Source: Alphaproteobacteria bacterium
GTDB taxonomy: Bacteria > Pseudomonadota > Alphaproteobacteria > Micropepsales > Micropepsaceae
Direction of reading: 5' to 3'
NCBI GenBank assembly: GCA_028871795.1
Contig: JAGWMG010000002.1
Coordinates: 248,001-312,000, forward strand
DNA: 64,000 nt
Shown here: piece by piece, positions 1-64,000 of the stretch
Position numbering within the stretch: position 1 is the first letter of the stretch
Layout: every line of letters begins with the position of its first letter
The notes under the pieces: model-generated
What the model saw: only the letters and a program-made list of their open reading frames with translations
Told to the model about the DNA's origin: nothing
Database searches by the model: none
Translations under genes and position numbers: made by a program

Positions 1-472
1 GGTCGCGCGCGATCTCGGGCGCCCGGCGCAACAGCGCTCCGAGCGCGGCCGCATAGAGCGCCAGGCCTGCCGCCTGCCACAGGATCAGTGCGGACAGATA
101 GGGAAGGAACGCCAACACGCCGGCGACGAGGAGGAAGAACGGCGGATAGTGCCAGCCGTAGTACGGCGTATCGAGGCCGAAGATCGCTCTTTCCTGTTCG
201 TAGTGCCGCGCAGGGTCGTAAGCGGCCGAGGGCGCACCGTCCAGCACCAGTGTCCCCGCTGCGTAGACATCGGAAAAATCGGTGCCCAACGGGCGGTGCT
301 TGAAGTCGCTCAGCCCCTGCGCCGTCACGGCCATGAACAGGATCGCCGCCGCGAAGGCTATGAGGAAACCGCCCGCCCACAGCCGCGCGCGTTCGCGGGT
401 GGCGAATTCGCCATCGCGCAACAAGGAGAGGAAGTGGTCCAACGCCCGGCCCATCTGCGGCTGCACGCGCAT
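1..472 (-). CDS. GT87-like (DUF2029) membrane glycosyltransferase, C-terminus off left edge
   Basis: The reading frame runs leftwards from the ATG at 472 and leaves the window after 157 codons. It encodes a cytoplasmic basic N-terminus, a first membrane helix (about residues 38-52, FLIAFAAAILFMAV), then the periplasmic-loop sequence GTDFSDVYAAGTLVLDG, the motif YYGWHYPPFF and another hydrophobic stretch. A GTDF near the first helix and a W/H-YPP motif are typical of GT87/DUF2029 polyprenol-phosphate-sugar-dependent GT-C transferases. Such enzymes use a lipid-linked sugar on the periplasmic face. Its substrate cannot be told. The start codon lies 33 bases downstream of the neighbouring repeat-protein gene's stop on the same strand, so the two may be co-transcribed. 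No good Shine-Dalgarno is visible, so the start is tentative. Confidence 0.8.
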   Translation of the reverse strand, partial: MRVQPQMGRALDHFLSLLRDGEFATRERARLWAGGFLIAFAAAILFMAVTAQGLSDFKHRPLGTDFSDVYAAGTLVLDGAPSAAYDPARHYEQERAIFGLDTPYYGWHYPPFFLLVAGVLAFLPYLSALILWQAAGLALYAAALGALLRRAPEIARD

Positions 473-504
473 GATGGGGCGGAGGCGTTTAAGGAATACT
501 TGCT

Positions 505-1545
505 CTAATTCCCGCCGTCGCCGACGCCGCCGTCGAGCCTCATGCCCGTGACGTCGAGATCGTGGGTCTCGCCCGCCGCCGTTCGCGCAGCGCCGACGCA
601 GACCGTGGCCCGATACGAGAAGAACATGTCGCCGGTGCCCCAGCGGCGCAGATTGCTGCGCTCGGTGCAGTCGGGCACTGGCGTCTTGGGGACGCATTTG
701 AGCATGCCGTCCTTGTAATGGCGCAGCGCCTCGTCGCCCTCGCATTCCAGCAGCTGTCCGCCGGCGTAGGTTCCCGCCATGCCCTGGTCGCTCTGTAACA
801 CGTCGCCGATGACGACCTTTAGCCGCGAGCCGGGGATGCAGCGCATCACCTCGCCCTCGTAGGAGGAATCGAGCCAGGTGTCCGCGGTCATGTGCGAAGC
901 GGGGAACTCGCGTCCGTCCGGCGAGATGCAGACGGCATGGATCGCCTTGACGACGTTGGCTTCCTGCATCCGGCACTGCTGCGTGGTCTGGATCCCGGAA
1001 ATGTCGCCGCCGCGGTTGTTGACGGTCACATATTCGTTATAGCCGCCGCCGTAGACGACGACATTGTTGCTCACGCTCGCCGTGGCGCTGGCGCTGGCTT
1101 CGGCGAATGCCGAGGCTGCCGCCGAACCGCCGCCGCCCTTGTTGATGACGATCGATTTGTTGATCGTGATATTCTTCGAAGCGTCGATATTCTTGGTGAT
1201 GTTGATGTCCTTATTGATGGTCACCGGCTTGTAGATGTTGATGTTCTTGTTGATCGTCGTCGGTTTGTAGACGTTGATGTCCTTGTTGATGGTCACAGGT
1301 TTGTAGATGTCGATGTCCTTGTTGATCGTGGTCGGCTTGTAGATGCTGATGTTTTTGTTGATGGTGAGCGGCTTGTTGACGACGACCGAGCCGCCGCCGG
1401 TGCAGCCGAGGGTCGAGCCGCCGTGATAGCCTCCTTGATAGCCGTAACGGGGGGTGCCGCCTGCCAGCGCGGGCGTAAAGGGGGCGACCACCATGGCGGC
1501 GCCGGTCAATGCGGCGGTGACGACGGTGAAAGATCTGCGAGGCAT
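505..1545 (-). CDS. Secreted protein with tandem INK repeats (unknown function)
   Basis: This encodes 346 residues. Residues 1-28 form a signal peptide ending ALA. A Gly/Tyr-rich linker follows, then about 80 residues of tandem 12-residue units of the form KPxTINKxIxIY (residues 58-117), a decayed tail of the same pattern to about residue 136, a short GGGG/Ala-Ser-rich hinge, and a C-terminal domain of about 170 residues with several cysteines (for example C191, C206). Alternating hydrophobic and polar residues in the repeat suggest a beta-strand-forming, solenoid- or amyloid-like segment; that is inference. I do not recognise a named family. It is probably periplasmic or surface-exposed. The next gene on the strand is a GT87-like transferase. 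Confidence 0.85.
   Translation of the reverse strand: MPRRSFTVVTAALTGAAMVVAPFTPALAGGTPRYGYQGGYHGGSTLGCTGGGSVVVNKPLTINKNISIYKPTTINKDIDIYKPVTINKDINVYKPTTINKNINIYKPVTINKDINITKNIDASKNITINKSIVINKGGGGSAAASAFAEASASATASVSNNVVVYGGGYNEYVTVNNRGGDISGIQTTQQCRMQEANVVKAIHAVCISPDGREFPASHMTADTWLDSSYEGEVMRCIPGSRLKVVIGDVLQSDQGMAGTYAGGQLLECEGDEALRHYKDGMLKCVPKTPVPDCTERSNLRRWGTGDMFFSYRATVCVGAARTAAGETHDLDVTGMRLDGGVGDGGN
1138..1374 (-). repeat. Tandem 36-bp coding repeat (12-aa INK units)
   Basis: About five near-identical 36-bp units encode K-P-(L/T/V)-T-I-N-K-(D/N)-I-(D/N/S)-(I/V)-Y, followed by more diverged copies encoding ITKNIDASKNITINKSIVINK. The units differ mostly at synonymous positions and at alternating T/V and D/N sites. 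This suggests old duplications kept under selection rather than a recent expansion. Confidence 0.85.
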
Positions 1546-1723
1546 GCTATAGCTCCATCGCTCCGGCCGTTTTTATGCGTCCCGAGGTCCGGAACAGCGC
1601 CCAGGACATGGAACAAGCGTTAATGACCGTCCGCTCCGTTTCACGAAATATGCCAGCCAACGTCTTGAGAAAGCCCGCGTCTGCGGTTCGAATTGGGACA
1701 ATGGGGCAGGCAGGGGAAGCGGC

Positions 1724-2431
1724 ATGATCCCGATCTCGGACGACAACCCGGTCCGCCAAACGCCGTTCTTCACCTGGGCGATCATCGCCGTCTGTGTGGC
1801 CGTTTATGTCTGGGAGCTGCAGCAGGGCCCTGAAATGGGGACGGTCTTCCTGCAATACGGCTTCATGCCCAAGACTCTGCTGTCGCCTCAACTCATCCCC
1901 ACGGACCAAGCAGCCTGGCCAACTCCGGTAACGGTTTTTACCTCCATGTTCGTGCACGGAGGCATCTGGCATCTCGCCGGAAACATGCTTTATCTCTGGA
2001 TTTTCGGGAACAATATCGAAGAGGCCATGGGGCACGCGCGTTTCGTACTGTTCTACCTGCTGTCCGGGGTAGCGGCGGCCTTGACCATGGCCTTCATGGA
2101 TCCGGCCTCCACCATGCCGATGGTGGGTGCGTCGGGCGCGATTTCCGGCGTGCTCGGGGCTTATATGCTGCTCTACCCGAGGGCGAAGGTGACGGTCATC
2201 GTCCCCATCCTGATCGTCTTTTATCCCTTTCGCATCAGTGCCGTATGGGTGGTCGGCATGTGGTTCGCGATGCAGCTTCTGGCGGCTGCAGCCAGCACTC
2301 CGGACAGCCCGGGAGTCGCCTGGTGGGCACATATCGGCGGGTTTCTCGCCGGAATGGTGCTCACGCCGTTCCTGAAGTCCTCGCATGTCCCCTTTTTCGG
2401 CCCGCGCAGCCTGCGCGGCCCCTGGGGCTGA
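1724..2431 (+). CDS. Rhomboid family intramembrane serine protease
   Basis: This 235-residue polytopic protein is close to the usual size of the six-helix bacterial rhomboid core. The catalytic serine sits in GASG (S137) and the catalytic histidine in AHIGG (H203). The oxyanion/HxxxN motif HLAGN is at H83 and N87, followed by the YLWIFGNNIE loop. The cut is expected within or beside substrate transmembrane helices in the inner membrane. The substrate is unknown. The ATG is preceded by a purine-rich GGGGAAGCGGC stretch. A PAS-domain gene follows on the same strand about 100 bases downstream. Confidence 0.95.
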   Translation: MIPISDDNPVRQTPFFTWAIIAVCVAVYVWELQQGPEMGTVFLQYGFMPKTLLSPQLIPTDQAAWPTPVTVFTSMFVHGGIWHLAGNMLYLWIFGNNIEEAMGHARFVLFYLLSGVAAALTMAFMDPASTMPMVGASGAISGVLGAYMLLYPRAKVTVIVPILIVFYPFRISAVWVVGMWFAMQLLAAAASTPDSPGVAWWAHIGGFLAGMVLTPFLKSSHVPFFGPRSLRGPWG

Positions 2432-2532
2432 TTGGCACGGGATTCGCTCTTCGATCCCGCAAGGACGCGACATCGTTTCGATCTGGGTCAGAACCGGACG
2501 ATCGCCCGACGGAGCAAGGGGATAGGCGGGTT

Positions 2533-3204
2533 ATGAAACACAAGAACAGCCATCTGCTGGTGGGGTACTGGAGCCGGATCCGCAAGGGACGGGACGTCCC
2601 CGACCAGACCGACCTCGACCCGCGCGCCATCAAGCGCATGCTGCCCTATGTCTTTCTTTTGGACGCCGAAGACCCGTCGCGGCCGATCTACCGGCTGGCC
2701 GGCACCGCCCTTTGCGAGCGCTTCGGCTTCGAGCTCAAGGGCACCGGCTTTCTCGCCCATTGGGAAGCGCAATCGAGTGTCGCGCTGACGTCTCTGCTGA
2801 GACAGGCGCTCCGCCTGAAGCAACCCGTTTGCCTGACTTCGATCGGCGCCAGCGCCGACTGCGGCATGGTGGAACTCGAAACGATTCTGGCGCCGGTGAC
2901 GTTCGGACCGGGCGAGCCGACGCGCTTCATCGGCATGATCCAGATATTGAGCGATGCGTCGCAACTTCACGGCCGCCCCATCGCCTTCCAGCGGCTTGCT
3001 GCCTCGCAATTGATCCACGAGGACGAACCGGCTTCCGCCGCCGACAATCCGCCGCCTCCGCCGCCCGCACTGCGCAGCCATCCCAAGGCACCGCATCTGC
3101 GCCTGGTGGTTTCGCAGGACGAACCTGCCGCGGCGCATTTCGACTCCGGTGAACTCATGGCGAAGATGTTTGACGTCTTCGGAAAAGGCCTGAGCGCAAG
3201 CTGA
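2533..3204 (+). CDS. PAS-domain protein (PAS_5 type)
   Basis: This encodes 223 residues. The N-terminal two thirds (YWSRIRKGRDVPDQTDLDP, then LPYVFLLD and YRLAGTALCERFG) match the alphaproteobacterial PAS_5 pattern of soluble one-domain PAS proteins. The last 70 residues are low-complexity, with a run of six prolines near residue 175, and carry no output domain. A sensory or scaffold role is likely but the ligand is unknown. The ATG is placed after the G-rich stretch AAGGGGATAGGCGGG. The frame is also open upstream, overlapping the rhomboid gene in another frame, but those residues do not look like protein from this family. Confidence 0.75.
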   Translation: MKHKNSHLLVGYWSRIRKGRDVPDQTDLDPRAIKRMLPYVFLLDAEDPSRPIYRLAGTALCERFGFELKGTGFLAHWEAQSSVALTSLLRQALRLKQPVCLTSIGASADCGMVELETILAPVTFGPGEPTRFIGMIQILSDASQLHGRPIAFQRLAASQLIHEDEPASAADNPPPPPPALRSHPKAPHLRLVVSQDEPAAAHFDSGELMAKMFDVFGKGLSAS

Positions 3205-3222
3205 AGCTTCGAGAGCCGGAAA

Positions 3223-3567
3223 TCAGGGCGACTTGCCGTCGGTCGCCTGAGGCGGCTGGGTCTTGTCCGCCGGATTCTTGTCGATCGGATCGTCGTGCAG
3301 GATGTCGCGGTCGAACCGCAGCTTCTGTTCCTTTTCCTGCAGATACGGAATCTCGTACCGCTCCACCACCGCGCGATAGGCTTCGAACCTCTGTACGTCG
3401 TCCGCTAGGCGCTTGTCGCAGCGGTCATAGGGCAGATGCTGCTGCTCCGTGCACCACAAATCGAAATCCATGGCCTTGACGGGATAATTCGCGATCTGCG
3501 CCTGCGCAGACATCCCCGCCGCGGCCAGCACGCCTACAAACAGCAGCGCACGATTCGCCCATGTCAT
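3223..3567 (-). CDS. Small secreted hypothetical protein
   Basis: This encodes 114 residues from the ATG at 3567. An N-terminal signal peptide (TWANRALLFVGVLAAAGMSAQAQ) is followed by a mature part with two cysteines (LWCTEQQ and YDRCDKR), a charged region likely to form alpha-helix, and a Pro/Lys-rich tail. I do not recognise the family. The signal peptide, the two cysteines and the codon pattern argue that it is real and periplasmic. The frame extends 33 codons further upstream, but that extension would bury the signal peptide, so the internal ATG is preferred. It lies convergent to the PAS gene. Confidence 0.6.
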   Translation of the reverse strand: MTWANRALLFVGVLAAAGMSAQAQIANYPVKAMDFDLWCTEQQHLPYDRCDKRLADDVQRFEAYRAVVERYEIPYLQEKEQKLRFDRDILHDDPIDKNPADKTQPPQATDGKSP

Positions 3568-3691
3568 GGCGTCACCATACGCTCCAAATAGGGAGGGCGG
3601 AAGTTGTTTACAAGTGACTCCCGGGGCGAAAACGAACGTATGGCGCACTGGTGCGGATCGATTCAAATCGTTTTGAATCGTTCGCGATTTT

Positions 3692-5338
3692 CTATTCCGC
3701 GGCGAGAATCCCGTCTTCGGCCACCTTGACCCGCTCGGGCGGCAGCGGCGGGCGGCCCAGGATCATGTCGGCGGCTTTTTCCGCGATCATAATGGTGGGG
3801 GCGTTGGTATTGCCGGACACCAGGGTTGGCATCACCGAGGCGTCGATCACGCGCAAACCCTTCGCGCCGCGGACGTTGAGTTGCGGATCGACCACGCTGT
3901 CGGCGTCGTTGCCCATCCTGGCCGTGCCGACGGGATGATAGATGGTCTCGGCCGTCTTTCTGACGAAGGCGTCGATGTCGTCGTCGCTGCGGATATGTGC
4001 GCCGGGCATCAGTTCGGGACCGCGATAGGGATCGAAGCTGCTCTGCGCGAATACGTCGCGCGCGATCTTGATGCCTTCGCGCAGCGCGCGGCCGTCTTCG
4101 GCGGCCTCCAGGTAATTGGGCTGGATCAGCGGCGGCGCCAGCGGATCGGGCGACTTGAGCGAGATGAAACCGCGGCTCTGCGGCCTGAGTTGGCAGACAT
4201 GCGCCATGAAGCCGTGGCGGTCGGCTTTGCGCCGCGTGTGGTCGAACATCAAGGCGGCGATGAAGTGGTATTGCAGATCGGGCGTTTCGAGTTCGCGGCG
4301 GCTCTTCAGGAAGGCGCCGGATTCCAGCCCTTGCCCGGTCGCCACTCCGGTCCCGAAGAGAAGGTATTGCAGGCCCGTCTTCGCCCTGGTGAGCGGCAGG
4401 TCCTGGCTGTGGAAGGTGATCGGCTGGGTGCATTCGTACTGGATCGAGCAGTCCAGGTGGTCCTGCAGGTTGCGCCCCACGCCCTTGAGATCCGCCGCCA
4501 CGGGGATGTCGAAGCGCTTGAGGATCGACGCATCGCCGATGCCCGACAGCAGCAGCACCTGGGGCGTGTTCACGGCGCCGCCGCACAGCAGGACTTCGCG
4601 CTCGGCGCGGACCGTCACCGCTTCCTTCCTGCGGACGAATTCGATGCCGGCCGCGCGGCCGTCCTCGAACACGATGCGCGTGACGTGCGCGAAGGATTCG
4701 ACGGTCAAGTTCGGGCGGGCGAGAATGGGCGTCAGGTAGGCCCTGGCGGCGCTCCAGCGCCGGCCGTTGTGGATGTTGAGCTGATAGGACCCGAAACCTT
4801 CCTGGGAGAAACCGTTGAAGTCGCGTGTTTCTGGGTGGCCCGCCTGAACGCCGGCCCGCACGAAGGCGCGGAACAAGGGATTCGCCGACTTGCCGTTCGA
4901 GACGTGCAGCGGTCCGTCGCCGGCGTGGAAGGCATCGGGACCCCGCTCGTTGCATTCCGCACGCTTGAAGTAGGGCAGCACATCGGCGAACGACCAGCCT
5001 TCGCATCCCATCTGCCGCCAACGGTCGTAGTCGCGCGCATGGCCGCGGATGTAGATCATACCGTTGATCGAAGAGGAGCCGCCCCAGCCCTTGCCGCGCG
5101 GCCAGTAGAGGCGCCGGTTGTCGAGATGAAGCTGGCCTTCGGTCTCGTAATACCAGTTGAACGGATTGGGTTTGCCGATCAGCGCCGGAAGGCCCGCCGG
5201 CATATGGATCATCAGCGAGCGGTCGCGTCCGCCGGCTTCGACCAGCAGGACCTTGCAGGCGGGATCGGCGCTCAACCGGTTAGCCAGCACGCAGCCGGCG
5301 CTGCCCGCACCGATGATGATGAAATCGTAGCCCTGCAT
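3692..5338 (-). CDS. GMC-family FAD oxidoreductase (choline/alcohol dehydrogenase-like)
   Basis: This encodes 548 residues, the usual length for BetA-type GMC flavoproteins. The FAD-binding Rossmann motif GAGSAG is at residues 11-16 and VEAGG follows near residue 34. GMC signature 1 is GWGGSSSINGM (about 84-94). Signature 2 lies at GGAVNTPQVLLLSGIG (about 254-269). The catalytic region is YHPVGTARMG (H468), with SGNTNAPTIM near the C-terminus. The enzyme probably oxidises an alcohol to an aldehyde with a membrane or quinone acceptor. Choline is only one candidate, since no betaine genes (betB, betI) lie nearby. Confidence 0.9.
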   Translation of the reverse strand: MQGYDFIIIGAGSAGCVLANRLSADPACKVLLVEAGGRDRSLMIHMPAGLPALIGKPNPFNWYYETEGQLHLDNRRLYWPRGKGWGGSSSINGMIYIRGHARDYDRWRQMGCEGWSFADVLPYFKRAECNERGPDAFHAGDGPLHVSNGKSANPLFRAFVRAGVQAGHPETRDFNGFSQEGFGSYQLNIHNGRRWSAARAYLTPILARPNLTVESFAHVTRIVFEDGRAAGIEFVRRKEAVTVRAEREVLLCGGAVNTPQVLLLSGIGDASILKRFDIPVAADLKGVGRNLQDHLDCSIQYECTQPITFHSQDLPLTRAKTGLQYLLFGTGVATGQGLESGAFLKSRRELETPDLQYHFIAALMFDHTRRKADRHGFMAHVCQLRPQSRGFISLKSPDPLAPPLIQPNYLEAAEDGRALREGIKIARDVFAQSSFDPYRGPELMPGAHIRSDDDIDAFVRKTAETIYHPVGTARMGNDADSVVDPQLNVRGAKGLRVIDASVMPTLVSGNTNAPTIMIAEKAADMILGRPPLPPERVKVAEDGILAAE

Positions 5339-5399
5339 GTCGTAAGCCCCCGTTTGGTCGCCAGGATAGACAATGAATTCCGCCGTGTCGCGGCGGCGG

Positions 5400-6398
5400 T
5401 CAGATCTCCAGCGTGATGACCGAACGGCGGTTCCTGGGCTCGCGCACGCCGTCGGCCGTCTGCACGGCGAGATCGGTTTTGCCCACGCCTTCGATCTCGA
5501 TCGCTTCGCGCCTGGCGCCGAGACGGACGAGCGAGTCGCGCACGACTGCGGCGCGCCTGAGCGACAGGCCCTTATTATAGGCCTCGCCGCCGGAGGTATC
5601 GGTATGGCCGACGACCTCGATCTTCGGCTGGCCGCCGGCGCGCGCGTCGGCGATCGCCTGCTGCAAGACGCTCATGGCGCGCGGCGTCAACGCCGTGGAA
5701 TTGAGCGCGAAGTTGACCGTGTAGGTTGGAGCTGTGGGCGAGGAGGAAGACTGCGGGCCGGGCGTCGCCGCAGCGGGTGTTGCCGGCGCGGGCGCTGCCG
5801 GCGTTTCGGGTGCGGACGCCGGCGCGGGCGTCGCAGGCGGCTGCGCCGATGGCGCGGCTGCCGCGGGAACTTCATTTTCGAGCCGCGACAACGTGACGTC
5901 GAGGGAGGCGCGGCACTGTGCGGCCGCAGGCGCTTGCGAGGCCACGGTCCCGTTCAGCATCCAGCAATCGTAATCGGCCTGGGCGCGGGCGGCATCGCGC
6001 GGGAACGTGTCGCGTCCCGCGGTGAGCGCCCGTACCAGCCTGTCGCGCAGCGCGTGAGAGGCGACATCCTTGCTTGGTTCCGGGTCGACGTCTTCGCCGC
6101 GCGACAACTGCAGGGCCTTGGCCGCGTAGGCATTGGCCAAGTTGGCGACGTCGCTGTCGACCTGGGCTAGCGACAAGGAACCCTCCTGGTCGAACGCCGT
6201 GTAGCTTGCTTGTCCGACGTCGCCGAAGGAGTGCGCCAGAAACACGTCGTCCTGGAAAAGGGCCTGAGCGAACCGCGAGTCGGCGGGGGGCGTCGCATCC
6301 GCCAGGTTGTCCAGGGCGCTGAAATTGACACACCCCGCGAGGAGCAGGCTGCAAGCCGCGGCGGCCGTGAAACGCCGCGATGTTCCAATGTGAGCCAT
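5400..6398 (-). CDS. OmpA-family outer-membrane lipoprotein
   Basis: This encodes 332 residues from the ATG at 6398, which has GGAG about 9 bases upstream. The lipobox LLLAGC gives Cys23 as the acylated residue. The middle part is predicted helical with a few cysteines. A long Ala/Pro linker (about residues 180-220) precedes the C-terminal OmpA domain: FALNSTALTP, VVGHTDTSGG, and the region NKGLSLRRAAVVRDSL, ending in REPRNRRSVITLEI. These are the peptidoglycan (diaminopimelate)-binding motifs of the Pal/OmpA-C fold. It probably tethers the outer membrane to the cell wall. Confidence 0.9.
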   Translation of the reverse strand: MAHIGTSRRFTAAAACSLLLAGCVNFSALDNLADATPPADSRFAQALFQDDVFLAHSFGDVGQASYTAFDQEGSLSLAQVDSDVANLANAYAAKALQLSRGEDVDPEPSKDVASHALRDRLVRALTAGRDTFPRDAARAQADYDCWMLNGTVASQAPAAAQCRASLDVTLSRLENEVPAAAAPSAQPPATPAPASAPETPAAPAPATPAAATPGPQSSSSPTAPTYTVNFALNSTALTPRAMSVLQQAIADARAGGQPKIEVVGHTDTSGGEAYNKGLSLRRAAVVRDSLVRLGARREAIEIEGVGKTDLAVQTADGVREPRNRRSVITLEI

Positions 6399-6577
6399 GA
6401 AGGGGTCTCCGAAGGGTGCCGGATACTGGCAAGGGGGGCAAAATCTGGGCTTTCCTATAACCCTTTGCGGGGTCAAGGTTAAGTGAGCGTTTGGACACCA
6501 AATTGCTGCTCGGCGCTACAACCGTAAACCATCCGTTGAGGGTCTTTATCGCACACTTGGCCGTGGAGCAGGAATGC

Positions 6578-6583
6578 AGGAGG
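6578..6583 (+). promoter_or_regulatory. Shine-Dalgarno AGGAGG deciding the PilZ start
   Basis: AGGAGG lies 5 bases before the GTG at 6589 and inside the first codons of a longer frame that begins at ATG 6574. A perfect ribosome site inside a coding start is improbable, so GTG 6589 is the likely start. Confidence 0.7.
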
Positions 6584-6588
6584 GGCGC

Positions 6589-7230
6589 GTGACGGCCCAT
6601 GCGCTTACCGCCAAGAACGAGGATTTGGTGATCAGCAAGGCGCGCGCCGAGCGCCGCCGCTTCCGGCGCGTCCACGTCGATTTGCCCGGCAAGCTCTTCG
6701 TTCCCGTCGACGGGCGGGAAAGCGCCTGCAAGATCACCGATCTGTCGCCCGGCGGGGCCCGCGTCGAATGCGAACTCCCGGTCGAGCAGGACAGCCGGAT
6801 CGTTCTCTACATCGACGGCTTCGGCCGTTTCGAGGGAACCATTGCCCGCCGCGACGGCTACGGCTTCGGCGTCAAGTTCGTCTGCACGGCGCTGAAGCGC
6901 GAACGCACCGCCGAGTTGCTCACCCTGTTTATGAACCGCTCCCTGATCGATGAAACGGACCTGCGCCGCCACGACCGCACTCCGACCAAGGGCCTGACGC
7001 GCTTCACCCGCGTCGACGGCGAAATCGTGCCTTGCGAAGTGCTCGATCTTTCGGTGAGCGGAATTTCGGTCAGGACGGATATTCGTCCGCCGCTTGGCGA
7101 ATTCGTCCTGATCGGCCAGATGGCGGGGCGCGTCGCGCGGCATCACGAGGACGGCATCGGCATCGAATTCGTCGGGGGAAGCTCCGGCAGCGCCGAAGGC
7201 CTCCGTGCCCAGCTGGCGGTGGTTCGCTAG
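6589..7230 (+). CDS. Double PilZ-domain protein (c-di-GMP receptor-like)
   Basis: This encodes 213 residues from GTG 6589. The first PilZ domain has a basic cluster ERRRFRRVHVD and the motif DLSPGGARV. The second repeats the pattern with RHDRTPTKGLTRFTRVDGE and DLSVSGISV. The RxxxR...D/NxSxxG pattern binds cyclic di-GMP in known PilZ proteins. The first domain keeps both parts; in the second the arginine part is less canonical and may be structural. There is no membrane segment and no output domain, so it is probably a cytosolic adaptor. The stop codon overlaps the stop of the convergent YjbR gene within one CTAG. Another c-di-GMP protein lies at 19.9-21.6 kb. Confidence 0.85.
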   Translation: MTAHALTAKNEDLVISKARAERRRFRRVHVDLPGKLFVPVDGRESACKITDLSPGGARVECELPVEQDSRIVLYIDGFGRFEGTIARRDGYGFGVKFVCTALKRERTAELLTLFMNRSLIDETDLRRHDRTPTKGLTRFTRVDGEIVPCEVLDLSVSGISVRTDIRPPLGEFVLIGQMAGRVARHHEDGIGIEFVGGSSGSAEGLRAQLAVVR

Positions 7231-7589
7231 CCGACGTTTGCGATCCCCAGTTCCCCGCGTTTCTTCTTTGACAATCCCATCGCCACGAGCCTATGCGCGC
7301 GTTCGAGATAGGCCTTCAGTTCCTTCGCCGGGAGTGCGTCGAGGCGCTCCAGGTACACCCAGTGCGCCCGCGCCAGATACGGTGCCGGGACGATGTGGCG
7401 CAACTGGGTGAGGATATGGAAGCTGGTTTCGCCGGCCTTGAAGAACAGATGGTGGGGCTTGTCTTCTTTCGGTCCCAGCACCGCGAACATCTTGCCGCCG
7501 ACCTTGAAGACGCGAGCCTCGCCCCATTGGATCGACAGCGTCGCGGCGCGCAGCGACAGGCAGAACCTCTCGATCTCGGCGTGGCGCAT
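7227..7589 (-). CDS. MmcQ/YjbR family protein
   Basis: This encodes 120 residues from the ATG at 7589. It has the hallmarks of the small MmcQ/YjbR (CyaY-like fold) family: an SIQWGEARVFKVGGKMFAVL beta-sheet opening, LFFKAGETSF, HILTQLRHIVPAPYLARAHWVYLE, and a C-terminal helix. Members bind DNA or are uncharacterised; the precise role is unknown. The frame is open for 19 more codons upstream but those look non-homologous. It is convergent with the PilZ gene, and the two stop codons share the bases CTA. Confidence 0.85.
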   Translation of the reverse strand: MRHAEIERFCLSLRAATLSIQWGEARVFKVGGKMFAVLGPKEDKPHHLFFKAGETSFHILTQLRHIVPAPYLARAHWVYLERLDALPAKELKAYLERAHRLVAMGLSKKKRGELGIANVG

Positions 7590-7708
7590 GATTGCACCAT
7601 CATCGCGCGCGAGCCGGGCAAAGCAAGGGCGCAGTTGGCGAAACATGGGCTTTGCCCCTCCCCCGCGCCGGTTTAAGAATCGGGAGGAAACCGGGAAGGG
7701 GAACCCCC

Positions 7709-8488
<780 letters not shown>

Positions 8489-8491
8489 CGC

Positions 8492-11400
8492 CTATCCTCC
8501 CGCCAGTTCGTGGATTTGGCTGTTGGCCAGCGTCAATTTCGCCACCGACAATTCGCCCGTGCGCTCCAAGGCATCGAGGAACGCTTTGGCGCGCTTGAGC
8601 GCCTCGGCCTTACTGGCCGTCCACAGCTTCACCGCCTCGACGCCCTCGCCGCGGCCGCCGCGGCCGCCCTTCGCTTTTTCCGGCCGCAGCATCGCCAGAG
8701 CCTGCGCGGTCAGGGCGCGCTGACCGGCAAAGAGATCGTCGCTGATGCGCCGCACCGCGAGGCGGTCCCAATGTTCGCCGCCGGCGATACGCCGGGCAAG
8801 GCCGCGCAGACGGTCGATGCCCACTTCCGCGCCTATCGCGAAATAGGCCCCGACGACAAGATCGAGATCGAGCGAGCGGTTATGGGCCAAGAGCGCAATC
8901 TCGGGCGCGGCCGCCGTCAACGGCAGCACGCCCACATCCTCGGCCACGTCGAGCGGCGCGCCGGCGGCCACGAGCTGGGCGATGCGCGTTTCGGTGTCGT
9001 GCGCTTCGTAGGGTGAGATCAGGCTCGAGAAGGTGCCGCGCAGATTGTCGATGGCGCCGCGGTAGAGGGTCACGGTCCGGCTCAGATCGGCGTCGGCGGG
9101 AATGTTGGTGATGAACCACAAGCCGAGCCGCCGCAGGATTTCCGCAATGTCCGCGACCATGCCGATCTGCGCGGCCGGTTCCATGCACCCGTCGAGCGCA
9201 TCGATGCGTGTCTTCAGGCGGCGGAAGCCGAAGGCGCCGTCGGCCACGGCGAATGCGCGCACGATGCGCGCGGCGGGCGCGCCCGACATCTCCTTCATGC
9301 GGGCTATGAACACCGGACCGGCGAGATTGATGACACGGTTGGCAAGGGCGTCGGCGACGATCTCGCGCTTCAGGCGATGCCTTGTCAGCTCGTCGCGGAA
9401 TTTCCCGACCGCCGCGGGCGGGAAATAGCCGGCCACTTCCGGCAGGAAATGCGGGTCGTCGGGCAGGTCGCTCGCCAGCAGCTCGGCCTTGAGGTCGAGT
9501 TTGGCATAGGCCAGCAGCACCGCCAGCTCGGGACGCGTCAGGCCCTTGCCGCTCTGCGCGCGCCGGTGCAGTTCGCCGTCGTCGGGCAGGAACTCCACGG
9601 CGCGGTCGAGCCGTCCGCGCGCTTCCAGGTCGCGCATGGTGCGGCCGTGGGCATCGAGATCCTTGGGCGCGCGCGACAGCGCCACCGACAGCGCCAGTGT
9701 CTGGTCGTAATTGTCCTTCAGGACCAAGGCGGCGACGTCGTCGGTCATTGCCGCCAGCACGGCGTCGCGTTCGGCGGGAGAGATTTCTCCGCGGCGCAGC
9801 GGTCCGCCCATCAGGATCTTGAGATTCACTTCGTGGTCCGAGGTGTCCACGCCGGCCGAGTTGTCGATGGCGTCGTTGTTCAGCCGTCCGCCGGCCAGCG
9901 CGTATTCGACGCGGCCCAACTGCGTGAGGCCCAGATTGGCGCCCTCGCCGATCACCTTGGCGCGCACCTGCACACCGTCGATGCGCACCGCGTCGTTAGC
10001 GCGGTCGCCGACCTCGGGATGGTTCTGCGAAGCCGCTTTGACGAAGGTGCCGATGCCGCCGAAGAACAGCAGATCCACGTCGGCTTTCAGCAGGGCCTTG
10101 ATGAGTTCGCCCGGCGCGGCTTTGTCGCCGGCGAGCGCGGTGAGCGCCTTGATCTCGGCCGACATCGGGATTTCCTTCATCGTGCGGGCAAAGACGCCGC
10201 CGCCCCTGGAGAGTTTCGTCCGGTCGTAATCGGCCCAGGACGAGCGGGGCAGATCGAACAATCGCTTGCGTTCGCTCCAGCCCGCGGCGGGATCGGGGTC
10301 GGGATCGACGAAGATGTGGCGGTGATCAAAAGCGGCCACCAGTTTCGTGCATTTCGACAGCAGCATGGCGTTGCCGAAGACGTCGCCCGACATGTCGCCG
10401 ACGCCGACGCAGGTGAAGGGCTGGTTTCGGACGTCGCGGCCGAGTTCGCGGAAGTGGCGCTTCACCGCCTCCCAGGCGCCTTTCGCCGTGATGCCCATTT
10501 TCTTGTGGTCGTAGCCGTGGCTGCCGCCGGAGGCGAAGGCGTCGCCCAGCCAGAAGCCGCGCGCTTCGGCGATGGCGTTGGCGATGTCGGAGAAGGTGGC
10601 GGTGCCCTTGTCGGCGGCGACCACCAGATAGGGATCGTCCCCGTCGTGGCGCACCACCTGCTCCGGCACCATCACGCTGCCGTCGTGATGCAGGTTGTCG
10701 GTGACGTCGAGCAGCGCGTTGATGAAGGTCTTGTAGGCGGCGACGGCGGCGACCTGGGTTTCCTCGCGTGTGGCGTTGGCCGGCAATTGCTTGGGATAGA
10801 ATCCGCCCTTGGCGCCGACCGGCACGATGACGGCGTTCTTCACCTGCTGGGCCTTCACCAGGCCGAGCACTTCGGTGCGGAAATCCTCGCGCCGGTCCGA
10901 CCAGCGGATGCCGCCGCGCGCCACCTTGCCGAAGCGCAGATGCACGCCTTCGACCGCGGGCGAGTAGACGAAGATCTCCACCAGCGGACGCGGCGCGGGC
11001 AATTCGTCCAGCTTGGCGGAATCCAGCTTGAAGGAGAGATAGGATTTGGGCCGGCCGTTTTCGTCCGGCTGATAGAAATTCGTGCGCAGCACGTTGGCGA
11101 TGACGTTCTTCAGGCGGCGAATGATGCGGTCGTCGTCGAGGCTCTTGACGTCGTTGAGCGCGGCGTCGATGCGCTTGTGCGGCGCCTCGGCGGCGTTCCC
11201 GGCGGCCTCGGGATCGCAGCGCGCGTGGAACAGCTCAACCAGCAGACGCGCGACGTCGGGATTGCGGGCCAGCGCCTGCTCCATGTAGTCCTGGCTGAAC
11301 TGGATGGCGGCCTGCCGCAGATATTTGGCGACGGCGCGCAGGATCGTGACGTCGCGCCAGTCGAGGCCGGCGCCGATCACCAGCCGGTTGAACCCGTCGC

Positions 11401-13309
11401 TTTCCGCTTCCCCGGCGACGACCGCGTGGAAGGCAAGTTCGAGCGGCTGTTTGATCCCGGCGAGGTCGGCGGGGCCCTGATCGACGCGCTCCATCAGGAA
11501 ATCGAGCACGAAGGCTTCGCGCATCCAGCCGTCGTCCGTCTTGAGGGTAACGGTGTAGGCGTCCTCGGCGATCACCTTGAGCCCGAAATTCTCGAAGATC
11601 GGCAGCGACGCCGAAAGCGGCAGCGCCGGTCCCAAGCCGTAGAGCTTGAGGCGCAGCACGCTGTGGGCGTCGTGCGGCTTGCGCTGGGCGCGCGCCTCGA
11701 TGGCGGGAGCCTTCGCCGCGCGCGCCAGCGCCCGCAGCTCGGCGAGGTCTTCCACGGCTTCCGCCGGCGTGAAGACGTCGCGATAGCGGGCGGGAAAGCC
11801 CTGCGCCTGATCGTGGAACAGCTTCCAGCCTTCGCTTTCGCCGTAGCGCGTGCGCAGGGCCTCCGAGAAGCCGTCGTCCCAGGTGCGGATGGCGGCGCGG
11901 ATTTTCTCTTCCAGAGCGGCGACGTCCACCGCCGGGCGCGGGCCTTCGTTGCGCGCCACGATGTAATGGATGCGGGTCAGCGCGGTTTCGTCGAGAGCCG
12001 GCGTCGCCGACGTCGGACGGCCGTTGAAGGCGTGCGCCAGCAGCGTGTGAATCTTCTCTCCCGCCTGGCCGCCATAGCGTTCGTTCGGCACGAAGACGAG
12101 GGCGGAAACGAAGCGGTCGAAACGGTCGAAGCGCACGAACAGGCGCACCTTGGGGCGGTCGCTCAGCCGGAGGATGCCGAGCGCGATGGCGTAGAGTTCG
12201 TCGTCGGAAATCTGGAACAGCTCGTCGCGCGGAAAGGTGTCGAGGATATGGACCAGCGTTTTGCCATCGTGGCTGGCGGGCGCCAGTCCCGCGCGCGCCA
12301 TCACCCGGCTCACTTTCATGCGCAAGAGCGGTATGTCGGCGGGTCTGCGGCTGTAGGCGCCCGAGGTGAACAGGCCGACGAAGCGCCGTTCGCCCTTGAG
12401 CGCGCCGTCCGCGCCGAATAATTTTACGCCGATGTAGTCCATGCCGACGCGCCGGTGGACCAGGCTTTGTCTGTTCGATTTGGCGATAATCAGCGGAGCG
12501 GGCTGGATCAGGAAATCGCGCACCTGCGGCGTCAGCCGCGCCCGGTCCGGCCGCTGATGCAGCACCAGCGCGTCGCGGTCGGCGAGCACGCCGAGCCCGC
12601 TGTCGAGCACCGGATCGTGCCTGCCGCCGTCGTCGTCGGTGAAGGCGTAATCGCGGCAGCCGAGGAAGGTGAAATGATTATCGCCCAGCCATTCGAGGAA
12701 GGCGAGGCTTTCCGCCAGTTCGTCGGCGGGCACGCGCGGAGGCTGCGCCTTGAGCCGGACGGCGGCGTCCTTCAGCCGCTCGCGCATGGCAAGCCAGTCG
12801 CGCACCGCCACGCGCACCTGGGCGAACACGGACTGTGCGCCGCGGACGAGAGCCTCGCGCTGCTCCGCGCCGGCGAGCGTGTCGAGCACCAGAACGATGA
12901 CGCTGACCGGCCGGCCCGCCAGCGTGATGACGGGATGGAACACGGCCCGCAGGCGCACGCCCTGTGCCGTCGCTTCGCCCAGCAGGGAATCGAAGAGGAA
13001 CGGCGCGTCGTCGTTGACGGCGACGAGGACGGTTTCCGTGTGCGTGTAGCCGGGTGCTTCGGTGGCCGGATCGAAGACGTCGACGCGCGTCGTTCCGGGT
13101 TGGTGCGAAACGGCGCGTGCGTATACCAGCCGCGCCAGCGCGGCAAGCTCCTGCGGTGCGTAACGGGTGACGTCGTCCGGCGCGGCGTTGCGGTAGAGCG
13201 TTTCGACGAACGCCGTCAGCGTCCGGTCCGAACCGACGCTGCTCAGCGCGAGCAGTTCCCGCGCCTTGTCCTGCTGGTTGTTGTCGAGATTGCTGACGGC
13301 GAGAACCAT
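8492..13309 (-). CDS. gdhZ: NAD-specific glutamate dehydrogenase, large (GDH-180-like) type
   Basis: This single frame of 1605 residues matches the size of the large bacterial NAD-GDH class. The N-terminal half carries ACT-like regulatory segments. The catalytic core lies at about residues 740-1150, with RGGIRWSDRREDFRTEVLGL, the KNAVIVPVGAKGGF substrate-lysine region and GVGDMSGDVFGNAMLLS for the nucleotide-binding part. A long C-terminal helical domain follows. It deaminates glutamate to 2-oxoglutarate with NAD in glutamate catabolism. In Caulobacter the orthologue GdhZ also affects cell division, but nothing here proves that role. It stands alone on its strand, ending 3 bases from the SDR gene's stop. 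Confidence 0.95.
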   Translation of the reverse strand: MVLAVSNLDNNQQDKARELLALSSVGSDRTLTAFVETLYRNAAPDDVTRYAPQELAALARLVYARAVSHQPGTTRVDVFDPATEAPGYTHTETVLVAVNDDAPFLFDSLLGEATAQGVRLRAVFHPVITLAGRPVSVIVLVLDTLAGAEQREALVRGAQSVFAQVRVAVRDWLAMRERLKDAAVRLKAQPPRVPADELAESLAFLEWLGDNHFTFLGCRDYAFTDDDGGRHDPVLDSGLGVLADRDALVLHQRPDRARLTPQVRDFLIQPAPLIIAKSNRQSLVHRRVGMDYIGVKLFGADGALKGERRFVGLFTSGAYSRRPADIPLLRMKVSRVMARAGLAPASHDGKTLVHILDTFPRDELFQISDDELYAIALGILRLSDRPKVRLFVRFDRFDRFVSALVFVPNERYGGQAGEKIHTLLAHAFNGRPTSATPALDETALTRIHYIVARNEGPRPAVDVAALEEKIRAAIRTWDDGFSEALRTRYGESEGWKLFHDQAQGFPARYRDVFTPAEAVEDLAELRALARAAKAPAIEARAQRKPHDAHSVLRLKLYGLGPALPLSASLPIFENFGLKVIAEDAYTVTLKTDDGWMREAFVLDFLMERVDQGPADLAGIKQPLELAFHAVVAGEAESDGFNRLVIGAGLDWRDVTILRAVAKYLRQAAIQFSQDYMEQALARNPDVARLLVELFHARCDPEAAGNAAEAPHKRIDAALNDVKSLDDDRIIRRLKNVIANVLRTNFYQPDENGRPKSYLSFKLDSAKLDELPAPRPLVEIFVYSPAVEGVHLRFGKVARGGIRWSDRREDFRTEVLGLVKAQQVKNAVIVPVGAKGGFYPKQLPANATREETQVAAVAAYKTFINALLDVTDNLHHDGSVMVPEQVVRHDGDDPYLVVAADKGTATFSDIANAIAEARGFWLGDAFASGGSHGYDHKKMGITAKGAWEAVKRHFRELGRDVRNQPFTCVGVGDMSGDVFGNAMLLSKCTKLVAAFDHRHIFVDPDPDPAAGWSERKRLFDLPRSSWADYDRTKLSRGGGVFARTMKEIPMSAEIKALTALAGDKAAPGELIKALLKADVDLLFFGGIGTFVKAASQNHPEVGDRANDAVRIDGVQVRAKVIGEGANLGLTQLGRVEYALAGGRLNNDAIDNSAGVDTSDHEVNLKILMGGPLRRGEISPAERDAVLAAMTDDVAALVLKDNYDQTLALSVALSRAPKDLDAHGRTMRDLEARGRLDRAVEFLPDDGELHRRAQSGKGLTRPELAVLLAYAKLDLKAELLASDLPDDPHFLPEVAGYFPPAAVGKFRDELTRHRLKREIVADALANRVINLAGPVFIARMKEMSGAPAARIVRAFAVADGAFGFRRLKTRIDALDGCMEPAAQIGMVADIAEILRRLGLWFITNIPADADLSRTVTLYRGAIDNLRGTFSSLISPYEAHDTETRIAQLVAAGAPLDVAEDVGVLPLTAAAPEIALLAHNRSLDLDLVVGAYFAIGAEVGIDRLRGLARRIAGGEHWDRLAVRRISDDLFAGQRALTAQALAMLRPEKAKGGRGGRGEGVEAVKLWTASKAEALKRAKAFLDALERTGELSVAKLTLANSQIHELAGG

Positions 13310-13389
13310 TTGCTGTCCGGAGGATGAAAGCCGCTCCGCGGCAGCTTATGCTTCTGCGACGCAGTAGAAAACCCTTTGGCGTTTTTCGG

Positions 13390-14055
13390 TTACGTCAGCG
13401 GCAACATCGCAGGGATGACGAAATCGCCGCTGCGGCGGTCCCGCAGCGCCGCCGCACCGAGCACCCCGGCGCAAACGATGAGGATCAGGCCGGCCGTGAG
13501 TGCGCCGCTGGCAAACGGACGCAGCACGCTCGCGAACGAAACCAGCGTCGCGACCGGCGCAAGAAACAAAAATACCGCTTCGCGCTCGCGCAACAAAGCG
13601 GCAACCGCGATGCCCGGCGCCGCAGCGAACAGAATGGCCGGGGCGATTGCGGTGCCGGCGGGAAGCACCAGAAAAGCGCCCGCACCCCAGGCGAACCCCG
13701 CGTAAAGAAGGATGGCGCTCAGGTCCTGCGCAAAGGATTTCAGCGCGGAACGTTCGAAGGGCTGCCTGATCGTCCGCACATAGCTGCACAGCATGGTGAC
13801 CGCCGCGGCCGCCACGAAGGCGCACCAGACGAGCGGTCTTACCCATCCCGTGCCCGCGCTCAAGGCGATGGTCGAGGCACCCAGCATGGGCAAGGCGATA
13901 GCAGCGTAGAGGCTGCGCCCGAGCAAGTTGGCCAGCCGCGCCGTCTCTTCCGATTCGGCCCGCAAATCCGCCAGTTTGGCGATGGCGCTGATGGGCCCGC
14001 TTTCGTTGGCGGCGGATTCGGCGATTTTGAGGGGTGCATGAGCGCGTGCAGCCAT
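13390..14055 (-). CDS. Multi-pass membrane protein, unknown
   Basis: This encodes 221 residues: about 45 hydrophilic N-terminal residues that are probably helical (IAKLADLRAESEETARLANLLG), then roughly six hydrophobic segments (for example IALPMLGASTIALSA, WCAFVAAAAVTMLCS, AILLYAGFAWGAGAFLVL, AVFLFLAPVATLVSFASV, AGLILIVCAGVLGAAAL). I do not recognise the family. The arrangement of a short cytoplasmic stalk before a helical bundle resembles the membrane anchor of some sensor kinases, but no kinase domain is present. It is divergent from the exonuclease gene, and a tandem CtrA-type box lies in the shared promoter region. Confidence 0.65.
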   Translation of the reverse strand: MAARAHAPLKIAESAANESGPISAIAKLADLRAESEETARLANLLGRSLYAAIALPMLGASTIALSAGTGWVRPLVWCAFVAAAAVTMLCSYVRTIRQPFERSALKSFAQDLSAILLYAGFAWGAGAFLVLPAGTAIAPAILFAAAPGIAVAALLREREAVFLFLAPVATLVSFASVLRPFASGALTAGLILIVCAGVLGAAALRDRRSGDFVIPAMLPLT

Positions 14056-14101
14056 GTGACTCTCCGGGGCAGTTTATTTGCGGCAGCGTCGGTCTGGACC
14101 A

Positions 14102-14127
14102 TTAAGAATGTCTTAATGCACCGTTAG
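14102..14127. promoter_or_regulatory. Tandem CtrA-type box (TTAA-N7-TTAA-N7-TTAG)
   Basis: Three half-sites stand at exact 7-base spacing: TTAA at 14102-14105, TTAA at 14113-14116 and TTAG at 14124-14127. The first pair is a perfect match to the alphaproteobacterial CtrA consensus TTAA-N7-TTAA and the third extends it. The site lies between the divergent membrane-protein and exonuclease genes, 18 bases before the exonuclease start. CtrA binding is inferred from the motif only. Confidence 0.6.
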
Positions 14128-14144
14128 CATCTAGAGCGGATCAT

Positions 14145-14744
14145 GTGACAATGACTTCTTCTCCACAGAATCGCACAGCCTTCGCGGTGGTCTTCGATCT
14201 CGAATTCACCGCCTGGGAAAGTTCCATGGCGAGTCGCTGGTTGCGTCCGGGCGAATTCAGGGAGGTTGTGCAGATCGGGGCGGTGAAGGTGGACGGGAAT
14301 TTCAATACCGGCGAAACCTTCGACGTGCTGGTGCGCCCGCGGCTCAATCCGGTGCTGTCGCCTTATCTCGAACGGCTGACGGGCATCAGCAACGAAGCTT
14401 TGCGCGCCAGGGGGGTCGATTTCGCCGAGGCCTACAGCGCGTTCCTGGCTTTCGCGGATGGCTTGCCGATCGTCGCCTTCGGCCGCGACGATCTGGTGCT
14501 GGTCGACAATCTCAGGCTCTATGGCATGAACGAGGCGCCGCCGCTGCCGCCCTATCTCAACGCGACGATCTGGCTGGCGGATCAGGGGCTCGACATGCGC
14601 GGGCTGCACGCCTGCGACGTCGCGTCTGCGGCCGGCGTGGCATTCGGCGGACACCGCCACAACGGTCTCGACGATGCGCTGTCGGTGGCCACGGGCATCG
14701 CGGCCCTCATCGCGCGGGGCGCAAGCTCGCCGCTGGCTGCATAA
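14145..14744 (+). CDS. DEDDh 3'-5' exonuclease (RNase T / DnaQ fold)
   Basis: This encodes 199 residues. The DEDDh active site can be read: FDLEFTAWE gives D18 and E20, the middle aspartate is D115 or D116 (FGRDDLVLVDN), and HNGLDDA gives H172 with D176/D177. VVQIGAVKVD is the usual ExoI segment. The protein is a stand-alone single domain with no polymerase, so it probably trims RNA or single-stranded DNA ends. The start is either GTG 14145 or ATG 14151; AGCGGA lies 4 or 10 bases upstream respectively, so both are possible. The gene sits directly behind the tandem CtrA-type box. Confidence 0.85.
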   Translation: MTMTSSPQNRTAFAVVFDLEFTAWESSMASRWLRPGEFREVVQIGAVKVDGNFNTGETFDVLVRPRLNPVLSPYLERLTGISNEALRARGVDFAEAYSAFLAFADGLPIVAFGRDDLVLVDNLRLYGMNEAPPLPPYLNATIWLADQGLDMRGLHACDVASAAGVAFGGHRHNGLDDALSVATGIAALIARGASSPLAA

Positions 14745-14751
14745 GCAGGCT

Positions 14752-15513
14752 CTAATTCGGCGTCGGCACGGAGAACAATTTGCCCAGCGCAAAGGCAATG
14801 CCGCGCGACGAGGCGCGCCCCATAAAGCCCTGTTGCGGGTTGAAGGTCACGATCAGGGTCTTGCCGTTCATCTGGATCAAGGGCTTGGCGTTGGTCTGCA
14901 GACGCACGGCGGTCACCTTCTGCGAGAAGGCGGCGCGCGCCGCCGGATTGGCGGTGAAGCGCTCGATGCCGCGCGCGGCGTTCTCCATGGCGTCGAAAGT
15001 CAGCGCCCGCAAGCCGGTGTCGGCGGCCACCGTGTTCCAGTCGGCAAAGAAGCCCACGTGCAGTCCGCGCACATAGGACAGATGGGCGCTCTCGTCGTCG
15101 GCCGCGCTCTGGATCTGCGCCGGCGTCACCGCGACCGGATTCGGCGGGGTCGAGTCGCCCGTGCGCACGGCGGGCAGGCCTCCGGGCTGATCGTCGGTGT
15201 AAACCGTCATGGCACCCCAGCCGGCGACCTGGATGGCGATGGCGCCGGAGTCGTATTGCAGCACGCGTCCGCCAAGCGAACCGTAATTGGCGTAGAGCAC
15301 GAAGACTTCCGGTTGTCCCGCAAAGCGCATCAGATACTGGTCGCGATAGCGGTCGATGGAAAAGTGCAGATTGTCGCCGGCTTGATAGCTGCCGGTGTCT
15401 ATCGTTCCGAAATGCTGTTGCTCGATGCGGTCGTACACCTGCGCGCCCGCGGGCGCGGCAAGCACGCAGGACAGAAACGCGCAAAGACAAAGTGGAATCC
15501 CGCGTCTGGGCAT
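14752..15513 (-). CDS. Secreted DUF4908-like protein
   Basis: This encodes 253 residues. A signal peptide (PLCLCAFLSCVLAAPAGAQ) is followed by a soluble domain rich in beta-strand: GDNLHFSIDRYRDQYLMRF, VFVLYANYGSLGGRVLQYDSG, AIAIQVAGWGAMTVY, then a C-terminal ITFNPQQG-like region near GKTLIVTFNPQQGFMGRASS. The pattern fits the alphaproteobacterial DUF4908 family as I remember it; the function is not known. It is predicted periplasmic. It is convergent with the exonuclease gene, with 7 bases between stops. Confidence 0.65.
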   Translation of the reverse strand: MPRRGIPLCLCAFLSCVLAAPAGAQVYDRIEQQHFGTIDTGSYQAGDNLHFSIDRYRDQYLMRFAGQPEVFVLYANYGSLGGRVLQYDSGAIAIQVAGWGAMTVYTDDQPGGLPAVRTGDSTPPNPVAVTPAQIQSAADDESAHLSYVRGLHVGFFADWNTVAADTGLRALTFDAMENAARGIERFTANPAARAAFSQKVTAVRLQTNAKPLIQMNGKTLIVTFNPQQGFMGRASSRGIAFALGKLFSVPTPN

Positions 15514-15790
15514 CGGATGTCGTTATCTCGTTTCGCCGCCGCGCACCCGGCATACCGCCCCGACGCGTCCCCTGGACCCGGCATATGACGGAAGAATTGG
15601 GCGAATTTGTGCCCTTTGGCATCGCGGACCGGCGCCGACAGGCGGGGAAGCGGCTGAAATCCCTGATGTACAAAAGCAAATTGTCACGGCGCGGCGGCGG
15701 CGCCCCGATTGCGGATCGCCAACCATTGGCAGCAGGCCGGAATCTTACTAAACCAGCGCGGCCCTCAATTTCCATCGTAAAGGCTCTTTC

Positions 15791-18484
<2,694 letters not shown>

Positions 18485-18619
18485 TCACGCCTTCTCCACC
18501 TTCTCCGCCAGCCAGGCCTTGATGAGCGATGGCACGTCGCGCTTGGTGTCCTCAATCTCCCCTGTCGCTATCCGCATGACGTGGACGGCGTTGCCGATCA
18601 CGTCGGCGGGGCGTTTGCA
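18485..18619 (-). pseudogene. Small KRPADVIGNAVHVM protein, 5' end missing or non-canonical
   Basis: The minus-strand frame ends at 18485 and encodes CKRPADVIGNAVHVMRIATG followed by EIEDTKRDVPSLIKAWLAEKVEKA. The KRPxD...A..IATGE pattern recalls the short basic alphaproteobacterial proteins that start with KRPRD-type sequence, so this is unlikely to be noise. No ATG, GTG or TTG precedes KRPAD in frame. The first usable start is the GTG at 18601, which would give only 38 residues and remove the conserved beginning. I read it as a truncated gene, or a gene with an unusual start; its short C-terminal tail also differs from the family memory. Low certainty. Confidence 0.4.
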
Positions 18620-18673
18620 GGGAAACCCGGCCCTCGGAGCCTTTCGTTCAAGCCGAAGTGACTGGAGAGCCGA

Positions 18674-19450
18674 GTGTCCTCGGCCTATGGTCGGGACATG
18701 AAGCGGGTTACTTCGACGGCTCTTCTTGTCTTGGCCATGCTTGCCGGCGCGCCCGCCTTTGCAGGCGGGGGGCGGCCCGTTGTGGTAGAACTGTACACCA
18801 GCCAAGGCTGCGATGCGTGTCCGCAGGCCGACGCCCTCCAATCCCATCTGATCAAGCGCAAGGGGTTGATCGCGATGACCTTGCCGGTCACCTATTGGGA
18901 CATGCTGGGCTGGAAGGACACGCTGGCGAGCGAAGCCAACACGCGCCGGCAGAAGGCCTATGCGGCGGCGATGGGACGCGGCGGGGTTTATACGCCCCAG
19001 ACCATCGTGGACGGCGCCAAGGACGTGGTGGGCAGCCGCGAGGAAGACGTCGAAGCGGCGATCGACACGGAGGCGCGGGACGCTGCCGCGGTCGAGGTCG
19101 GCTTCACGCCGCTGCCGCAAAGACTGCATATCGCCGTCGCCGCGCTGCCGGACGCTGCGGCGAAGCGCAATCTCGACGCCACCATCTGGATGTTCCGCCT
19201 GCGCTCCGCCGTCCCCGTCCATATCGGCGCCGGCGAGAACGGCGGACGCAACTGGACCTACCGCAACGTGGTCAGCGACATCAAGGACCTCGGCCGCTGG
19301 AACGGCCGCGCCGTCGCCATCGATGTGCCGCCGGCGGATGCAAAAACCCCGGCGCACGACAGCCTCGTCGTGGTTCTGCAACAAGGCGGCTACGGCCGCG
19401 TGCTGGGCGCCGCTTATCTCACCCACGCCGAACGTTACGCGCAGCAGTAA
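18674..19450 (+). CDS. DUF1223 secreted thioredoxin-fold-like protein
   Basis: This encodes 258 residues from GTG 18674, which has GGAG seven bases upstream; an ATG at 18698 would also leave an intact signal peptide (TSTALLVLAMLAGAPAFAGG). The mature part begins VVVELYTSQGCDACPQADA, the CxxC-like motif that defines DUF1223, followed by VTYWDMLGWKDTLA and GVYTPQTIVDG, all typical of the family. It is probably a periplasmic protein with a thioredoxin-like fold; the biochemical role is unproven. It is divergent from the small KRPAD fragment and faces a hypothetical gene on the other strand. Confidence 0.88.
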   Translation: MSSAYGRDMKRVTSTALLVLAMLAGAPAFAGGGRPVVVELYTSQGCDACPQADALQSHLIKRKGLIAMTLPVTYWDMLGWKDTLASEANTRRQKAYAAAMGRGGVYTPQTIVDGAKDVVGSREEDVEAAIDTEARDAAAVEVGFTPLPQRLHIAVAALPDAAAKRNLDATIWMFRLRSAVPVHIGAGENGGRNWTYRNVVSDIKDLGRWNGRAVAIDVPPADAKTPAHDSLVVVLQQGGYGRVLGAAYLTHAERYAQQ

Positions 19451-19453
19451 CGT

Positions 19454-19804
19454 TCAGAGACTTTGGTCGAGGATGCGCGCGAGGCGCACGGCGGGACCGC
19501 GATACGCCGTTTGCGCCGAAGGTTCCCGCGCGCCGCACCCGCTCATCGCCTGGCCGAGCACCTGCGCCACGAAGGCGGCTCTCAGGCGCGGTCCGTTCCA
19601 GAACGAAGCATGGTTGTCCGTCCCGAATTGGCACGCCGCGCACCCCGCCGGTTGCCGGGGAACGAAGGCGCGCGCGCCCTGTCCCGGCGCATATTCACCA
19701 TCGAATTGCCGATGCAATTTGGCTTTTTCGACGCCGCGGATTTGTCCGCCGCGGCCCTTGGCCGCCGGAGCGATAACAACGGGGTATGCCGCAATCGCCG
19801 TCAT
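19454..19804 (-). CDS. Conserved-looking hypothetical protein
   Basis: This encodes 116 residues from an ATG at 19804. The N-terminal half is low-complexity and basic; the C-terminal half has CAACQFG, FVAQVLGQAM, AYRGPAVRLARILDQSL. The FVAQVLGQA...AY arrangement is common in short alphaproteobacterial proteins of unknown function, where the C-terminal helix is conserved. There is no signal peptide or membrane segment. The gene is convergent with the DUF1223 gene (3 bases between stops) and divergent from the GGDEF/EAL gene. I cannot assign a function. Confidence 0.5.
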   Translation of the reverse strand: MTAIAAYPVVIAPAAKGRGGQIRGVEKAKLHRQFDGEYAPGQGARAFVPRQPAGCAACQFGTDNHASFWNGPRLRAAFVAQVLGQAMSGCGAREPSAQTAYRGPAVRLARILDQSL

Positions 19805-19920
19805 AACCTGTTCTTAAGGCAAAGCGCGGGCCGCGCTGCACAATTACCCCGTCTGCCTCAACAGTTACGAGTTTTTTAACACGGCATCGCCATCATGGCG
19901 CGAAAGAGCCGTCGAACGGC

Positions 19921-21639
19921 TTGGGATGGTGGCAGGTGCTGGAATCGACGCTTCAGAAGAAGCCCGCTGAAAGAGTTGCACCGCTGCGCGCCGCGCAGGA
20001 CGCCAAACGGCTGCAACTGGCCGTGACGGCTGCCGGGGCCGTCGCGTTCAACTGGACCGTCGCCGACGACGTCATCGTGTGGGATGGCGCGCGCGACATC
20101 CTTCCCCATCAGGTCGTCGCCGGCAAAATCAATCGCGGCCGGATGCTGCTCGACCTGATGAGTCCAGAAGGGCGCAGCAAGCTCGCCGCCGTTCTCGAAA
20201 GCCGCGCGCGCCAGAGCGTTCCCTTCGATCTCGACGTCGAGCTGGCCACCGCGCTCGGTTCGGTGTGGTTCATCATGCACGGCGTGCGCATTCCCGACAT
20301 GGACGGCGCCACGGAACGTGTCACCGGCCTGATGCGCGAAGTCACCGAGCGGCGGCGCGAAATCCAAAGGCTGACCTATCTCGCCACGCGCGACGAGTTG
20401 ACGGGCCATCTCAACCGCAATTCGCTGCGCGCCGAACTGGCCGAGGCCATCGACCGGGCCAAGCGCGAAGAGCGCCACTGCGCCTTCCTGGTCGCCTCGA
20501 TCGACCGCCTGGCGATGATCAACGATTCCTACGGCTTCGACGCCGCCGACGAACTGATCGTGGCGGTCGGCGAGCGGCTGTCGAACTCGCTGCGCTCCAG
20601 CGACGTCATCGGCCGCACAGCCGGCAATAAGTTCGGCGTCATCCTGAAGAACTGTTCGGATCTCGAAATCGCCATCGTCGCCGACAGGCTGCGCGCGGCG
20701 GTGCGCGGCAGCGTCATCGAAACCAGGGCGGGCATGGTGGCGGCGACGACGACGGTCGGCGCCGTGTGGCTGCCGACGGGTGCGAACTCGAGTCAGGAAG
20801 CCATGCTGCGGGCCGAAGAAGCGCTGGGGCGGGCCCGCACCTCGGGCCGCGACGGCTTCACCATGTATCAGCGCTCGCCGCAGCGCGAAGGCGCGCGCCT
20901 GCGGCTGATGTCGGTGGCGGACGAAGTGGCCGCGGCGCTGAAGCAAAAGCGCCTGGTCTTCGCCTATCAACCCATCGTCAACGCCCGGACGCGCGAAGCC
21001 GCGGAATACGAGTGTCTGTTGCGCATGGTGCGCGAGGACGGCAGCGTCGTTTCCGCCGCCCAGTTCATCCCCGCGGCCGAACAGCTCGGACTGGTGCGCC
21101 TTGTCGACCGCCACGCGCTGGAAATGGCGGTGGAGCAGCTTCACGAACACAAGAACATCGCCTTGAGCGTCAACGTCTCGGGCACCACCTCGTGCGATAT
21201 CGCCTGGCTGCAGTCGTTTGTCGAATACGTGCGGGCCAACGGCTCCATCGCCGACCGGTTGATGGTCGAACTGACCGAAACCGCGGCGCTCAACCATTTC
21301 GAGGAGAACGCGCAATTCGTGTCGCAGCTGCGCGAGATGGGCTGCCGCGTGGCGATCGACGATTTCGGCGCCGGCTACACTTCGTTCCGCAATCTGCAGA
21401 TGCTGCGCATCGACATGGTCAAGATCGACGGCACCTATGTGATGGGCCTGGTGAATTCGCCGGAGAACCAGGTCTTCGTGCGCACGCTGGTCGACCTCGC
21501 CAAGAGCTTCAATCTCAAGACCACGGCGGAATGGGTCAGCTCGGAGAAAGAAGCCCTCCTGCTCGAAAGCTTCGGTGTCGACAATTTCCAGGGCTATTAT
21601 TTCGGTGAGCCGGTGCTCAAACCGGCGTGGATGAAATAA
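19921..21639 (+). CDS. PAS-like/degenerate GGDEF/EAL protein (c-di-GMP phosphodiesterase candidate)
   Basis: This encodes 572 residues from TTG 19921. Residues 30-145 look PAS-like, 150-315 are a GGDEF domain, and 330-560 an EAL domain. The GGDEF active motif is replaced by AGNKF (234-238), so cyclase activity should be lost and GTP binding is doubtful. The EAL site is largely intact: ECLLR at 364-368 (Ala replaced by Cys), N418, E450/E453, DDFGAG at 480-485, K501, E537 and Q557. Phosphodiesterase activity is therefore plausible. There is no membrane segment, so it acts in the cytosol. The double-PilZ protein at 6.6 kb could read the same messenger. Confidence 0.9.
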   Translation: MGWWQVLESTLQKKPAERVAPLRAAQDAKRLQLAVTAAGAVAFNWTVADDVIVWDGARDILPHQVVAGKINRGRMLLDLMSPEGRSKLAAVLESRARQSVPFDLDVELATALGSVWFIMHGVRIPDMDGATERVTGLMREVTERRREIQRLTYLATRDELTGHLNRNSLRAELAEAIDRAKREERHCAFLVASIDRLAMINDSYGFDAADELIVAVGERLSNSLRSSDVIGRTAGNKFGVILKNCSDLEIAIVADRLRAAVRGSVIETRAGMVAATTTVGAVWLPTGANSSQEAMLRAEEALGRARTSGRDGFTMYQRSPQREGARLRLMSVADEVAAALKQKRLVFAYQPIVNARTREAAEYECLLRMVREDGSVVSAAQFIPAAEQLGLVRLVDRHALEMAVEQLHEHKNIALSVNVSGTTSCDIAWLQSFVEYVRANGSIADRLMVELTETAALNHFEENAQFVSQLREMGCRVAIDDFGAGYTSFRNLQMLRIDMVKIDGTYVMGLVNSPENQVFVRTLVDLAKSFNLKTTAEWVSSEKEALLLESFGVDNFQGYYFGEPVLKPAWMK

Positions 21640-21666
21640 CGCACCCTCTGCCCACGCGGCCGTGAT

Positions 21667-22914
21667 TTATTCATAACGCATGAGGCGGGCCGCCGTGAGC
21701 GTCGCTGACCGCTTCACCGCGCCATGCTCGTCAAGAGAGCCCCAGCCCGAATTGGCGATGTAGTAGAACGCGCTGCCCACAAACACGCCATGCGTCGGAT
21801 CCAGCGCCTCTCCCCGTTCGAGCACACGCTGCGCCGCGATGGATGACGTCGATATGTCGAATGCGAACGAGACCAGACGTTCCGGCGACGCACCGTTCTG
21901 AACCGCCATCAACACATTGCCGCGGCAGTTAAGGCCGTCGATGCCGTCAAGATCGTAACGGCCTTTGGTGGAGAGCCAACGGGTTTCCCCCGTTTTCAGA
22001 TCCAAGATTGCCATACCCCTCACATAGTCGGGTACGAAAGCGTGCGTTGGGTCGCCGCAGATCGCCAGAGTCTGAGGCGAGACGAAGTCCCCATGATCGA
22101 GACGCCGCATTTTATGATCGTGGATGCGGTAAATCCCGCCGCCGTCGCCGTCGGACACGATGGGATCGCCGCTGTCCGACAGCACCATGTCTCCGAGATT
22201 GCTGTGGGGCGGTCCTTCGAAGCGGGACAGAAGCGCGCCTCGGTCAAGATCGTATTCGAGCAGGGCGGAACGGCCCCAGTCGGACTTGGCGACCATCGCA
22301 AACCCGGCGAAGGCCACCTCGGTGGCCCACAGACGGTGCCGCTTGGTGTCGACCTTGACGGCCACCATCGGCCAATGATCGGGCGCCTCCGCGAAGCTCC
22401 GCTGAGCGCCTCTGGCGTCCAGGGCGACAACCTTCTTCTCCAGAATCGACGTGACGAAAAACCGTTTGGAGGTGGAATCGTAATCGATGTCTTCCGGCAG
22501 CAATCCCGCATCGGAAAAAGTGAATAGGCGATGCGTCCGCGAAATCGGGTCTTGATTGGCCTTTATTTCGGCTTCGAAGTGGGTGCTGAGCGGCCGGAAC
22601 AGAGGCGAAGCCAAAATCGGATGGATCTGTCCCATCGCCAGGAAACGTCGGACATCCGCAGCGGCCTCATTGTTATTTCCAAGCTGAAGTTGCGCCCGGG
22701 CGACTTCCAGGTTGGAGGTCGGCGAGTCGTTCAGAAACGTCCTCAGGTGCTCCGCGTCGGTCAGGTAAGAGCGCCAATCGTTTTCCTTTCGGTCGCGCAG
22801 AAGAGACTGCTGGAAGCTCTGGAATTGCTCCACCGCGGAAGGCCCCGCCTGTCCCGCCGAAATCACAAGGATGGCCGCGCCAGCGACGGCGCAGAAAAGC
22901 GAAGCCCTGGGCAT
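21667..22914 (-). CDS. Secreted beta-propeller (SMP-30/YVTN-like) protein
   Basis: This encodes 415 residues from ATG 22914, which has a GAGGGGG ribosome site; an ATG 27 bases upstream lacks one. A signal peptide (SLFCAVAGAAILVISAGQA) is followed by a helical, TPR-like stretch (residues 30-115) and a propeller-like C-terminal domain with recurring blades (LLPEDIDYDSTSKRFFVTS, GDMVLSDSGDPIVSDGDGGG, YDLDGIDGLNCRGNVLMAVQ). The acidic loops and DGLN motif recall SMP-30/gluconolactonase proteins. The substrate is unknown. It is convergent with the GGDEF/EAL gene, and a periplasmic location is expected. Confidence 0.7.
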   Translation of the reverse strand: MPRASLFCAVAGAAILVISAGQAGPSAVEQFQSFQQSLLRDRKENDWRSYLTDAEHLRTFLNDSPTSNLEVARAQLQLGNNNEAAADVRRFLAMGQIHPILASPLFRPLSTHFEAEIKANQDPISRTHRLFTFSDAGLLPEDIDYDSTSKRFFVTSILEKKVVALDARGAQRSFAEAPDHWPMVAVKVDTKRHRLWATEVAFAGFAMVAKSDWGRSALLEYDLDRGALLSRFEGPPHSNLGDMVLSDSGDPIVSDGDGGGIYRIHDHKMRRLDHGDFVSPQTLAICGDPTHAFVPDYVRGMAILDLKTGETRWLSTKGRYDLDGIDGLNCRGNVLMAVQNGASPERLVSFAFDISTSSIAAQRVLERGEALDPTHGVFVGSAFYYIANSGWGSLDEHGAVKRSATLTAARLMRYE

Positions 22915-23001
22915 GTAATGCCCCCTCGACATGTTATTCATGCCCTGAATCTGATCGAAATTTTAGAATGCGGCACTACACAAGGCCGCGAGCCGCCGGA
23001 C

Positions 23002-23601
23002 TTACTTCCGCTGCTGGCTCAACTCGGCGAGTTGCCTGCGCATCGCCTCGATCTCGCTTTTCAATTCGCTGATCTCCTCCGACGGTTTTGCCTCGGCGGT
23101 GCCGTTGGTCCTGGGCTCGGCTTCCTCGGCGCGCGGCGGGCGCGGGCCAAAGGGCGAGAACATCTGCATGGCGCGCTCGAACATCTGCAGATTCTGCCGC
23201 GTGAGATTTTCCAACGCCTGGCTGCCGCCGCCGAAGGCCTCGGCGATGCGGCTGCGCATGGCCTCCTGGTTCTTGGTGAAGCTCTCCATCGAGAGGTCGA
23301 GATAACCCGGCACGAAGGCCTGCATGCTGTCGCCGTAAAGGCGGATGAGCTGGCGCAGGAACTTGATGGGCAGCAGGTTGTGCCCTTTGGTCTCTTCCTC
23401 GAAGATGATCTGGGTGAGCACCGAGCGGGTGATGTCCTCGCCCGAGCGCGCGTCGAGCACCTGGAACTCGACGCCTTCCTTGACCATCTCGCAGAGATGA
23501 TCGAGCGTCACGTAGCTCGAGGTCTGGGTGTTGTAGAGTCGCCGGTTCGCGTACTTCTTGATGATCACCGGAGTTTCGGCTTTCGAGGATTCTTCCGCCA
23601 C
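23002..23601 (-). CDS. phaR: Polyhydroxyalkanoate synthesis repressor PhaR
   Basis: This encodes 199 residues. The N-terminal DNA/PHB-binding domain shows VIIKKYANRRLYNTQTSSYV and the PHB accumulation regulatory domain shows ARSGEDITRSVLTQIIFEEE and LLPIKFLRQLIRLYGDSMQ. The C-terminal third is a coiled coil (ISELKSEIEAMRRQLAELSQQ). In known systems PhaR represses phasin and its own gene and is released by nascent PHB. Here it is divergent from a PhaA-type thiolase, and a TTTTGC/GCAAAA dyad lies in the shared region, so autoregulation is likely. Confidence 0.95.
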   Translation of the reverse strand: MAEESSKAETPVIIKKYANRRLYNTQTSSYVTLDHLCEMVKEGVEFQVLDARSGEDITRSVLTQIIFEEETKGHNLLPIKFLRQLIRLYGDSMQAFVPGYLDLSMESFTKNQEAMRSRIAEAFGGGSQALENLTRQNLQMFERAMQMFSPFGPRPPRAEEAEPRTNGTAEAKPSEEISELKSEIEAMRRQLAELSQQRK

Positions 23602-23690
23602 GCGCCACCCTGTTGAATCGTTGAGCGCCCCGCCGCGGCCGGGCTGTCCGACCGCCTAGGACACCATGATCCATTCTACCCTGTCCAGCC

Positions 23691-23710
23691 ATTTTGCGCA
23701 GGTGCAAAAT
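23691..23710. promoter_or_regulatory. ATTTTGC-N6-GCAAAAT dyad between phaR and phaA (putative PhaR operator)
   Basis: The perfect 7-bp arms ATTTTGC (23691-23697) and GCAAAAT (23704-23710) enclose GCAGGT. PhaR operators described in Paracoccus and Rhodobacter are TGC/GCA-rich inverted repeats, so PhaR is the obvious candidate. It lies 90 bases from the phaR start and 122 bases from the phaA start. Confidence 0.5.
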
Positions 23711-23736
23711 GAAGCTGCACGCCGCACATCACATAA

Positions 23737-25005
<1,269 letters not shown>

Positions 25006-25040
25006 TCCTGAGCGATTTCAAACTGAGGCACAAACTCTCG

Positions 25041-25077
25041 GTGTCATGCCCGCGAATGCGGGCCACCCAGATGACAC
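25041..25077. repeat. Extragenic palindromic element (REP-like)
   Basis: Two nested inverted repeats: outer arms GTGTCAT (25041-25047) and ATGACAC (25071-25077), and inner arms GCCCGC (25048-25053) and GCGGGC (25058-25063) around GAAT, with CACCCAG on one side as an asymmetric bulge. The GCCCGCGAATGCGGGC core is a common dispersed intergenic repeat type in alphaproteobacteria. It lies 36 bases after phaA and may stabilise or end its transcript. Confidence 0.65.
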
Positions 25078-25230
25078 GGGTTCGCTTCAACAGAAGAATG
25101 GCGCGAGCTTATTGGAAGGCTAGCTAATCCGCTGGCACGGCGAACAGGTTCACCAGCATATGTGTCACTGTAGAGCCGACCACCGCGAACGCCGATTTGT
25201 CCGTCGGCAGGCCGTAATCCGTTTGCGCGG

Positions 25231-25497
25231 TTAAATGAGAGTGATCAGTCCGGCGATGGCCGCCCAAAGTGCCGCGCTCGCCAGAATTGCAAAGCCGATG
25301 CCGAGGCCGACCGGCCACTTCTCATCGTCTGGTTCTTCCGATGCGTTGGCCAGGTCGATGTCGTGAGCAAAGGCGATCGCCAGTTCCGCCATCGCCTTGT
25401 CCATGCGGCGTTCCGCGTCCGGGCCGCGAAGTTCGGGAAGAATCGCACCTTCAAGATTGCCGTCAGGAGGAAAGGCAAAGGGCGCAGCGCGAACCAT
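25231..25497 (-). CDS. Small single-pass membrane protein, unknown
   Basis: This encodes 88 residues from ATG 25497, with AGAGG seven bases upstream; a GTG 24 bases further upstream is less likely. It consists of a soluble acidic part (PELRGPDAERRMDKAMAELA, then DIDLANASEEPDDEKW) and one C-terminal membrane helix (GLGIGFAILASAALWAAIAGLITLI). This tail-anchored layout with a cytosolic N-terminal part is inferred. I do not recognise a family. The roughly 225 bases between it and phaA hold only the palindromic element. Confidence 0.5.
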   Translation of the reverse strand: MVRAAPFAFPPDGNLEGAILPELRGPDAERRMDKAMAELAIAFAHDIDLANASEEPDDEKWPVGLGIGFAILASAALWAAIAGLITLI

Positions 25498-25601
25498 CGG
25501 CGTGCCTCTCGCAAAAATCACGTTGGCCAGCCACTGTCCGCCGCAGATGCTAACGGAACGTTAACCGGCATGATCGCGATGCCGGCAGGAGACGCTTGCA
25601 G

Positions 25602-27068
25602 CTAGATCTCGGCCGTCGGGAGAAGCATCGTTTTCGCCAACATCGTCAGCCATTCATAAGACGCCTTGGGCGTTCGCGCGCCGCTGGCGCGGTTCATGGC
25701 GCACAGACCGAACTTCGCCGTGAAGCCCTGATCCCACTCCCAATTGTCCACCAAGGTCCAGACGAAATAGCCGCCCACCCGGGACCCGTGCTCCATCGCC
25801 ACCTTCACGGTTTCGAGATGGCGGCGCAGATAATCAATGCGAAAGCGGTCACTCAAGATCGCGGGCGCGGTCGCGCTCAACGGATCGGAAGCGCCATTCT
25901 CGGTGATCAACACCTTCGGATTTCCGTAATGGTTGCGCAGGCGCGCCAGCATTTCTCCAAGACCGGACGGGTCGATCTCGCGGCCGAACGCGTCGATCTC
26001 CACACCTTTGGGCGGATCGCCGCGGCCGATATAGCTGGGATTAGAGCGGTCCAATTTGATGTACGCCGGCGAATAGTAATTGACGCCCAGGAAATCGACC
26101 GCTTGGCGGGTGACGGTCATATCGCCGCCCTTGACATGCGGTTCGACGTACGACTGCAAGATCCAGGGATAGGTTCCCCTGAGCAGCGGATCGAGATAGG
26201 CGCCGTTCCACACCGCATCGAACGCCTCCGCCGGCAGAAGATTCCAGAAACGGAGCGGCCCACCGACCGGACGTGAGGGCATCAGAGCCAAGGTCGTGCC
26301 GATACGCAGACCGGAACGCGCGGCCCGTAGCGCCCTGATAGCCAGACCTTGGCCGAGATTCTGGTGATGTGTCACCGGACCCAGCAGCTTGCCGTCTTTG
26401 AGGCCGGGCGCGTGAATACCCATGACATGGCCGGCGATGGTGTGTACCGCAGCCTCGTTGAGGATAATGAAATTCTTCAGCCTGTCGCCCAGCTTCTCCG
26501 CCACCACGGCGCCGTAATCCGCCAACCACTTGGCGGTATCGCGCGAGGCCCAGCCGCCCTTTTCGAACAGCGCCTGCGGCAGGTCCCAGTGGAACAGCGT
26601 GGCGTAAGGCTCAATCCCCTTGGCGAGCAGCGCATCGATCAGCCGGCGATAATAATCGAGGCCCATTTCGTTCACGGCACCGGCGCCGTCCGGCAGCACG
26701 CGCGGCCAGGAAATGGAGAATCGATAGGCCCCGAGGCCGGCACCCGCGATCAGCTCCACGTCGTCGGCGTAACGGCGATAGCTGTCGGTGGCCACGGACG
26801 CGTCGGAGCGGTCCACGATGTGCGAGGGATTGCGCGAAAACACGTCCCAGATGCTGGGGCCGCGCCCGTCGGCATCGAGCGCGCCTTCGATCTGGAAGGC
26901 GGACGTCGCCACGCCCCAGGTGAAGCCGGGCGGAAATCGACGCGATTTCGGCTGCACCGTAGGCGAGCCCGTAGGGCTGCACGCCGTTGCCGTGGACAAC
27001 GCCGCTCCGGCCATCAGCGGCGCCAAAGCCCTGCGGGTCAAACCGCCTTTGTGCTCCATTGTCTCCAC
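25602..27068 (-). CDS. GH1 family beta-glucosidase, exported (Tat-like signal)
   Basis: This encodes 488 residues, full length for GH1. The acid/base glutamate is E205 in IILNEAAV (the usual NEP has become NEA) and the nucleophile is E390 in LITENGAS. The fold markers FTWGVATSAFQIEG, FSISWPRVLPDG, TLFHWDLPQAL and WTLVDNWEWDQGF are all present. The N-terminus has TRRALAPLMAGAALSTATACS, a twin-arginine-like signal with a weak lipobox, so it is likely exported folded to the periplasm. Most GH1 enzymes are cytosolic, so export is notable. It probably releases glucose from beta-glucosides. ATG 27059 is an alternative start. Confidence 0.93.
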   Translation of the reverse strand: METMEHKGGLTRRALAPLMAGAALSTATACSPTGSPTVQPKSRRFPPGFTWGVATSAFQIEGALDADGRGPSIWDVFSRNPSHIVDRSDASVATDSYRRYADDVELIAGAGLGAYRFSISWPRVLPDGAGAVNEMGLDYYRRLIDALLAKGIEPYATLFHWDLPQALFEKGGWASRDTAKWLADYGAVVAEKLGDRLKNFIILNEAAVHTIAGHVMGIHAPGLKDGKLLGPVTHHQNLGQGLAIRALRAARSGLRIGTTLALMPSRPVGGPLRFWNLLPAEAFDAVWNGAYLDPLLRGTYPWILQSYVEPHVKGGDMTVTRQAVDFLGVNYYSPAYIKLDRSNPSYIGRGDPPKGVEIDAFGREIDPSGLGEMLARLRNHYGNPKVLITENGASDPLSATAPAILSDRFRIDYLRRHLETVKVAMEHGSRVGGYFVWTLVDNWEWDQGFTAKFGLCAMNRASGARTPKASYEWLTMLAKTMLLPTAEI

Positions 27069-27209
27069 CCCGTTCCCGCCGGACTCGATACCACCACGGC
27101 ATCATTAGACACCGCTTTCAAGTGGTCCCAACTCGCAACGGCTGCCAGCGATAAACTTGCTAGGGCGATCAAGCCGCCGCCGATTCTTCAGCTAAGTACT
27201 TGAAAGCGG

Positions 27210-27284
27210 TGGTGGGCGCGACAGGGATCGAACCTGTGACCCCTACCATGTCAAGGTAGTGCTCTCCCGCTGAGCTACGCGCCC
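27210..27284 (-). tRNA. tRNA-Val (anticodon GAC)
   Basis: The 75-nt cloverleaf includes an encoded CCA end. The acceptor stem is GGGCGCG/CGCGCCC, the D arm contains GCTCAGCGGGAGAGC, and the anticodon arm is CTACC-TTGACAT-GGTAG with anticodon GAC (valine). The T arm carries GGTTCGATCC. It lies between the GH1 gene and a tonB-like gene; I see no integrated element at its 3' end. Confidence 0.97.
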
Positions 27285-27348
27285 TCAAGGGGCGTGAGCT
27301 ATAGCGCCCGGCATGCGCGGCTGGCAAGGCCGCGCCCGCCGTCCCAAC

Positions 27349-27969
27349 TCAACGCGTGTTTTTCAGGTCGAACCGCACCTGGACGTCGCTCGTGCTCGCA
27401 ACCGCCATGCCGGCGCGCAGCGCCGGCCGGTAGCGCCAATGCGCCAGGATCCAGCTGCGCGCGGCCAGATCGAGATCGCCGTAGCCGCTGGACCGTACGA
27501 CGGCCGCGTCCGTCACAATGCCTTGCGGCGAAATCGTCAGATGCAGCCGCACGCTGCCTTCCTCGCTGAGCCGGATGGCGAGCGGCGGATAGGGCGGCGT
27601 GGTGTGCGTGCTGCCGATGGGAGCGGCGCCATAGTCGTACGTCGGCGTCGACGGCCCTTGGACCAGTGTGATGCCGCCCTGCGATTGCTGGCCGCTGTCG
27701 ATCACGATCACCGGCTTCACGGCTGTGACGTCAGCCGGCTGGCGCCAAGGAGTGGCGGGTGGCGGAATCTGCCCCGGCTTGATGTTGCTCTTTATGAAGT
27801 CAATCTGTGTCCTCGGCTCCGGCGTCGGCCAGATTTTGACGTGGAGTCCCTCGATCAAGGCGAGGATCACCGCGACTTGAATCAATCCGGCGAAGATAAA
27901 ACCCGTCACGCGTTGCGGCGTCATTCCCTTCGGCCGCACCGTGGCGATGGCATGCTGTGTCGTCTGCAT
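27349..27969 (-). CDS. TonB-like energy transducer, stand-alone
   Basis: This encodes 206 residues: a short cytosolic N-terminus, one membrane helix (VTGFIFAGLIQVAVILALIEG), a proline-containing periplasmic linker, and a C-terminal TonB domain with YPPLAIRLSEEGSVRLHLTI, a VRSSGYGDLDLAARSWILAH helix and WRYRPALRAGMAV. TonB proteins carry proton-motive energy from ExbB/ExbD to outer-membrane receptors. No exbB or exbD is adjacent, so it must borrow a motor, perhaps that at 40-41.6 kb, which has its own TonB. The linker is short and poor in the usual Pro-Lys repeats. Confidence 0.85.
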   Translation of the reverse strand: MQTTQHAIATVRPKGMTPQRVTGFIFAGLIQVAVILALIEGLHVKIWPTPEPRTQIDFIKSNIKPGQIPPPATPWRQPADVTAVKPVIVIDSGQQSQGGITLVQGPSTPTYDYGAAPIGSTHTTPPYPPLAIRLSEEGSVRLHLTISPQGIVTDAAVVRSSGYGDLDLAARSWILAHWRYRPALRAGMAVASTSDVQVRFDLKNTR

Positions 27970-28146
27970 TGCTCCCTCCCCAAGGTTGGACGGGCCGTAA
28001 CACGGCCCGCGCCTAGCGGGAGCCGGACCCCAAAGGGTTCCTCGCCCGGTCCACGCCGGACCGCAAAAAGCTGGGCCTCAACTTCGGCGCGATTGTGGCA
28101 GGCTAAGGCCGAAAGATTGTCCAGCGCCTTTTCTTTGGAAGCGCAG

Positions 28147-28506
28147 CTACGCCGCCATCATCCGTTCCACTTCGGCGACGATCTCGCGCAGATGGAACGG
28201 CTTGGAGAGCACTTTCGCCTGCTTGGGCGCGTTGGACGAGGGGTGCAGAGCGACCGCGGCGAATCCGGTGATGAACATGATCTTCATCGGCGGATTCATT
28301 TCGGCGGCGCGTTTGGCGAGTTCGATGCCGTCCATGCCCGGCATGACGATGTCGGTGAGCAGCAGATCGAAGCGCACGCCCTTCAGGCAGCCATAGGCGT
28401 CTTCGCCGTCGCCGAAATCGGCGACCTCGTGGCCGGCGCGGATCAGCGCCTGCGCCAGAAACTTACGCAACGACTCGTCGTCCTCGACCAGCAGGATATG
28501 CGCCAT
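28147..28506 (-). CDS. cpdR: CpdR-type single-domain response regulator
   Basis: This encodes 119 residues from ATG 28506, with GGAG six bases upstream. It is a bare receiver domain: acidic pocket E8-D9-D10, phosphorylation site D52 in LLLTDIVMPGMDGIELAKRA, and conserved lysine in KVLSKPFHLREIV. The sequence KIMFITGFAAVAL, and the KAKVLSKPxHLRE ending, match CpdR of Caulobacter and Brucella closely. Unphosphorylated CpdR brings ClpXP to the pole and primes degradation of cell-cycle factors including CtrA; phosphorylation comes from the CckA-ChpT relay. The divergent N-formylglutamate amidohydrolase gene beside it is a known alphaproteobacterial neighbour. Confidence 0.93.
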   Translation of the reverse strand: MAHILLVEDDESLRKFLAQALIRAGHEVADFGDGEDAYGCLKGVRFDLLLTDIVMPGMDGIELAKRAAEMNPPMKIMFITGFAAVALHPSSNAPKQAKVLSKPFHLREIVAEVERMMAA

Positions 28507-28686
28507 GCACCGCTCCACCCTGACGGAACTAAACCGTATAATCCCTCAACCGTAAATGCCGGTTAAAGCCCCCTGCCGCAGGCTTGATCGGCAGGGCGGG
28601 TTAATGGTCCACTACAGGGCGTTTCCCGGCAATCCGTTGCAGCGGGAATATGCGGGGTTTCTAGGGAGATTGCGCGGATTTCCGCC

Positions 28687-29607
28687 ATGGCTGGACCGCT
28701 AAACGAGAAAGAAAGCGTCGCGCCCGATCCCGTTCTGGTGGATCTTTGCCGCGAACCGTACCGGATTGCGCGGCCCGGAAAGCAGACGGCGCCTTTTATT
28801 TTCGCCTCTCCGCACTCCGGAAAGCTCTATCCTGCGCAATTCGTGGCCGGAAGCTGGCTTACGCCCGTGGCGCTGCGCCGCTCCGAGGACGCTTTCGTGG
28901 ACGAGTTGTTCGAAAGCGCCGTGGAGCGAGGCGCGTTAATGATCGCGGCCAGGTTCCCGCGCGCCTTCCTGGACGTGAACCGCGCGGCGTCGGAACTCGA
29001 CGACACCATGTTCGATGCCGCCTTGCGGGTGGAGGTGGATGCACAAAGTGCGCGCGTTGCGGCCGGCTTGGGCGTCATCCCGCGGATCGTGCGCGACGGC
29101 GCGGAGATCTATCGCCAGCGGCTCTCGCCCGCCGAGGCCGAAATGCGATTGAACCGGCTTTATCGCCCTTACCACGCGGCGCTGGCCGCACTCGTCGAGG
29201 AGACCGTCGCACGCTTCGGCGCGGCGGTGGTCGTGGATTGCCATTCCATGCCGTCGGCGGCATCGATCCCCGACATCGTGCTCGGCGACCGCCACGGCGC
29301 CTCGGCGTCAGCGGCACTGATGCACCACGTCGAAGCCGTCTTGGCGGCGTGCGGTTTTTCGACCGCGCGCAATACGCCTTATGCCGGCGGCTTCACCACG
29401 CAGGTTTACGGACGGCGTCAACCGGGCGTCCACGCACTGCAGATCGAAGTGAACCGCACGCTCTATCTCGACGAGGACCGCATCGAGCGGCTGACGCGCT
29501 TCGAGGAAACGCGCCAGCGCCTCGGCAAAGCGTTGGGAAAGCTGCTCGCCGTGGACACGGACATTCTGCTCCAGAATCCGCCGCGCCCGTCGCTGGCGGC
29601 GGAGTGA
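28687..29607 (+). CDS. N-formylglutamate amidohydrolase family protein
   Basis: This encodes 306 residues. The metal-binding motifs of the family are visible: SPHSG near residue 40, RDGAEIYRQRLSPAEAE, VVDCHSMPSAA and DIVLGDRHG. In the histidine-degradation pathway this family cleaves N-formylglutamate to formate and glutamate, but no hut genes are here, and the alphaproteobacterial copies beside cpdR are often not tied to histidine use, so the substrate is open. Probably cytosolic. A minus-strand RNA with its own terminator lies directly downstream. Confidence 0.88.
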   Translation: MAGPLNEKESVAPDPVLVDLCREPYRIARPGKQTAPFIFASPHSGKLYPAQFVAGSWLTPVALRRSEDAFVDELFESAVERGALMIAARFPRAFLDVNRAASELDDTMFDAALRVEVDAQSARVAAGLGVIPRIVRDGAEIYRQRLSPAEAEMRLNRLYRPYHAALAALVEETVARFGAAVVVDCHSMPSAASIPDIVLGDRHGASASAALMHHVEAVLAACGFSTARNTPYAGGFTTQVYGRRQPGVHALQIEVNRTLYLDEDRIERLTRFEETRQRLGKALGKLLAVDTDILLQNPPRPSLAAE

Positions 29608-29644
29608 CCGACGCCTGGACGCGCGAGGCGAGGCGATGCTCGAC

Positions 29645-29674
29645 AAAAGAAAGGCCGCTCCCGAGGGAGCGGCC
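29645..29674 (-). terminator. Rho-independent terminator of the candidate sRNA
   Basis: An 8- to 10-bp GC stem (GGCCGCTC arms, 29653-29674) is followed on the minus strand by TTTCTTTT (29652-29645). The T-tract exists only on the minus side, so it does not serve the converging N-formylglutamate amidohydrolase gene well. Confidence 0.8.
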
Positions 29675-29740
29675 AAGTTCAGGGAGGAAACGCCCAGGAA
29701 GGGCCGCGGCGTCGCAAAGAGGAAGTCCGCAATACCGCGC
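29645..29740 (-). ncRNA. Candidate trans-acting sRNA with anti-Shine-Dalgarno loops
   Basis: About 95 nt transcribed leftwards. From the predicted 5' end: an outer stem CGCGG/CCGCG with inner pairs and a 13-nt loop carrying CUUCCUCUUU; a second hairpin GCCC-UUCCU-GGGC; an unpaired GUUUCCUCCCUGAACUU; then a terminator. Three UUCCU motifs are exposed, able to pair with GGAGG ribosome sites. The UUUCCUCCCUGAACUUGGCC segment before a strong hairpin recalls, from memory, alphaproteobacterial suhB/MmgR/cuckoo-like sRNAs. MmgR limits PHB build-up in Sinorhizobium; this window has phaR and phaA. Expression is inferred, not shown. Confidence 0.65.
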
Positions 29741-29746
29741 TGCAAC

Positions 29747-29775
29747 AATATGACACCTTAACTGGCCGCGAACAA
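29747..29775 (-). promoter_or_regulatory. Sigma-70-like promoter for the candidate sRNA
   Basis: On the minus strand, TTGTTC (29775-29770) and CATATT (29752-29747) are separated by 17 bases. This would place the start of transcription near 29740. The -10 box is a moderate match. Confidence 0.45.
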
Positions 29776-30052
29776 GCCAGAACACATGTGGACGACAAAA
29801 TATTTTCGTACAAATTTCCTAATATTTCCATGGGTAAGTTACAGTTTGCGCAAGGACTGGACAGTTCCTACCACTTCGTTGTGCAGCGCAAAATGTCAGC
29901 GGTGACGTTGATGGAATATCCATGCTTATAGGGCGATCGCACGCTCGATTCACAAACCTGTCTTCGCACTGCAACAATAGATTTGCGGATTGCGGTTACC
30001 ACCGGCCGTGGGCTGCGTCGGTGCGATTCGGGCGGCGTCATGGAGCCCGTAC

Positions 30053-30964
30053 ATGGCCGAAAGAGCCTGGTCCCCGAACGCATACCTTCGCCCCGGACCG
30101 CTTGCGGCGGAGTACGCCAGACGGCCTCCGGCGCAGGCTTTCCGCCATGGCCGTTCGCCCGCAGTACGCCGCCATCGCACCATTTTCATTTCCGACGTCC
30201 ATCTGGGCACGCACGGCTGCAAAGCGGAGATGTTGAGCGATTTCCTGGCGCGCAACACCTGCGACACGCTCTATCTGGTCGGCGACATCCTCGACGGCTG
30301 GCAGCTCAAGCGCCGCTGGTACTGGAACGACGCCCAGACGCGCGTCGTGGGCGAGATTCTGCGCAAAATCGACGAAGGCGTGCGTGTCGTCTACGTGCCA
30401 GGCAATCACGACGAGTTCCTGCGCGATTACTGCGGCCGCAGCGTCGCCGGTGTCGAGGTGGTGCGTGAAACGATCCACTTGACCGCCGACGGACGCCACC
30501 TGCTCGTTCTGCACGGCGATCAGTTCGACGGCGTCATCGGCTACGCCAAATGGCTGGCCCATGTCGGCGACCGGGCCTACGGCACGGCTCTGGCGCTCAA
30601 CGACCGGCTCCACATCCTGCGCCGCGGCCTCGGCCTGCCCTACTGGTCGCTGTCCGCCTATTTGAAGAGGAAGGTCAAGAACGCGGTCGAATACGTTTCG
30701 CGTTTCGAGGAGGCGGTGGCCCGCACCGCCGCGCCCAAAAGCGTCGACGGCGTGATTTGCGGCCACATCCACCAGGCGGAAATCCGCCGAATCGGCCCCA
30801 TCCTCTATCTCAACGACGGTGACTGGGTTGAAAGCTGCACGGCCCTTGTCGAAGATGCGCGCGGACATCTGGAGATTCTGCGCTGGGCATCCTCTCCTTC
30901 TGCGAGCGAGCTTGCCCGCGCGTCTGCGGGCACCAAAGGTGAAGCTGCGCTTATACCCGCGTAG
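30053..30964 (+). CDS. LpxH-like UDP-2,3-diacylglucosamine diphosphatase
   Basis: This encodes 303 residues from ATG 30053, chosen because GGAG lies seven bases upstream. The dimetal phosphoesterase motifs are all present: FISDVHLGTHG, GDILDGW, YVPGNHDEFL, LVLHGDQFDG and CGHIHQAEI. Length and the HGDQFD and YLNDGDWVESC segments fit the UDP-2,3-diacylglucosamine diphosphatase (LpxH-like) branch, which makes lipid X in lipid A synthesis. Alphaproteobacteria often use LpxI, so this paralogue may act on a related lipid. The next gene, a GT4 transferase, starts 25 bases downstream. Together they suggest envelope glycolipid work. Confidence 0.87.
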   Translation: MAERAWSPNAYLRPGPLAAEYARRPPAQAFRHGRSPAVRRHRTIFISDVHLGTHGCKAEMLSDFLARNTCDTLYLVGDILDGWQLKRRWYWNDAQTRVVGEILRKIDEGVRVVYVPGNHDEFLRDYCGRSVAGVEVVRETIHLTADGRHLLVLHGDQFDGVIGYAKWLAHVGDRAYGTALALNDRLHILRRGLGLPYWSLSAYLKRKVKNAVEYVSRFEEAVARTAAPKSVDGVICGHIHQAEIRRIGPILYLNDGDWVESCTALVEDARGHLEILRWASSPSASELARASAGTKGEAALIPA

Positions 30965-30989
30965 GATTCGTCGTCGCCGACACGGTGCG

Positions 30990-32033
30990 ATGCCGGCTGG
31001 CATCGGGACCGGCGAAGGCCTCAGCCTCAAAGTCCTGATCGTCACCGACGCCTGGGCGCCCCAGGTCAACGGCGTCGTGCGCACGCTCGAAATCCTCGGG
31101 CAGGATTTGCGCGCGCTTGGGCACGAAGTGCGCTACGCCACCCCGCAGGGCCGCTTTACGCTGCCCTTGCCGACCTATTCGGAAATCAGGCTGGCGATCT
31201 TTCCCCGCGGAGATCTGGAACGCGAGATCCGCGAATACGCCCCCGACGCGATCCATATCGCCACGGAAGGGACGCTGGGCATGTCCGCGCGCGCCCTCTG
31301 CCTGAAATACCACATCCCCTTCACCACCTCGTTCCACACCCGCTTTCCCGAGTATGTCCGGGCGCGTTTCCCCTTTATCGGCGAAGAGCCGGTTTACCGG
31401 TTCCTGCGCTGGTTCCATCAGCCCGCGACCGCGATGATGGTGGCGACCCCTTCGCTCAAGCGCGAACTCGAGAGCCGCGGCTTCCGCAATGCGCGCATCT
31501 GGTCGCGCGGCGTCGACACGGATCAGTTCCGGCCGCTTCCCGGCGCGGCACTGCCTTTCCCGAAACCGATCTGGCTTTACGTCGGCCGCGTCGCAGTCGA
31601 GAAGAACATCGAGGCGTTCCTCAAGCTGAAGCTGGACGGCACCAAGGTCGTGGTGGGAGACGGGCCGGCCAGGCCGACGCTGGAGCGCGCCTATCCGGCC
31701 GCGAGATTCCTCGGACAGAAGACCGGCGAAGCGCTGGTGAGCGCCTATGCGGCCAGCGACGTTTTCGTCTTCCCGAGCCGCACCGACACCTTCGGGCTGG
31801 TGATTCTGGAGGCCCTGGCCTGCGGCACGCCGGTGGCGGCTTATCCGGTGCAGGGACCGAAGGACGTGATCGACGGCGCCACCGTCGCGGCGCTGGACGA
31901 CGATTTGGAGAGGGCTTGCCGCGAAGCGCTCGCAATCCCGCGCGAGGCCGCCAGATCGTTCGCCGTCAGCCGGTCGTGGCGGTTCTGCACCCAGCAATTC
32001 CTTTCCAATTTGGCGGTCGAGAGCGAAGTGTAG
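30990..32033 (+). CDS. GT4 family glycosyltransferase (mannosyl/sulfoquinovosyl-like)
   Basis: This encodes 347 residues from ATG 30990. The GT-B fold is clear: KVLIVTDAWAPQVNGVVRTLE at the N-terminus, then TSFHTRFPEYV, WSRGVDTDQFRP, YVGRVAVEKNIEAFL and the donor-binding VFPSRTDTFGLVILEALACGTPVAAYPVQGPKDVI. The VNGVVRT and SRTDTFGL motifs place it with transferases that add hexoses to diacylglycerol or phosphatidylinositol lipids (SqdX/MgtA-like). Probably peripheral on the cytoplasmic membrane. The frame is open upstream into the LpxH-like gene but that part has no family resemblance. Confidence 0.88.
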   Translation: MPAGIGTGEGLSLKVLIVTDAWAPQVNGVVRTLEILGQDLRALGHEVRYATPQGRFTLPLPTYSEIRLAIFPRGDLEREIREYAPDAIHIATEGTLGMSARALCLKYHIPFTTSFHTRFPEYVRARFPFIGEEPVYRFLRWFHQPATAMMVATPSLKRELESRGFRNARIWSRGVDTDQFRPLPGAALPFPKPIWLYVGRVAVEKNIEAFLKLKLDGTKVVVGDGPARPTLERAYPAARFLGQKTGEALVSAYAASDVFVFPSRTDTFGLVILEALACGTPVAAYPVQGPKDVIDGATVAALDDDLERACREALAIPREAARSFAVSRSWRFCTQQFLSNLAVESEV

Positions 32034-32103
32034 GGGAGCCCTCTCACAAATCTCCAAAATGCGTTAGATAGTAGCCGGTTGCCTCACCGCTTCGCCGGGT
32101 CCG

Positions 32104-33702
32104 ATGTCCTCAGCCAATGCCCATGTGCAGGCTCCGCGCTTGGCGCCGCGCGAGCTGGCCTTTCTCGGTCTCTCCATCCTCGTGTGGACGGGGTATGTCG
32201 TGTGGCTCGGCAAGGACACGTCCTGGGACTTCCGCAACTACCATTGGTACATCCCCTATGCCTTCCTCAACGGGCGCATGGACATCGACATCGCCGTCGC
32301 CCACCAGGCCAGCTATTACAACCCGTTCGTCGACATTCCGTTCTATTGGCTGGCCACCCACACGACATCGTGGTTCGCAATCGCAGTGCTCGGCCTGTTC
32401 CAGGCCGCCAACGTCGTCCCGATCTACCTCATGGCGCGCCACAGCCTGCGCCACGCGGAATCCGCACTGGGATCGGCGGCAATCGCGATCTTCGCCATGA
32501 CCGGGGGGCTGACCCTCAGCCTCTACGGCACGCATTATTACGACAACGTGCTGAGCGTGTTCACGCTCGGCAGTCTTGCCATTCTGGTGGTGAAGCGCGA
32601 GGAGCTGGCGCACGGCGCGCTCAAGAACACCGCCCTTTGGTGCGCACTCGGCGGGCTGCTGACCGGCGGCGCGGCGGGTCTGAAGCTTCCCGAGGCGCCG
32701 TTCGCCATGGGCTTCGCCGCGGCGCTGATCGCCATTGGCGGTGACCGCAAACACCTGTTCACGCGGCTTGGGGCCGGTGCGCTCGGGGGACTGGCCGGCT
32801 TCCTGTTGTGTGCCGGCTTCTGGATGTGGCGGATGGAGGAGATCACCGGCAATCCTCTGTTCCCCTATTTCAACCAGGTCTTCCATTCGCCCCTGGCGCT
32901 CAATTTGCCCTATCGCGACATGCGCTTCATCCCCACCGATTTCTGGACGGCGGCGGCTTTCCCGATCCTGTTCTCGATCGACTGGCGGGTTGCCGACGAT
33001 CTTGCCTACAGCGACATCCGTGTGGGGCTCGCCTACGTCGTCGTCATTGCGGCGCTGATCCTGTGGACTTTGGGACGCCGTTCGAAGGAACCGCTGGCCG
33101 ACCCGGCGGCGGCGCGCATCGTCTTTGCCTTCGCCGCCGTATCCTACCTGTTTTGGCTCAAGCTCTTCGCGATCTACCGCTACATCCTGCAGCTTGAGAT
33201 GATCGCGCCTTTGATCATCGTTCTGGGCGTCGGCCTGCTCCCTCTGCCGCGCCGCACGCAGCTGATCGCCGTCGGCGCCTTGTTCTTCCTTGCCATGCTC
33301 TTCACCCGCGGCGCCCAGCTCGATCACGCCCCGCTCGGCGATCCTTACATCGCCGCCGATCTTCCCGAGATCGCCGATCCGGCGCGAACCATGGTGGTGA
33401 TGACGGGGGACGCGCCGCTCGGCTTCATCGCGCCGTCGCTGCCGCCCCAGGTGCCGGTGCTGCGCATCGACGGCTGGATGATGCAGCCGGAGGACGGCAC
33501 GCTCTTGACCCGCGAGATGAAGGCGCGCGTCGCCGCCCACAGGGGGCCGCTGTTCCTCATCACCGATGCCTACGACATGGGCCGCGCCAGCGCCGCGGCC
33601 CTCGATTACGGCTTGGCCATCGATTGGTTGAAATGCCGGATGTTCGACACCAACCTCACGGGCGCCTATCAATGGTGCCCGCTCGTGAGACGCAGCCGAT
33701 GA
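32104..33702 (+). CDS. Multi-pass GT-C type glycosyltransferase-like membrane protein
   Basis: This encodes 532 residues with about ten hydrophobic segments and large periplasmic loops. After the first helix comes GKDTSWDFRNYHWYIPYAF, with the acidic and aromatic pattern of GT-C enzymes (here D-F-R-N-Y-H in place of DxD). The C-terminal 130 residues are soluble, with VVMTGDAPLGFIAP and LFLITDAYDMGRAS. Such proteins move sugars from a polyprenyl-phosphate carrier to a periplasmic acceptor. The closest known group (GT87/GT39-like) cannot be told. It overlaps the GT2 gene by ATGA, so the two are translationally coupled. Confidence 0.75.
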   Translation: MSSANAHVQAPRLAPRELAFLGLSILVWTGYVVWLGKDTSWDFRNYHWYIPYAFLNGRMDIDIAVAHQASYYNPFVDIPFYWLATHTTSWFAIAVLGLFQAANVVPIYLMARHSLRHAESALGSAAIAIFAMTGGLTLSLYGTHYYDNVLSVFTLGSLAILVVKREELAHGALKNTALWCALGGLLTGGAAGLKLPEAPFAMGFAAALIAIGGDRKHLFTRLGAGALGGLAGFLLCAGFWMWRMEEITGNPLFPYFNQVFHSPLALNLPYRDMRFIPTDFWTAAAFPILFSIDWRVADDLAYSDIRVGLAYVVVIAALILWTLGRRSKEPLADPAAARIVFAFAAVSYLFWLKLFAIYRYILQLEMIAPLIIVLGVGLLPLPRRTQLIAVGALFFLAMLFTRGAQLDHAPLGDPYIAADLPEIADPARTMVVMTGDAPLGFIAPSLPPQVPVLRIDGWMMQPEDGTLLTREMKARVAAHRGPLFLITDAYDMGRASAAALDYGLAIDWLKCRMFDTNLTGAYQWCPLVRRSR

Positions 33703-34643
33703 ATCAACCCGAACCGAGAATCGCGGTTCTCGTTCCCTGTTATAACGAGGAAGCGGCCATCGCCACGGTGGTGCGCGATTTCCGCGCCGCCCTGCCCGGC
33801 GCCGCGATCTACGTCTACGACAACAATTCCCGCGACGCGACTGCGGCGCGCGCGAAAGAGGCCGGCGCGGTCGTCCGCAGCGAGATGCTGCAGGGCAAGG
33901 GCAATGTGGTGCGCCGCATGTTCGCCGACATCGAGGCCGACGTGTATGTCATGGTTGACGGCGACGACACCTACGACGCCGGCGCTGCGCCGATGCTGAT
34001 CGCGAGACTGATCGACAACGGGCTGGACATCGTGTCCGGCAAGCGCGAAGCCACAGCCGTGGCGGCCTATCGTCCCGGCCATGTGCTGGGCAACCGCCTG
34101 CTGACGGGACTGACCGGCCTGATGTTCGCCGTCAAGCTGGCGGACATGCTGACCGGCTACCGCATCATGTCGCGGCGCTTCGTGAAGTCGTTTCCGTCCG
34201 CCGTCGAAGGCTTCGGCATCGAGACCGAACTCACCGTCCATGCCGTGCGCCTGAAGCTGCCGATGGCCGAAGTGCCGACGCACTACAAGGAGCGCCCCGC
34301 CGGTTCCGCCAGCAAGCTTAACACTTGGCGCGACGGCATCCGCATCCTGCTGACGATCGCCGGCCTGATGCGCCGGGAGCGGCCGCTGATCTTCTTCGGC
34401 TCCATTTTCATCTTCTTCGCGCTGTTCTCGTTCGCCATCGGTATCCCGGTGGTGATCGAGTATTTTCAGACGGGCCTGGTGCCGCGCCTGCCCACCGCCG
34501 TGCTGGTCACCGGCATGATGATGCTGGCGTTTCTCTCGCTGTTCACGGGCCTCATCCTCGACACCGTCACGCGCGGACGCTGGGAGGTCAAGCGCCTGAG
34601 ATATCTGGCGCTCCCCGGGCCGCAGGATTTGAAGAAGCCGTGA
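33699..34643 (+). CDS. GT2 polyprenyl-phosphate glycosyltransferase
   Basis: This encodes 314 residues from ATG 33699, which overlaps the previous stop (ATGA). The GT-A motifs are VLVPCYNEEAAIATVV at the N-terminus and the metal-binding VDGDDTYDAGAA, followed by TGYRIMSRRF and RPAGSASKLNTWRDG. Two C-terminal membrane helices (FFGSIFIFFALFSFAIGIPV and VLVTGMMMLAFLSLFTGLIL) anchor it. This layout fits enzymes making Und-P- or Dol-P-linked hexoses (GtrB/DPM1-like). It would supply the GT-C neighbour with lipid-linked sugar, and the GtrA gene right after would flip it. Confidence 0.92.
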   Translation: MNQPEPRIAVLVPCYNEEAAIATVVRDFRAALPGAAIYVYDNNSRDATAARAKEAGAVVRSEMLQGKGNVVRRMFADIEADVYVMVDGDDTYDAGAAPMLIARLIDNGLDIVSGKREATAVAAYRPGHVLGNRLLTGLTGLMFAVKLADMLTGYRIMSRRFVKSFPSAVEGFGIETELTVHAVRLKLPMAEVPTHYKERPAGSASKLNTWRDGIRILLTIAGLMRRERPLIFFGSIFIFFALFSFAIGIPVVIEYFQTGLVPRLPTAVLVTGMMMLAFLSLFTGLILDTVTRGRWEVKRLRYLALPGPQDLKKP

Positions 34644-35062
34644 AGGAAATTCTCAAGCGGCTGTCCGCTTCGCGCTTCGTACGCTTCGCCGTCGTCGGCG
34701 GCGCCGGCTATTTCGTCGACCTCGCGATCCTTCTGTTGATGGTGAAGGCGATCGGCATCGATCCCTACTCGGGGCGGCTGGCGTCGTTCATGGGCGCCGT
34801 GACGTTCACATGGTGGGGCAACCGCACGCTCACCTTCGCCGAACATAGCGCTACCGGCGCGTGCGCCATTGCCATGGAATGGTTGAAATTCTTCGGTGCG
34901 AATTCCGTTGGCGCCGTTGTCAATCTGGGACTCTACACGGCGCTCATTACCTTTGCGGCCTATCCCTTCAGCAACATCTTCGTCGCCCAGCCCATCGGCA
35001 TTATTGCCGGTCTGGTCTTCAATTTCACCCTATCCAAGAAATTCGTGTTTCGAATCGAATAA
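34640..35062 (+). CDS. GtrA family flippase-like protein
   Basis: This encodes 140 residues from GTG 34640, overlapping the previous stop by GTGA. It has four membrane helices: FAVVGGAGYFVDLAILLLM, ASFMGAVTFTWWGNRTLTF, WLKFFGANSVGAVVNLGLYTALI and GIIAGLVFNFTLSKKFVF. The VGxxGxxxDxxxL opening and the closing NFxxSKxFVF are GtrA signatures. GtrA proteins are thought to move Und-P-glucose-like lipids across the inner membrane. It completes a GT-C, GT2 and GtrA set in one operon. The gene ends 3 bases before the convergent modC stop. Confidence 0.93.
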   Translation: MKEILKRLSASRFVRFAVVGGAGYFVDLAILLLMVKAIGIDPYSGRLASFMGAVTFTWWGNRTLTFAEHSATGACAIAMEWLKFFGANSVGAVVNLGLYTALITFAAYPFSNIFVAQPIGIIAGLVFNFTLSKKFVFRIE

Positions 35063-35065
35063 TGA

Positions 35066-36136
35066 TCACCCCGCTTCGCGCTCCACCGTCACGCTCTTGA
35101 CGATGGCGAAAGCCGCGACACCCGGCTCCAGGCCCAGCCGCGCGCGCGAGGCGTTCGTGATCCGTGCCACCAGCCTTGTGGCGCCGCACAGAAGCTGAAC
35201 ATCGGCCTGATCGCCGTTTGCCCGCACGGCGTGCACGACGCAGGGCAGCACATTGTTGGCGCTGATGGCACGGGGCTCCTCGCGTGCCAGCATGATGTCC
35301 TCGGCCCTCAGCCGCACGCGCAACCGCGCGCCCAGCGGCCGCTTGAGTCTGGCCACCGCCAGCGTGCCGCCGTCGAAGGCAAGCAGACTCAACCCGTCCG
35401 CGCGCTGCTCTGCGAAAGTGGCTTCGAACACCGCGCCCAGCGGCGGCGCGCCGGCGATGGCATCGACGTCCGTCAGCAGATCGAACGCCGCCCCTTGCGC
35501 CGCGACACGCCCTTCCTTCAGCACGACGATCTCGTCGGCCAGCCGCGCCACCTCCTCGACCGAATGGCTGACATAGAGCATGGGCAGCCTCCTCTCGCGC
35601 GCGAGTTTCTCCAGGTAGGGCAGGATTTCCTCGCGCCGGGCGGCGTCGAGCGAGGCCAGCGGCTCGTCCAGGAGCAGCATGTCGGGCGAAGCCAGCAGCG
35701 CGCGGCCCAGCGCCACGCGGCTCTTCTCGCCGCCGGAAAGTCCCTGCGGATGGCGCGCAAGCAAGTTCCCCAGCCCCAGCAGATCCACGACATGGGAAAC
35801 CGTCACCGGATCGGCTTTGTCCTTCGCCCGCCGCCAGCCGAACAGGAGGTTGTTCTTGACGTTCATGTGCGGGAACAGCCGGCTGTCCTGGAACACGACC
35901 GCCGTGCGCCGCGCCTGCGCCGGAACGGACAACCGCGCCGAAGTGTCGAGCAGCACGCGCCCGTTCACGGCGATGCGCCCTTCCTGCGGCCGCAACAGCC
36001 CGGCGATCGCGCTCACGATGCTGGTCTTGCCGGCGCCGGAGGGGCCGAACAACGCCGTCACCCCGCCCCGCGCTTCGAACGCCACGTCCAGCATAAAGGC
36101 GCCGCGGCGGTGGCGCAGAGAGACCTCGACGCTCAT
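35066..36136 (-). CDS. modC: Molybdate ABC transporter ATP-binding protein
   Basis: This encodes 356 residues from ATG 36136. Walker A is GPSGAGKTS (31-39), the signature is GLSGGEKSRVALGRALL, and Walker B is MLLLDEPLASLD. The C-terminal quarter is a MOP/TOBE domain (RLRAEDIMLAREEPRAISANN, then VKSVTVE), which binds oxyanion and separates ModC from other ABC ATPases. It powers molybdate import with ModB. Its start overlaps the modB stop (ATGA), so the two are coupled. No modA or modE is adjacent. Confidence 0.94.
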   Translation of the reverse strand: MSVEVSLRHRRGAFMLDVAFEARGGVTALFGPSGAGKTSIVSAIAGLLRPQEGRIAVNGRVLLDTSARLSVPAQARRTAVVFQDSRLFPHMNVKNNLLFGWRRAKDKADPVTVSHVVDLLGLGNLLARHPQGLSGGEKSRVALGRALLASPDMLLLDEPLASLDAARREEILPYLEKLARERRLPMLYVSHSVEEVARLADEIVVLKEGRVAAQGAAFDLLTDVDAIAGAPPLGAVFEATFAEQRADGLSLLAFDGGTLAVARLKRPLGARLRVRLRAEDIMLAREEPRAISANNVLPCVVHAVRANGDQADVQLLCGATRLVARITNASRARLGLEPGVAAFAIVKSVTVEREAG

Positions 36137-36816
36137 CGCCACGCCCTGCGCGCCGCAAACTCGCCCGCGGTCATAAACAAAAGCGCCAGCAGGACGGAGA
36201 GCCCGCAAAGCCGTGCTGCCTCCGCTTCGCCGCCGGGAATCTGCAGCGCCGCGTAAATGGCCAGCGGCAAAGTCTGGGTCTGGCCCGGAATGTTGGAAAC
36301 GAAGGTGATGATGGCTCCAAATTCGCCGAGGCTGGCGGCGAACGCCGTGATCGCTCCGCTAACGATGCCGGGCAGCGCCAGCGGCAGGGTGAGGTTTGCC
36401 AGCCGGTCGAGCGCGCCTGCGCCCAGCGTCCGTGCGGCCTCGGCGAGCCTGGCGTCGCTGCCTTCCAGGGCGAGGCGGATGGCACGCACCTGCAGGGGAA
36501 AGGTGATGAGAGCGCTCGCCAGCGCCGCTCCGGTCCAACTGAAGACCAAGCGGATGCCCAGGTGTGCCAGCAGCCAGCCGCCGACCGGGCCGCGCGACCC
36601 AAACGCCATCAGCAGCAGGAAACCGACTGCCACCGGAGGCAGCACCAGCGGCAGATGGACCAAGCCGTTCACAAGGGCTTTGGCGGGAAACCGCACGCGC
36701 GCCAGGAACAGTGCTGTAATGAATGCGAAAGGTAATGCACAGAAAACAGCCACCCCGGAGACACGCAGGGATAGCAGAAGCGCTTGGCTTTCCGCCGGTG
36801 ACAGAATCTCGTTCAT
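36133..36816 (-). CDS. modB: Molybdate ABC transporter permease
   Basis: This encodes 227 residues, the usual ModB length, with five membrane helices. The ABC-permease EAA loop reads EAARTLGAGALDRLANLTLPLALPGI. VHLPLVLPPVAVGFLLL and ASLGEFGAIITFVSNIPGQTQTLPLAIY are ModB-typical. It forms the channel for molybdate with ModC. The gene begins 90 bases from a divergent secreted-protein gene and no periplasmic binding protein precedes it, so modA must be elsewhere in the genome or absent. Confidence 0.94.
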   Translation of the reverse strand: MNEILSPAESQALLLSLRVSGVAVFCALPFAFITALFLARVRFPAKALVNGLVHLPLVLPPVAVGFLLLMAFGSRGPVGGWLLAHLGIRLVFSWTGAALASALITFPLQVRAIRLALEGSDARLAEAARTLGAGALDRLANLTLPLALPGIVSGAITAFAASLGEFGAIITFVSNIPGQTQTLPLAIYAALQIPGGEAEAARLCGLSVLLALLFMTAGEFAARRAWR

Positions 36817-36906
36817 CGCCGCAAGATTATGGCGGACGGCCCGGCTCCGCCATAAGCCGTGAGCACGACGCTTGACCCGTCGTCTTCAGGGTTTACCGTT
36901 CGGGGC

Positions 36907-38562
36907 ATGGGCGGGGGAATGACCGGCAGAGTTGCGGCCGTGGCGCTGTTTGCGGCGGCGGCCCATGGCCAGAGTGTGGTGCCTGCGCCTTCTTCCTCGG
37001 CCTACGTGATCCGTTACGACCACTGGTCGGCGAACGACGAGAAGGATTATGGGCGCTTCATCGCCGAGCTGGGTGATTCCGGCTGCGCCACAGTGGACCG
37101 CTGTCTGCACGATGCACGCAATCCGTTCCGCGGCACGGACCCGCCGGGCACGGTGTTCGATTCGGACTGCGCCGATTTCCCCTATGTGCTGCGCTTCTAT
37201 TTCGCCTGGAAACGGAGCCTGCCATTTTCCTACGAGAGCGAGGTCCAGCCCCGCGGCGCAACCAACGACCTGCGCTACACCCGCCTCGGCAACTCGGTTG
37301 CCGGCCGCGCCGAGCCGGCCGGCGGCAACGGCTACGCCATCCTGGACACGATGCGCGACGCGGTGTCCTCGGCCAGCTACCGCATTGATCCGGACCTGGA
37401 AGAGCCTTACGAGCAGGATCTCTACTCCCCCGCCATCGCGGTCGGATCGATCCGGCCGGGCACCGTGGTCTACGACCCCAACGGTCATCTGATCACGGTG
37501 TGGCGGGTCGACCCGGACGGCCGCATCCATTATTTCGACGCCCATCCCGACCGCTCGGTAACCCGGGGCTTCTACGATCTGCGTTTCGTGCGTTCTTCTC
37601 CGGGCATGGGCGCGGGCTTCAAGAACTGGCGGCCACAGACCCTCGTCGGCGCCGCCAAACAGGCGGACGGCACCTATACGGGCGGCCATATCGTGCTCGC
37701 CGCCAACAAGGACATACCCGATTTTTCCGACGAGCAGTATTTCGGCAACGGAGTGCGGCCCGAAGACAACACCGATTGGAACGAAGGTGTGTTCACGCTG
37801 AACAACGAGGTCCTCGACTATTACGACTTCGTGCGCGCCAAACTGGCAGGCGGCACCCTCTCCTTCGATCCGCTCCGCGAAATCGCGGACATGGTCGATT
37901 CCAACTGCGCCGACCTGCAATACCGCGTCCAGGCCGTCGATCTCGCCATCCAGCAGGGCCTCGACAACCAGCCCGAGCCCGAACGGCTGCCGCCCAACAT
38001 CTACGGAACGGAAGGAGACTGGGAGACCTATTCCACGCCGTCGCGCGACGCCCGCCTGAAGACCGCCTTCAAGGAACTGCGCGATACCGCGGAGCGCTTC
38101 GTGCGCATGGCGGACAGCCACGACAAGAAGCTCAACTATCACGGAAAGAATCTCGCCGCCGATCTTCTCGGCGTCTACGACCGCCGCGCTGCGACGTGCC
38201 GCATCGCCTACACGCGCAGTGACGGCTCGCATGTTGCACTCGGCTACGAACAGGCGCGTCTGCGGCTGTTCGACATGTCGTTCGATCCGTACCAGTGCGT
38301 CGAACGCCGCTGGGGGGCGAGCGCGGGCGACGAATTCGCGCCGTGCGCCGACAACACCATCAAGACCGCCTGGTACGAGGCCGAACGCAATCTGCGCAAC
38401 CAGATCGACCGCACCTATGACGCGCGGATGGATTTCTCCTTGGCGGAACTGAAGACGCCGGGGCCCGGCAAGGGCGTCCCCGCGCCGCCGGATACGGACG
38501 TGCGGGCTTATCTGATGTCGCGGATGCGGCTGACCTCCGCACGGCTTGAGCGGCGGTTCTAG
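36907..38562 (+). CDS. Secreted protein with putative Cys-His-Asp hydrolase site
   Basis: This encodes 551 residues from ATG 36907 (a GTG at 36859 and an ATG at 36919 are alternatives). It has a signal peptide (TGRVAAVALFAAAAHGQS). No known family is recognised. The segment DSDCADFPYVLRFYFAWK gives C88, and HLITVWRVDPDGRIHYFDAHPD gives H194 and D211; a Cys at a helix start followed by a His-beta-strand and an Asp is the order seen in papain-like and NlpC/P60 hydrolases, so I suspect a periplasmic cysteine hydrolase. The rest includes several cysteines and a helical C-terminus. Confidence in the gene is high, in the function low. Confidence 0.75.
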   Translation: MGGGMTGRVAAVALFAAAAHGQSVVPAPSSSAYVIRYDHWSANDEKDYGRFIAELGDSGCATVDRCLHDARNPFRGTDPPGTVFDSDCADFPYVLRFYFAWKRSLPFSYESEVQPRGATNDLRYTRLGNSVAGRAEPAGGNGYAILDTMRDAVSSASYRIDPDLEEPYEQDLYSPAIAVGSIRPGTVVYDPNGHLITVWRVDPDGRIHYFDAHPDRSVTRGFYDLRFVRSSPGMGAGFKNWRPQTLVGAAKQADGTYTGGHIVLAANKDIPDFSDEQYFGNGVRPEDNTDWNEGVFTLNNEVLDYYDFVRAKLAGGTLSFDPLREIADMVDSNCADLQYRVQAVDLAIQQGLDNQPEPERLPPNIYGTEGDWETYSTPSRDARLKTAFKELRDTAERFVRMADSHDKKLNYHGKNLAADLLGVYDRRAATCRIAYTRSDGSHVALGYEQARLRLFDMSFDPYQCVERRWGASAGDEFAPCADNTIKTAWYEAERNLRNQIDRTYDARMDFSLAELKTPGPGKGVPAPPDTDVRAYLMSRMRLTSARLERRF

Positions 38563-38589
38563 GCCGCTTTAGCCCACAGGGTCCCGCCA

Positions 38590-38620
38590 AAGAAAAAGCG
38601 CGGCGGAAGCCGCCGCGCTT
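38590..38620 (-). terminator. Rho-independent terminator of the tonB-exb operon
   Basis: A perfect 11-bp stem (AAGCGCGGCGG with its complement, 38596-38620) with loop AAG. On the minus strand it is followed by TTTTTCTTT. It lies 26 bases after the TPR gene stop, so it ends the tonB-exbB-exbD-exbD-TPR transcript. Confidence 0.85.
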
Positions 38621-38645
38621 GAATCCCCCTCGAACCGAAAAGCGA

Positions 38646-39797
38646 TTAGTGGGCGCGCACGTACAACGACCACAGATGCGAGATCATCTCGTTGTTCGGC
38701 GTGTGATTCGCCTTGGCGAAGGCCCTCAGCGCCGCGTCCTTCTGCCCGGCGTCGTAAAGCGCCTGACCGAGACGGATCTGCGCGTTGTCCTGGTCGCTCA
38801 CGCCCTTGCCGATGCCGGCCTGGATCGCGGCGACGGCGTCCGCGTAGCGGCCCATGCCGCAATAGTTCTCGCCGAGCTTGACCAGCAGATCGCCGGTCTT
38901 CGCCGCGTTGGCGGCCGCCACGGTCTTCGGCAGATTAGCGAGGTCGCTCGCGGCGCTCGATTTGGCGAGATTGAACAGGCGCTGGGCGCGGTTGTCGTGC
39001 AGCATCTTGGCCTGAAAACCCTTCTGGACGACGTTGACCGCTTCGCTCGGCAGGCCGAACTGGATCGCCAGGGTGGCGAGCAGAAAGTAGTCGCTGTCGC
39101 TCGACAGCGTGCCGGTCAAAAGTTTGATGCGGTTGATGTCCAGCGTCTGATGGTCGGACAGGGCCTTGGAGGCTTCCGCCAGCTTCAGGAGCCGCGCCCA
39201 GTATTCCGGCTTGCCGGTCGTGGCGACGAGCTGCTCGACGGCGGAGCGCATCATGGCGTCGTCGTGGGTCTCGTAGGCGCAACGCATCTGCAGATCGAGC
39301 ATGTCCTGGCCGAGGCCGGAATGTTCGCCGGCATAGCGCGTGCATTCCCTGTAGGAGCCCGCGCGATAATAGGCCTGGGCGATGATTACCATATTGGCGC
39401 CGTTGAGGATGCCGTATCTGCGCAGCAGGTCGGCGTCGTTGATCGCTTCGCTGTAGCGGCCGGCGCGATAGTCGGCGTCGAACTTGGCCTGGGCGCCGAC
39501 GGCGTCGCTGACGCCGACCGAGCCGCCGGACTTGACCTCGATGTATTGCTTGGTTTTGGCAATCGTCGCCTGTTCTTCGGAGGTAAGCCCGCCCGCAGCC
39601 TCGGCTTCGCGCACATGCGCCATGGCGGCCTGGTAATTGCCGGAGGCGGCGGCTGCCAGAGCGGCCTGCAGCGGCTTGCCGACGACGGCGCGCACGGCCG
39701 CCTCGGCGGGTGTGGCGGTCAAGCCACCACCGGCCACAGCCATGACAACGCCCAACAAGAGCGCCGTGGCGACGGCGCGCAGCTTCTTCAGGAACAT
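38646..39797 (-). CDS. Periplasmic TPR-like protein of the TonB operon
   Basis: This encodes 383 residues from ATG 39797 (GAGG upstream). A signal peptide (LRAVATALLLGVVMAVAGG...AEA) precedes helical repeats: QAALAAAASGNYQAAMAHVREA, ADYRAGRYSEAINDADLLRR, AYYRAGSYRECTRYAGE, and C-terminal YADAVAAIQAGIGKGVSDQDN with LGQALYDAGQKDAALRAFAKA. TPR-type scaffolds of this kind sit downstream of ExbD in several alphaproteobacteria and probably bind a TonB-system partner in the periplasm. It is the last gene of the operon. Confidence 0.82.
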   Translation of the reverse strand: MFLKKLRAVATALLLGVVMAVAGGGLTATPAEAAVRAVVGKPLQAALAAAASGNYQAAMAHVREAEAAGGLTSEEQATIAKTKQYIEVKSGGSVGVSDAVGAQAKFDADYRAGRYSEAINDADLLRRYGILNGANMVIIAQAYYRAGSYRECTRYAGEHSGLGQDMLDLQMRCAYETHDDAMMRSAVEQLVATTGKPEYWARLLKLAEASKALSDHQTLDINRIKLLTGTLSSDSDYFLLATLAIQFGLPSEAVNVVQKGFQAKMLHDNRAQRLFNLAKSSAASDLANLPKTVAAANAAKTGDLLVKLGENYCGMGRYADAVAAIQAGIGKGVSDQDNAQIRLGQALYDAGQKDAALRAFAKANHTPNNEMISHLWSLYVRAH

Positions 39798-39879
39798 CAG
39801 AGACCTCTTCTCACAACCTTTGAACGCAGCTCTCCGAAGCACGCTTGGCATGCTGGAGAAACTGCGGCCGCCCCTCGCA

Positions 39880-40305
39880 CTACTGCATATACTGTTCTAG
39901 ACCGGTAAACCCGATCTTCTTCACGCCAAGCCGTTGCGCGTCCGCAAGCAACTTTGCAACAATATCATATTTCGCGAGTTTGTTCGGATTAAGGTGGATT
40001 TCCGGCTGATTATCCGACGTCTCGCCTATGTTCTGGAAATAGGAATCCAAGGTGGGGCGGTCGACCGGCTGCCCGTTCCACAGGATCGAGCCGTCGAAAT
40101 CGACCACCAGATTATCAATCACGGGTAGAATCTTCGGCGGCGGCTGGTTGGGCACCGGCATGTCCAGCTTCACCGCATGGGTCTGGATCGGCAGCGTGAC
40201 GATGAGCATGACGAGCAGAACGAGCATCACGTCGATCAGCGGCGTGGTGTTCATTTCCACCATGACGTCTTGTTCGCCGCTTGGTGATCCGACATTCATT
40301 GCCAT
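39880..40305 (-). CDS. exbD: ExbD-family biopolymer transporter (second copy)
   Basis: This encodes 141 residues. It opens with a short cytosolic tail and VEMNTTPLIDVMLVLLVMLIVTLP, which holds the membrane helix with the conserved proton-relay aspartate of ExbD (D25). The periplasmic part is HLNPNKLAKYDIVAKLLADAQRLGVKKIGFTG, the usual ExbD/TolR domain ending. Together with ExbB it forms the motor that energises TonB. The presence of two exbD copies in tandem is common in Caulobacter-like TonB operons and may reflect different subunit pairs. Confidence 0.93.
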   Translation of the reverse strand: MAMNVGSPSGEQDVMVEMNTTPLIDVMLVLLVMLIVTLPIQTHAVKLDMPVPNQPPPKILPVIDNLVVDFDGSILWNGQPVDRPTLDSYFQNIGETSDNQPEIHLNPNKLAKYDIVAKLLADAQRLGVKKIGFTGLEQYMQ

Positions 40306-40336
40306 GGCAATAACACCTTCCTAAATCGCTCGACGC

Positions 40337-40786
40337 CTAATTGGAGCCGTTACGCGGTTCGGTGATGAATCCGACTTTCGGCACGCCCGCTTCCTGAGCC
40401 GCCAGAACGACGCGGCCCACAGCCTGGAACCGCACCCTCTCGTCGGCCCGGATATGCACTTCAGGAAACCCGCCGGCACTGCCGGCCGCTTTTTTCAGCG
40501 CATCCACAAAGCGGCCGCGCAACTCGCCGTAATCGACCAGCTGGTTGTTGAAGTAGACGTTCTCGTCCTTGTCCACAGCGATCACGATGTTCTCCGGCTT
40601 GGTGACCGTCGCGATGTTTTTCGCGTTGGGAAGCTCGACGGGCACCACCTTCAGTGCGACCGGGATCGTGATCAGAAAGATGATCAGCATCACGAGCATG
40701 ATATCCACCAACGGCGTGGTGTTGATCGCGCTGGTCAGATGCGCCTCTTCCACGTCCTTGCCGGACTGAACATTCAAAGCAGCCAT
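40337..40786 (-). CDS. exbD: ExbD-family biopolymer transporter (first copy)
   Basis: This encodes 149 residues. The transmembrane region is AINTTPLVDIMLVMLIIFLITIPV, with the conserved Asp at residue 29, followed by a periplasmic domain containing VHIRADERVRFQAVGRVVLAAQEAGVPKVGFIT. It differs clearly from the next copy (for example NAKNIATVTKPENI in the loop), so it is a diverged paralogue, not a recent duplication. It lies between exbB and the second exbD with spacings of about 30 to 40 bases, all on one transcript. Confidence 0.93.
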   Translation of the reverse strand: MAALNVQSGKDVEEAHLTSAINTTPLVDIMLVMLIIFLITIPVALKVVPVELPNAKNIATVTKPENIVIAVDKDENVYFNNQLVDYGELRGRFVDALKKAAGSAGGFPEVHIRADERVRFQAVGRVVLAAQEAGVPKVGFITEPRNGSN

Positions 40787-40823
40787 GGCTTGCTCTCCAC
40801 GAACCTAAATCTCGAAAACCGTG

Positions 40824-41654
40824 CTATTTGCCCTTCGAGACAAGGTAGGTCTGCAGGTCGCCGGCGAACCCGCGAAGCTTCTCCGTGATCACCTTATTGC
40901 GGCGAACGAGATAGTTGTAGAACAGCACCGCCGGCACCGCCGCGAACAGGCCGATGGCGGTCATAACAAGCGCCTCGCCCACCGGGCCCGCGACCTTGTC
41001 GATCGACGGCTGGCCGGACAAACCGATGGCCAGAAGGGCCTTCAGAATGCCCCACACCGTTCCGAACAGACCGACGAACGGAGCCACCGAACCGACCGAC
41101 GCCAGCCAGGTGATGCCGCCGCCGCCGAGCGAGCCCGTGGCGTCTTCAAGCTGGCGCGACAGCGACATGGCGATCCAGTCGTTCTGATTGACCAGCGTGG
41201 TGCCGCCCTGCGACGCCTTCACGCCCGCTTCCGCGATGGCGCGGAACATCGAATTCTTCGGCAGTTTGTCGATGCCTTCGTGGAGCGTGCTCGAGGTCCA
41301 GAAACGGCGCTCGACGGTGCGCGCCTGGCCGAGGATGCGGTTCTGGTCCATGTACTTGGTGAAGAAGAAGAAGAAGCTGCCCAAGGACATGATGCTCAGC
41401 GTGATCAGAACGCTGTAAGAGACCGGGTCCTTCTTCTTGATGATGTCCATCAGACCGTAGGGGTTCTCTTGCGGCGCCGCGGCGACCGCGGGAGCCTTGA
41501 TGACCTGCGGACCGGCAACCGCGGGTGCGGCCGGAGCGGCGGTGGTCGTGGCCGGCGCCTGCGCGCCGCCTGTGGCTTGCGCCAGCACGGGGCCGACGCT
41601 CAAACCTGTGAGAAGGACGAAAGCGGCTGCGATCGTCAGGTGTTTCGAGATCAT
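40824..41654 (-). CDS. exbB: ExbB (MotA/TolQ/ExbB proton channel)
   Basis: This encodes 276 residues. An N-terminal signal-like segment with an Ala/Pro-rich extension (to about residue 60) precedes the channel domain. Membrane helices lie at VSYSVLITLSIMSLGSFFFFFT, TWLASVGSVAPFVGLFGTVWGILKAL and VGEALVMTAIGLFAAVPAVLFYNYLV. The GLFGTVWGI and ALxxTAxGLxxAIPA-like motifs define the family. A cleaved periplasmic extension is seen in some alphaproteobacterial ExbB proteins. It is the proton-conducting part of the motor for the tonB gene just upstream. Confidence 0.94.
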   Translation of the reverse strand: MISKHLTIAAAFVLLTGLSVGPVLAQATGGAQAPATTTAAPAAPAVAGPQVIKAPAVAAAPQENPYGLMDIIKKKDPVSYSVLITLSIMSLGSFFFFFTKYMDQNRILGQARTVERRFWTSSTLHEGIDKLPKNSMFRAIAEAGVKASQGGTTLVNQNDWIAMSLSRQLEDATGSLGGGGITWLASVGSVAPFVGLFGTVWGILKALLAIGLSGQPSIDKVAGPVGEALVMTAIGLFAAVPAVLFYNYLVRRNKVITEKLRGFAGDLQTYLVSKGK

Positions 41655-41684
41655 GTCAGTACTACTCCGTGGCTGTCTTAATTA

Positions 41685-41718
41685 AACCCGTATCGTTCTA
41701 TTGAACCCGTATCGTTTT
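41685..41718. repeat. Direct repeat AACCCGTATCGTT, 19-bp period
   Basis: The 13-base sequence AACCCGTATCGTT occurs at 41685-41697 and again at 41704-41716, between the tonB stop and the exbB start. The 19-base period puts the copies on roughly the same helical face. It could be a small tandem duplication or an operator for an internal promoter. Confidence 0.6.
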
Positions 41719-41734
41719 GTCTTTCGGCAGCGGC

Positions 41735-42343
41735 TCACTTGAGTCTCCATTGCACGTTTGCCCTCAATCCGACCGCGACTGGTTTGCCCGCTTCGATGGC
41801 CGGGTGGTAGTGCCAGTCCACCACGCAGTTCAGTGCGGCAGCATCAAGGCGTTCCGATCCGCTCGACTTGGCCACCGTGGGATTGGTGACGGTGCCGTCG
41901 GCGGTCACAGTGAATGCAACCTGAGTGGTTCCTTCTTCGCCGAGACGCTGTGAAATCGACGGATAATTCTGCTGGCAGGTGTGCGGCCTGCCGTACGACA
42001 CCGGCGAAGAGATCAGCACCGTTGCCACCTTGCTCTGCGTCGTGATGGTGTTGGTCGGCGCCGTTTCCTGCATGATGACGATGTCGGGCGCCGGCACGAA
42101 GGGCGGCGGGGGAGCCTTGAGCTCCGGCGGGGGCGGCGGCGGCGTTTTGTCCGGAAGCTTTTCGGGCAGCACCTCGACCTTGATGACCTCGTTGAGCTTT
42201 TGCACCATCGTTAGCGCCAAGCCGGACGAGAGCGCCCATCCGATGCCGAGGACGATCCCCGCCGAGGCAGCCAGCGAGACCACGCGACTAGGCGCTAACC
42301 AAGAGCTATGTATGGCTCTTATAGAGTGTTTTGGCTGTTCCAT
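41735..42343 (-). CDS. tonB: TonB energy transducer
   Basis: This encodes 202 residues. One N-terminal membrane helix (VVSLAASAGIVLGIGWALSSG) is followed by a proline-rich linker (DKTPPPPPPELKAPPPPFVPAP) and a C-terminal TonB domain with YPSISQRLGEEGTTQVAFTV, SGSERLDAAALNCVVDW and HYHPAIEAGKPVAVG. Two cysteines (C123 and C174) may form a disulfide. It transfers energy from ExbB/ExbD to outer-membrane receptors. It leads the operon tonB-exbB-exbD-exbD-TPR. A terminator-like hairpin sits in its 5' leader. Confidence 0.94.
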   Translation of the reverse strand: MEQPKHSIRAIHSSWLAPSRVVSLAASAGIVLGIGWALSSGLALTMVQKLNEVIKVEVLPEKLPDKTPPPPPPELKAPPPPFVPAPDIVIMQETAPTNTITTQSKVATVLISSPVSYGRPHTCQQNYPSISQRLGEEGTTQVAFTVTADGTVTNPTVAKSSGSERLDAAALNCVVDWHYHPAIEAGKPVAVGLRANVQWRLK

Positions 42344-42360
42344 GGATTTACCGGTACCTG

Positions 42361-42391
42361 ATAAAACTGAACCCGGCGCAACCGCGCCGGG
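42361..42391 (-). terminator. Terminator-like hairpin in the tonB leader (possible attenuator)
   Basis: A perfect 8-bp stem, CCCGGCGC with GCGCCGGG (42372-42391), loop AACC, followed on the minus strand by TTCAGTTTTAT, 18 bases before the tonB start. It could end transcription early, or be part of a regulated leader together with the hairpin at 42430-42449. Confidence 0.45.
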
Positions 42392-42572
42392 CCTTGCCGT
42401 TGCGGACCAAGCTCACATGTCCCCTCTGCGCACCCGTTCTTGCGGGTGCTCCGCTGTCTTTAAGGCAATCGTAAACATCGTTCGCCAACCGGTCCAGAGG
42501 GTCCGACGAGAAATGCCGATTCTCACAAAGCTTGGTTAACAACGCACAAACCACCGAGTCGTTTCCCCGTCA

Positions 42573-42599
42573 TTACAACGTCTCATAACATTGTTGTAA
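42573..42599. promoter_or_regulatory. TTACAAC-N13-GTTGTAA dyad (operator-like)
   Basis: Perfect 7-bp inverted arms at 42573-42579 and 42593-42599 with a 13-base spacer, in the AT-rich zone between tonB and the glyoxalase gene. The centre-to-centre distance of 20 bases suits a dimeric repressor. Which protein binds is unknown. Confidence 0.4.
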
Positions 42600-42831
42600 A
42601 AAACACAAGAGAAAATCTTGCGTTTTGACTTGCGACGCTCGTCTTTTTTGCGCGCGACCAATCGGCGCGGTGCGCGTGCCGCCGGTGAAAAGCGCATTGT
42701 ACGAAACAGTTTACCGGCGGTGCGGCGACTGCCACCGACGGCTTTTGCCGCGTTGCAATATGAGTTCACATAACCGCGAATATGCCGGATGCTTCGCCTG
42801 AACGCTGAATTCTCGAAGAAGGAATTACACC

Positions 42832-43272
42832 ATGCGCTACCTGCATAGCATGATCCGGGTGGGCAACCTGGAAGCGACACTCGATTTCTTTTGCGCCAAG
42901 CTCGGATTCAGCGAAATGCACCGCATGGAAAACGATAAAGGCCGCTTTACGCTGGTGTTTCTGGCGGCGCCCGGCGATCGCGAACGGGCGGCACGCGAAG
43001 AGGCGCCGGTGGTCGAGCTCACTTACAATTGGGATTTGGAAGCCTATGCCGGCGGCCGCAATTTCGGGCATCTCGCCTACGCCGTGGACGACATTTACGC
43101 AACGTGCGCAAAGCTGATGGCGGCGGGCGTCGCGATCAACCGGCCGCCGCGCGACGGCCGCATGGCGTTTGTGCGCACGCCAGACGGTATCTCGATCGAA
43201 CTGCTGCAGGAAGGCGCCGCCTTGGCGCCCAAGGACCCCTGGGCGTCGATGCCAAATACCGGCAGTTGGTAG
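42832..43272 (+). CDS. gloA: Glyoxalase I (lactoylglutathione lyase)
   Basis: This encodes 146 residues. All four metal ligands of glyoxalase I are present: H5 (RYLHSMIRV), E62 (VVELTYNW), H80 (FGHLAY) and E123 (SIELLQ). KLGFSEMHR and GRNFGHLAYAVDDI are typical of the GloA class. It converts the glutathione hemithioacetal of methylglyoxal to S-lactoylglutathione in the cytosol. The threonine aldolase gene follows after 7 bases on the same strand, so the two are an operon. Confidence 0.95.
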   Translation: MRYLHSMIRVGNLEATLDFFCAKLGFSEMHRMENDKGRFTLVFLAAPGDRERAAREEAPVVELTYNWDLEAYAGGRNFGHLAYAVDDIYATCAKLMAAGVAINRPPRDGRMAFVRTPDGISIELLQEGAALAPKDPWASMPNTGSW

Positions 43273-43279
43273 AAATCCG

Positions 43280-44314
43280 ATGAACTTCTCGTCCGACAAT
43301 TCCTACGGCGCCTGGCCGGAGATCGTAACGGCGATCGGCGCGGCCGCCGCGGGCGCGGTTGCTTCCTACGGCGGCGACGCGCTCACCGCGAAGGTCCGTG
43401 CGCGGTTGTGCGAATTGTTCGAGCGCGAAGTCGCGGTGTTCCCCGTCATCAGCGGCACCGCCGCCAATGCGCTGGCGCTGGCGACATTGGTGCCGCCGCA
43501 CGGCGCGGTCTTCTGCCATGGCGAGAGCCACATCGCGGTCGACGAATGCGGCGCGCCGGAATTCTTCACCCACGGCGCCAAGCTGGTGCCGCTCGAAGGC
43601 GACGGCGGCAAGCTCGTTCCCGAAACGCTGGAGCGCGCGCTTTCCCATTTCCACAAGGGTTTCGTGCATCACGTACAGCCCGCGGCCGTCAGCATCACAC
43701 AGTCCACCGAGTTGGGAACGGTTTACAAGCCGGGCGAGATCGCGCCGCTTGCGGCGCTGGCGCGCGCCCACGGCATGAAGATGCACATGGACGGTGCCCG
43801 CTTCGCCAACGCGCTGGCCAGTCTCAAATGCACGCCGGCGCAAGCGACCTGGCGCGCCGGTGTCGACGCCATGTCCTTCGGCGCCACCAAGAACGGTGCG
43901 CTGGGTGCGGAGGCGGTGATCTTCTTCGATCCGGCGCAGGCGCGCGACTTCGAGTATCGCCGCAAGAAGGCGGGCCATCTGCTGTCCAAGATGCGCTTCG
44001 TCTCCGCCCAGCTCGACGCCTATCTTGACGGCACGCGCTGGCTCGAGCGCGCCGGAAGGGCCAACAGGTTGGCGCGCAAGCTGGCGCAGGGCCTGGAAGA
44101 CATCCCCGGCGTGCAGCTCGCCCATCCGGTGGAAGCCAACGCCGTGTTCGCGGTTGTGCCCGATGCCACGCTGGCGCGGCTGCGCGGGCACGGGGCGGCG
44201 TTCTACGATTGGGCCCCGCCGGAGAACGGGCGCACGCTGGTGCGCCTGGTCACCTCCTTCGCCACGCCGGAAGCGGACGTGGAACGGTTCGTGAAAATCG
44301 CGAATGGCGAATAA
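43280..44314 (+). CDS. ltaE: Low-specificity L-threonine aldolase
   Basis: This encodes 344 residues from ATG 43280, directly after the glyoxalase stop. The fold-type I PLP enzyme is recognisable by FSSDNSYGAWPEI, the HMDGARFANAL motif (D171 and R174) and the lysine that holds the cofactor, K204 in SFGATKNGALGAE. It splits threonine or allo-threonine to glycine and acetaldehyde. The link with glyoxalase makes sense since threonine breakdown can yield aminoacetone and methylglyoxal. Its stop codon lies within the left arm of a bidirectional terminator. Confidence 0.94.
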   Translation: MNFSSDNSYGAWPEIVTAIGAAAAGAVASYGGDALTAKVRARLCELFEREVAVFPVISGTAANALALATLVPPHGAVFCHGESHIAVDECGAPEFFTHGAKLVPLEGDGGKLVPETLERALSHFHKGFVHHVQPAAVSITQSTELGTVYKPGEIAPLAALARAHGMKMHMDGARFANALASLKCTPAQATWRAGVDAMSFGATKNGALGAEAVIFFDPAQARDFEYRRKKAGHLLSKMRFVSAQLDAYLDGTRWLERAGRANRLARKLAQGLEDIPGVQLAHPVEANAVFAVVPDATLARLRGHGAAFYDWAPPENGRTLVRLVTSFATPEADVERFVKIANGE

Positions 44315-44336
44315 GTACTATTCGCCATTCGCTTTT
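44300..44336. terminator. Bidirectional terminator shared by ltaE and the autotransporter
   Basis: A perfect 14-bp stem: GCGAATGGCGAATA (44300-44313) and its complement (44319-44332) with loop AGTAC. On the plus side it is followed by TTTTCG; on the minus side by GATTTT. The left arm includes the last codons and the stop of the threonine aldolase gene. Confidence 0.75.
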
Positions 44337-44339
44337 CGT

Positions 44340-47300
44340 CTATATCCGTCCCAGCAGATTGACCGTTCCGACCTGTTCCATGGCGCCGTTGGTGCCGCGC
44401 ACGAAATCGAAGTTGACGCCCAGCGTCCAGGTGTCGGTGGTGGCCGCGAGCGAGCCGCCGAGAACGAAATTGCCCTGCGAGGGATCGGGGCCGTTGATGG
44501 TGAACGTCGTTCCCGGACCGTATTTGCCGCCCGACAGATCGGCATAGGCGAACGCGGCTTTCAGGTTCACGGGATTGTTGAAGAAATCGTAGCGGAAGCC
44601 AGCGTGCGTTTCGGGCTGCAAGAAGAAGTCCCACAGATCGAGGTCGTAGCGCACGCTGCCGCCGAGGAAGGCGCGCAGCGATTTGGCGTAATAGGGCTGG
44701 ACCTTGAGATCGAATGCGTCGCCCACGGTGGCGGTTCCCGGATTCGTTTCGGTGTAGCCCTCTTCGCGCATCAAGAGGCCGTCGACGCTCAGCATCGGCG
44801 ACAGGGTGGTGGCGCCGTAGGCGAAGAGCGCGCCCGTCGTGAAGCCGCCCGAGATCAGCGTGCCGGCGTGTTTGTTGTCCGCCTCTCGCGTGAAGGTCGC
44901 GGAGGTGCCGTTCGCCACGATGGTCAGGTCGATCTTGCGCTTGCCATCGAAACGCCCGTAGCCGGCGTCGATCTTGCTGTCGAAGAACAGGCCTTTGCCG
45001 CGCCAGCTGGTGTAGCCGCTGAGGATGTACCACTCCTCGTTGGTGTGCGAATCGCGCACGATCTCGCCAACGTCGCCGCTGTAGAAGGTGAAAGCGCCGC
45101 CATACCAGCCGTATTTCGGGCTGCCGCCGTCGATTCCGAGCGCAAAGCCGAAGCCGTGATCCTTGTAGCCGGACAGCAGGCGGGTGCCGTCCGCCTGGAC
45201 GGCTCCCCGGCCGGGGTCCTTGAGCATCTGGAAAAATTCCTGGCCCCATAGCGTGGTGCCGCCCTCCACCTTGCCGTACAGGTTCAACATGCGCAGGCGG
45301 GCCGCGATCGCGCCCGTCGCCTGGTCGGTGATGGAAATGGCGATGGCGCGGCTGCCGCCCGTCACGTTGGGTGCGAAGGCGTTGTAGGCGGCCTGCGCCT
45401 CTTTCGCGTTGTGGACACCGTTGACAAGCGCCGAACCCAGCACGTCGTCCAGTCCAAGCGCGGTATTGGCGGCGTCGAATATCTGATAGCCGTAGCTGCC
45501 CTTCGCGAGGCCCAGCGTGGGATCGTCCTTGGTCTTGGGCACCACGGACAGCACGAGTTCGTCGGTGGCGCCGACGGGCGCCGTGCACCCGGGACTTGTG
45601 CCGAAGCATTGCAGGCTGGCCGAGGCGAACAGGAACGGCATGGTGCCGCCGTTGGCCACGGACGTGCTGATGGACGTGTTGTAGGTGGCCAGATCGGTCA
45701 CCCCCATGGAACCCTTCGGCGCAGTGACCAGCACGAAGTTGGTGGAGCCCTGCGGCACGAAGCTGTTGAAGGTGACGCCGAGATTGGCGTGGGCGGCGAT
45801 GCTTGCCGAATGGTCCGCCGCGATCGTCGCCAACCCGCTCTTGCTCAACGATTCCGAGACGCCCAGGCTGAGCGCGCCGTAGCTTTCGACAGTGAGATCG
45901 GTGGCGTAGAGCGGCGCCGTGGTGTTCTGCAAAACCAGTGTGCCGTACTGCTTGACGTCCACCGCCACGCCGGAGCCGGCGACGCTGGTGACGATGCCGG
46001 AGAGAGCGCCATAAGAGCCGATGGTGAGTTTGTCGCCGCCGGTCGCGGTGCCGGAGCCATAGCTGACATTGCCGGTCACGGTCGCATCCGGGCATATCCT
46101 TCCGGTGGCACATTGTGGTTGTAAACGTCCCGTGCCGTTGATGGTGAGGACCTGATTGTCGCCGGTGCCGAAATTGATATTGCCGAGGATCGTCGCGTTG
46201 CTGGCGGACGTGGACTGGTCGATGATGGAGACGCCCGCACCTGACGGCGTCGTCGTATTGCCGTGCAGATCGATGGCGACGGCGAGCTGGCTGTTGTTGT
46301 CCAGCGCCGACAGGCTGTTTCCGTTCGACACGCCCGCTTGCGCCAAGATCGCGCCGGTATTGTAAATGCTTGTCAGCGTGCCGGAGAGATCCTGGATGGC
46401 GACGGCCTGCAAGGCGTTGGTGAGGGTCTTGTCCGTGGTGGCCGCCCCGGCTTTGATCGTGCCCGAATTGAGGATCGATGGCAGCGAGCCGTTGGTGTTG
46501 ATGAGGATCGCGGTGGCGGTGCCGCCGCGCGTGCCGGAAACCGACGCCGAAATTACGCCGCCGCTGGCTGCGTTGGTGGCGTTGGTGTTCACCAACGACG
46601 CCTGATCGGTACCGTTCTTGGCCGCAAGGTTTTCGCCGATCATCGCGTAACCGTCGATGGCCAGCGCCGTGGCCGTATTGCCCTTGGCGACCGTGCCGGT
46701 GCTTCTGGCGGCCGCGCTGATGGTGCCGGAATTGTAGATGCCGCCGGTCAGTTGGGTCGGTAACGCGGAGGAGGCGCCGGCGATGTCGACAGCGCTGGTG
46801 TTGTAGCTGTCGTTTGCCAGATTGTTGGCGTTGGCCGTCTGCGCCGTCACGGTGCCGCGATTGTAGAAGCTGAAGCCCGGATCGTAGGTATCCCCATAGA
46901 CGCCGATCACCAGCGGCGCCGCCTGCGGAACCGTGGTATAAAGGCTGTTCACGGACGGCGAGATGAAGACGGTCGCCGCCCTGCCTTGCATCGCAACGGC
47001 GCCTGGCGCGACGGTCTGATCGTTCAAGAAGTTGGGGCCTAGAACCTCGATGCCGTTGCCGACGTTCGCGCCGATGGCCAGAGCCGAGCTGGCTTCCGGC
47101 TGCACGGCGGTGCTCTGCTTCAACTGCTGCTGCTGCGTGGTGGGCGTCGCCGCGCCGATGGTGGACAGATTGCCGCCGACCGTAAGGCTGCCGGTGACGC
47201 CCGTGCCTTGGATCGACATTCCCTGCGCGCCTGCGCCCTGGACGGCAAAAACCCCGCCGGAAGGGATCGAAACGTTGCCCTGGACCTGTCCCTCGACAAG

Positions 47301-47951
47301 CACTCCGACGAGAGCCGAAGCGGTCGTGCTCGTGGGCGTCGTCGGAGTCATGGAGAACGTCCCGCCCAGCGTCAGATTGCCCTTGAGGGTGGCGCCGCTG
47401 GCGATGAAAACGCCGCTGCTCTGGTCGCCGCTGATCGTGGTGGTCGAGGTGCTGTTGAAAATAATGTCACCGGTGAAGGTTCCGCTGGCGTTGGTGCTGT
47501 CGAGGAAGATGGCGTGTTTTCCGGTGCCGCTGCCCGAAAGGGTCAAAGTCGCCGCGCTATCCACATAGATGCCGGCGCCGTTGATCGTTGTGCCGGCCGC
47601 GTTCGCGAACGACAGGCCGCTGGCATTTGGATTCTTCGACACGTCAATCAGGATGCCGCTGGCCCCGCTCGCATCTTTGTTCGTGATGTTGCCGTCGTCG
47701 TACACATAGTTGCCGCTGTCGATGGTGATGGCGCCGATGTTGGCGGTGCTGATGTTGACGGCGCCACCGCTCTTGATGGTGATGTTGCCGGCATTCGGCG
47801 TACCGACGGCGGTGGTGATCGTCGACGTCGTCCACGCGGGGCCCGTGGTGAGGGCCGTGGAGGTGCTGGAGCTGACGGTCGTGTCGGCGAAGGCCGGCCC
47901 GGCGAGCAGTGCAGCCGTGGCGGCGGAAAGCATTAGGTAACGCTTGCTCAA
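44340..47951 (-). CDS. Large autotransporter adhesin-like protein
   Basis: This encodes 1203 residues from TTG 47951, chosen because AAGGGG lies 6 bases upstream. A signal peptide (LSAATAALLAGPAFA) precedes a long Gly/Thr/Ser/Asn-rich passenger (about 30-880), a beta-helix type with repeated NxGTIxA and TALAIDGYAMIG-like turns. The last 300 residues are an autotransporter beta-barrel (FGFALGIDGGSPKYGWYGGAFTFY, LISGGFTTGALFAYGATTLSP, QPYYAKSLRAFLGGSVRY) ending VNLLGRI, without the usual terminal aromatic residue. The passenger probably stays at the cell surface. No protease motif is evident, so adhesion or biofilm is a guess. Confidence 0.9.
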   Translation of the reverse strand: MSKRYLMLSAATAALLAGPAFADTTVSSSTSTALTTGPAWTTSTITTAVGTPNAGNITIKSGGAVNISTANIGAITIDSGNYVYDDGNITNKDASGASGILIDVSKNPNASGLSFANAAGTTINGAGIYVDSAATLTLSGSGTGKHAIFLDSTNASGTFTGDIIFNSTSTTTISGDQSSGVFIASGATLKGNLTLGGTFSMTPTTPTSTTASALVGVLVEGQVQGNVSIPSGGVFAVQGAGAQGMSIQGTGVTGSLTVGGNLSTIGAATPTTQQQQLKQSTAVQPEASSALAIGANVGNGIEVLGPNFLNDQTVAPGAVAMQGRAATVFISPSVNSLYTTVPQAAPLVIGVYGDTYDPGFSFYNRGTVTAQTANANNLANDSYNTSAVDIAGASSALPTQLTGGIYNSGTISAAARSTGTVAKGNTATALAIDGYAMIGENLAAKNGTDQASLVNTNATNAASGGVISASVSGTRGGTATAILINTNGSLPSILNSGTIKAGAATTDKTLTNALQAVAIQDLSGTLTSIYNTGAILAQAGVSNGNSLSALDNNSQLAVAIDLHGNTTTPSGAGVSIIDQSTSASNATILGNINFGTGDNQVLTINGTGRLQPQCATGRICPDATVTGNVSYGSGTATGGDKLTIGSYGALSGIVTSVAGSGVAVDVKQYGTLVLQNTTAPLYATDLTVESYGALSLGVSESLSKSGLATIAADHSASIAAHANLGVTFNSFVPQGSTNFVLVTAPKGSMGVTDLATYNTSISTSVANGGTMPFLFASASLQCFGTSPGCTAPVGATDELVLSVVPKTKDDPTLGLAKGSYGYQIFDAANTALGLDDVLGSALVNGVHNAKEAQAAYNAFAPNVTGGSRAIAISITDQATGAIAARLRMLNLYGKVEGGTTLWGQEFFQMLKDPGRGAVQADGTRLLSGYKDHGFGFALGIDGGSPKYGWYGGAFTFYSGDVGEIVRDSHTNEEWYILSGYTSWRGKGLFFDSKIDAGYGRFDGKRKIDLTIVANGTSATFTREADNKHAGTLISGGFTTGALFAYGATTLSPMLSVDGLLMREEGYTETNPGTATVGDAFDLKVQPYYAKSLRAFLGGSVRYDLDLWDFFLQPETHAGFRYDFFNNPVNLKAAFAYADLSGGKYGPGTTFTINGPDPSQGNFVLGGSLAATTDTWTLGVNFDFVRGTNGAMEQVGTVNLLGRI

Positions 47952-48127
47952 GTTCGACCCCTTCCGTCTTGGCGGTCCATGGGCGGGCAGGCGGGAGCCC
48001 GACCCCGGCATTAACCACTTGTCAGAGCCGCACGATTCCCCAGTTCGATCGGCGAGCCGGCACGACCATAACCAATTTTCGCCGCCTCACCTAGCGCCCG
48101 GGGCCGGCAAAGGCAAATTTCCGCTTT

Positions 48128-48142
48128 TTAATCAGGCGTTAG
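48128..48142. promoter_or_regulatory. CtrA-type box with one mismatch (TTAA-N7-TTAG)
   Basis: TTAA (48128-48131), seven bases, then TTAG (48139-48142). It lies 57 bases before the pentapeptide-repeat gene and about 180 bases before the autotransporter start. One mismatch to TTAA-N7-TTAA; such a site could occur by chance, so support is weak without expression or ChIP data. Confidence 0.35.
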
Positions 48143-48198
48143 GCGGCTCGGCCGAGAATGGCCAGGCAGATTATTAACGCCCCGGTCGCAAACCATCC

Positions 48199-49479
48199 AT
48201 GAGCGCATCCGAACGCAGAAGCTTCGCCAAGCTCACGCAGAAGGACGCTTCCGCCGCCGCGGCGCGCCACGAATTGCTCTATTCGGGGCGGATGGGCGGC
48301 GCGCGCGCCGTTTTCGCCTTTTGCGATCTGAGCGGCCTCGACCTTTCGGGCCGCAACCTGGCCGATGCGGATTTCACCGGCGCGATCATGGAGGAAGCCA
48401 ATCTGGCCGGGGCGCGGATGGATTCGGCGAGCTTCTTCGGCGCCGACCTCAGGCGCGCGAATCTGGCGCACGCCAGCCTGCGCCGCGGCGATTTGCGCGG
48501 CGTGTGCCTGCGCGGGGCGAACCTGATCGGCGCCGACCTCTACGAGGCGGATTTGCGCGAAGGCACCATCGCCGAAAAAGATAAGTACGGAAACCTGCGC
48601 ATCCTGCAGCACGATGTCGGCCCGTCCGAACTGCCCGCCGCGTTCTTGAATTCCGCCAACCTCGAGCGCGCCAAGATGAACGGCGTGATGGCGTCGCAAG
48701 CCGATTTCACCGACGCCATGATGAAGGGCTGCCGCTTGTTGCGCGCCAATCTGCGCCAGGCGCGGCTGGCGGGTGCCAATCTCGAGAACGCGGATCTCAC
48801 GGGCTGCAATCTCACGGGCGCGAGTCTGGTGGGCGCGATCTTGGTGGGCGCCTGCATGGAGTTGGCGGTGACCGACGGCGCCGATTTTTCGAAAGCCCTG
48901 ACCGGCGAAGCCGCGGGCCGGCAACCGAAGCAACTCGCCGTCCCCCTCGACGAAATGCTGGAAGCGCATGTGCGCTGGGTGGAGACCGATGGGCACGAGG
49001 GCAAGCCCGCCGATCTTTCCGGCATGGACTTGCGCGAGGCGGCGACGCTCGGCCGCCAGCGGCTGACGGCCTTGATCGCGCCCGATGCCGTTTTCTACGG
49101 CCTCGATCTCGAAGGCGTGTCGCTGCAAGGCAGCAACCTGCAGGGCGCCGATCTGAGAAGCGTGCGGCTGGTGGGCGCGGATTTGCGCGGCGTCAATATG
49201 ATGGGCGCCAAACTGAATTACGCCGATCTGCGCGACGCCAAGCTCGGCCCGCTGATGATTTCCGATGCCCGCCTGCTGCCCGCGCGTCTCGACGGCGTGA
49301 CGGCGCGCTATGCAGATTTTCGCGGCGCCGATCTGAGGCGCGCCAGTCTCGTCGGCGGCGCTCTGGCTTATGCCAATTTCATCGACGCCCATCTGCGCGA
49401 CGCCGACACCCAGGACGCCGATCTCACCGGCGCCAAGCTTCCCGCCACGTTCGCCGAAAGCGCCATCGCCGCGGGCTGA
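48199..49479 (+). CDS. Pentapeptide-repeat protein
   Basis: This encodes 426 residues. Runs of A(D/N)LxX repeats (for example CDLSGLDLSGRNLADADFTGA, FFGADLRRANLAHASLRRGDLRG, ANLENADLTGCNLTGASL and a third block after residue 300) form right-handed quadrilateral beta-helices. Two non-repeat stretches interrupt it: residues 120-150 and a helical segment at 235-285 (AVPLDEMLEAHVRWVETDG...). No catalytic domain is present. In other proteins this fold shields DNA gyrase or binds partners; here the partner is unknown. No signal peptide, so it is cytosolic. A CtrA-type box lies upstream. Confidence 0.9.
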   Translation: MSASERRSFAKLTQKDASAAAARHELLYSGRMGGARAVFAFCDLSGLDLSGRNLADADFTGAIMEEANLAGARMDSASFFGADLRRANLAHASLRRGDLRGVCLRGANLIGADLYEADLREGTIAEKDKYGNLRILQHDVGPSELPAAFLNSANLERAKMNGVMASQADFTDAMMKGCRLLRANLRQARLAGANLENADLTGCNLTGASLVGAILVGACMELAVTDGADFSKALTGEAAGRQPKQLAVPLDEMLEAHVRWVETDGHEGKPADLSGMDLREAATLGRQRLTALIAPDAVFYGLDLEGVSLQGSNLQGADLRSVRLVGADLRGVNMMGAKLNYADLRDAKLGPLMISDARLLPARLDGVTARYADFRGADLRRASLVGGALAYANFIDAHLRDADTQDADLTGAKLPATFAESAIAAG

Positions 49480-49516
49480 TCGCCCGTGCGCCGCAGGCAA
49501 ATCGGCTTCGGCCCCG

Positions 49517-50005
49517 CTATTTGCCCTGATTCCTTTCGTGAACGTAGTGGTCGAAATGGCGAAGCGAGTCGCGCCAGATCTTGAATTCGTCGTTCAACAA
49601 TTCGTACGTGCCGCCCGGTGTCAGATCGACGTCGTATTCGAGCCATGGATCGTTGACGTCGTCGGCATAGGCGCGGACCCAGCGGTTCTTGGCGGTCCAG
49701 TCGTTCAACAACTGGGCGCTGAACGAACCCTTGGTGTCGTAGCCGGTCGAGAATTGCAGCGATCCGCAGCGCTCGTTCTTGCAGTCGTAGAAATAAATGT
49801 GGAAATTCGCGCCTTCGGCCGAGCTGTAGATGTTGCGCGTGCCGTCCTTCGACGCCTGGAATTGCGCCTGGTAGCCCGCGTCCTGCAGCCATCTCGCGAC
49901 CTCTTTGACCGTCATGCCGTTGGCCGGCAAGTCGTTCGCCGAAGCAGCGTTCGGCGCCAGACAAAGCGCCAACACGGCTGCACCGATCATGTATGCGTGT
50001 TTCAT
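49517..50005 (-). CDS. Secreted YbjN-domain protein
   Basis: This encodes 162 residues from ATG 50005, with GGGGGCGGA upstream. A signal peptide (HAYMIGAAVLALCLAPNAASA) is followed by a YbjN-like fold: MTVKEVARWLQDAGYQAQFQ, FHIYFYDCKNERCGSLQFSTG and LLNDWTAKNRWVRAYAD. YbjN proteins have a T3SS-chaperone-like alpha/beta fold; exported copies are frequent in alphaproteobacteria. The cysteine pair in DCKNERCGS may form a disulfide. Function unknown. The gene is convergent with the pentapeptide gene. Confidence 0.82.
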   Translation of the reverse strand: MKHAYMIGAAVLALCLAPNAASANDLPANGMTVKEVARWLQDAGYQAQFQASKDGTRNIYSSAEGANFHIYFYDCKNERCGSLQFSTGYDTKGSFSAQLLNDWTAKNRWVRAYADDVNDPWLEYDVDLTPGGTYELLNDEFKIWRDSLRHFDHYVHERNQGK

Positions 50006-50087
50006 CGTCCGCCCCCAAGGGTGTGTGACCGTCCGCCAGATTAGCACTTTGCGGACTCCCCGTCAGCCTCCCGGCGCGCGGGCCCCG

Positions 50088-51023
50088 CTAGCGCCGCGCC
50101 GCCACCGGCTCGTCCTCGCGCGCGACGGGCGTGCGCGAGCGGATGAACTGGCCGAGCCGCTGCAGGCTGACGCGGGCTTCCGGCACATGGGCGTTCGCCT
50201 GGAAGACGTGCTGCATGCCGTCGTAGATCTCGACGCTGACGGGCACGCCCGCGTCCGCCGCGCGGTCGCCGAGCCTGGAGGCGTCGTCGCGGAGCATTTC
50301 CAGGCTGCCGGCATGGACCATGATCGGCGGAAAATCCTTGAAGCTGGCGAACGCCGGCGAGGCGTATTGATCGCTCGGATTGGTGCGCTTCAGATAATGG
50401 CGGGCGCTGACGAAAAGCAGTTCCCAGGACTGCGCCATGTCGGTCTTGGCGTTCTGCAGCACGCTCCAGCCCGACAACGACAGATCGGCCCAGGGTGACA
50501 TCGCCACGCAGGCCGCCGGCATCGGCAAGCCGGCGTTGCGGATCGCCAGCAGCACCGAGAAGGCGAGCCCGCCGCCGGCGCCGTTGCCGCCCAGCACCAT
50601 CGACTGCGGCGCGATTCCCCGGCCCAGCAGTTGCCGGTAGGCGTCGATGCCGTCGCGAACCGCCGCCGGAAAGGCGTATTCCGGCGCCAGGCGGTAGGCG
50701 GCCGAAAAGGCGCTGGCCTCGGCGGCATGGGCGAGCTTGGCGACCAGCGGGCGGTGGGATTCGGGCGAGCCGGAGATGTAGCCGCCGCCGTGGAAATACA
50801 GGATCAGCCGCCCCGGCGAGGAGGCTCCCGTGCGCACCCATTCGCCTTTGACCGGACCGAGCGCTGTCGGTTCGACCACCGCATCGCGCGGCACCGGGCC
50901 GAAGCGGTCGGACAGATAGGAGTATTGCCGGCGCAATTCGGCAATGTCGGTCACCGCGTCGGTCGCCTGCGGTTTCGCCATGTGCGAGACGCGGGTGAAA
51001 AAGGCGCTTTGCCAGCTAGGCAT
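50088..51023 (-). CDS. HSL-type alpha/beta hydrolase, nucleophile serine replaced by glycine
   Basis: This encodes 311 residues. The oxyanion-hole motif FHGGGY (77-82), the acid D246/D247 (GSLEMLRDDASRL) and the base H272 (YDGMQHVFQ) of the hormone-sensitive-lipase family are all in place. The nucleophile elbow should read GDSAGG but reads GNGAGG (146-151), so the catalytic serine has become Gly148. The rest looks intact and unbroken, so it is either a dead enzyme kept for binding or a recently inactivated one. Cytosolic. The next element on the left is its neighbour's terminator, so it is monocistronic. Confidence 0.88.
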   Translation of the reverse strand: MPSWQSAFFTRVSHMAKPQATDAVTDIAELRRQYSYLSDRFGPVPRDAVVEPTALGPVKGEWVRTGASSPGRLILYFHGGGYISGSPESHRPLVAKLAHAAEASAFSAAYRLAPEYAFPAAVRDGIDAYRQLLGRGIAPQSMVLGGNGAGGGLAFSVLLAIRNAGLPMPAACVAMSPWADLSLSGWSVLQNAKTDMAQSWELLFVSARHYLKRTNPSDQYASPAFASFKDFPPIMVHAGSLEMLRDDASRLGDRAADAGVPVSVEIYDGMQHVFQANAHVPEARVSLQRLGQFIRSRTPVAREDEPVAARR

Positions 51024-51091
51024 CTCGGGCCTCGGAAGTCGGAAATCTGAAGTCAGAATTTAGAGTATAGCAGGTCGACAAAACAAAGAAG

Positions 51092-51120
51092 AAGAGCCGG
51101 GAAGGATGTTCCCGGCTCTT
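51092..51120 (-). terminator. Rho-independent terminator of hsp20
   Basis: A perfect 12-bp stem (AAGAGCCGGGAA with its complement, 51092-51120) with a 5-base loop. On the minus strand it is followed by TTCTTTGTTTTG. It lies 33 bases after the hsp20 stop. Confidence 0.85.
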
Positions 51121-51153
51121 CCGACTTCCGATTTCCGTTTTCCGGGCCGGCGG

Positions 51154-51612
51154 TTACGCCGCCTTCACGGAACCTTCGATGGTCTTCACGCGCGCAGCGT
51201 TGATCGCGATCCGGCGAGGCTTCTTCTCTTCGGGGATCAGCCGCTCCAGGTCGATGTGGAGTAGGCCGTTCTCCAGCCTGGCGCCCTGCACTTCCACATG
51301 CTCGGCGAGCTGGAAGCGGCGCTCGAAGGTGCGTCCCGCGATGCCCTGGTAGAGGAAATCCTTGCCTTCGGACTTGTCGGATTCCTCGCGCTTGCCGGTC
51401 ACCGTCAGCACGCCTTCGCGCACCTCGATGGCGAGGTCCTTCTCGGCGAAGCCGGCGACGGCGACGCTGATGCGGTAATGCGTCTCGTCGGAGCGCTCGA
51501 TGTTGTAGGGCGGATAGCCTTGGGCCTGCTCGGCATAGCTGTCGACCAGATCGAACAGACGGTCGAAGCCGACGGTCGAACGGAACAGAGGGGAAAAGTC
51601 GAATGCACGCAT
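51154..51612 (-). CDS. Small heat-shock protein (Hsp20/IbpA type)
   Basis: This encodes 152 residues from ATG 51612, with AGGAGG seven bases upstream. The alpha-crystallin domain shows NIERSDETHYRISVAVAGF, LTVTGKREE, FLYQGIAGRTFERRFQL, and LENGLLHIDLERLIPEEKKPRRI, closing with the IxI-type IAI motif. The N-terminus is the short IbpA-type arm (MRAFDFSPLFRSTVGFDRLFD). It holds denatured proteins in a refoldable state. Its promoter matches the RpoH consensus and its leader folds into three hairpins that bury the ribosome site, so both heat-shock transcription and heat-opened translation are likely. Confidence 0.95.
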   Translation of the reverse strand: MRAFDFSPLFRSTVGFDRLFDLVDSYAEQAQGYPPYNIERSDETHYRISVAVAGFAEKDLAIEVREGVLTVTGKREESDKSEGKDFLYQGIAGRTFERRFQLAEHVEVQGARLENGLLHIDLERLIPEEKKPRRIAINAARVKTIEGSVKAA

Positions 51613-51615
51613 GGT

Positions 51616-51699
51616 CAAACCTCCTAGAAGCGTTTGGGTTATGGTCCTGCCTTGCGGCCAGGACCGTTTTCCTTGCCGGGAGCCTTCCGGCCTCCCGGC
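51616..51699 (-). promoter_or_regulatory. ROSE-like RNA thermometer in the hsp20 leader
   Basis: The transcript begins near 51699. Hairpin I: GCCGGGA/TCCCGGC with a bulged G and GCC-GGAA-GGC top (51675-51699). Hairpin II: GGTCCT/AGGACC with a bulged G and GCC-GCAA-GGC top (51643-51665). Hairpin III: CAAAC/GTTTG, a bulged G, then CTT/GAG closing loop CTAG (51616-51636), which covers the AGGAGG. A bulged G opposite the ribosome site is the hallmark of ROSE elements. Structure is drawn by eye. Confidence 0.6.
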
Positions 51700-51705
51700 T
51701 CCCCT

Positions 51706-51735
51706 TAGATGGGGAGTGGAAACCGCGGATTCAAG
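51706..51735 (-). promoter_or_regulatory. RpoH (sigma-32) promoter of hsp20
   Basis: On the minus strand CTTGAA (51735-51730), 15 bases, then CCCCATCTA (51714-51706). This is close to the sigma-32 consensus CTTGAA-N(12-15)-CCCCATNT. The -35 box overlaps the stop codon of the upstream membrane-protein gene. Confidence 0.75.
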
Positions 51736-52135
51736 GGGATCGCCACCCCAACAGGTGCCACAGCCCTAGCCCCCACAGCAGGGCCAGCACGCAATAGGCG
51801 AAGGCGTCCATCTGAGCGGGGGTGAAATTGAGACCGGTGACATCCTTGACCAGGGTGAGCAGCCATTGGCCCTCTTCCCGGCTGTTGGGATCGCGCCAGC
51901 CCCCGGTGCGCAGCCAGGCTTCCAGGTTGTTGAGCACACAGGCGTTCTTGTTCACCAGCCAATGCAGCGCCACGGCAGGCAGGAACAGGAGATAGAAAAC
52001 CAGCGCCCCGGGGATCGCCCAGCCGGCGACGATATAGATCATAACGGCGACGTGCAGGTAAAAGCAGGTCTTGCCCAGCAGGTCGCGCGGCGGCGCGGCA
52101 ACGTCGGCAGCGTCCTCGTCCGGTGCGACGGTCAT
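51731..52135 (-). CDS. Small integral membrane protein, unknown
   Basis: This encodes 134 residues from ATG 52135. Three hydrophobic segments are visible: TCFYLHVAVMIYIVAGWAIPGALVFYLLFLPAVALHW and, at the end, AYCVLALLWGLGLWHLL. The short motif HWLVNKNACVLNNLEAWLRTG suggests a conserved family with a His-Trp and a Cys near the second helix, but I cannot name it. The gene's stop overlaps the -35 box of the hsp20 promoter. Function unknown. Confidence 0.6.
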   Translation of the reverse strand: MTVAPDEDAADVAAPPRDLLGKTCFYLHVAVMIYIVAGWAIPGALVFYLLFLPAVALHWLVNKNACVLNNLEAWLRTGGWRDPNSREEGQWLLTLVKDVTGLNFTPAQMDAFAYCVLALLWGLGLWHLLGWRSP

Positions 52136-52268
52136 GCGTCTCAATTCCCTGCCCCGCGGTCAAGCTTAGCCCACCATGACTGTTGTCACAAAGGCTGACA
52201 AATGCTCAATTAAGCTTGTTTCGCGGCGGGCCCGCCGCCAGCGGAAACTCTTAGCGGGAAGGATGTCC

Positions 52269-52592
52269 ATGAGCACGCCACAGGTACAGCAGATCATCAG
52301 CGAAATGGGCAAGCGGCTGGGGGCCAATTCCGGACTGGGCGGCACGCTCAAGTTCGATTTCGGCGACCCCGGCAGCATCTATATCGACGGCAAGTCGTCG
52401 CCGAACGCGGTGGCCGACGGCGCCGGCAAGGCCGCGGACTGCACCATCACGGTGACTCTCGAAACCTTCGAGAAGATGATCAAGGGCGAACTCGACGGCA
52501 CCTCGGCCTTCATGCAGGGCAAGCTGCGCGTGGCCGGCGACATGGGTCTGGCGATGAAGCTCGGCCCCATCCTGCAAAAAGCCCGCGGATAA
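52269..52592 (+). CDS. SCP2 sterol-binding family protein
   Basis: This encodes 107 residues from ATG 52269, with GGAAGG seven bases upstream. The SCP2 fold is recognisable from TLKFDFGDPGSIYIDGKSS, DCTITVTLETFEKMIKGELDGTSAFMQGKLRVAGDMGLAMKLGPIL. SCP2 domains bind acyl chains or sterol-like lipids. Alone and cytosolic, it is likely a lipid carrier or chaperone. An alpha/beta hydrolase frame begins within 2 bases of its stop in another frame, so the two may be translationally coupled. Confidence 0.93.
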   Translation: MSTPQVQQIISEMGKRLGANSGLGGTLKFDFGDPGSIYIDGKSSPNAVADGAGKAADCTITVTLETFEKMIKGELDGTSAFMQGKLRVAGDMGLAMKLGPILQKARG

Positions 52593-52662
52593 GATCGCGC
52601 CAACGCTCTCCTTTACCCCCCGCTACATCACCGCCCGCGACGGCACGCGGCTGCGCACGGGC

Positions 52663-53511
52663 GTGTTCGAGGCAAATCCATCGCGCGGCGTCTGCGCCCT
52701 GCTCGGAGGCCAGACCGAGTTCATCGAGAAATATGTCGAGGTGATCGGCGAATTGCAGGCGCGCGGCTTCACGGTCGCGACTTTCGATTGGCGCGGTCAC
52801 GGCGGCAGCGCCCGCGCGCTCGCCGATCCGCTGAAAGTGCATGTCCGCGATTTCCGCGAATACGACGACGACCTGACGAGTTTCCTCGAACAGGTCGTGA
52901 AGCCGATCTCGCCCAAGCCGCCGCTGGCGCTGGCCCATTCCATGGGCGCTCACATCCTCTTGCGCACGCTGCACGATAGGCCCGCCGCGTTTTCCGCCGC
53001 CGCGCTGAGCGCGCCGATGCTGGGCATTGCCGCGCGCGGCTATCCCGCGTGGCTTGCGCGGCTCGTAACGGCGCTGCAGAATCTTTTCGGCCGGTCGGAT
53101 GTCTTCGCCTGGGGCATGGCACAGCGCGATCCATACCTTACAAATTTTGACACGCAGCTCGTGACCTCGGACCGCCGCCGTTTCGCGCGCACGCAGGACT
53201 TCCTGAAGAGCCATCCCGCGATCCGCCTGGCGGGGCCGACCTGGGGCTGGATCGAAGCCGCCTACCGCTCGATGGGCCGCGTGATGGCGCCGGGCTTCGC
53301 GCAGGCGATCCAAACACCGGTGCTGATCTGCGGCGCCGGCCGCGACCGCATCGTTTTGACAGACGCGGAACGCGAATTCGCCCGCCGCCTGCCGCACGGC
53401 ACCTATCTGGAGCTAACCGATGCCGAACACGAAATCCTGATGGAGAACGACTCCATCCGCGCCCGCTTCTGGCAGGCGTTCGACGAGTTCGTGGGGCAGG
53501 TGTCGCCCTAA
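52663..53511 (+). CDS. Alpha/beta hydrolase (lysophospholipase/MGL-like), start uncertain
   Basis: From GTG 52663 it encodes 282 residues. LLGGQTEFIEKYVEVIGELQARGF, FDWRGHGGS, the nucleophile S93 (LAHSMGAH), and the C-terminal CGAGRDRIV with ELTDAEHEIL (His) are lysophospholipase-like. But the 25 codons upstream in frame, from ATC 52594, read like the missing first strands (FTPRYITARDGTRLRTGVF). No ATG, GTG or TTG precedes them. The real start may be a non-AUG codon, or a +1 slip from the SCP2 gene may extend it. I list the only canonical start. Confidence 0.82.
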   Translation: MFEANPSRGVCALLGGQTEFIEKYVEVIGELQARGFTVATFDWRGHGGSARALADPLKVHVRDFREYDDDLTSFLEQVVKPISPKPPLALAHSMGAHILLRTLHDRPAAFSAAALSAPMLGIAARGYPAWLARLVTALQNLFGRSDVFAWGMAQRDPYLTNFDTQLVTSDRRRFARTQDFLKSHPAIRLAGPTWGWIEAAYRSMGRVMAPGFAQAIQTPVLICGAGRDRIVLTDAEREFARRLPHGTYLELTDAEHEILMENDSIRARFWQAFDEFVGQVSP

Positions 53512-53531
53512 CTCATCTTTTCATGGCCCGC

Positions 53532-54314
53532 CTAACCCGCCAGGAACTTCAGCGCCTGCGCATGGACGCGCGCATCGCCCGCCGCGATCACGCGCCCGCC
53601 GTCGGGGCAAGGCCGGCCGCGCCAGTCGGTCACCACGCCGCCCGCCGCCTCGACGATGGGAATCAGCGCCTGGATGTCCCAGGGCTTGAGCCGGTCCTCC
53701 ACGATCACGTCCGCGAAGCCCATGGCCAGAAGGCCGTACGCATAACAATCCCCGCCGAAGCGGGTGAGCAGACACGCCTGCGACAAGGCTCTGAACGCCT
53801 CCTGTTCGGACTCGTTGAAATAACTCCACGGATCGGTCGTCATCAGCACGGCTTCGGCCAGCCCCGCGCAGGGTCGCACGGCAAGCCGGCTCTTGCCCTG
53901 CGGCGCGTGCAGGAAGGCGCCGCCCGCCGTTCCCACGAAGCGCTCGCGCAGCACCGGCTGGTCCAGGATGCCGAGCGCCGGCGCGCTGTCCTCGTTCAAG
54001 GCGATCAGCGTGCCCCATTGCATCTGGCCGGTGATGAAGGCGCGCGTGCCGTCGACCGGATCGAGCACCCAGACACGCCCGCTGGTGCCCGGCTCTTCGC
54101 CATACTCCTCGCCCAGGATGCCGTCCTGGGGCCGTTCGGCCTTGATGAGGGTGCGGATGGCTTCCTCGGCGCGCTTGTCGGCGGCGGTGACGGGATCGAA
54201 CATGGCGACACCCTTGTCGATCACCTCGATGCGCTTGCGGAAATAGGGACGAATCACCTCGCCCGCCGCGTCCGCAAGTTTGTGCGCAAAAGCGATGTCG
54301 TCGGCGATGGGCAT
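53532..54314 (-). CDS. hisN: Histidinol-phosphatase / inositol monophosphatase family
   Basis: This encodes 260 residues. The metal-binding motifs of the IMPase fold are present: GEEYGEEPG (first), DPVDGTRAFITG (second) and KPWDIQALIPIVEAAGG (third). The GDCYAYGLLAMG segment and length fit the HisN group used by alphaproteobacteria for histidinol-phosphate dephosphorylation, step nine of histidine synthesis. A plain inositol-phosphatase role is the alternative. It starts 1 base after the typA stop on the same strand, so the two are co-translated. Confidence 0.88.
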   Translation of the reverse strand: MPIADDIAFAHKLADAAGEVIRPYFRKRIEVIDKGVAMFDPVTAADKRAEEAIRTLIKAERPQDGILGEEYGEEPGTSGRVWVLDPVDGTRAFITGQMQWGTLIALNEDSAPALGILDQPVLRERFVGTAGGAFLHAPQGKSRLAVRPCAGLAEAVLMTTDPWSYFNESEQEAFRALSQACLLTRFGGDCYAYGLLAMGFADVIVEDRLKPWDIQALIPIVEAAGGVVTDWRGRPCPDGGRVIAAGDARVHAQALKFLAG

Positions 54315-54315
54315 G

Positions 54316-56151
54316 TCAGGAAAGGTCCGCTCCCGCCCGCGCCGCGCGCTTGCGCTGATGCGGATCGAGGTCGCGCTTGCGGATGCGGATCGACTGGGGC
54401 GTGACCTCCACCAGCTCGTCCTCCTCGATATAGGCGATGGCCTGCTCCAGCGTCATCGGCACGATCGGGGTGAGGCGCACCGCCTCGTCCTTCGAGGTCG
54501 TGCGGATGTTGGTGAGCTGCTTGGCGCGCAGCGGATTGACGTCGAGATCGTTGTCCTTGGCGTTCTGGCCGACGATCATGCCTTGATAGACTTTCGTCCC
54601 CGGCACCACGAACAGCTTGCCGCGCTCTTCAAGATACCAGAGCGCATAGGCGACCGCTTCGCCGTCGCCGGTGGAAATCAGCACGCCGTTGACGCGCCCG
54701 GCGACCGGTCCCTTGTAGGGCGCATAGCCGTGGAACATGCGGTTGATGACGCCGGTGCCGCGCGTGTCCGTCAGGAATTCGCCGTGATAGCCGATCAGAC
54801 CGCGCGACGGCGCCCAGAAGGTGAGCCGCGTCTTGCCCGCGCCGGTCGGGCGCATGTCGGTCATCTCGCCCTTGCGGTTGGAAATCTTCTCGATCACCAC
54901 GCCGGTGTAGGGATCGTCGACGTCGACGGTGACTTCCTCGATGGGCTCCAGCCGCTGGCCCGTCGCAGGATCGCTCTTGTACAGCACCCGCGGCCGGCTG
55001 ATGGAAACCTCGAAGCCTTCGCGCCGCATGGTCTCGATCAACACGCCGAGCTGCAGTTCGCCGCGCCCGGCGACTTCGTAGGCGCCCTCGCCGGTCTCGC
55101 GCACATGGATGGCGACATTGCCTTCCGCCTCGCGCAGCAGTCGGTCGCGGATCACGCGGCTCTGCACCTTGTCGCCTTCGCGCCCCGCCAGCGGGGAATC
55201 GTTCACCGAAACGGTCATCGCCAGGGTCGGCGGATCGATGGGCGTCGCGAAGATTGGCGTCTCCACTTGGACGTCGCACAGGGTGTCCGCGACGGTCGCG
55301 GTCTGCAGCCCGGCGATGGCGACGATGTCGCCGGCCTCGGCGCGCTCCACGGGGACGCGCGCCAGCCCACGGAACGCCAGGAGCTTGGTGGCGCGGGCGC
55401 GTTCGACCGTCCTGCCGTCGCGGCTCAACGCCTTGATCTGGCGATTGACGGTGATGGCGCCGGATTCGATGCGTCCGGTCAGGACGCGGCCCAGATAGGG
55501 ATCGGCCTCCAATGTTGTCACCAGCATCGCGAAGGGGAATTCGTCGCCCGCCGCTGCCAGCGGCTTCGGTTTGGGAACATCCGCGACAATTCGGGCAAAC
55601 AGAGGCGACAAATCTCTGCGTTCATCGCCAAGGTCGGCGACCGCCCAGCCTTGCCGGCCGGATGCGTAAAGGACATGAAAGTCCAATTGATCGTCGTTGG
55701 CTTCAAGCGCCAGGAACAGATCGAAGATCGATTCCAACGTCTCCTTCGGCTGGGCGTCGGAGCGGTCGATTTTGTTGATGACGACGATCGGCTTCAAGCC
55801 GAGCTTGAGCGCTTTGGAGAGGACGAACTTGGTCTGCGGCATGACCGATTCCGCGGCGTCGACCAGCAGAACGACGCCGTCCACCATCGACAGGATGCGC
55901 TCCACCTCGCCGCCGAAGTCGGCGTGGCCCGGCGTATCCACGATGTTGATGCGGGTTTTGCCCCATTCCACGCTGGTGCATTTGGCGAGAATGGTGATGC
56001 CGCGTTCGCGCTCCAGGTCGTTGGAATCGAGCGCGCGCTCTTCCATATGCTGGTTTTCGCGCACCGAGCCAGATTGCTTGAGAAGCTGGTCCACGAGCGT
56101 CGTCTTGCCGTGATCGACGTGGGCGATGATGGCGATATTGCGAATGTCCAT
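54316..56151 (-). CDS. typA: GTPase TypA/BipA
   Basis: This encodes 611 residues, full length. G motifs: AHVDHGKTT (G1), DTPGHADFG (G3) and VVINKIDRSDAQP (G4). Domains II and III resemble EF-G and the C-terminal TypA-specific domain contains the ribosome-contacting LISTGDGEAVAYALWYLEERGKL. TypA binds the 70S ribosome and helps growth under cold or other stress. It lies upstream of hisN with 1 base between them. Confidence 0.97.
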   Translation of the reverse strand: MDIRNIAIIAHVDHGKTTLVDQLLKQSGSVRENQHMEERALDSNDLERERGITILAKCTSVEWGKTRINIVDTPGHADFGGEVERILSMVDGVVLLVDAAESVMPQTKFVLSKALKLGLKPIVVINKIDRSDAQPKETLESIFDLFLALEANDDQLDFHVLYASGRQGWAVADLGDERRDLSPLFARIVADVPKPKPLAAAGDEFPFAMLVTTLEADPYLGRVLTGRIESGAITVNRQIKALSRDGRTVERARATKLLAFRGLARVPVERAEAGDIVAIAGLQTATVADTLCDVQVETPIFATPIDPPTLAMTVSVNDSPLAGREGDKVQSRVIRDRLLREAEGNVAIHVRETGEGAYEVAGRGELQLGVLIETMRREGFEVSISRPRVLYKSDPATGQRLEPIEEVTVDVDDPYTGVVIEKISNRKGEMTDMRPTGAGKTRLTFWAPSRGLIGYHGEFLTDTRGTGVINRMFHGYAPYKGPVAGRVNGVLISTGDGEAVAYALWYLEERGKLFVVPGTKVYQGMIVGQNAKDNDLDVNPLRAKQLTNIRTTSKDEAVRLTPIVPMTLEQAIAYIEEDELVEVTPQSIRIRKRDLDPHQRKRAARAGADLS

Positions 56152-56211
56152 GGGCCTGCGCTCTCTAAGCGCTGGCTTATAGAGGCGGCAATCGGTGGGA
56201 GCAACCGCCGG

Positions 56212-56631
56212 CTAGAATTGTCCGACCGGTTTGAGCTCCCAGCGCGTATCGGAATGGTAAACCGCCACAACGGCGCAGACGGGGCCGAAAAATCCCGTCG
56301 CCGCCTTCAGCGCCTTCGCCGTCGCCAGCACGTCGGTCTCGTGTTCAACATCAGGCACCGGGTGGCCGGCGCAACGCTGGTGGGCGGCGACCACAAGAAC
56401 GCGCGGCGCGTGCGCGGCAATAAGGAGGTTGACTTGGCTGACTGCCGTCTGCCATTCGCTGCTGCGTTCGGGCCTTGTCAGACCGTCTGGCCCTGGAACC
56501 GCAATGAAATCAACTCCCTCTACGCCGAGAAGTGTGGCAAGGCGCCGGTTCAGGTCGACCTTGTGCTGGTGCAGACGCCAATCGGCACAAGTAAGCGCGA
56601 CCGCAAGCTTCTTGTGCTTCCATCCCCACAT
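56212..56631 (-). CDS. Mini beta-carbonic-anhydrase-like zinc protein
   Basis: This encodes 139 residues from ATG 56631, with GGGGAG six bases upstream. The motif LTCADWRLH gives C15, D17 and R19, and VVAAHQRCAGHPV gives H84 and C87: the C-x-D-x-R plus H-x-x-C zinc site of beta-carbonic anhydrases. The rest of the fold (VDFIAVPGPDGL, PVCAVVAVYHSDTRWEL) fits a shortened version. Normal beta-CAs are 200 residues or more, so it lacks part of the dimer arm. It may be a small CA or a related zinc sensor. The gene lies 60 bases upstream of typA. Confidence 0.65.
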   Translation of the reverse strand: MWGWKHKKLAVALTCADWRLHQHKVDLNRRLATLLGVEGVDFIAVPGPDGLTRPERSSEWQTAVSQVNLLIAAHAPRVLVVAAHQRCAGHPVPDVEHETDVLATAKALKAATGFFGPVCAVVAVYHSDTRWELKPVGQF

Positions 56632-56929
56632 ATACCGCTCCCCCTCGATGCGACGCCCGGCCGGGATTCTGAGACGCCCGCTAAGTTATCAACGAGCCAA
56701 GGGCTTCGTACAATGGGACAAATGCGTAAATTTGTGCTGCATGAAAAGCGAGCATCGGCATGCGAAGAATAATGCCCGAAGCCCCAAACCCCCGCGACGG
56801 CATCCCCATGCCGACGACGGTCCTTTTCGTGCGCCGCACGCAACCGGTAGGCTGCCGAGCCACCGCCTGTAGCGCGTTCGTTTGCAATCGCCGGCCCAAC
56901 CGCGGCCGGCCGGGTTCCGGGGCCCGACA
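56632..56929. other. Gene-free stretch before the efflux operon
   Basis: About 300 bases between the carbonic-anhydrase-like gene and the RND adaptor. I see no convincing open frame, hairpin pair or box here beyond some weak TTATCAAC-like sequence near 56690, which is not a good DnaA box. Confidence 0.4.
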
Positions 56930-58147
56930 ATGAACATCCGATTCACCAACGCACTCGATGCCTTGCCTGCGCGGGTGCAGAGGTTCCCGCAAGCTTGGGG
57001 GCGGCTCGGCGCGCGCGCGCGGTGGCTTGGCGGTGCGCTGGCGGTTGCCGTCATTCTCGCATCGGCTTGGTATTTCCTGGGCGGACAATCGGGCGCCGGC
57101 AGGAGCCCTGCGATGCCGGTCATCGTTGCCAAGGCGGCGCGCAAGGACGTCACCATCGTCGAGCACACGATCGGAACCGTCGTCGCCAATACGACCGTGC
57201 AGGTGACGGCGCGCGTCTCGGGCCAGTTGATGACCGCGTACTTCAAGGAAGGACAAACCGTCCGCGCCGGCGATCTTCTCTTCCGCATCGATCCTAAGCC
57301 CTACGCCGCCGCCCTCGATCAGGCGCGCGCCCAGTTGGCGAAAGATTCGGCTCTGCTCGCCAACGCCGTGAACGATCGCCGACGCTTCGACGCCCTATTC
57401 GCGCAGAACGCCGCGTCGTCGCAACAGCGCGACCAGGCCGACACCACCGCCAAGAGCATGGCCGCCACCGTCGCCGCCGACCGCGCCGCCTTGGACATCG
57501 CTCAGCTCAATCTCGGTTACACCGACATCCGCTCGCCGGTCGACGGCAAGACCGGCCCCATTCTCATTCAACCGGGTAATCTCATCGGCGCCGGCGGTTC
57601 CAATGCGCTCGTCGTCGTCGCCCAGATCCAACCGGTGAAGGTCTCGTTTTCGCTTCCGCAAACCGATCTGCCCCAGATCCAGGCGCGCGACCGGGCGCAT
57701 GAACTCACGGCCTTCGTAAGTTCGCGTGAGGCGGGCGGGCAACAGCTGACCGCGCCGGTCGATTTCATCACCAACGCAGTCAATGCGCAAACCGGAACGA
57801 TCGAGTTGCGGGCCACCTTCGATAATCGCGACCAAGAGCTGGTGCCGGGGCAGTTGGTGGATGTCGCCGTCAGCCTGCAGAACCTGAAGCGCGCCACCAC
57901 CGTCCCGCGCGAAGCCGTGAACGACGGACCCAACGGACGTTACATATATGTCGTTACGCCAAGCAAGGCGGCGGAAATGCGTCCGGTCAAGGTCCTTTTC
58001 GACGACGGAATCAACATGGCCGTGAGCGGCGGCGTCAAGCCGGGCGACAAAGTCGTCACCGACGGCCAGCTTCGTCTGGTGCCGGGTGCGAAGGTCAGCG
58101 TCGAAGAAGCGGGCGGCAGGAAGGCAAAATCCACGGACGCGCCATGA
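56930..58147 (+). CDS. RND efflux periplasmic adaptor (MdtA-like)
   Basis: This encodes 405 residues from ATG 56930. An N-terminal membrane anchor (LGGALAVAVILASAWYFLG) is followed by the lipoyl/barrel-sandwich VSGQLMTAYFKEGQTVRAGDLLFRIDP, a helical hairpin (AKDSALLANAVNDRRRFDALF), the second lipoyl half (IRSPVDGKTGPILIQPGNLI) and a beta-barrel plus membrane-proximal domain. Closest in type to MdtA. It links the inner-membrane pump to an outer-membrane channel not seen here. Its stop overlaps the pump start (ATGA). Confidence 0.93.
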   Translation: MNIRFTNALDALPARVQRFPQAWGRLGARARWLGGALAVAVILASAWYFLGGQSGAGRSPAMPVIVAKAARKDVTIVEHTIGTVVANTTVQVTARVSGQLMTAYFKEGQTVRAGDLLFRIDPKPYAAALDQARAQLAKDSALLANAVNDRRRFDALFAQNAASSQQRDQADTTAKSMAATVAADRAALDIAQLNLGYTDIRSPVDGKTGPILIQPGNLIGAGGSNALVVVAQIQPVKVSFSLPQTDLPQIQARDRAHELTAFVSSREAGGQQLTAPVDFITNAVNAQTGTIELRATFDNRDQELVPGQLVDVAVSLQNLKRATTVPREAVNDGPNGRYIYVVTPSKAAEMRPVKVLFDDGINMAVSGGVKPGDKVVTDGQLRLVPGAKVSVEEAGGRKAKSTDAP

Positions 58148-61100
58148 ATCTTTCCGCCCCCTTCATCCTCCGTCCGGTGATGACGACGCTGATGATGGCG
58201 GCGTTGGTGATCTTCGGCGTTTTCGGCTATTCCACGCTTCCGGTCAGCGAGCTGCCCAGCGTCGACTTCCCGACCATCGTGGTGTCGGCCAACTTGGCCG
58301 GTGCCGATCCCGAGACGATGGCCTCGGCGGTGGCAACGCCCATTGAAGGTCAGCTTTCGACGATTGCCGGCATCGATTCGATGACTTCGCAGAGCGTGTT
58401 GGGCAACACGCAGATCACGATCCAGTTCAAGCTCGACCGCGACATCGACGCCGCGTCGCAGGACGTGCAGCAGGCCATCTCGGCCGTCATCCGCAAATTG
58501 CCGCCGCAAATGACGACGCCGCCTACCCTGCGCAAGGTGAACCCGGCCGATACGCCAATCCTTTTCCTGGCGATGAGTTCGGACGCGCTGCCTTTGTCCG
58601 ACGTCGACAAATATGCCGAAACACTGCTGGCGCGGCAACTGTCGACGCTGGACGGCGTGGCGCAGGTCAACGTCTTCGGTTCGCAGAAATATGCCGTGCG
58701 CATTCAAGCCGACCCCATGGCGCTGGCGACGCGGCAGATCGGAATCGACCAGCTTTCCGGTGCCGTCGGTTCGGCGAACGTCAACGTCGCGACGGGAACC
58801 CTGAACGGACCGACCCGCACTTCCGTCATCCACGCCACCGGTCAATTGAACAACGCCTCCGAATTCGCGCGACAGGTCGTTGCTTACCGCAACGGCGCGC
58901 CGGTGCGCCTCAAAGACGTCGCGAATGTCGTGGACAGCGTCGAGAATATCCGGACGGCAAGTTGGTTCAACGGCAAGCGCGCCGTCGTGCTTGCGATCCA
59001 GCGTCAGCCCGGCTCCAACACCATCGAGGTCGTCAATGAGATAAAGCGGGTGCTGCCGCATTTCATGGCACAGCTTCCCGCTTCCGTGAAACTGCAGACG
59101 ATACACGATCGCAGCGATTCGATCCGCGCCTCGATCGGCGATGTCCAACTGACGCTCGTGGTCGCCGCGATTCTTGTGATTGGCGTCATATTCGTGTTCT
59201 TGCGGACCTTGTCGGCAACCTTCATTCCGTCGTTGGCCCTGCCGATCGCCGTCATCGGCACCTTCGCCGGCATGTCCTATTTCGGATACAGCCTCGACAA
59301 TCTCTCGCTGATGGCGTTGACGCTGTCGGTCGGCTTTGTCGTCGACGACGCCATCGTCATGCTCGAAAACATCGTGCGCCACGTCGAAGCGGGCGAGGCG
59401 GCGTTCGACGCCGCGCTCAAGGGAGCGCGGGAGATCGCTTTCACGATTCTATCGATGACGATATCGCTTGCGGCGGTGTTCATCCCGGTGTTGTTCATGG
59501 GCGGCATCGTCGGACGCCTGTTGCACGAATTCGCGGTGACGATCGTCCTGGCCATCGTGTTTTCCGGCCTGGTATCCGTGACGCTGACCCCGATGCTGTG
59601 CAGCCGCATCCTCAAGGACGAACGCGGCCAGCGCCACGGCGCCTTCTATCGTTGGAGCGAACGGACCCTCCACGCCATGCAGGATTTCTACGAACGTACG
59701 CTGCATTGGAGTCTGGAGCACCAGCGTGCGATCTTCTTTGTTTTCGCGGGAAGCCTGATCGCGACCGTGGGGCTGTTCTACGTCATGCCCCAGGACTTCC
59801 TGCCCAGCGAAGATACCGGAATGATCGTCGGCAACACCGAGGCGGCGAATGGAACCTCGTTCACGCAGATGGTGAAATACCAGCAACAGGCGGCGCGCAT
59901 AACCATTGCCGACCCCGACGTCAACGGTGTGATGTCGGCCGTGAACAATTCGAACACCGGCAGGCTCATCATCCATCTCAAGGATCGTTCCGAACGAACT
60001 TCATCGGCCGATCAGATCGTGCGCGAACTGCGCCCCAAACTCGCGCGCATTCCTGGGCTCAATGTGTATATGCAAAACCCGCCCAGTCTGCGCATCGGCG
60101 GGATACAGTCGAAATCGCAATATCAATATACCCTGCAAGACCTCGACCTGGACGAATTGCAGTCGGCGACGACGCGCCTGACGCAGGCTCTTGCCGCGGA
60201 GTCGGGTTTCGTGGACGTGACCAATGACCTGTATCTCTCCACGCCGACCGTGACCGTGAATATCGATCGCGACCGGGCGGCGGCGCTCGGCGTCACGCCG
60301 CAGACGATCGAAAACGCCTTGGGAACGGCTTTCGGCGGACAGCAAGTCTCACAGATTTTCGGCTCGTCGGACGAGTATCAGGTAATTCTGGAATTATTGC
60401 CGCAATATCAGGCGGACGCCGCATCGCTTTCGCGCCTCTACGTCACGGCAAACAACGGAACGCTCGTACCGCTGACCGCGGTGACGAAAATCGGCACGAC
60501 TACGACACCGCTCAGCATCAACCATCTTGGGCAATTGCCTTCGTCTACAATCTCGTTCGATCTCGGCCCCGGCATGGCGCTCAGCGATGCGGTTTCCGTC
60601 ATCGACAGGGTGAAACGGCAGGTCGCGATTCCGGCAGCGATTCAATCCAGCTTCCAGGGCACGGCCGCGGCTTTTCAAGGCTCGATGAGCAACGTTTCGG
60701 AACTGCTGATCATCGCCATCATCGTCGTCTATATCGTCCTGGGTATCCTCTACGAAAGCTTCGTGCATCCGCTGACGATCCTGTCAGGACTGCCTTCGGC
60801 CGCGGTGGGCGCGCTGCTGACTTTGGCGTTGTTCCGCACGCCGCTCAGCCTCTACGCTTTTGTCGGCATGATCATGCTGATCGGCATCGTGAAGAAGAAC
60901 GCGATTATGATGATCGACTTCGCCTTGACCCGCCAGCGCAACGAAGGCGTGCCCGCCCGAACCGCCATCTTCGAAGCGGCACTGGTGCGTTTCCGTCCGA
61001 TTATGATGACGACGATGGCGGCCTTGATGGGGACCCTTCCCATTGCCATTGGACTTGGCAGCGGTTCTGAGGCGCGCCGCCCGCTCGGTCTTGCGGTCGT

Positions 61101-61227
61101 CGGCGGTTTGCTGCTTTCGCAACTGCTGACGCTTTACATCACGCCGGTGATCTTCGTGTATCTCGACCGGGTTGGCGCGCGCCTGAGCCGTCGCGACGCC
61201 GCTGGCCAGATCCGGCACGCGACCTAA
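58144..61227 (+). CDS. RND multidrug efflux permease (MdtB/MdtC-like)
   Basis: This encodes 1027 residues, full length for HAE-1 RND pumps, with twelve helices and two large periplasmic loops. The proton-relay aspartates lie in GFVVDDAIVMLENIVRH, and the second half carries GIVKKNAIMMIDFALTRQRNEG. FILRPVMTTLMMAALVIFGVFGY opens the first helix. The sequence is nearest MdtB/MdtC. It exports drugs or lipophilic compounds using the proton gradient. Only one pump gene follows the adaptor, so it is a homotrimer rather than the MdtBC heterotrimer. Confidence 0.96.
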   Translation: MNLSAPFILRPVMTTLMMAALVIFGVFGYSTLPVSELPSVDFPTIVVSANLAGADPETMASAVATPIEGQLSTIAGIDSMTSQSVLGNTQITIQFKLDRDIDAASQDVQQAISAVIRKLPPQMTTPPTLRKVNPADTPILFLAMSSDALPLSDVDKYAETLLARQLSTLDGVAQVNVFGSQKYAVRIQADPMALATRQIGIDQLSGAVGSANVNVATGTLNGPTRTSVIHATGQLNNASEFARQVVAYRNGAPVRLKDVANVVDSVENIRTASWFNGKRAVVLAIQRQPGSNTIEVVNEIKRVLPHFMAQLPASVKLQTIHDRSDSIRASIGDVQLTLVVAAILVIGVIFVFLRTLSATFIPSLALPIAVIGTFAGMSYFGYSLDNLSLMALTLSVGFVVDDAIVMLENIVRHVEAGEAAFDAALKGAREIAFTILSMTISLAAVFIPVLFMGGIVGRLLHEFAVTIVLAIVFSGLVSVTLTPMLCSRILKDERGQRHGAFYRWSERTLHAMQDFYERTLHWSLEHQRAIFFVFAGSLIATVGLFYVMPQDFLPSEDTGMIVGNTEAANGTSFTQMVKYQQQAARITIADPDVNGVMSAVNNSNTGRLIIHLKDRSERTSSADQIVRELRPKLARIPGLNVYMQNPPSLRIGGIQSKSQYQYTLQDLDLDELQSATTRLTQALAAESGFVDVTNDLYLSTPTVTVNIDRDRAAALGVTPQTIENALGTAFGGQQVSQIFGSSDEYQVILELLPQYQADAASLSRLYVTANNGTLVPLTAVTKIGTTTTPLSINHLGQLPSSTISFDLGPGMALSDAVSVIDRVKRQVAIPAAIQSSFQGTAAAFQGSMSNVSELLIIAIIVVYIVLGILYESFVHPLTILSGLPSAAVGALLTLALFRTPLSLYAFVGMIMLIGIVKKNAIMMIDFALTRQRNEGVPARTAIFEAALVRFRPIMMTTMAALMGTLPIAIGLGSGSEARRPLGLAVVGGLLLSQLLTLYITPVIFVYLDRVGARLSRRDAAGQIRHAT

Positions 61228-61257
61228 AAAGCAAAGGGCGCCGGTCGCCCGGCGCCC
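61228..61257 (-). terminator. Rho-independent terminator of the TonB-dependent receptor gene
   Basis: A 9-bp stem GGGCGCCGG with CCGGCGCCC (61236-61257), loop TCGC, followed on the minus strand by TTTGCTTTTTAGG. It lies 23 bases after the receptor stop. The plus side has no T-tract for the efflux gene. Confidence 0.8.
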
Positions 61258-61280
61258 TGGCTGCAAGAGAGGCGGTCCGC

Positions 61281-64000
61281 TTAGAGCTTGACCCCCAGCA
61301 GTACGCCGTAAGTACGCGGCTGTCCGACGAATTCGTTCGTGAACAAGCCTGTCGACGGATCGGAGACATACATCCCCGTGACGTAGTTCTTGTCGAACAT
61401 ATTGTTGACGAACGCGCGGACATACCAATTGCCGCCCGGCGAATTCAGCTGCATCTGCGCATTTGCGAGGAAATAACTCTGAATCCTGTCGATCGGATTC
61501 AAGTTGAAGATTGTGCCCCACATATCCGACTGCCAATAGCCGTCCACACGAGTGAGCAGGCTGAACCCGCCGTCGAGCGGCTGGGTGTATTGGGCGCCGA
61601 AGCCGATGGAACCGGTCGGCATGTTCTGCAGCGAATTGCCCTTCAGGCTGACCGACTCGCCGCTCGGATAGTAATGGTAGTGGCCCGCAAGGGCGGGCGC
61701 GATGAACGGAAGCGCCGCAATCACAGCCGGGATGTTCGCACAGGAACTGTAGCCCGAATCCGCGACGCCCGGCGTGCCCGTATAACCGCCGTTCGGTGCA
61801 ATAACCGGGTTGGGCGTAGCTGCCGCGACCGTCGACCAGACCGGATAGCCCGTGTCATGCGTCACCACGCAGTTTTCCGCGCTGCCCAGGTCCTTGATCA
61901 AGGTTGCATTGGGATCGCCGTTGGTTGGATTGCGTGAATCGATCAGCGAGCTGTTTCCGATGTCGGAGTGATTGGTCGCGACGCTCATGTTGAGCTGCCA
62001 ACGATCGTCCGGCGCCCACAGGAACTCGCCTTCCACGCCCCACATCGTGGCGTCAACATTTTCGTTGATCGCAGTCTTGTCCAGGATCGCCGCGACTTGC
62101 AGCCCCTTGTAGTCGTAGTACCAGACGTCTGCGTTGGCCTGCAGATTACCGCCAAGCAGCAGGTTTTTCGTACCCAACTCGTAGGCATTGACGAATTCCG
62201 GCTGGTAGCTGTTCAGCGACGGCGGCGCGTCGGACGGCAGTGGCGGATTGGTCCCGCCGGCCTTATAGCCGCGGGAATAGGACGCATAAAGCAGCGTTTG
62301 GTCGGTGAAATCCAGTTTCGGCGTGAAATTGGCGACGAACCGCCCGGTCACAGCGGTGTTTTTGGTCAGCTTCGTCGAGGACACCGCGGGACCGACGAAA
62401 GCACCAAAGGGAGTTGTCGCGATGTACGGCACCGGACTGTCGAGATTTGTCGTGCCCATCGGCACGAACGCATTGAACAGCGTCGTGCGGCCCGTCAACG
62501 CCTTGTCGTCCTCGGTGTAACGAAGGCCCCCGGTGAACTTGAGCAAATCGGGAATCGCATCGTAGTAGATTTCGCCAAAGGCCGCTTTGGACGTCAGCGT
62601 ATAGGTCTCGGCATTCCAATAGAACCCGGGGCCCACGGCCATGGGTACGCCCGGTGTCGATCCCGCCAGAAGAGGCGTGACAGGCAAGGCCAGGGCCCCG
62701 ATCATCAAGCTCGCATAGTCGAGCGGCGCCCCGGCGACGAGATAGTCTGTCTTGTTGTCGTAGCTGAGATAATAACCGGCCAGAAGGAAATTGACCGGTC
62801 CGCTGAGATTGGAGTTGAATCGAAGTTCGGCGGATTTCTGGACGCCGGATCCCGACGAGTGATCGGAGATGCTGTTCAGATTGGAGATGCGCTGAACGTG
62901 CCCGCCGATGGTGCCGGAGTCGCCGTTAAAATACGCCGAAACCGGAACGGCCAACGTATAGAGGCCGCCACCTATCGATGTCGGGTGCATCAAACCGAAA
63001 TTCGACCGCGGAGCAGTGTTGCATGGTTGGCCGAAGCACAGCGGAGCCGCCATTCCATTGATCAACCCGATCTGCTGCGCCGAGTAGATGATCGGAGCGC
63101 CCGCGAGGTTGTAGTAGGACTGCTCAGAGGCTACGCCAGCATGCTGATAGCCCACCAAGAGGGTCATATCCAACCAATCGTTCAGACGCTGTTTCCACTG
63201 GCCGATCGCGAGCAATTCGTTGGCGTGATACTTCGGGTCGAAGTCGGAATTGATCTGGTGCATGTCCGTCGGGTTGAAGCCGCTGGCTTGCGCACCCGAG
63301 AGATTGGCCTGCCCCAGACCTAGGGCTGCAAAAAGCGTCTGGCCGGCCGTCAGACCCGGTGCCGGTGCGACGCCAAGTGACGGCGCGACGATCGTGTTGT
63401 AGTAGCCCTGCAGGCCGGCCGGCAGCTGCTTGAAGAAGCCGGCGAATATCTGTGGCGACGCCAGAATATTGCCAAGCGTCGAATTCAGGTTGGGGGTGTT
63501 GAACGCCAGTTTGTCGGGCAGACATCCCAAAACGCCCGACGGGTCAAAGTCGCACATCGTTTTCTGCGACCGCATACGCGTCGAGTCTTCGTTTGACGCT
63601 TGCAACATGAGGTCGATCGTCGTGTCGGACGTGGGCTCGATTCGTACCGAGCCGCGCACGGACCACTGGTTTCGACTGTCGACTTTTCTATTGTCATAAA
63701 GATTTGTCGTTGTCCCGTCGCGGTTCCACCACAACCCTGAAACCCTAACAGCGAGCTTGTCGGCAACCACCGGAATGTTGATCGTGGCCTTCAGCTTCAT
63801 ATCGTTGTAGTTGCCGTACTCGCCTTCCGCACCGAAACTGAAGGCCTCAAGATCCGGCTTCGCCGAGATGACGTTCACGGAACCGCCGGTTGCGTTGCGT
63901 CCGTAAAGCGTACTTTGCGGCCCCCGAAGCACTTCGATGCGCTCGACGTCGTAGTACTCCGCTTCCGCGATGGCGGGGCTGTTCAGGTAATAGTCATTCA
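61281..64000 (-). CDS. TonB-dependent receptor, N-terminus off right edge
   Basis: At least 906 residues lie in the window; the frame runs on through the right edge. The plug domain is seen at the start (LNSPAIAEAEYYDVERIEVL and LRGPQSTLYGRNATGGSVN), then a 22-stranded barrel with long loops ending FVGQPRTYGVLLGVKL. The VERIEVLRGPQxTLYGRNATGG motif is diagnostic. It imports a large nutrient (iron complex, vitamin or oligosaccharide), energised by TonB. The NATGG and large-loop pattern is typical of the many broad-substrate receptors of Caulobacter and sphingomonads. Convergent with the efflux operon. Confidence 0.95.
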   Translation of the reverse strand, partial: NDYYLNSPAIAEAEYYDVERIEVLRGPQSTLYGRNATGGSVNVISAKPDLEAFSFGAEGEYGNYNDMKLKATINIPVVADKLAVRVSGLWWNRDGTTTNLYDNRKVDSRNQWSVRGSVRIEPTSDTTIDLMLQASNEDSTRMRSQKTMCDFDPSGVLGCLPDKLAFNTPNLNSTLGNILASPQIFAGFFKQLPAGLQGYYNTIVAPSLGVAPAPGLTAGQTLFAALGLGQANLSGAQASGFNPTDMHQINSDFDPKYHANELLAIGQWKQRLNDWLDMTLLVGYQHAGVASEQSYYNLAGAPIIYSAQQIGLINGMAAPLCFGQPCNTAPRSNFGLMHPTSIGGGLYTLAVPVSAYFNGDSGTIGGHVQRISNLNSISDHSSGSGVQKSAELRFNSNLSGPVNFLLAGYYLSYDNKTDYLVAGAPLDYASLMIGALALPVTPLLAGSTPGVPMAVGPGFYWNAETYTLTSKAAFGEIYYDAIPDLLKFTGGLRYTEDDKALTGRTTLFNAFVPMGTTNLDSPVPYIATTPFGAFVGPAVSSTKLTKNTAVTGRFVANFTPKLDFTDQTLLYASYSRGYKAGGTNPPLPSDAPPSLNSYQPEFVNAYELGTKNLLLGGNLQANADVWYYDYKGLQVAAILDKTAINENVDATMWGVEGEFLWAPDDRWQLNMSVATNHSDIGNSSLIDSRNPTNGDPNATLIKDLGSAENCVVTHDTGYPVWSTVAAATPNPVIAPNGGYTGTPGVADSGYSSCANIPAVIAALPFIAPALAGHYHYYPSGESVSLKGNSLQNMPTGSIGFGAQYTQPLDGGFSLLTRVDGYWQSDMWGTIFNLNPIDRIQSYFLANAQMQLNSPGGNWYVRAFVNNMFDKNYVTGMYVSDPSTGLFTNEFVGQPRTYGVLLGVKL

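Follow-up and report, generated by a model that had tools for sequence, protein, structure and literature searches.

An alphaR8 small RNA of an alphaproteobacterium and the PhaR-like sites that accompany the promoters of its family

Introduction

alphaR8 (suhB/MmgR/SisA) is a known family of alphaproteobacterial small RNAs (sRNAs). Its Sinorhizobium meliloti member, MmgR, belongs to a circuit that includes activation by NtrC, and other family traits are Hfq binding and repression of mRNAs through a seed. MmgR is described as 77 nt long (PMC7143759). According to PMC8401924, an mmgR mutant of S. meliloti has more PHB and more phasin, although the effect of MmgR on phasin may be indirect. The repressor PhaR (AniA) of S. 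meliloti binds the mmgR promoter and represses mmgR (PMC12542648); S. meliloti is the one species in which this promoter step of a PhaR-alphaR8 circuit is known to have been shown by experiment.

The Caulobacter crescentus member, SisA, is one of four siblings. A 10-mer of SisA is its experimentally tested seed: a CCNA_03574 reporter was no longer repressed when one position of the 10-mer was changed. Compensatory changes demonstrated that SisA pairs with the sponge CrfA, and the mutual effects of these two RNAs were much weaker without hfq (PMC12559287). When SisA was overexpressed, the levels of a set of transcripts fell (PMC12559287). The same source gives as alphaR8 traits a single-stranded 10-mer that follows a weak hairpin, a Rho-independent terminator and, in most species, a neighboring gene for N-formylglutamate amidohydrolase (FGase). 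The AbcR sRNAs (alphaR15) share the anti-Shine-Dalgarno (anti-SD) mode of action and bear a partial likeness to the suhB model, but are described as differing in length (114-120 nt), in their tandem genes, in their two CU-rich motifs and in their locus (PMC7143759).

Here, we describe an alphaR8 sRNA in a genome of the Micropepsaceae, and the sites resembling those of PhaR that lie upstream of this RNA and of many of its relatives across the class.

Results

An alphaR8 sRNA between two genes

We analyzed a 64,000-nt stretch of DNA, referred to here as the window (positions 248,001 to 312,000 of contig JAGWMG010000002.1, assembly GCA_028871795.1). An earlier note had proposed that the window encodes a minus-strand anti-SD sRNA, had likened this to suhB/MmgR or cuckoo-type RNAs, and had suggested a covariance-model search as a check. 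Such a search bore out the first likeness: the minus strand of 29638-29711 matches the whole of the Rfam suhB/MmgR model RF00519 (positions 1-77 of 77) with a score of 67.2 bits, against a gathering threshold of 41. Among 4227 Rfam families, suhB alone reached its threshold, leaving the cuckoo-type alternative unsupported. Weaker matches with E-values of up to 1 (anti-hemB, SorY, sbrA and PhotoRC-I) scored 13.7-20.9 bits, far under their own thresholds. Cuckoo/CcsR RNAs carry a CU-rich, anti-SD-like sequence, as does the RNA described here, and have the loop motif CCUCCUCCC. That motif is absent from the minus strand of 29645-29741, and the Rfam search returned no Cuckoo/CcsR match. Several CU-rich stretches do lie within the one fold, and could suggest a different type of anti-SD sRNA (Cuckoo/CcsR, AbcR or alphaR14); with suhB alone above threshold, and with both the locus and the core being those of alphaR8, we consider such an assignment highly improbable. 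Judged by its sequence, the RNA at 29645-29741 (minus strand) is an ordinary additional copy of the alphaR8 family.

The host genome (2.98 Mb, 22 contigs) yielded one alphaR8 copy, as compared to the four siblings of Caulobacter. In a set of relatives that includes the host, 45 of 61 genomes have an RF00519 match, 43 of them over the cut-off. A class-wide draw gave an alphaR8 match in 171/289 genomes (135 over the cut-off), using strict filters by which weak matches were possibly lost. Among the matches listed, three genomes of one genus (G068, G177 and G257; loci L147, L150 and L152) have three neighboring alphaR8 copies each, within ~600-700 nt.

Promoter, hairpins, core and terminator

The earlier note had described a unit between two genes with its own promoter, two hairpins and a terminator on this strand only, and the sequence, the predicted fold and the list of terminators confirm this layout. 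The promoter read from the sequence (29747-29775, minus strand) consists of a -35 element TTGTTC (29775-29770), a 17-nt spacer and a -10 element CATATT (29752-29747). CATATT is found in 24 of 28 distinct loci from the genus, with a similar -10 in two more, and all 26 genus loci with a callable -10 have a TTG -35 at the 17-nt spacing. A sigma-70 scan with a threshold of 9 of 12 positions did not list this promoter, which has 7/12 consensus matches; this counts against the reading that we prefer.

The predicted transcript is ~96 nt (29645-29741, minus strand), as supported by the Rfam match, the fold and the conserved promoter, with the start placed from the position of the -10. It opens with a 5' hairpin (29705-29739) that has a 7-nt loop, CUUCCUC. 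Most of this hairpin falls outside the Rfam model, which starts at 29711. In an alignment of 35 relatives, 95.1% of the cells in the 5' helix are paired and 7 of its 11 pairs show changes on both sides; the 35 rows were kept from 53 candidates by dropping those with a 5' hairpin at another distance or hard to align, a choice that favors the hairpin. For the structure of three helices as a whole, none of 500 shuffles reached the observed covariation score. The paired, covarying 5' helix upstream of the Rfam model indicates that transcription probably starts near 29741, giving an RNA ~20 nt longer than the 77 nt reported for MmgR in PMC7143759.

A small hairpin, GCCC-UUCCU-GGGC (29692-29704, minus strand), follows in both the fold and the alignment. 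After this weak hairpin comes the 10-nt core UUUCCUCCCU (29690-29681), which corresponds to the family seed as defined for SisA and occupies the single-stranded position described for alphaR8 (PMC12559287). Part of the core is weakly paired in the minimum-energy fold; it is open in the centroid. The core is invariant in 35/35 rows of the alignment, rows that were chosen by the core itself, and TTTCCTCCC occurs on one strand or the other of the fetched stretch in 83 of 87 class loci that were picked by the Rfam model alone. The intrinsic terminator (29645-29674, minus strand) has a 9-bp stem (29674-29653) and a T-tract, TTTCTTTT, that runs to 29645, and a terminator-like site is listed for the minus strand only. 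When the RNA sequence was shuffled with its dinucleotides preserved, 2 of 200 shuffles equaled or bettered its fold (z = -3.0).

Three copies of an anti-SD motif had been claimed for this RNA. The core is conserved and the UUCCU of loop 2 mostly so (24/27 genus rows). In the loop of the 5' hairpin, by contrast, any of CCUC, UCCU or CUCC occurs in only 9/27 genus rows, even by this liberal test. The stem of this hairpin covaries and its loop varies, such that "three copies" is an overstatement, and we rejected a model of three equal copies.

Genes around the sRNA and elsewhere in the genome

The FGase gene (28687-29607, plus strand; PF05013), the usual alphaR8 neighbor according to PMC12559287, adjoins the sRNA on the opposite strand. 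Across the class, a tblastn search detected an FGase relative within the locus for 62 of 87 loci fetched by RNA. Just beyond the FGase gene, 28147-28518 (minus strand) encodes a CpdR-type cell-cycle response regulator (NF046022); among the distinct loci scanned, 87 have a relative downstream on the strand of the sRNA. On the other side of the sRNA is a divergent plus-strand gene that may start at either 29990 or 30056. Adjoining the PhaR-like sites described below, 30056-32033 (plus strand) encodes a calcineurin-like (LpxH-like) phosphoesterase and a GT4-family glycosyltransferase, a divergent pair that may resemble the PlcP/Agt lipid-remodeling pair of phosphate-starved alphaproteobacteria.

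The likely regulator gene phaR (23002-23601, minus strand) matches PF07879 and TIGR01848 over their cut-offs, and is a clear equivalog by TIGR01848. It lies 6.0 kb from the sRNA, and a phaA-type thiolase gene (23833-25005, plus strand) lies at a distance of 4.6 kb. The host genome also has a phasin gene, a PHB synthase gene and an hfq gene.

Candidate targets of the seed

The earlier proposal of a trans-acting anti-SD RNA is supported by homology, the core being the same 10-mer that was tested as the seed of SisA (PMC12559287). A search of the genome for GGGAGGAA 2 to 11 nt upstream of ATG found 16 places, as compared to 2 for a reversed control. Ordinary SD sequences largely explain this excess, and hence the 16 places are a list of candidates only. 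Eight of them open a frame of >100 aa; the six of these that were scanned comprised an ELFV-type glutamate dehydrogenase, a TonB-dependent receptor, a TPP enzyme, an esterase, a GH3 protein and one without a match. The leader of the phasin gene showed weak predicted pairing with the seed (-7.9 kcal/mol), which counts against phasin, and phasin as a direct target of the sRNA is therefore unsupported here. In the window, the leader of a TonB-family gene (27349-27969, minus strand), GGGGAGGGAG, is strongly complementary to the seed (-15.5 kcal/mol).

PhaR-like sites upstream of the sRNA

We built a PhaR matrix from the 15 S. meliloti sites that Table 3 of PMC12542648 marks as Efficient, i.e. those in fragments bound efficiently by purified PhaR, excluding the mmgR site, all four sites of exoH and the entry for acyP, which is the reverse of rpoE8. 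The S. meliloti mmgR site, which is outside the training set, scored 20.5 bits. Three of the four best sites in the 64-kb window lie upstream of the sRNA: one that covers the -10 and the predicted start (29730-29750, minus strand; 14.1 bits), a second at 29876-29896 (15.7 bits), and a third near the divergent gene (29959-29979), which has the highest score of the window (16.8 bits). In 20 Markov sequences, sites of at least 14.1 bits numbered 0.25 on average, compared to four in the window. Two observations count against these sites: all four of the window score under the weakest training site (17.2 bits), and none of the three upstream sites matches the strict published PhaR consensus. That consensus was not enriched across the genome (15 matches, as compared to 17 for a reversed control).

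The remaining site, at 42743-42763, is the second best in the window (16.0 bits) and also fits the strict consensus; it lies ~400 nt upstream of a minus-strand TonB-family ORF (41735-42343), while a plus-strand ORF (42832-43272) follows 69 nt after it. With a matrix for half-sites spaced by 4 nt, a wider-spaced site in the region that separates phaR from the thiolase gene (23691-23712) scored 20.8 bits, with the next best in the window at 10.3 bits. The phasin gene of the host genome has two sites with high scores (26.8 and 21.2 bits). A link between the sRNA and PHB control had been suggested previously, as an inference, from the effect of MmgR on PHB in Sinorhizobium and from the nearby phaR and phaA genes. 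We find that the PhaR-like promoter sites lend this link independent support; the position of phaR 6 kb away gives none.

The conserved dyad described earlier for mmgR lies between the -35 and -10 elements in the account of PMC8401924, whereas the nearest PhaR-like site here covers the -10 and the start. The sRNA and MmgR otherwise have in common the RF00519 match, the core, the terminator and a PhaR-like site at the promoter; they differ in the additional 5' hairpin of the RNA described here. With SisA, as described in PMC12559287, the RNA shares the 10-mer seed, the weak hairpin before it, the terminator and the FGase neighbor.

The PhaR-like sites could instead act chiefly on the divergent genes, those for the metallophosphoesterase and the glycosyltransferase, with the sRNA answering another signal. 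The best site, 29959-29979, is indeed nearest the divergent gene, and a site upstream of the core at a distance of 150-230 nt is found in 35/44 loci that have the divergent gene upstream, as compared to 35 of 118 loci in which the gene was not found. However, the site nearest the sRNA, which covers its -10 and start, is present in 85/118 of the loci in which the gene was not found as well as in 39/44 of those with it, and in S. meliloti it is the mmgR promoter itself that PhaR is reported to bind (PMC12542648). We therefore regard service to the divergent genes as an unlikely main role of the sites.

PhaR-like sites across the class

Of 85 distinct alphaR8 loci, 84 have their best site 20-400 nt upstream of the core, a zone that makes up ~6-13% of the length of most of the 85 loci and reaches roughly one quarter in the shortest. 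These loci came from a set of 111, from which we removed 14 duplicates and 12 loci without the core pattern, the phasin locus among the latter.

We compared promoters from genomes with and without phaR, taking a PF07879 match in the genome as its presence. For phaR-bearing genomes, 58 of 77 promoters, drawn from the matches listed, have a site of at least 12 bits within ~210 nt upstream. The 77 loci, one per genome, comprise 27 new ones and 50 that were chosen by hand among the matches listed, before scoring, a choice that skipped paralogs and some close relatives. For genomes without a phaR match, 3 of 10 loci (2 of 8 genomes, all from the listed matches) have such a site; 50 of the 135 genomes over the cut-off fall outside this comparison. 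Fisher's exact test gave p = 0.007 per locus, and p = 0.004 per genome when the wider-spaced form was included (60/77 compared to 2/8), values that are only indicative because the genomes are related. Both genomes that have sites but no phaR match, G190 and G214, count against an association. Their assemblies are incomplete and in many contigs (440 and 230 contigs; 95% and 91% complete), and phaR-bearing members exist in the same family, so the absence of phaR from them may be an assembly gap.

Sites at or above the threshold occur in 0.8-1.1% of random zones of the same loci and in 2.7% of AT-rich zones. The higher rate in AT-rich zones (2.7% as compared to 0.8%) would be consistent with the conserved TGC-rich sequence upstream reflecting the composition of promoters, or else another regulator with a similar half-site, rather than PhaR. 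We also observed that in three loci of one family that has phaR (L143, L149 and L170), the zone is without PhaR-like sites and shares a TTCGCAATTGCGA-like palindrome near the promoter; this different element, in about the same place, is perhaps the site of another regulator. Several results argue against extending such an explanation to the family as a whole. Column-permuted matrices found sites at 0.67 of the 77 promoters on average, and never at more than 7, compared to the 58 observed. The spacing of the half-sites matters: 58 of the 77 promoters have a site with a spacing of 3 nt, as compared to 5, 13 and 6 promoters for spacings of 2, 4 and 5 nt, and the 4-nt form adds just 2/77 promoters. 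Genomes without phaR carry fewer sites. We thus consider an origin of this conservation other than PhaR to be improbable, slightly more so than a main role at the divergent genes.

Two further observations weigh against the reading that we prefer: 17 of the 77 promoters from phaR-bearing genomes have no site of either spacing, and SisA of Caulobacter was nearly constitutive under the conditions described in PMC12559287. We found no published report of PhaR sites at alphaR8 promoters beyond the rhizobia; this is weak evidence given our partial coverage of the literature.

Discussion

We favor a reading, to which we assign a probability of roughly 0.8, in which this alphaR8 sRNA beside the FGase gene is made from its own promoter, represses mRNAs through its seed with the aid of Hfq, and is itself repressed by PhaR until PHB granules remove PhaR. 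By homology with MmgR and SisA, transcription from a sigma-70-type promoter would yield an RNA of ~96 nt. This RNA would begin with a 5' hairpin whose loop varies among relatives, followed by a small hairpin, by UUUCCUCCCU as an exposed seed and by a terminator. Through the seed, and together with Hfq, it would pair with the ribosome-binding sites of several mRNAs, leading to their repression. PhaR, a PHB-binding repressor, would act at the site over the -10 and start to repress the promoter, and PHB granules would draw PhaR away and so allow transcription in response to PHB.

The RNA is in itself a routine copy of its family; the part worth following is the conservation of the PhaR-like sites, which accompany alphaR8 promoters in most of the phaR-bearing genomes that we examined and in few without a phaR match. 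From this pattern, the PhaR circuit around alphaR8 looks wider than one species. As PhaR-like sites track the presence of phaR at alphaR8 promoters, the pattern suggests that the PhaR-MmgR link of S. meliloti represents an old circuit, one that couples carbon storage with post-transcriptional control. We lean, with less confidence than for the locus described here, toward a broader proposal: alphaR8 may be the RNA arm of the PhaR regulon across PHB-making alphaproteobacteria, with granules switching on a broad anti-SD repressor, and with the sites being lost where PhaR is absent. If so, the state of the storage polymer would be an input into the translation of transport and metabolic mRNAs.
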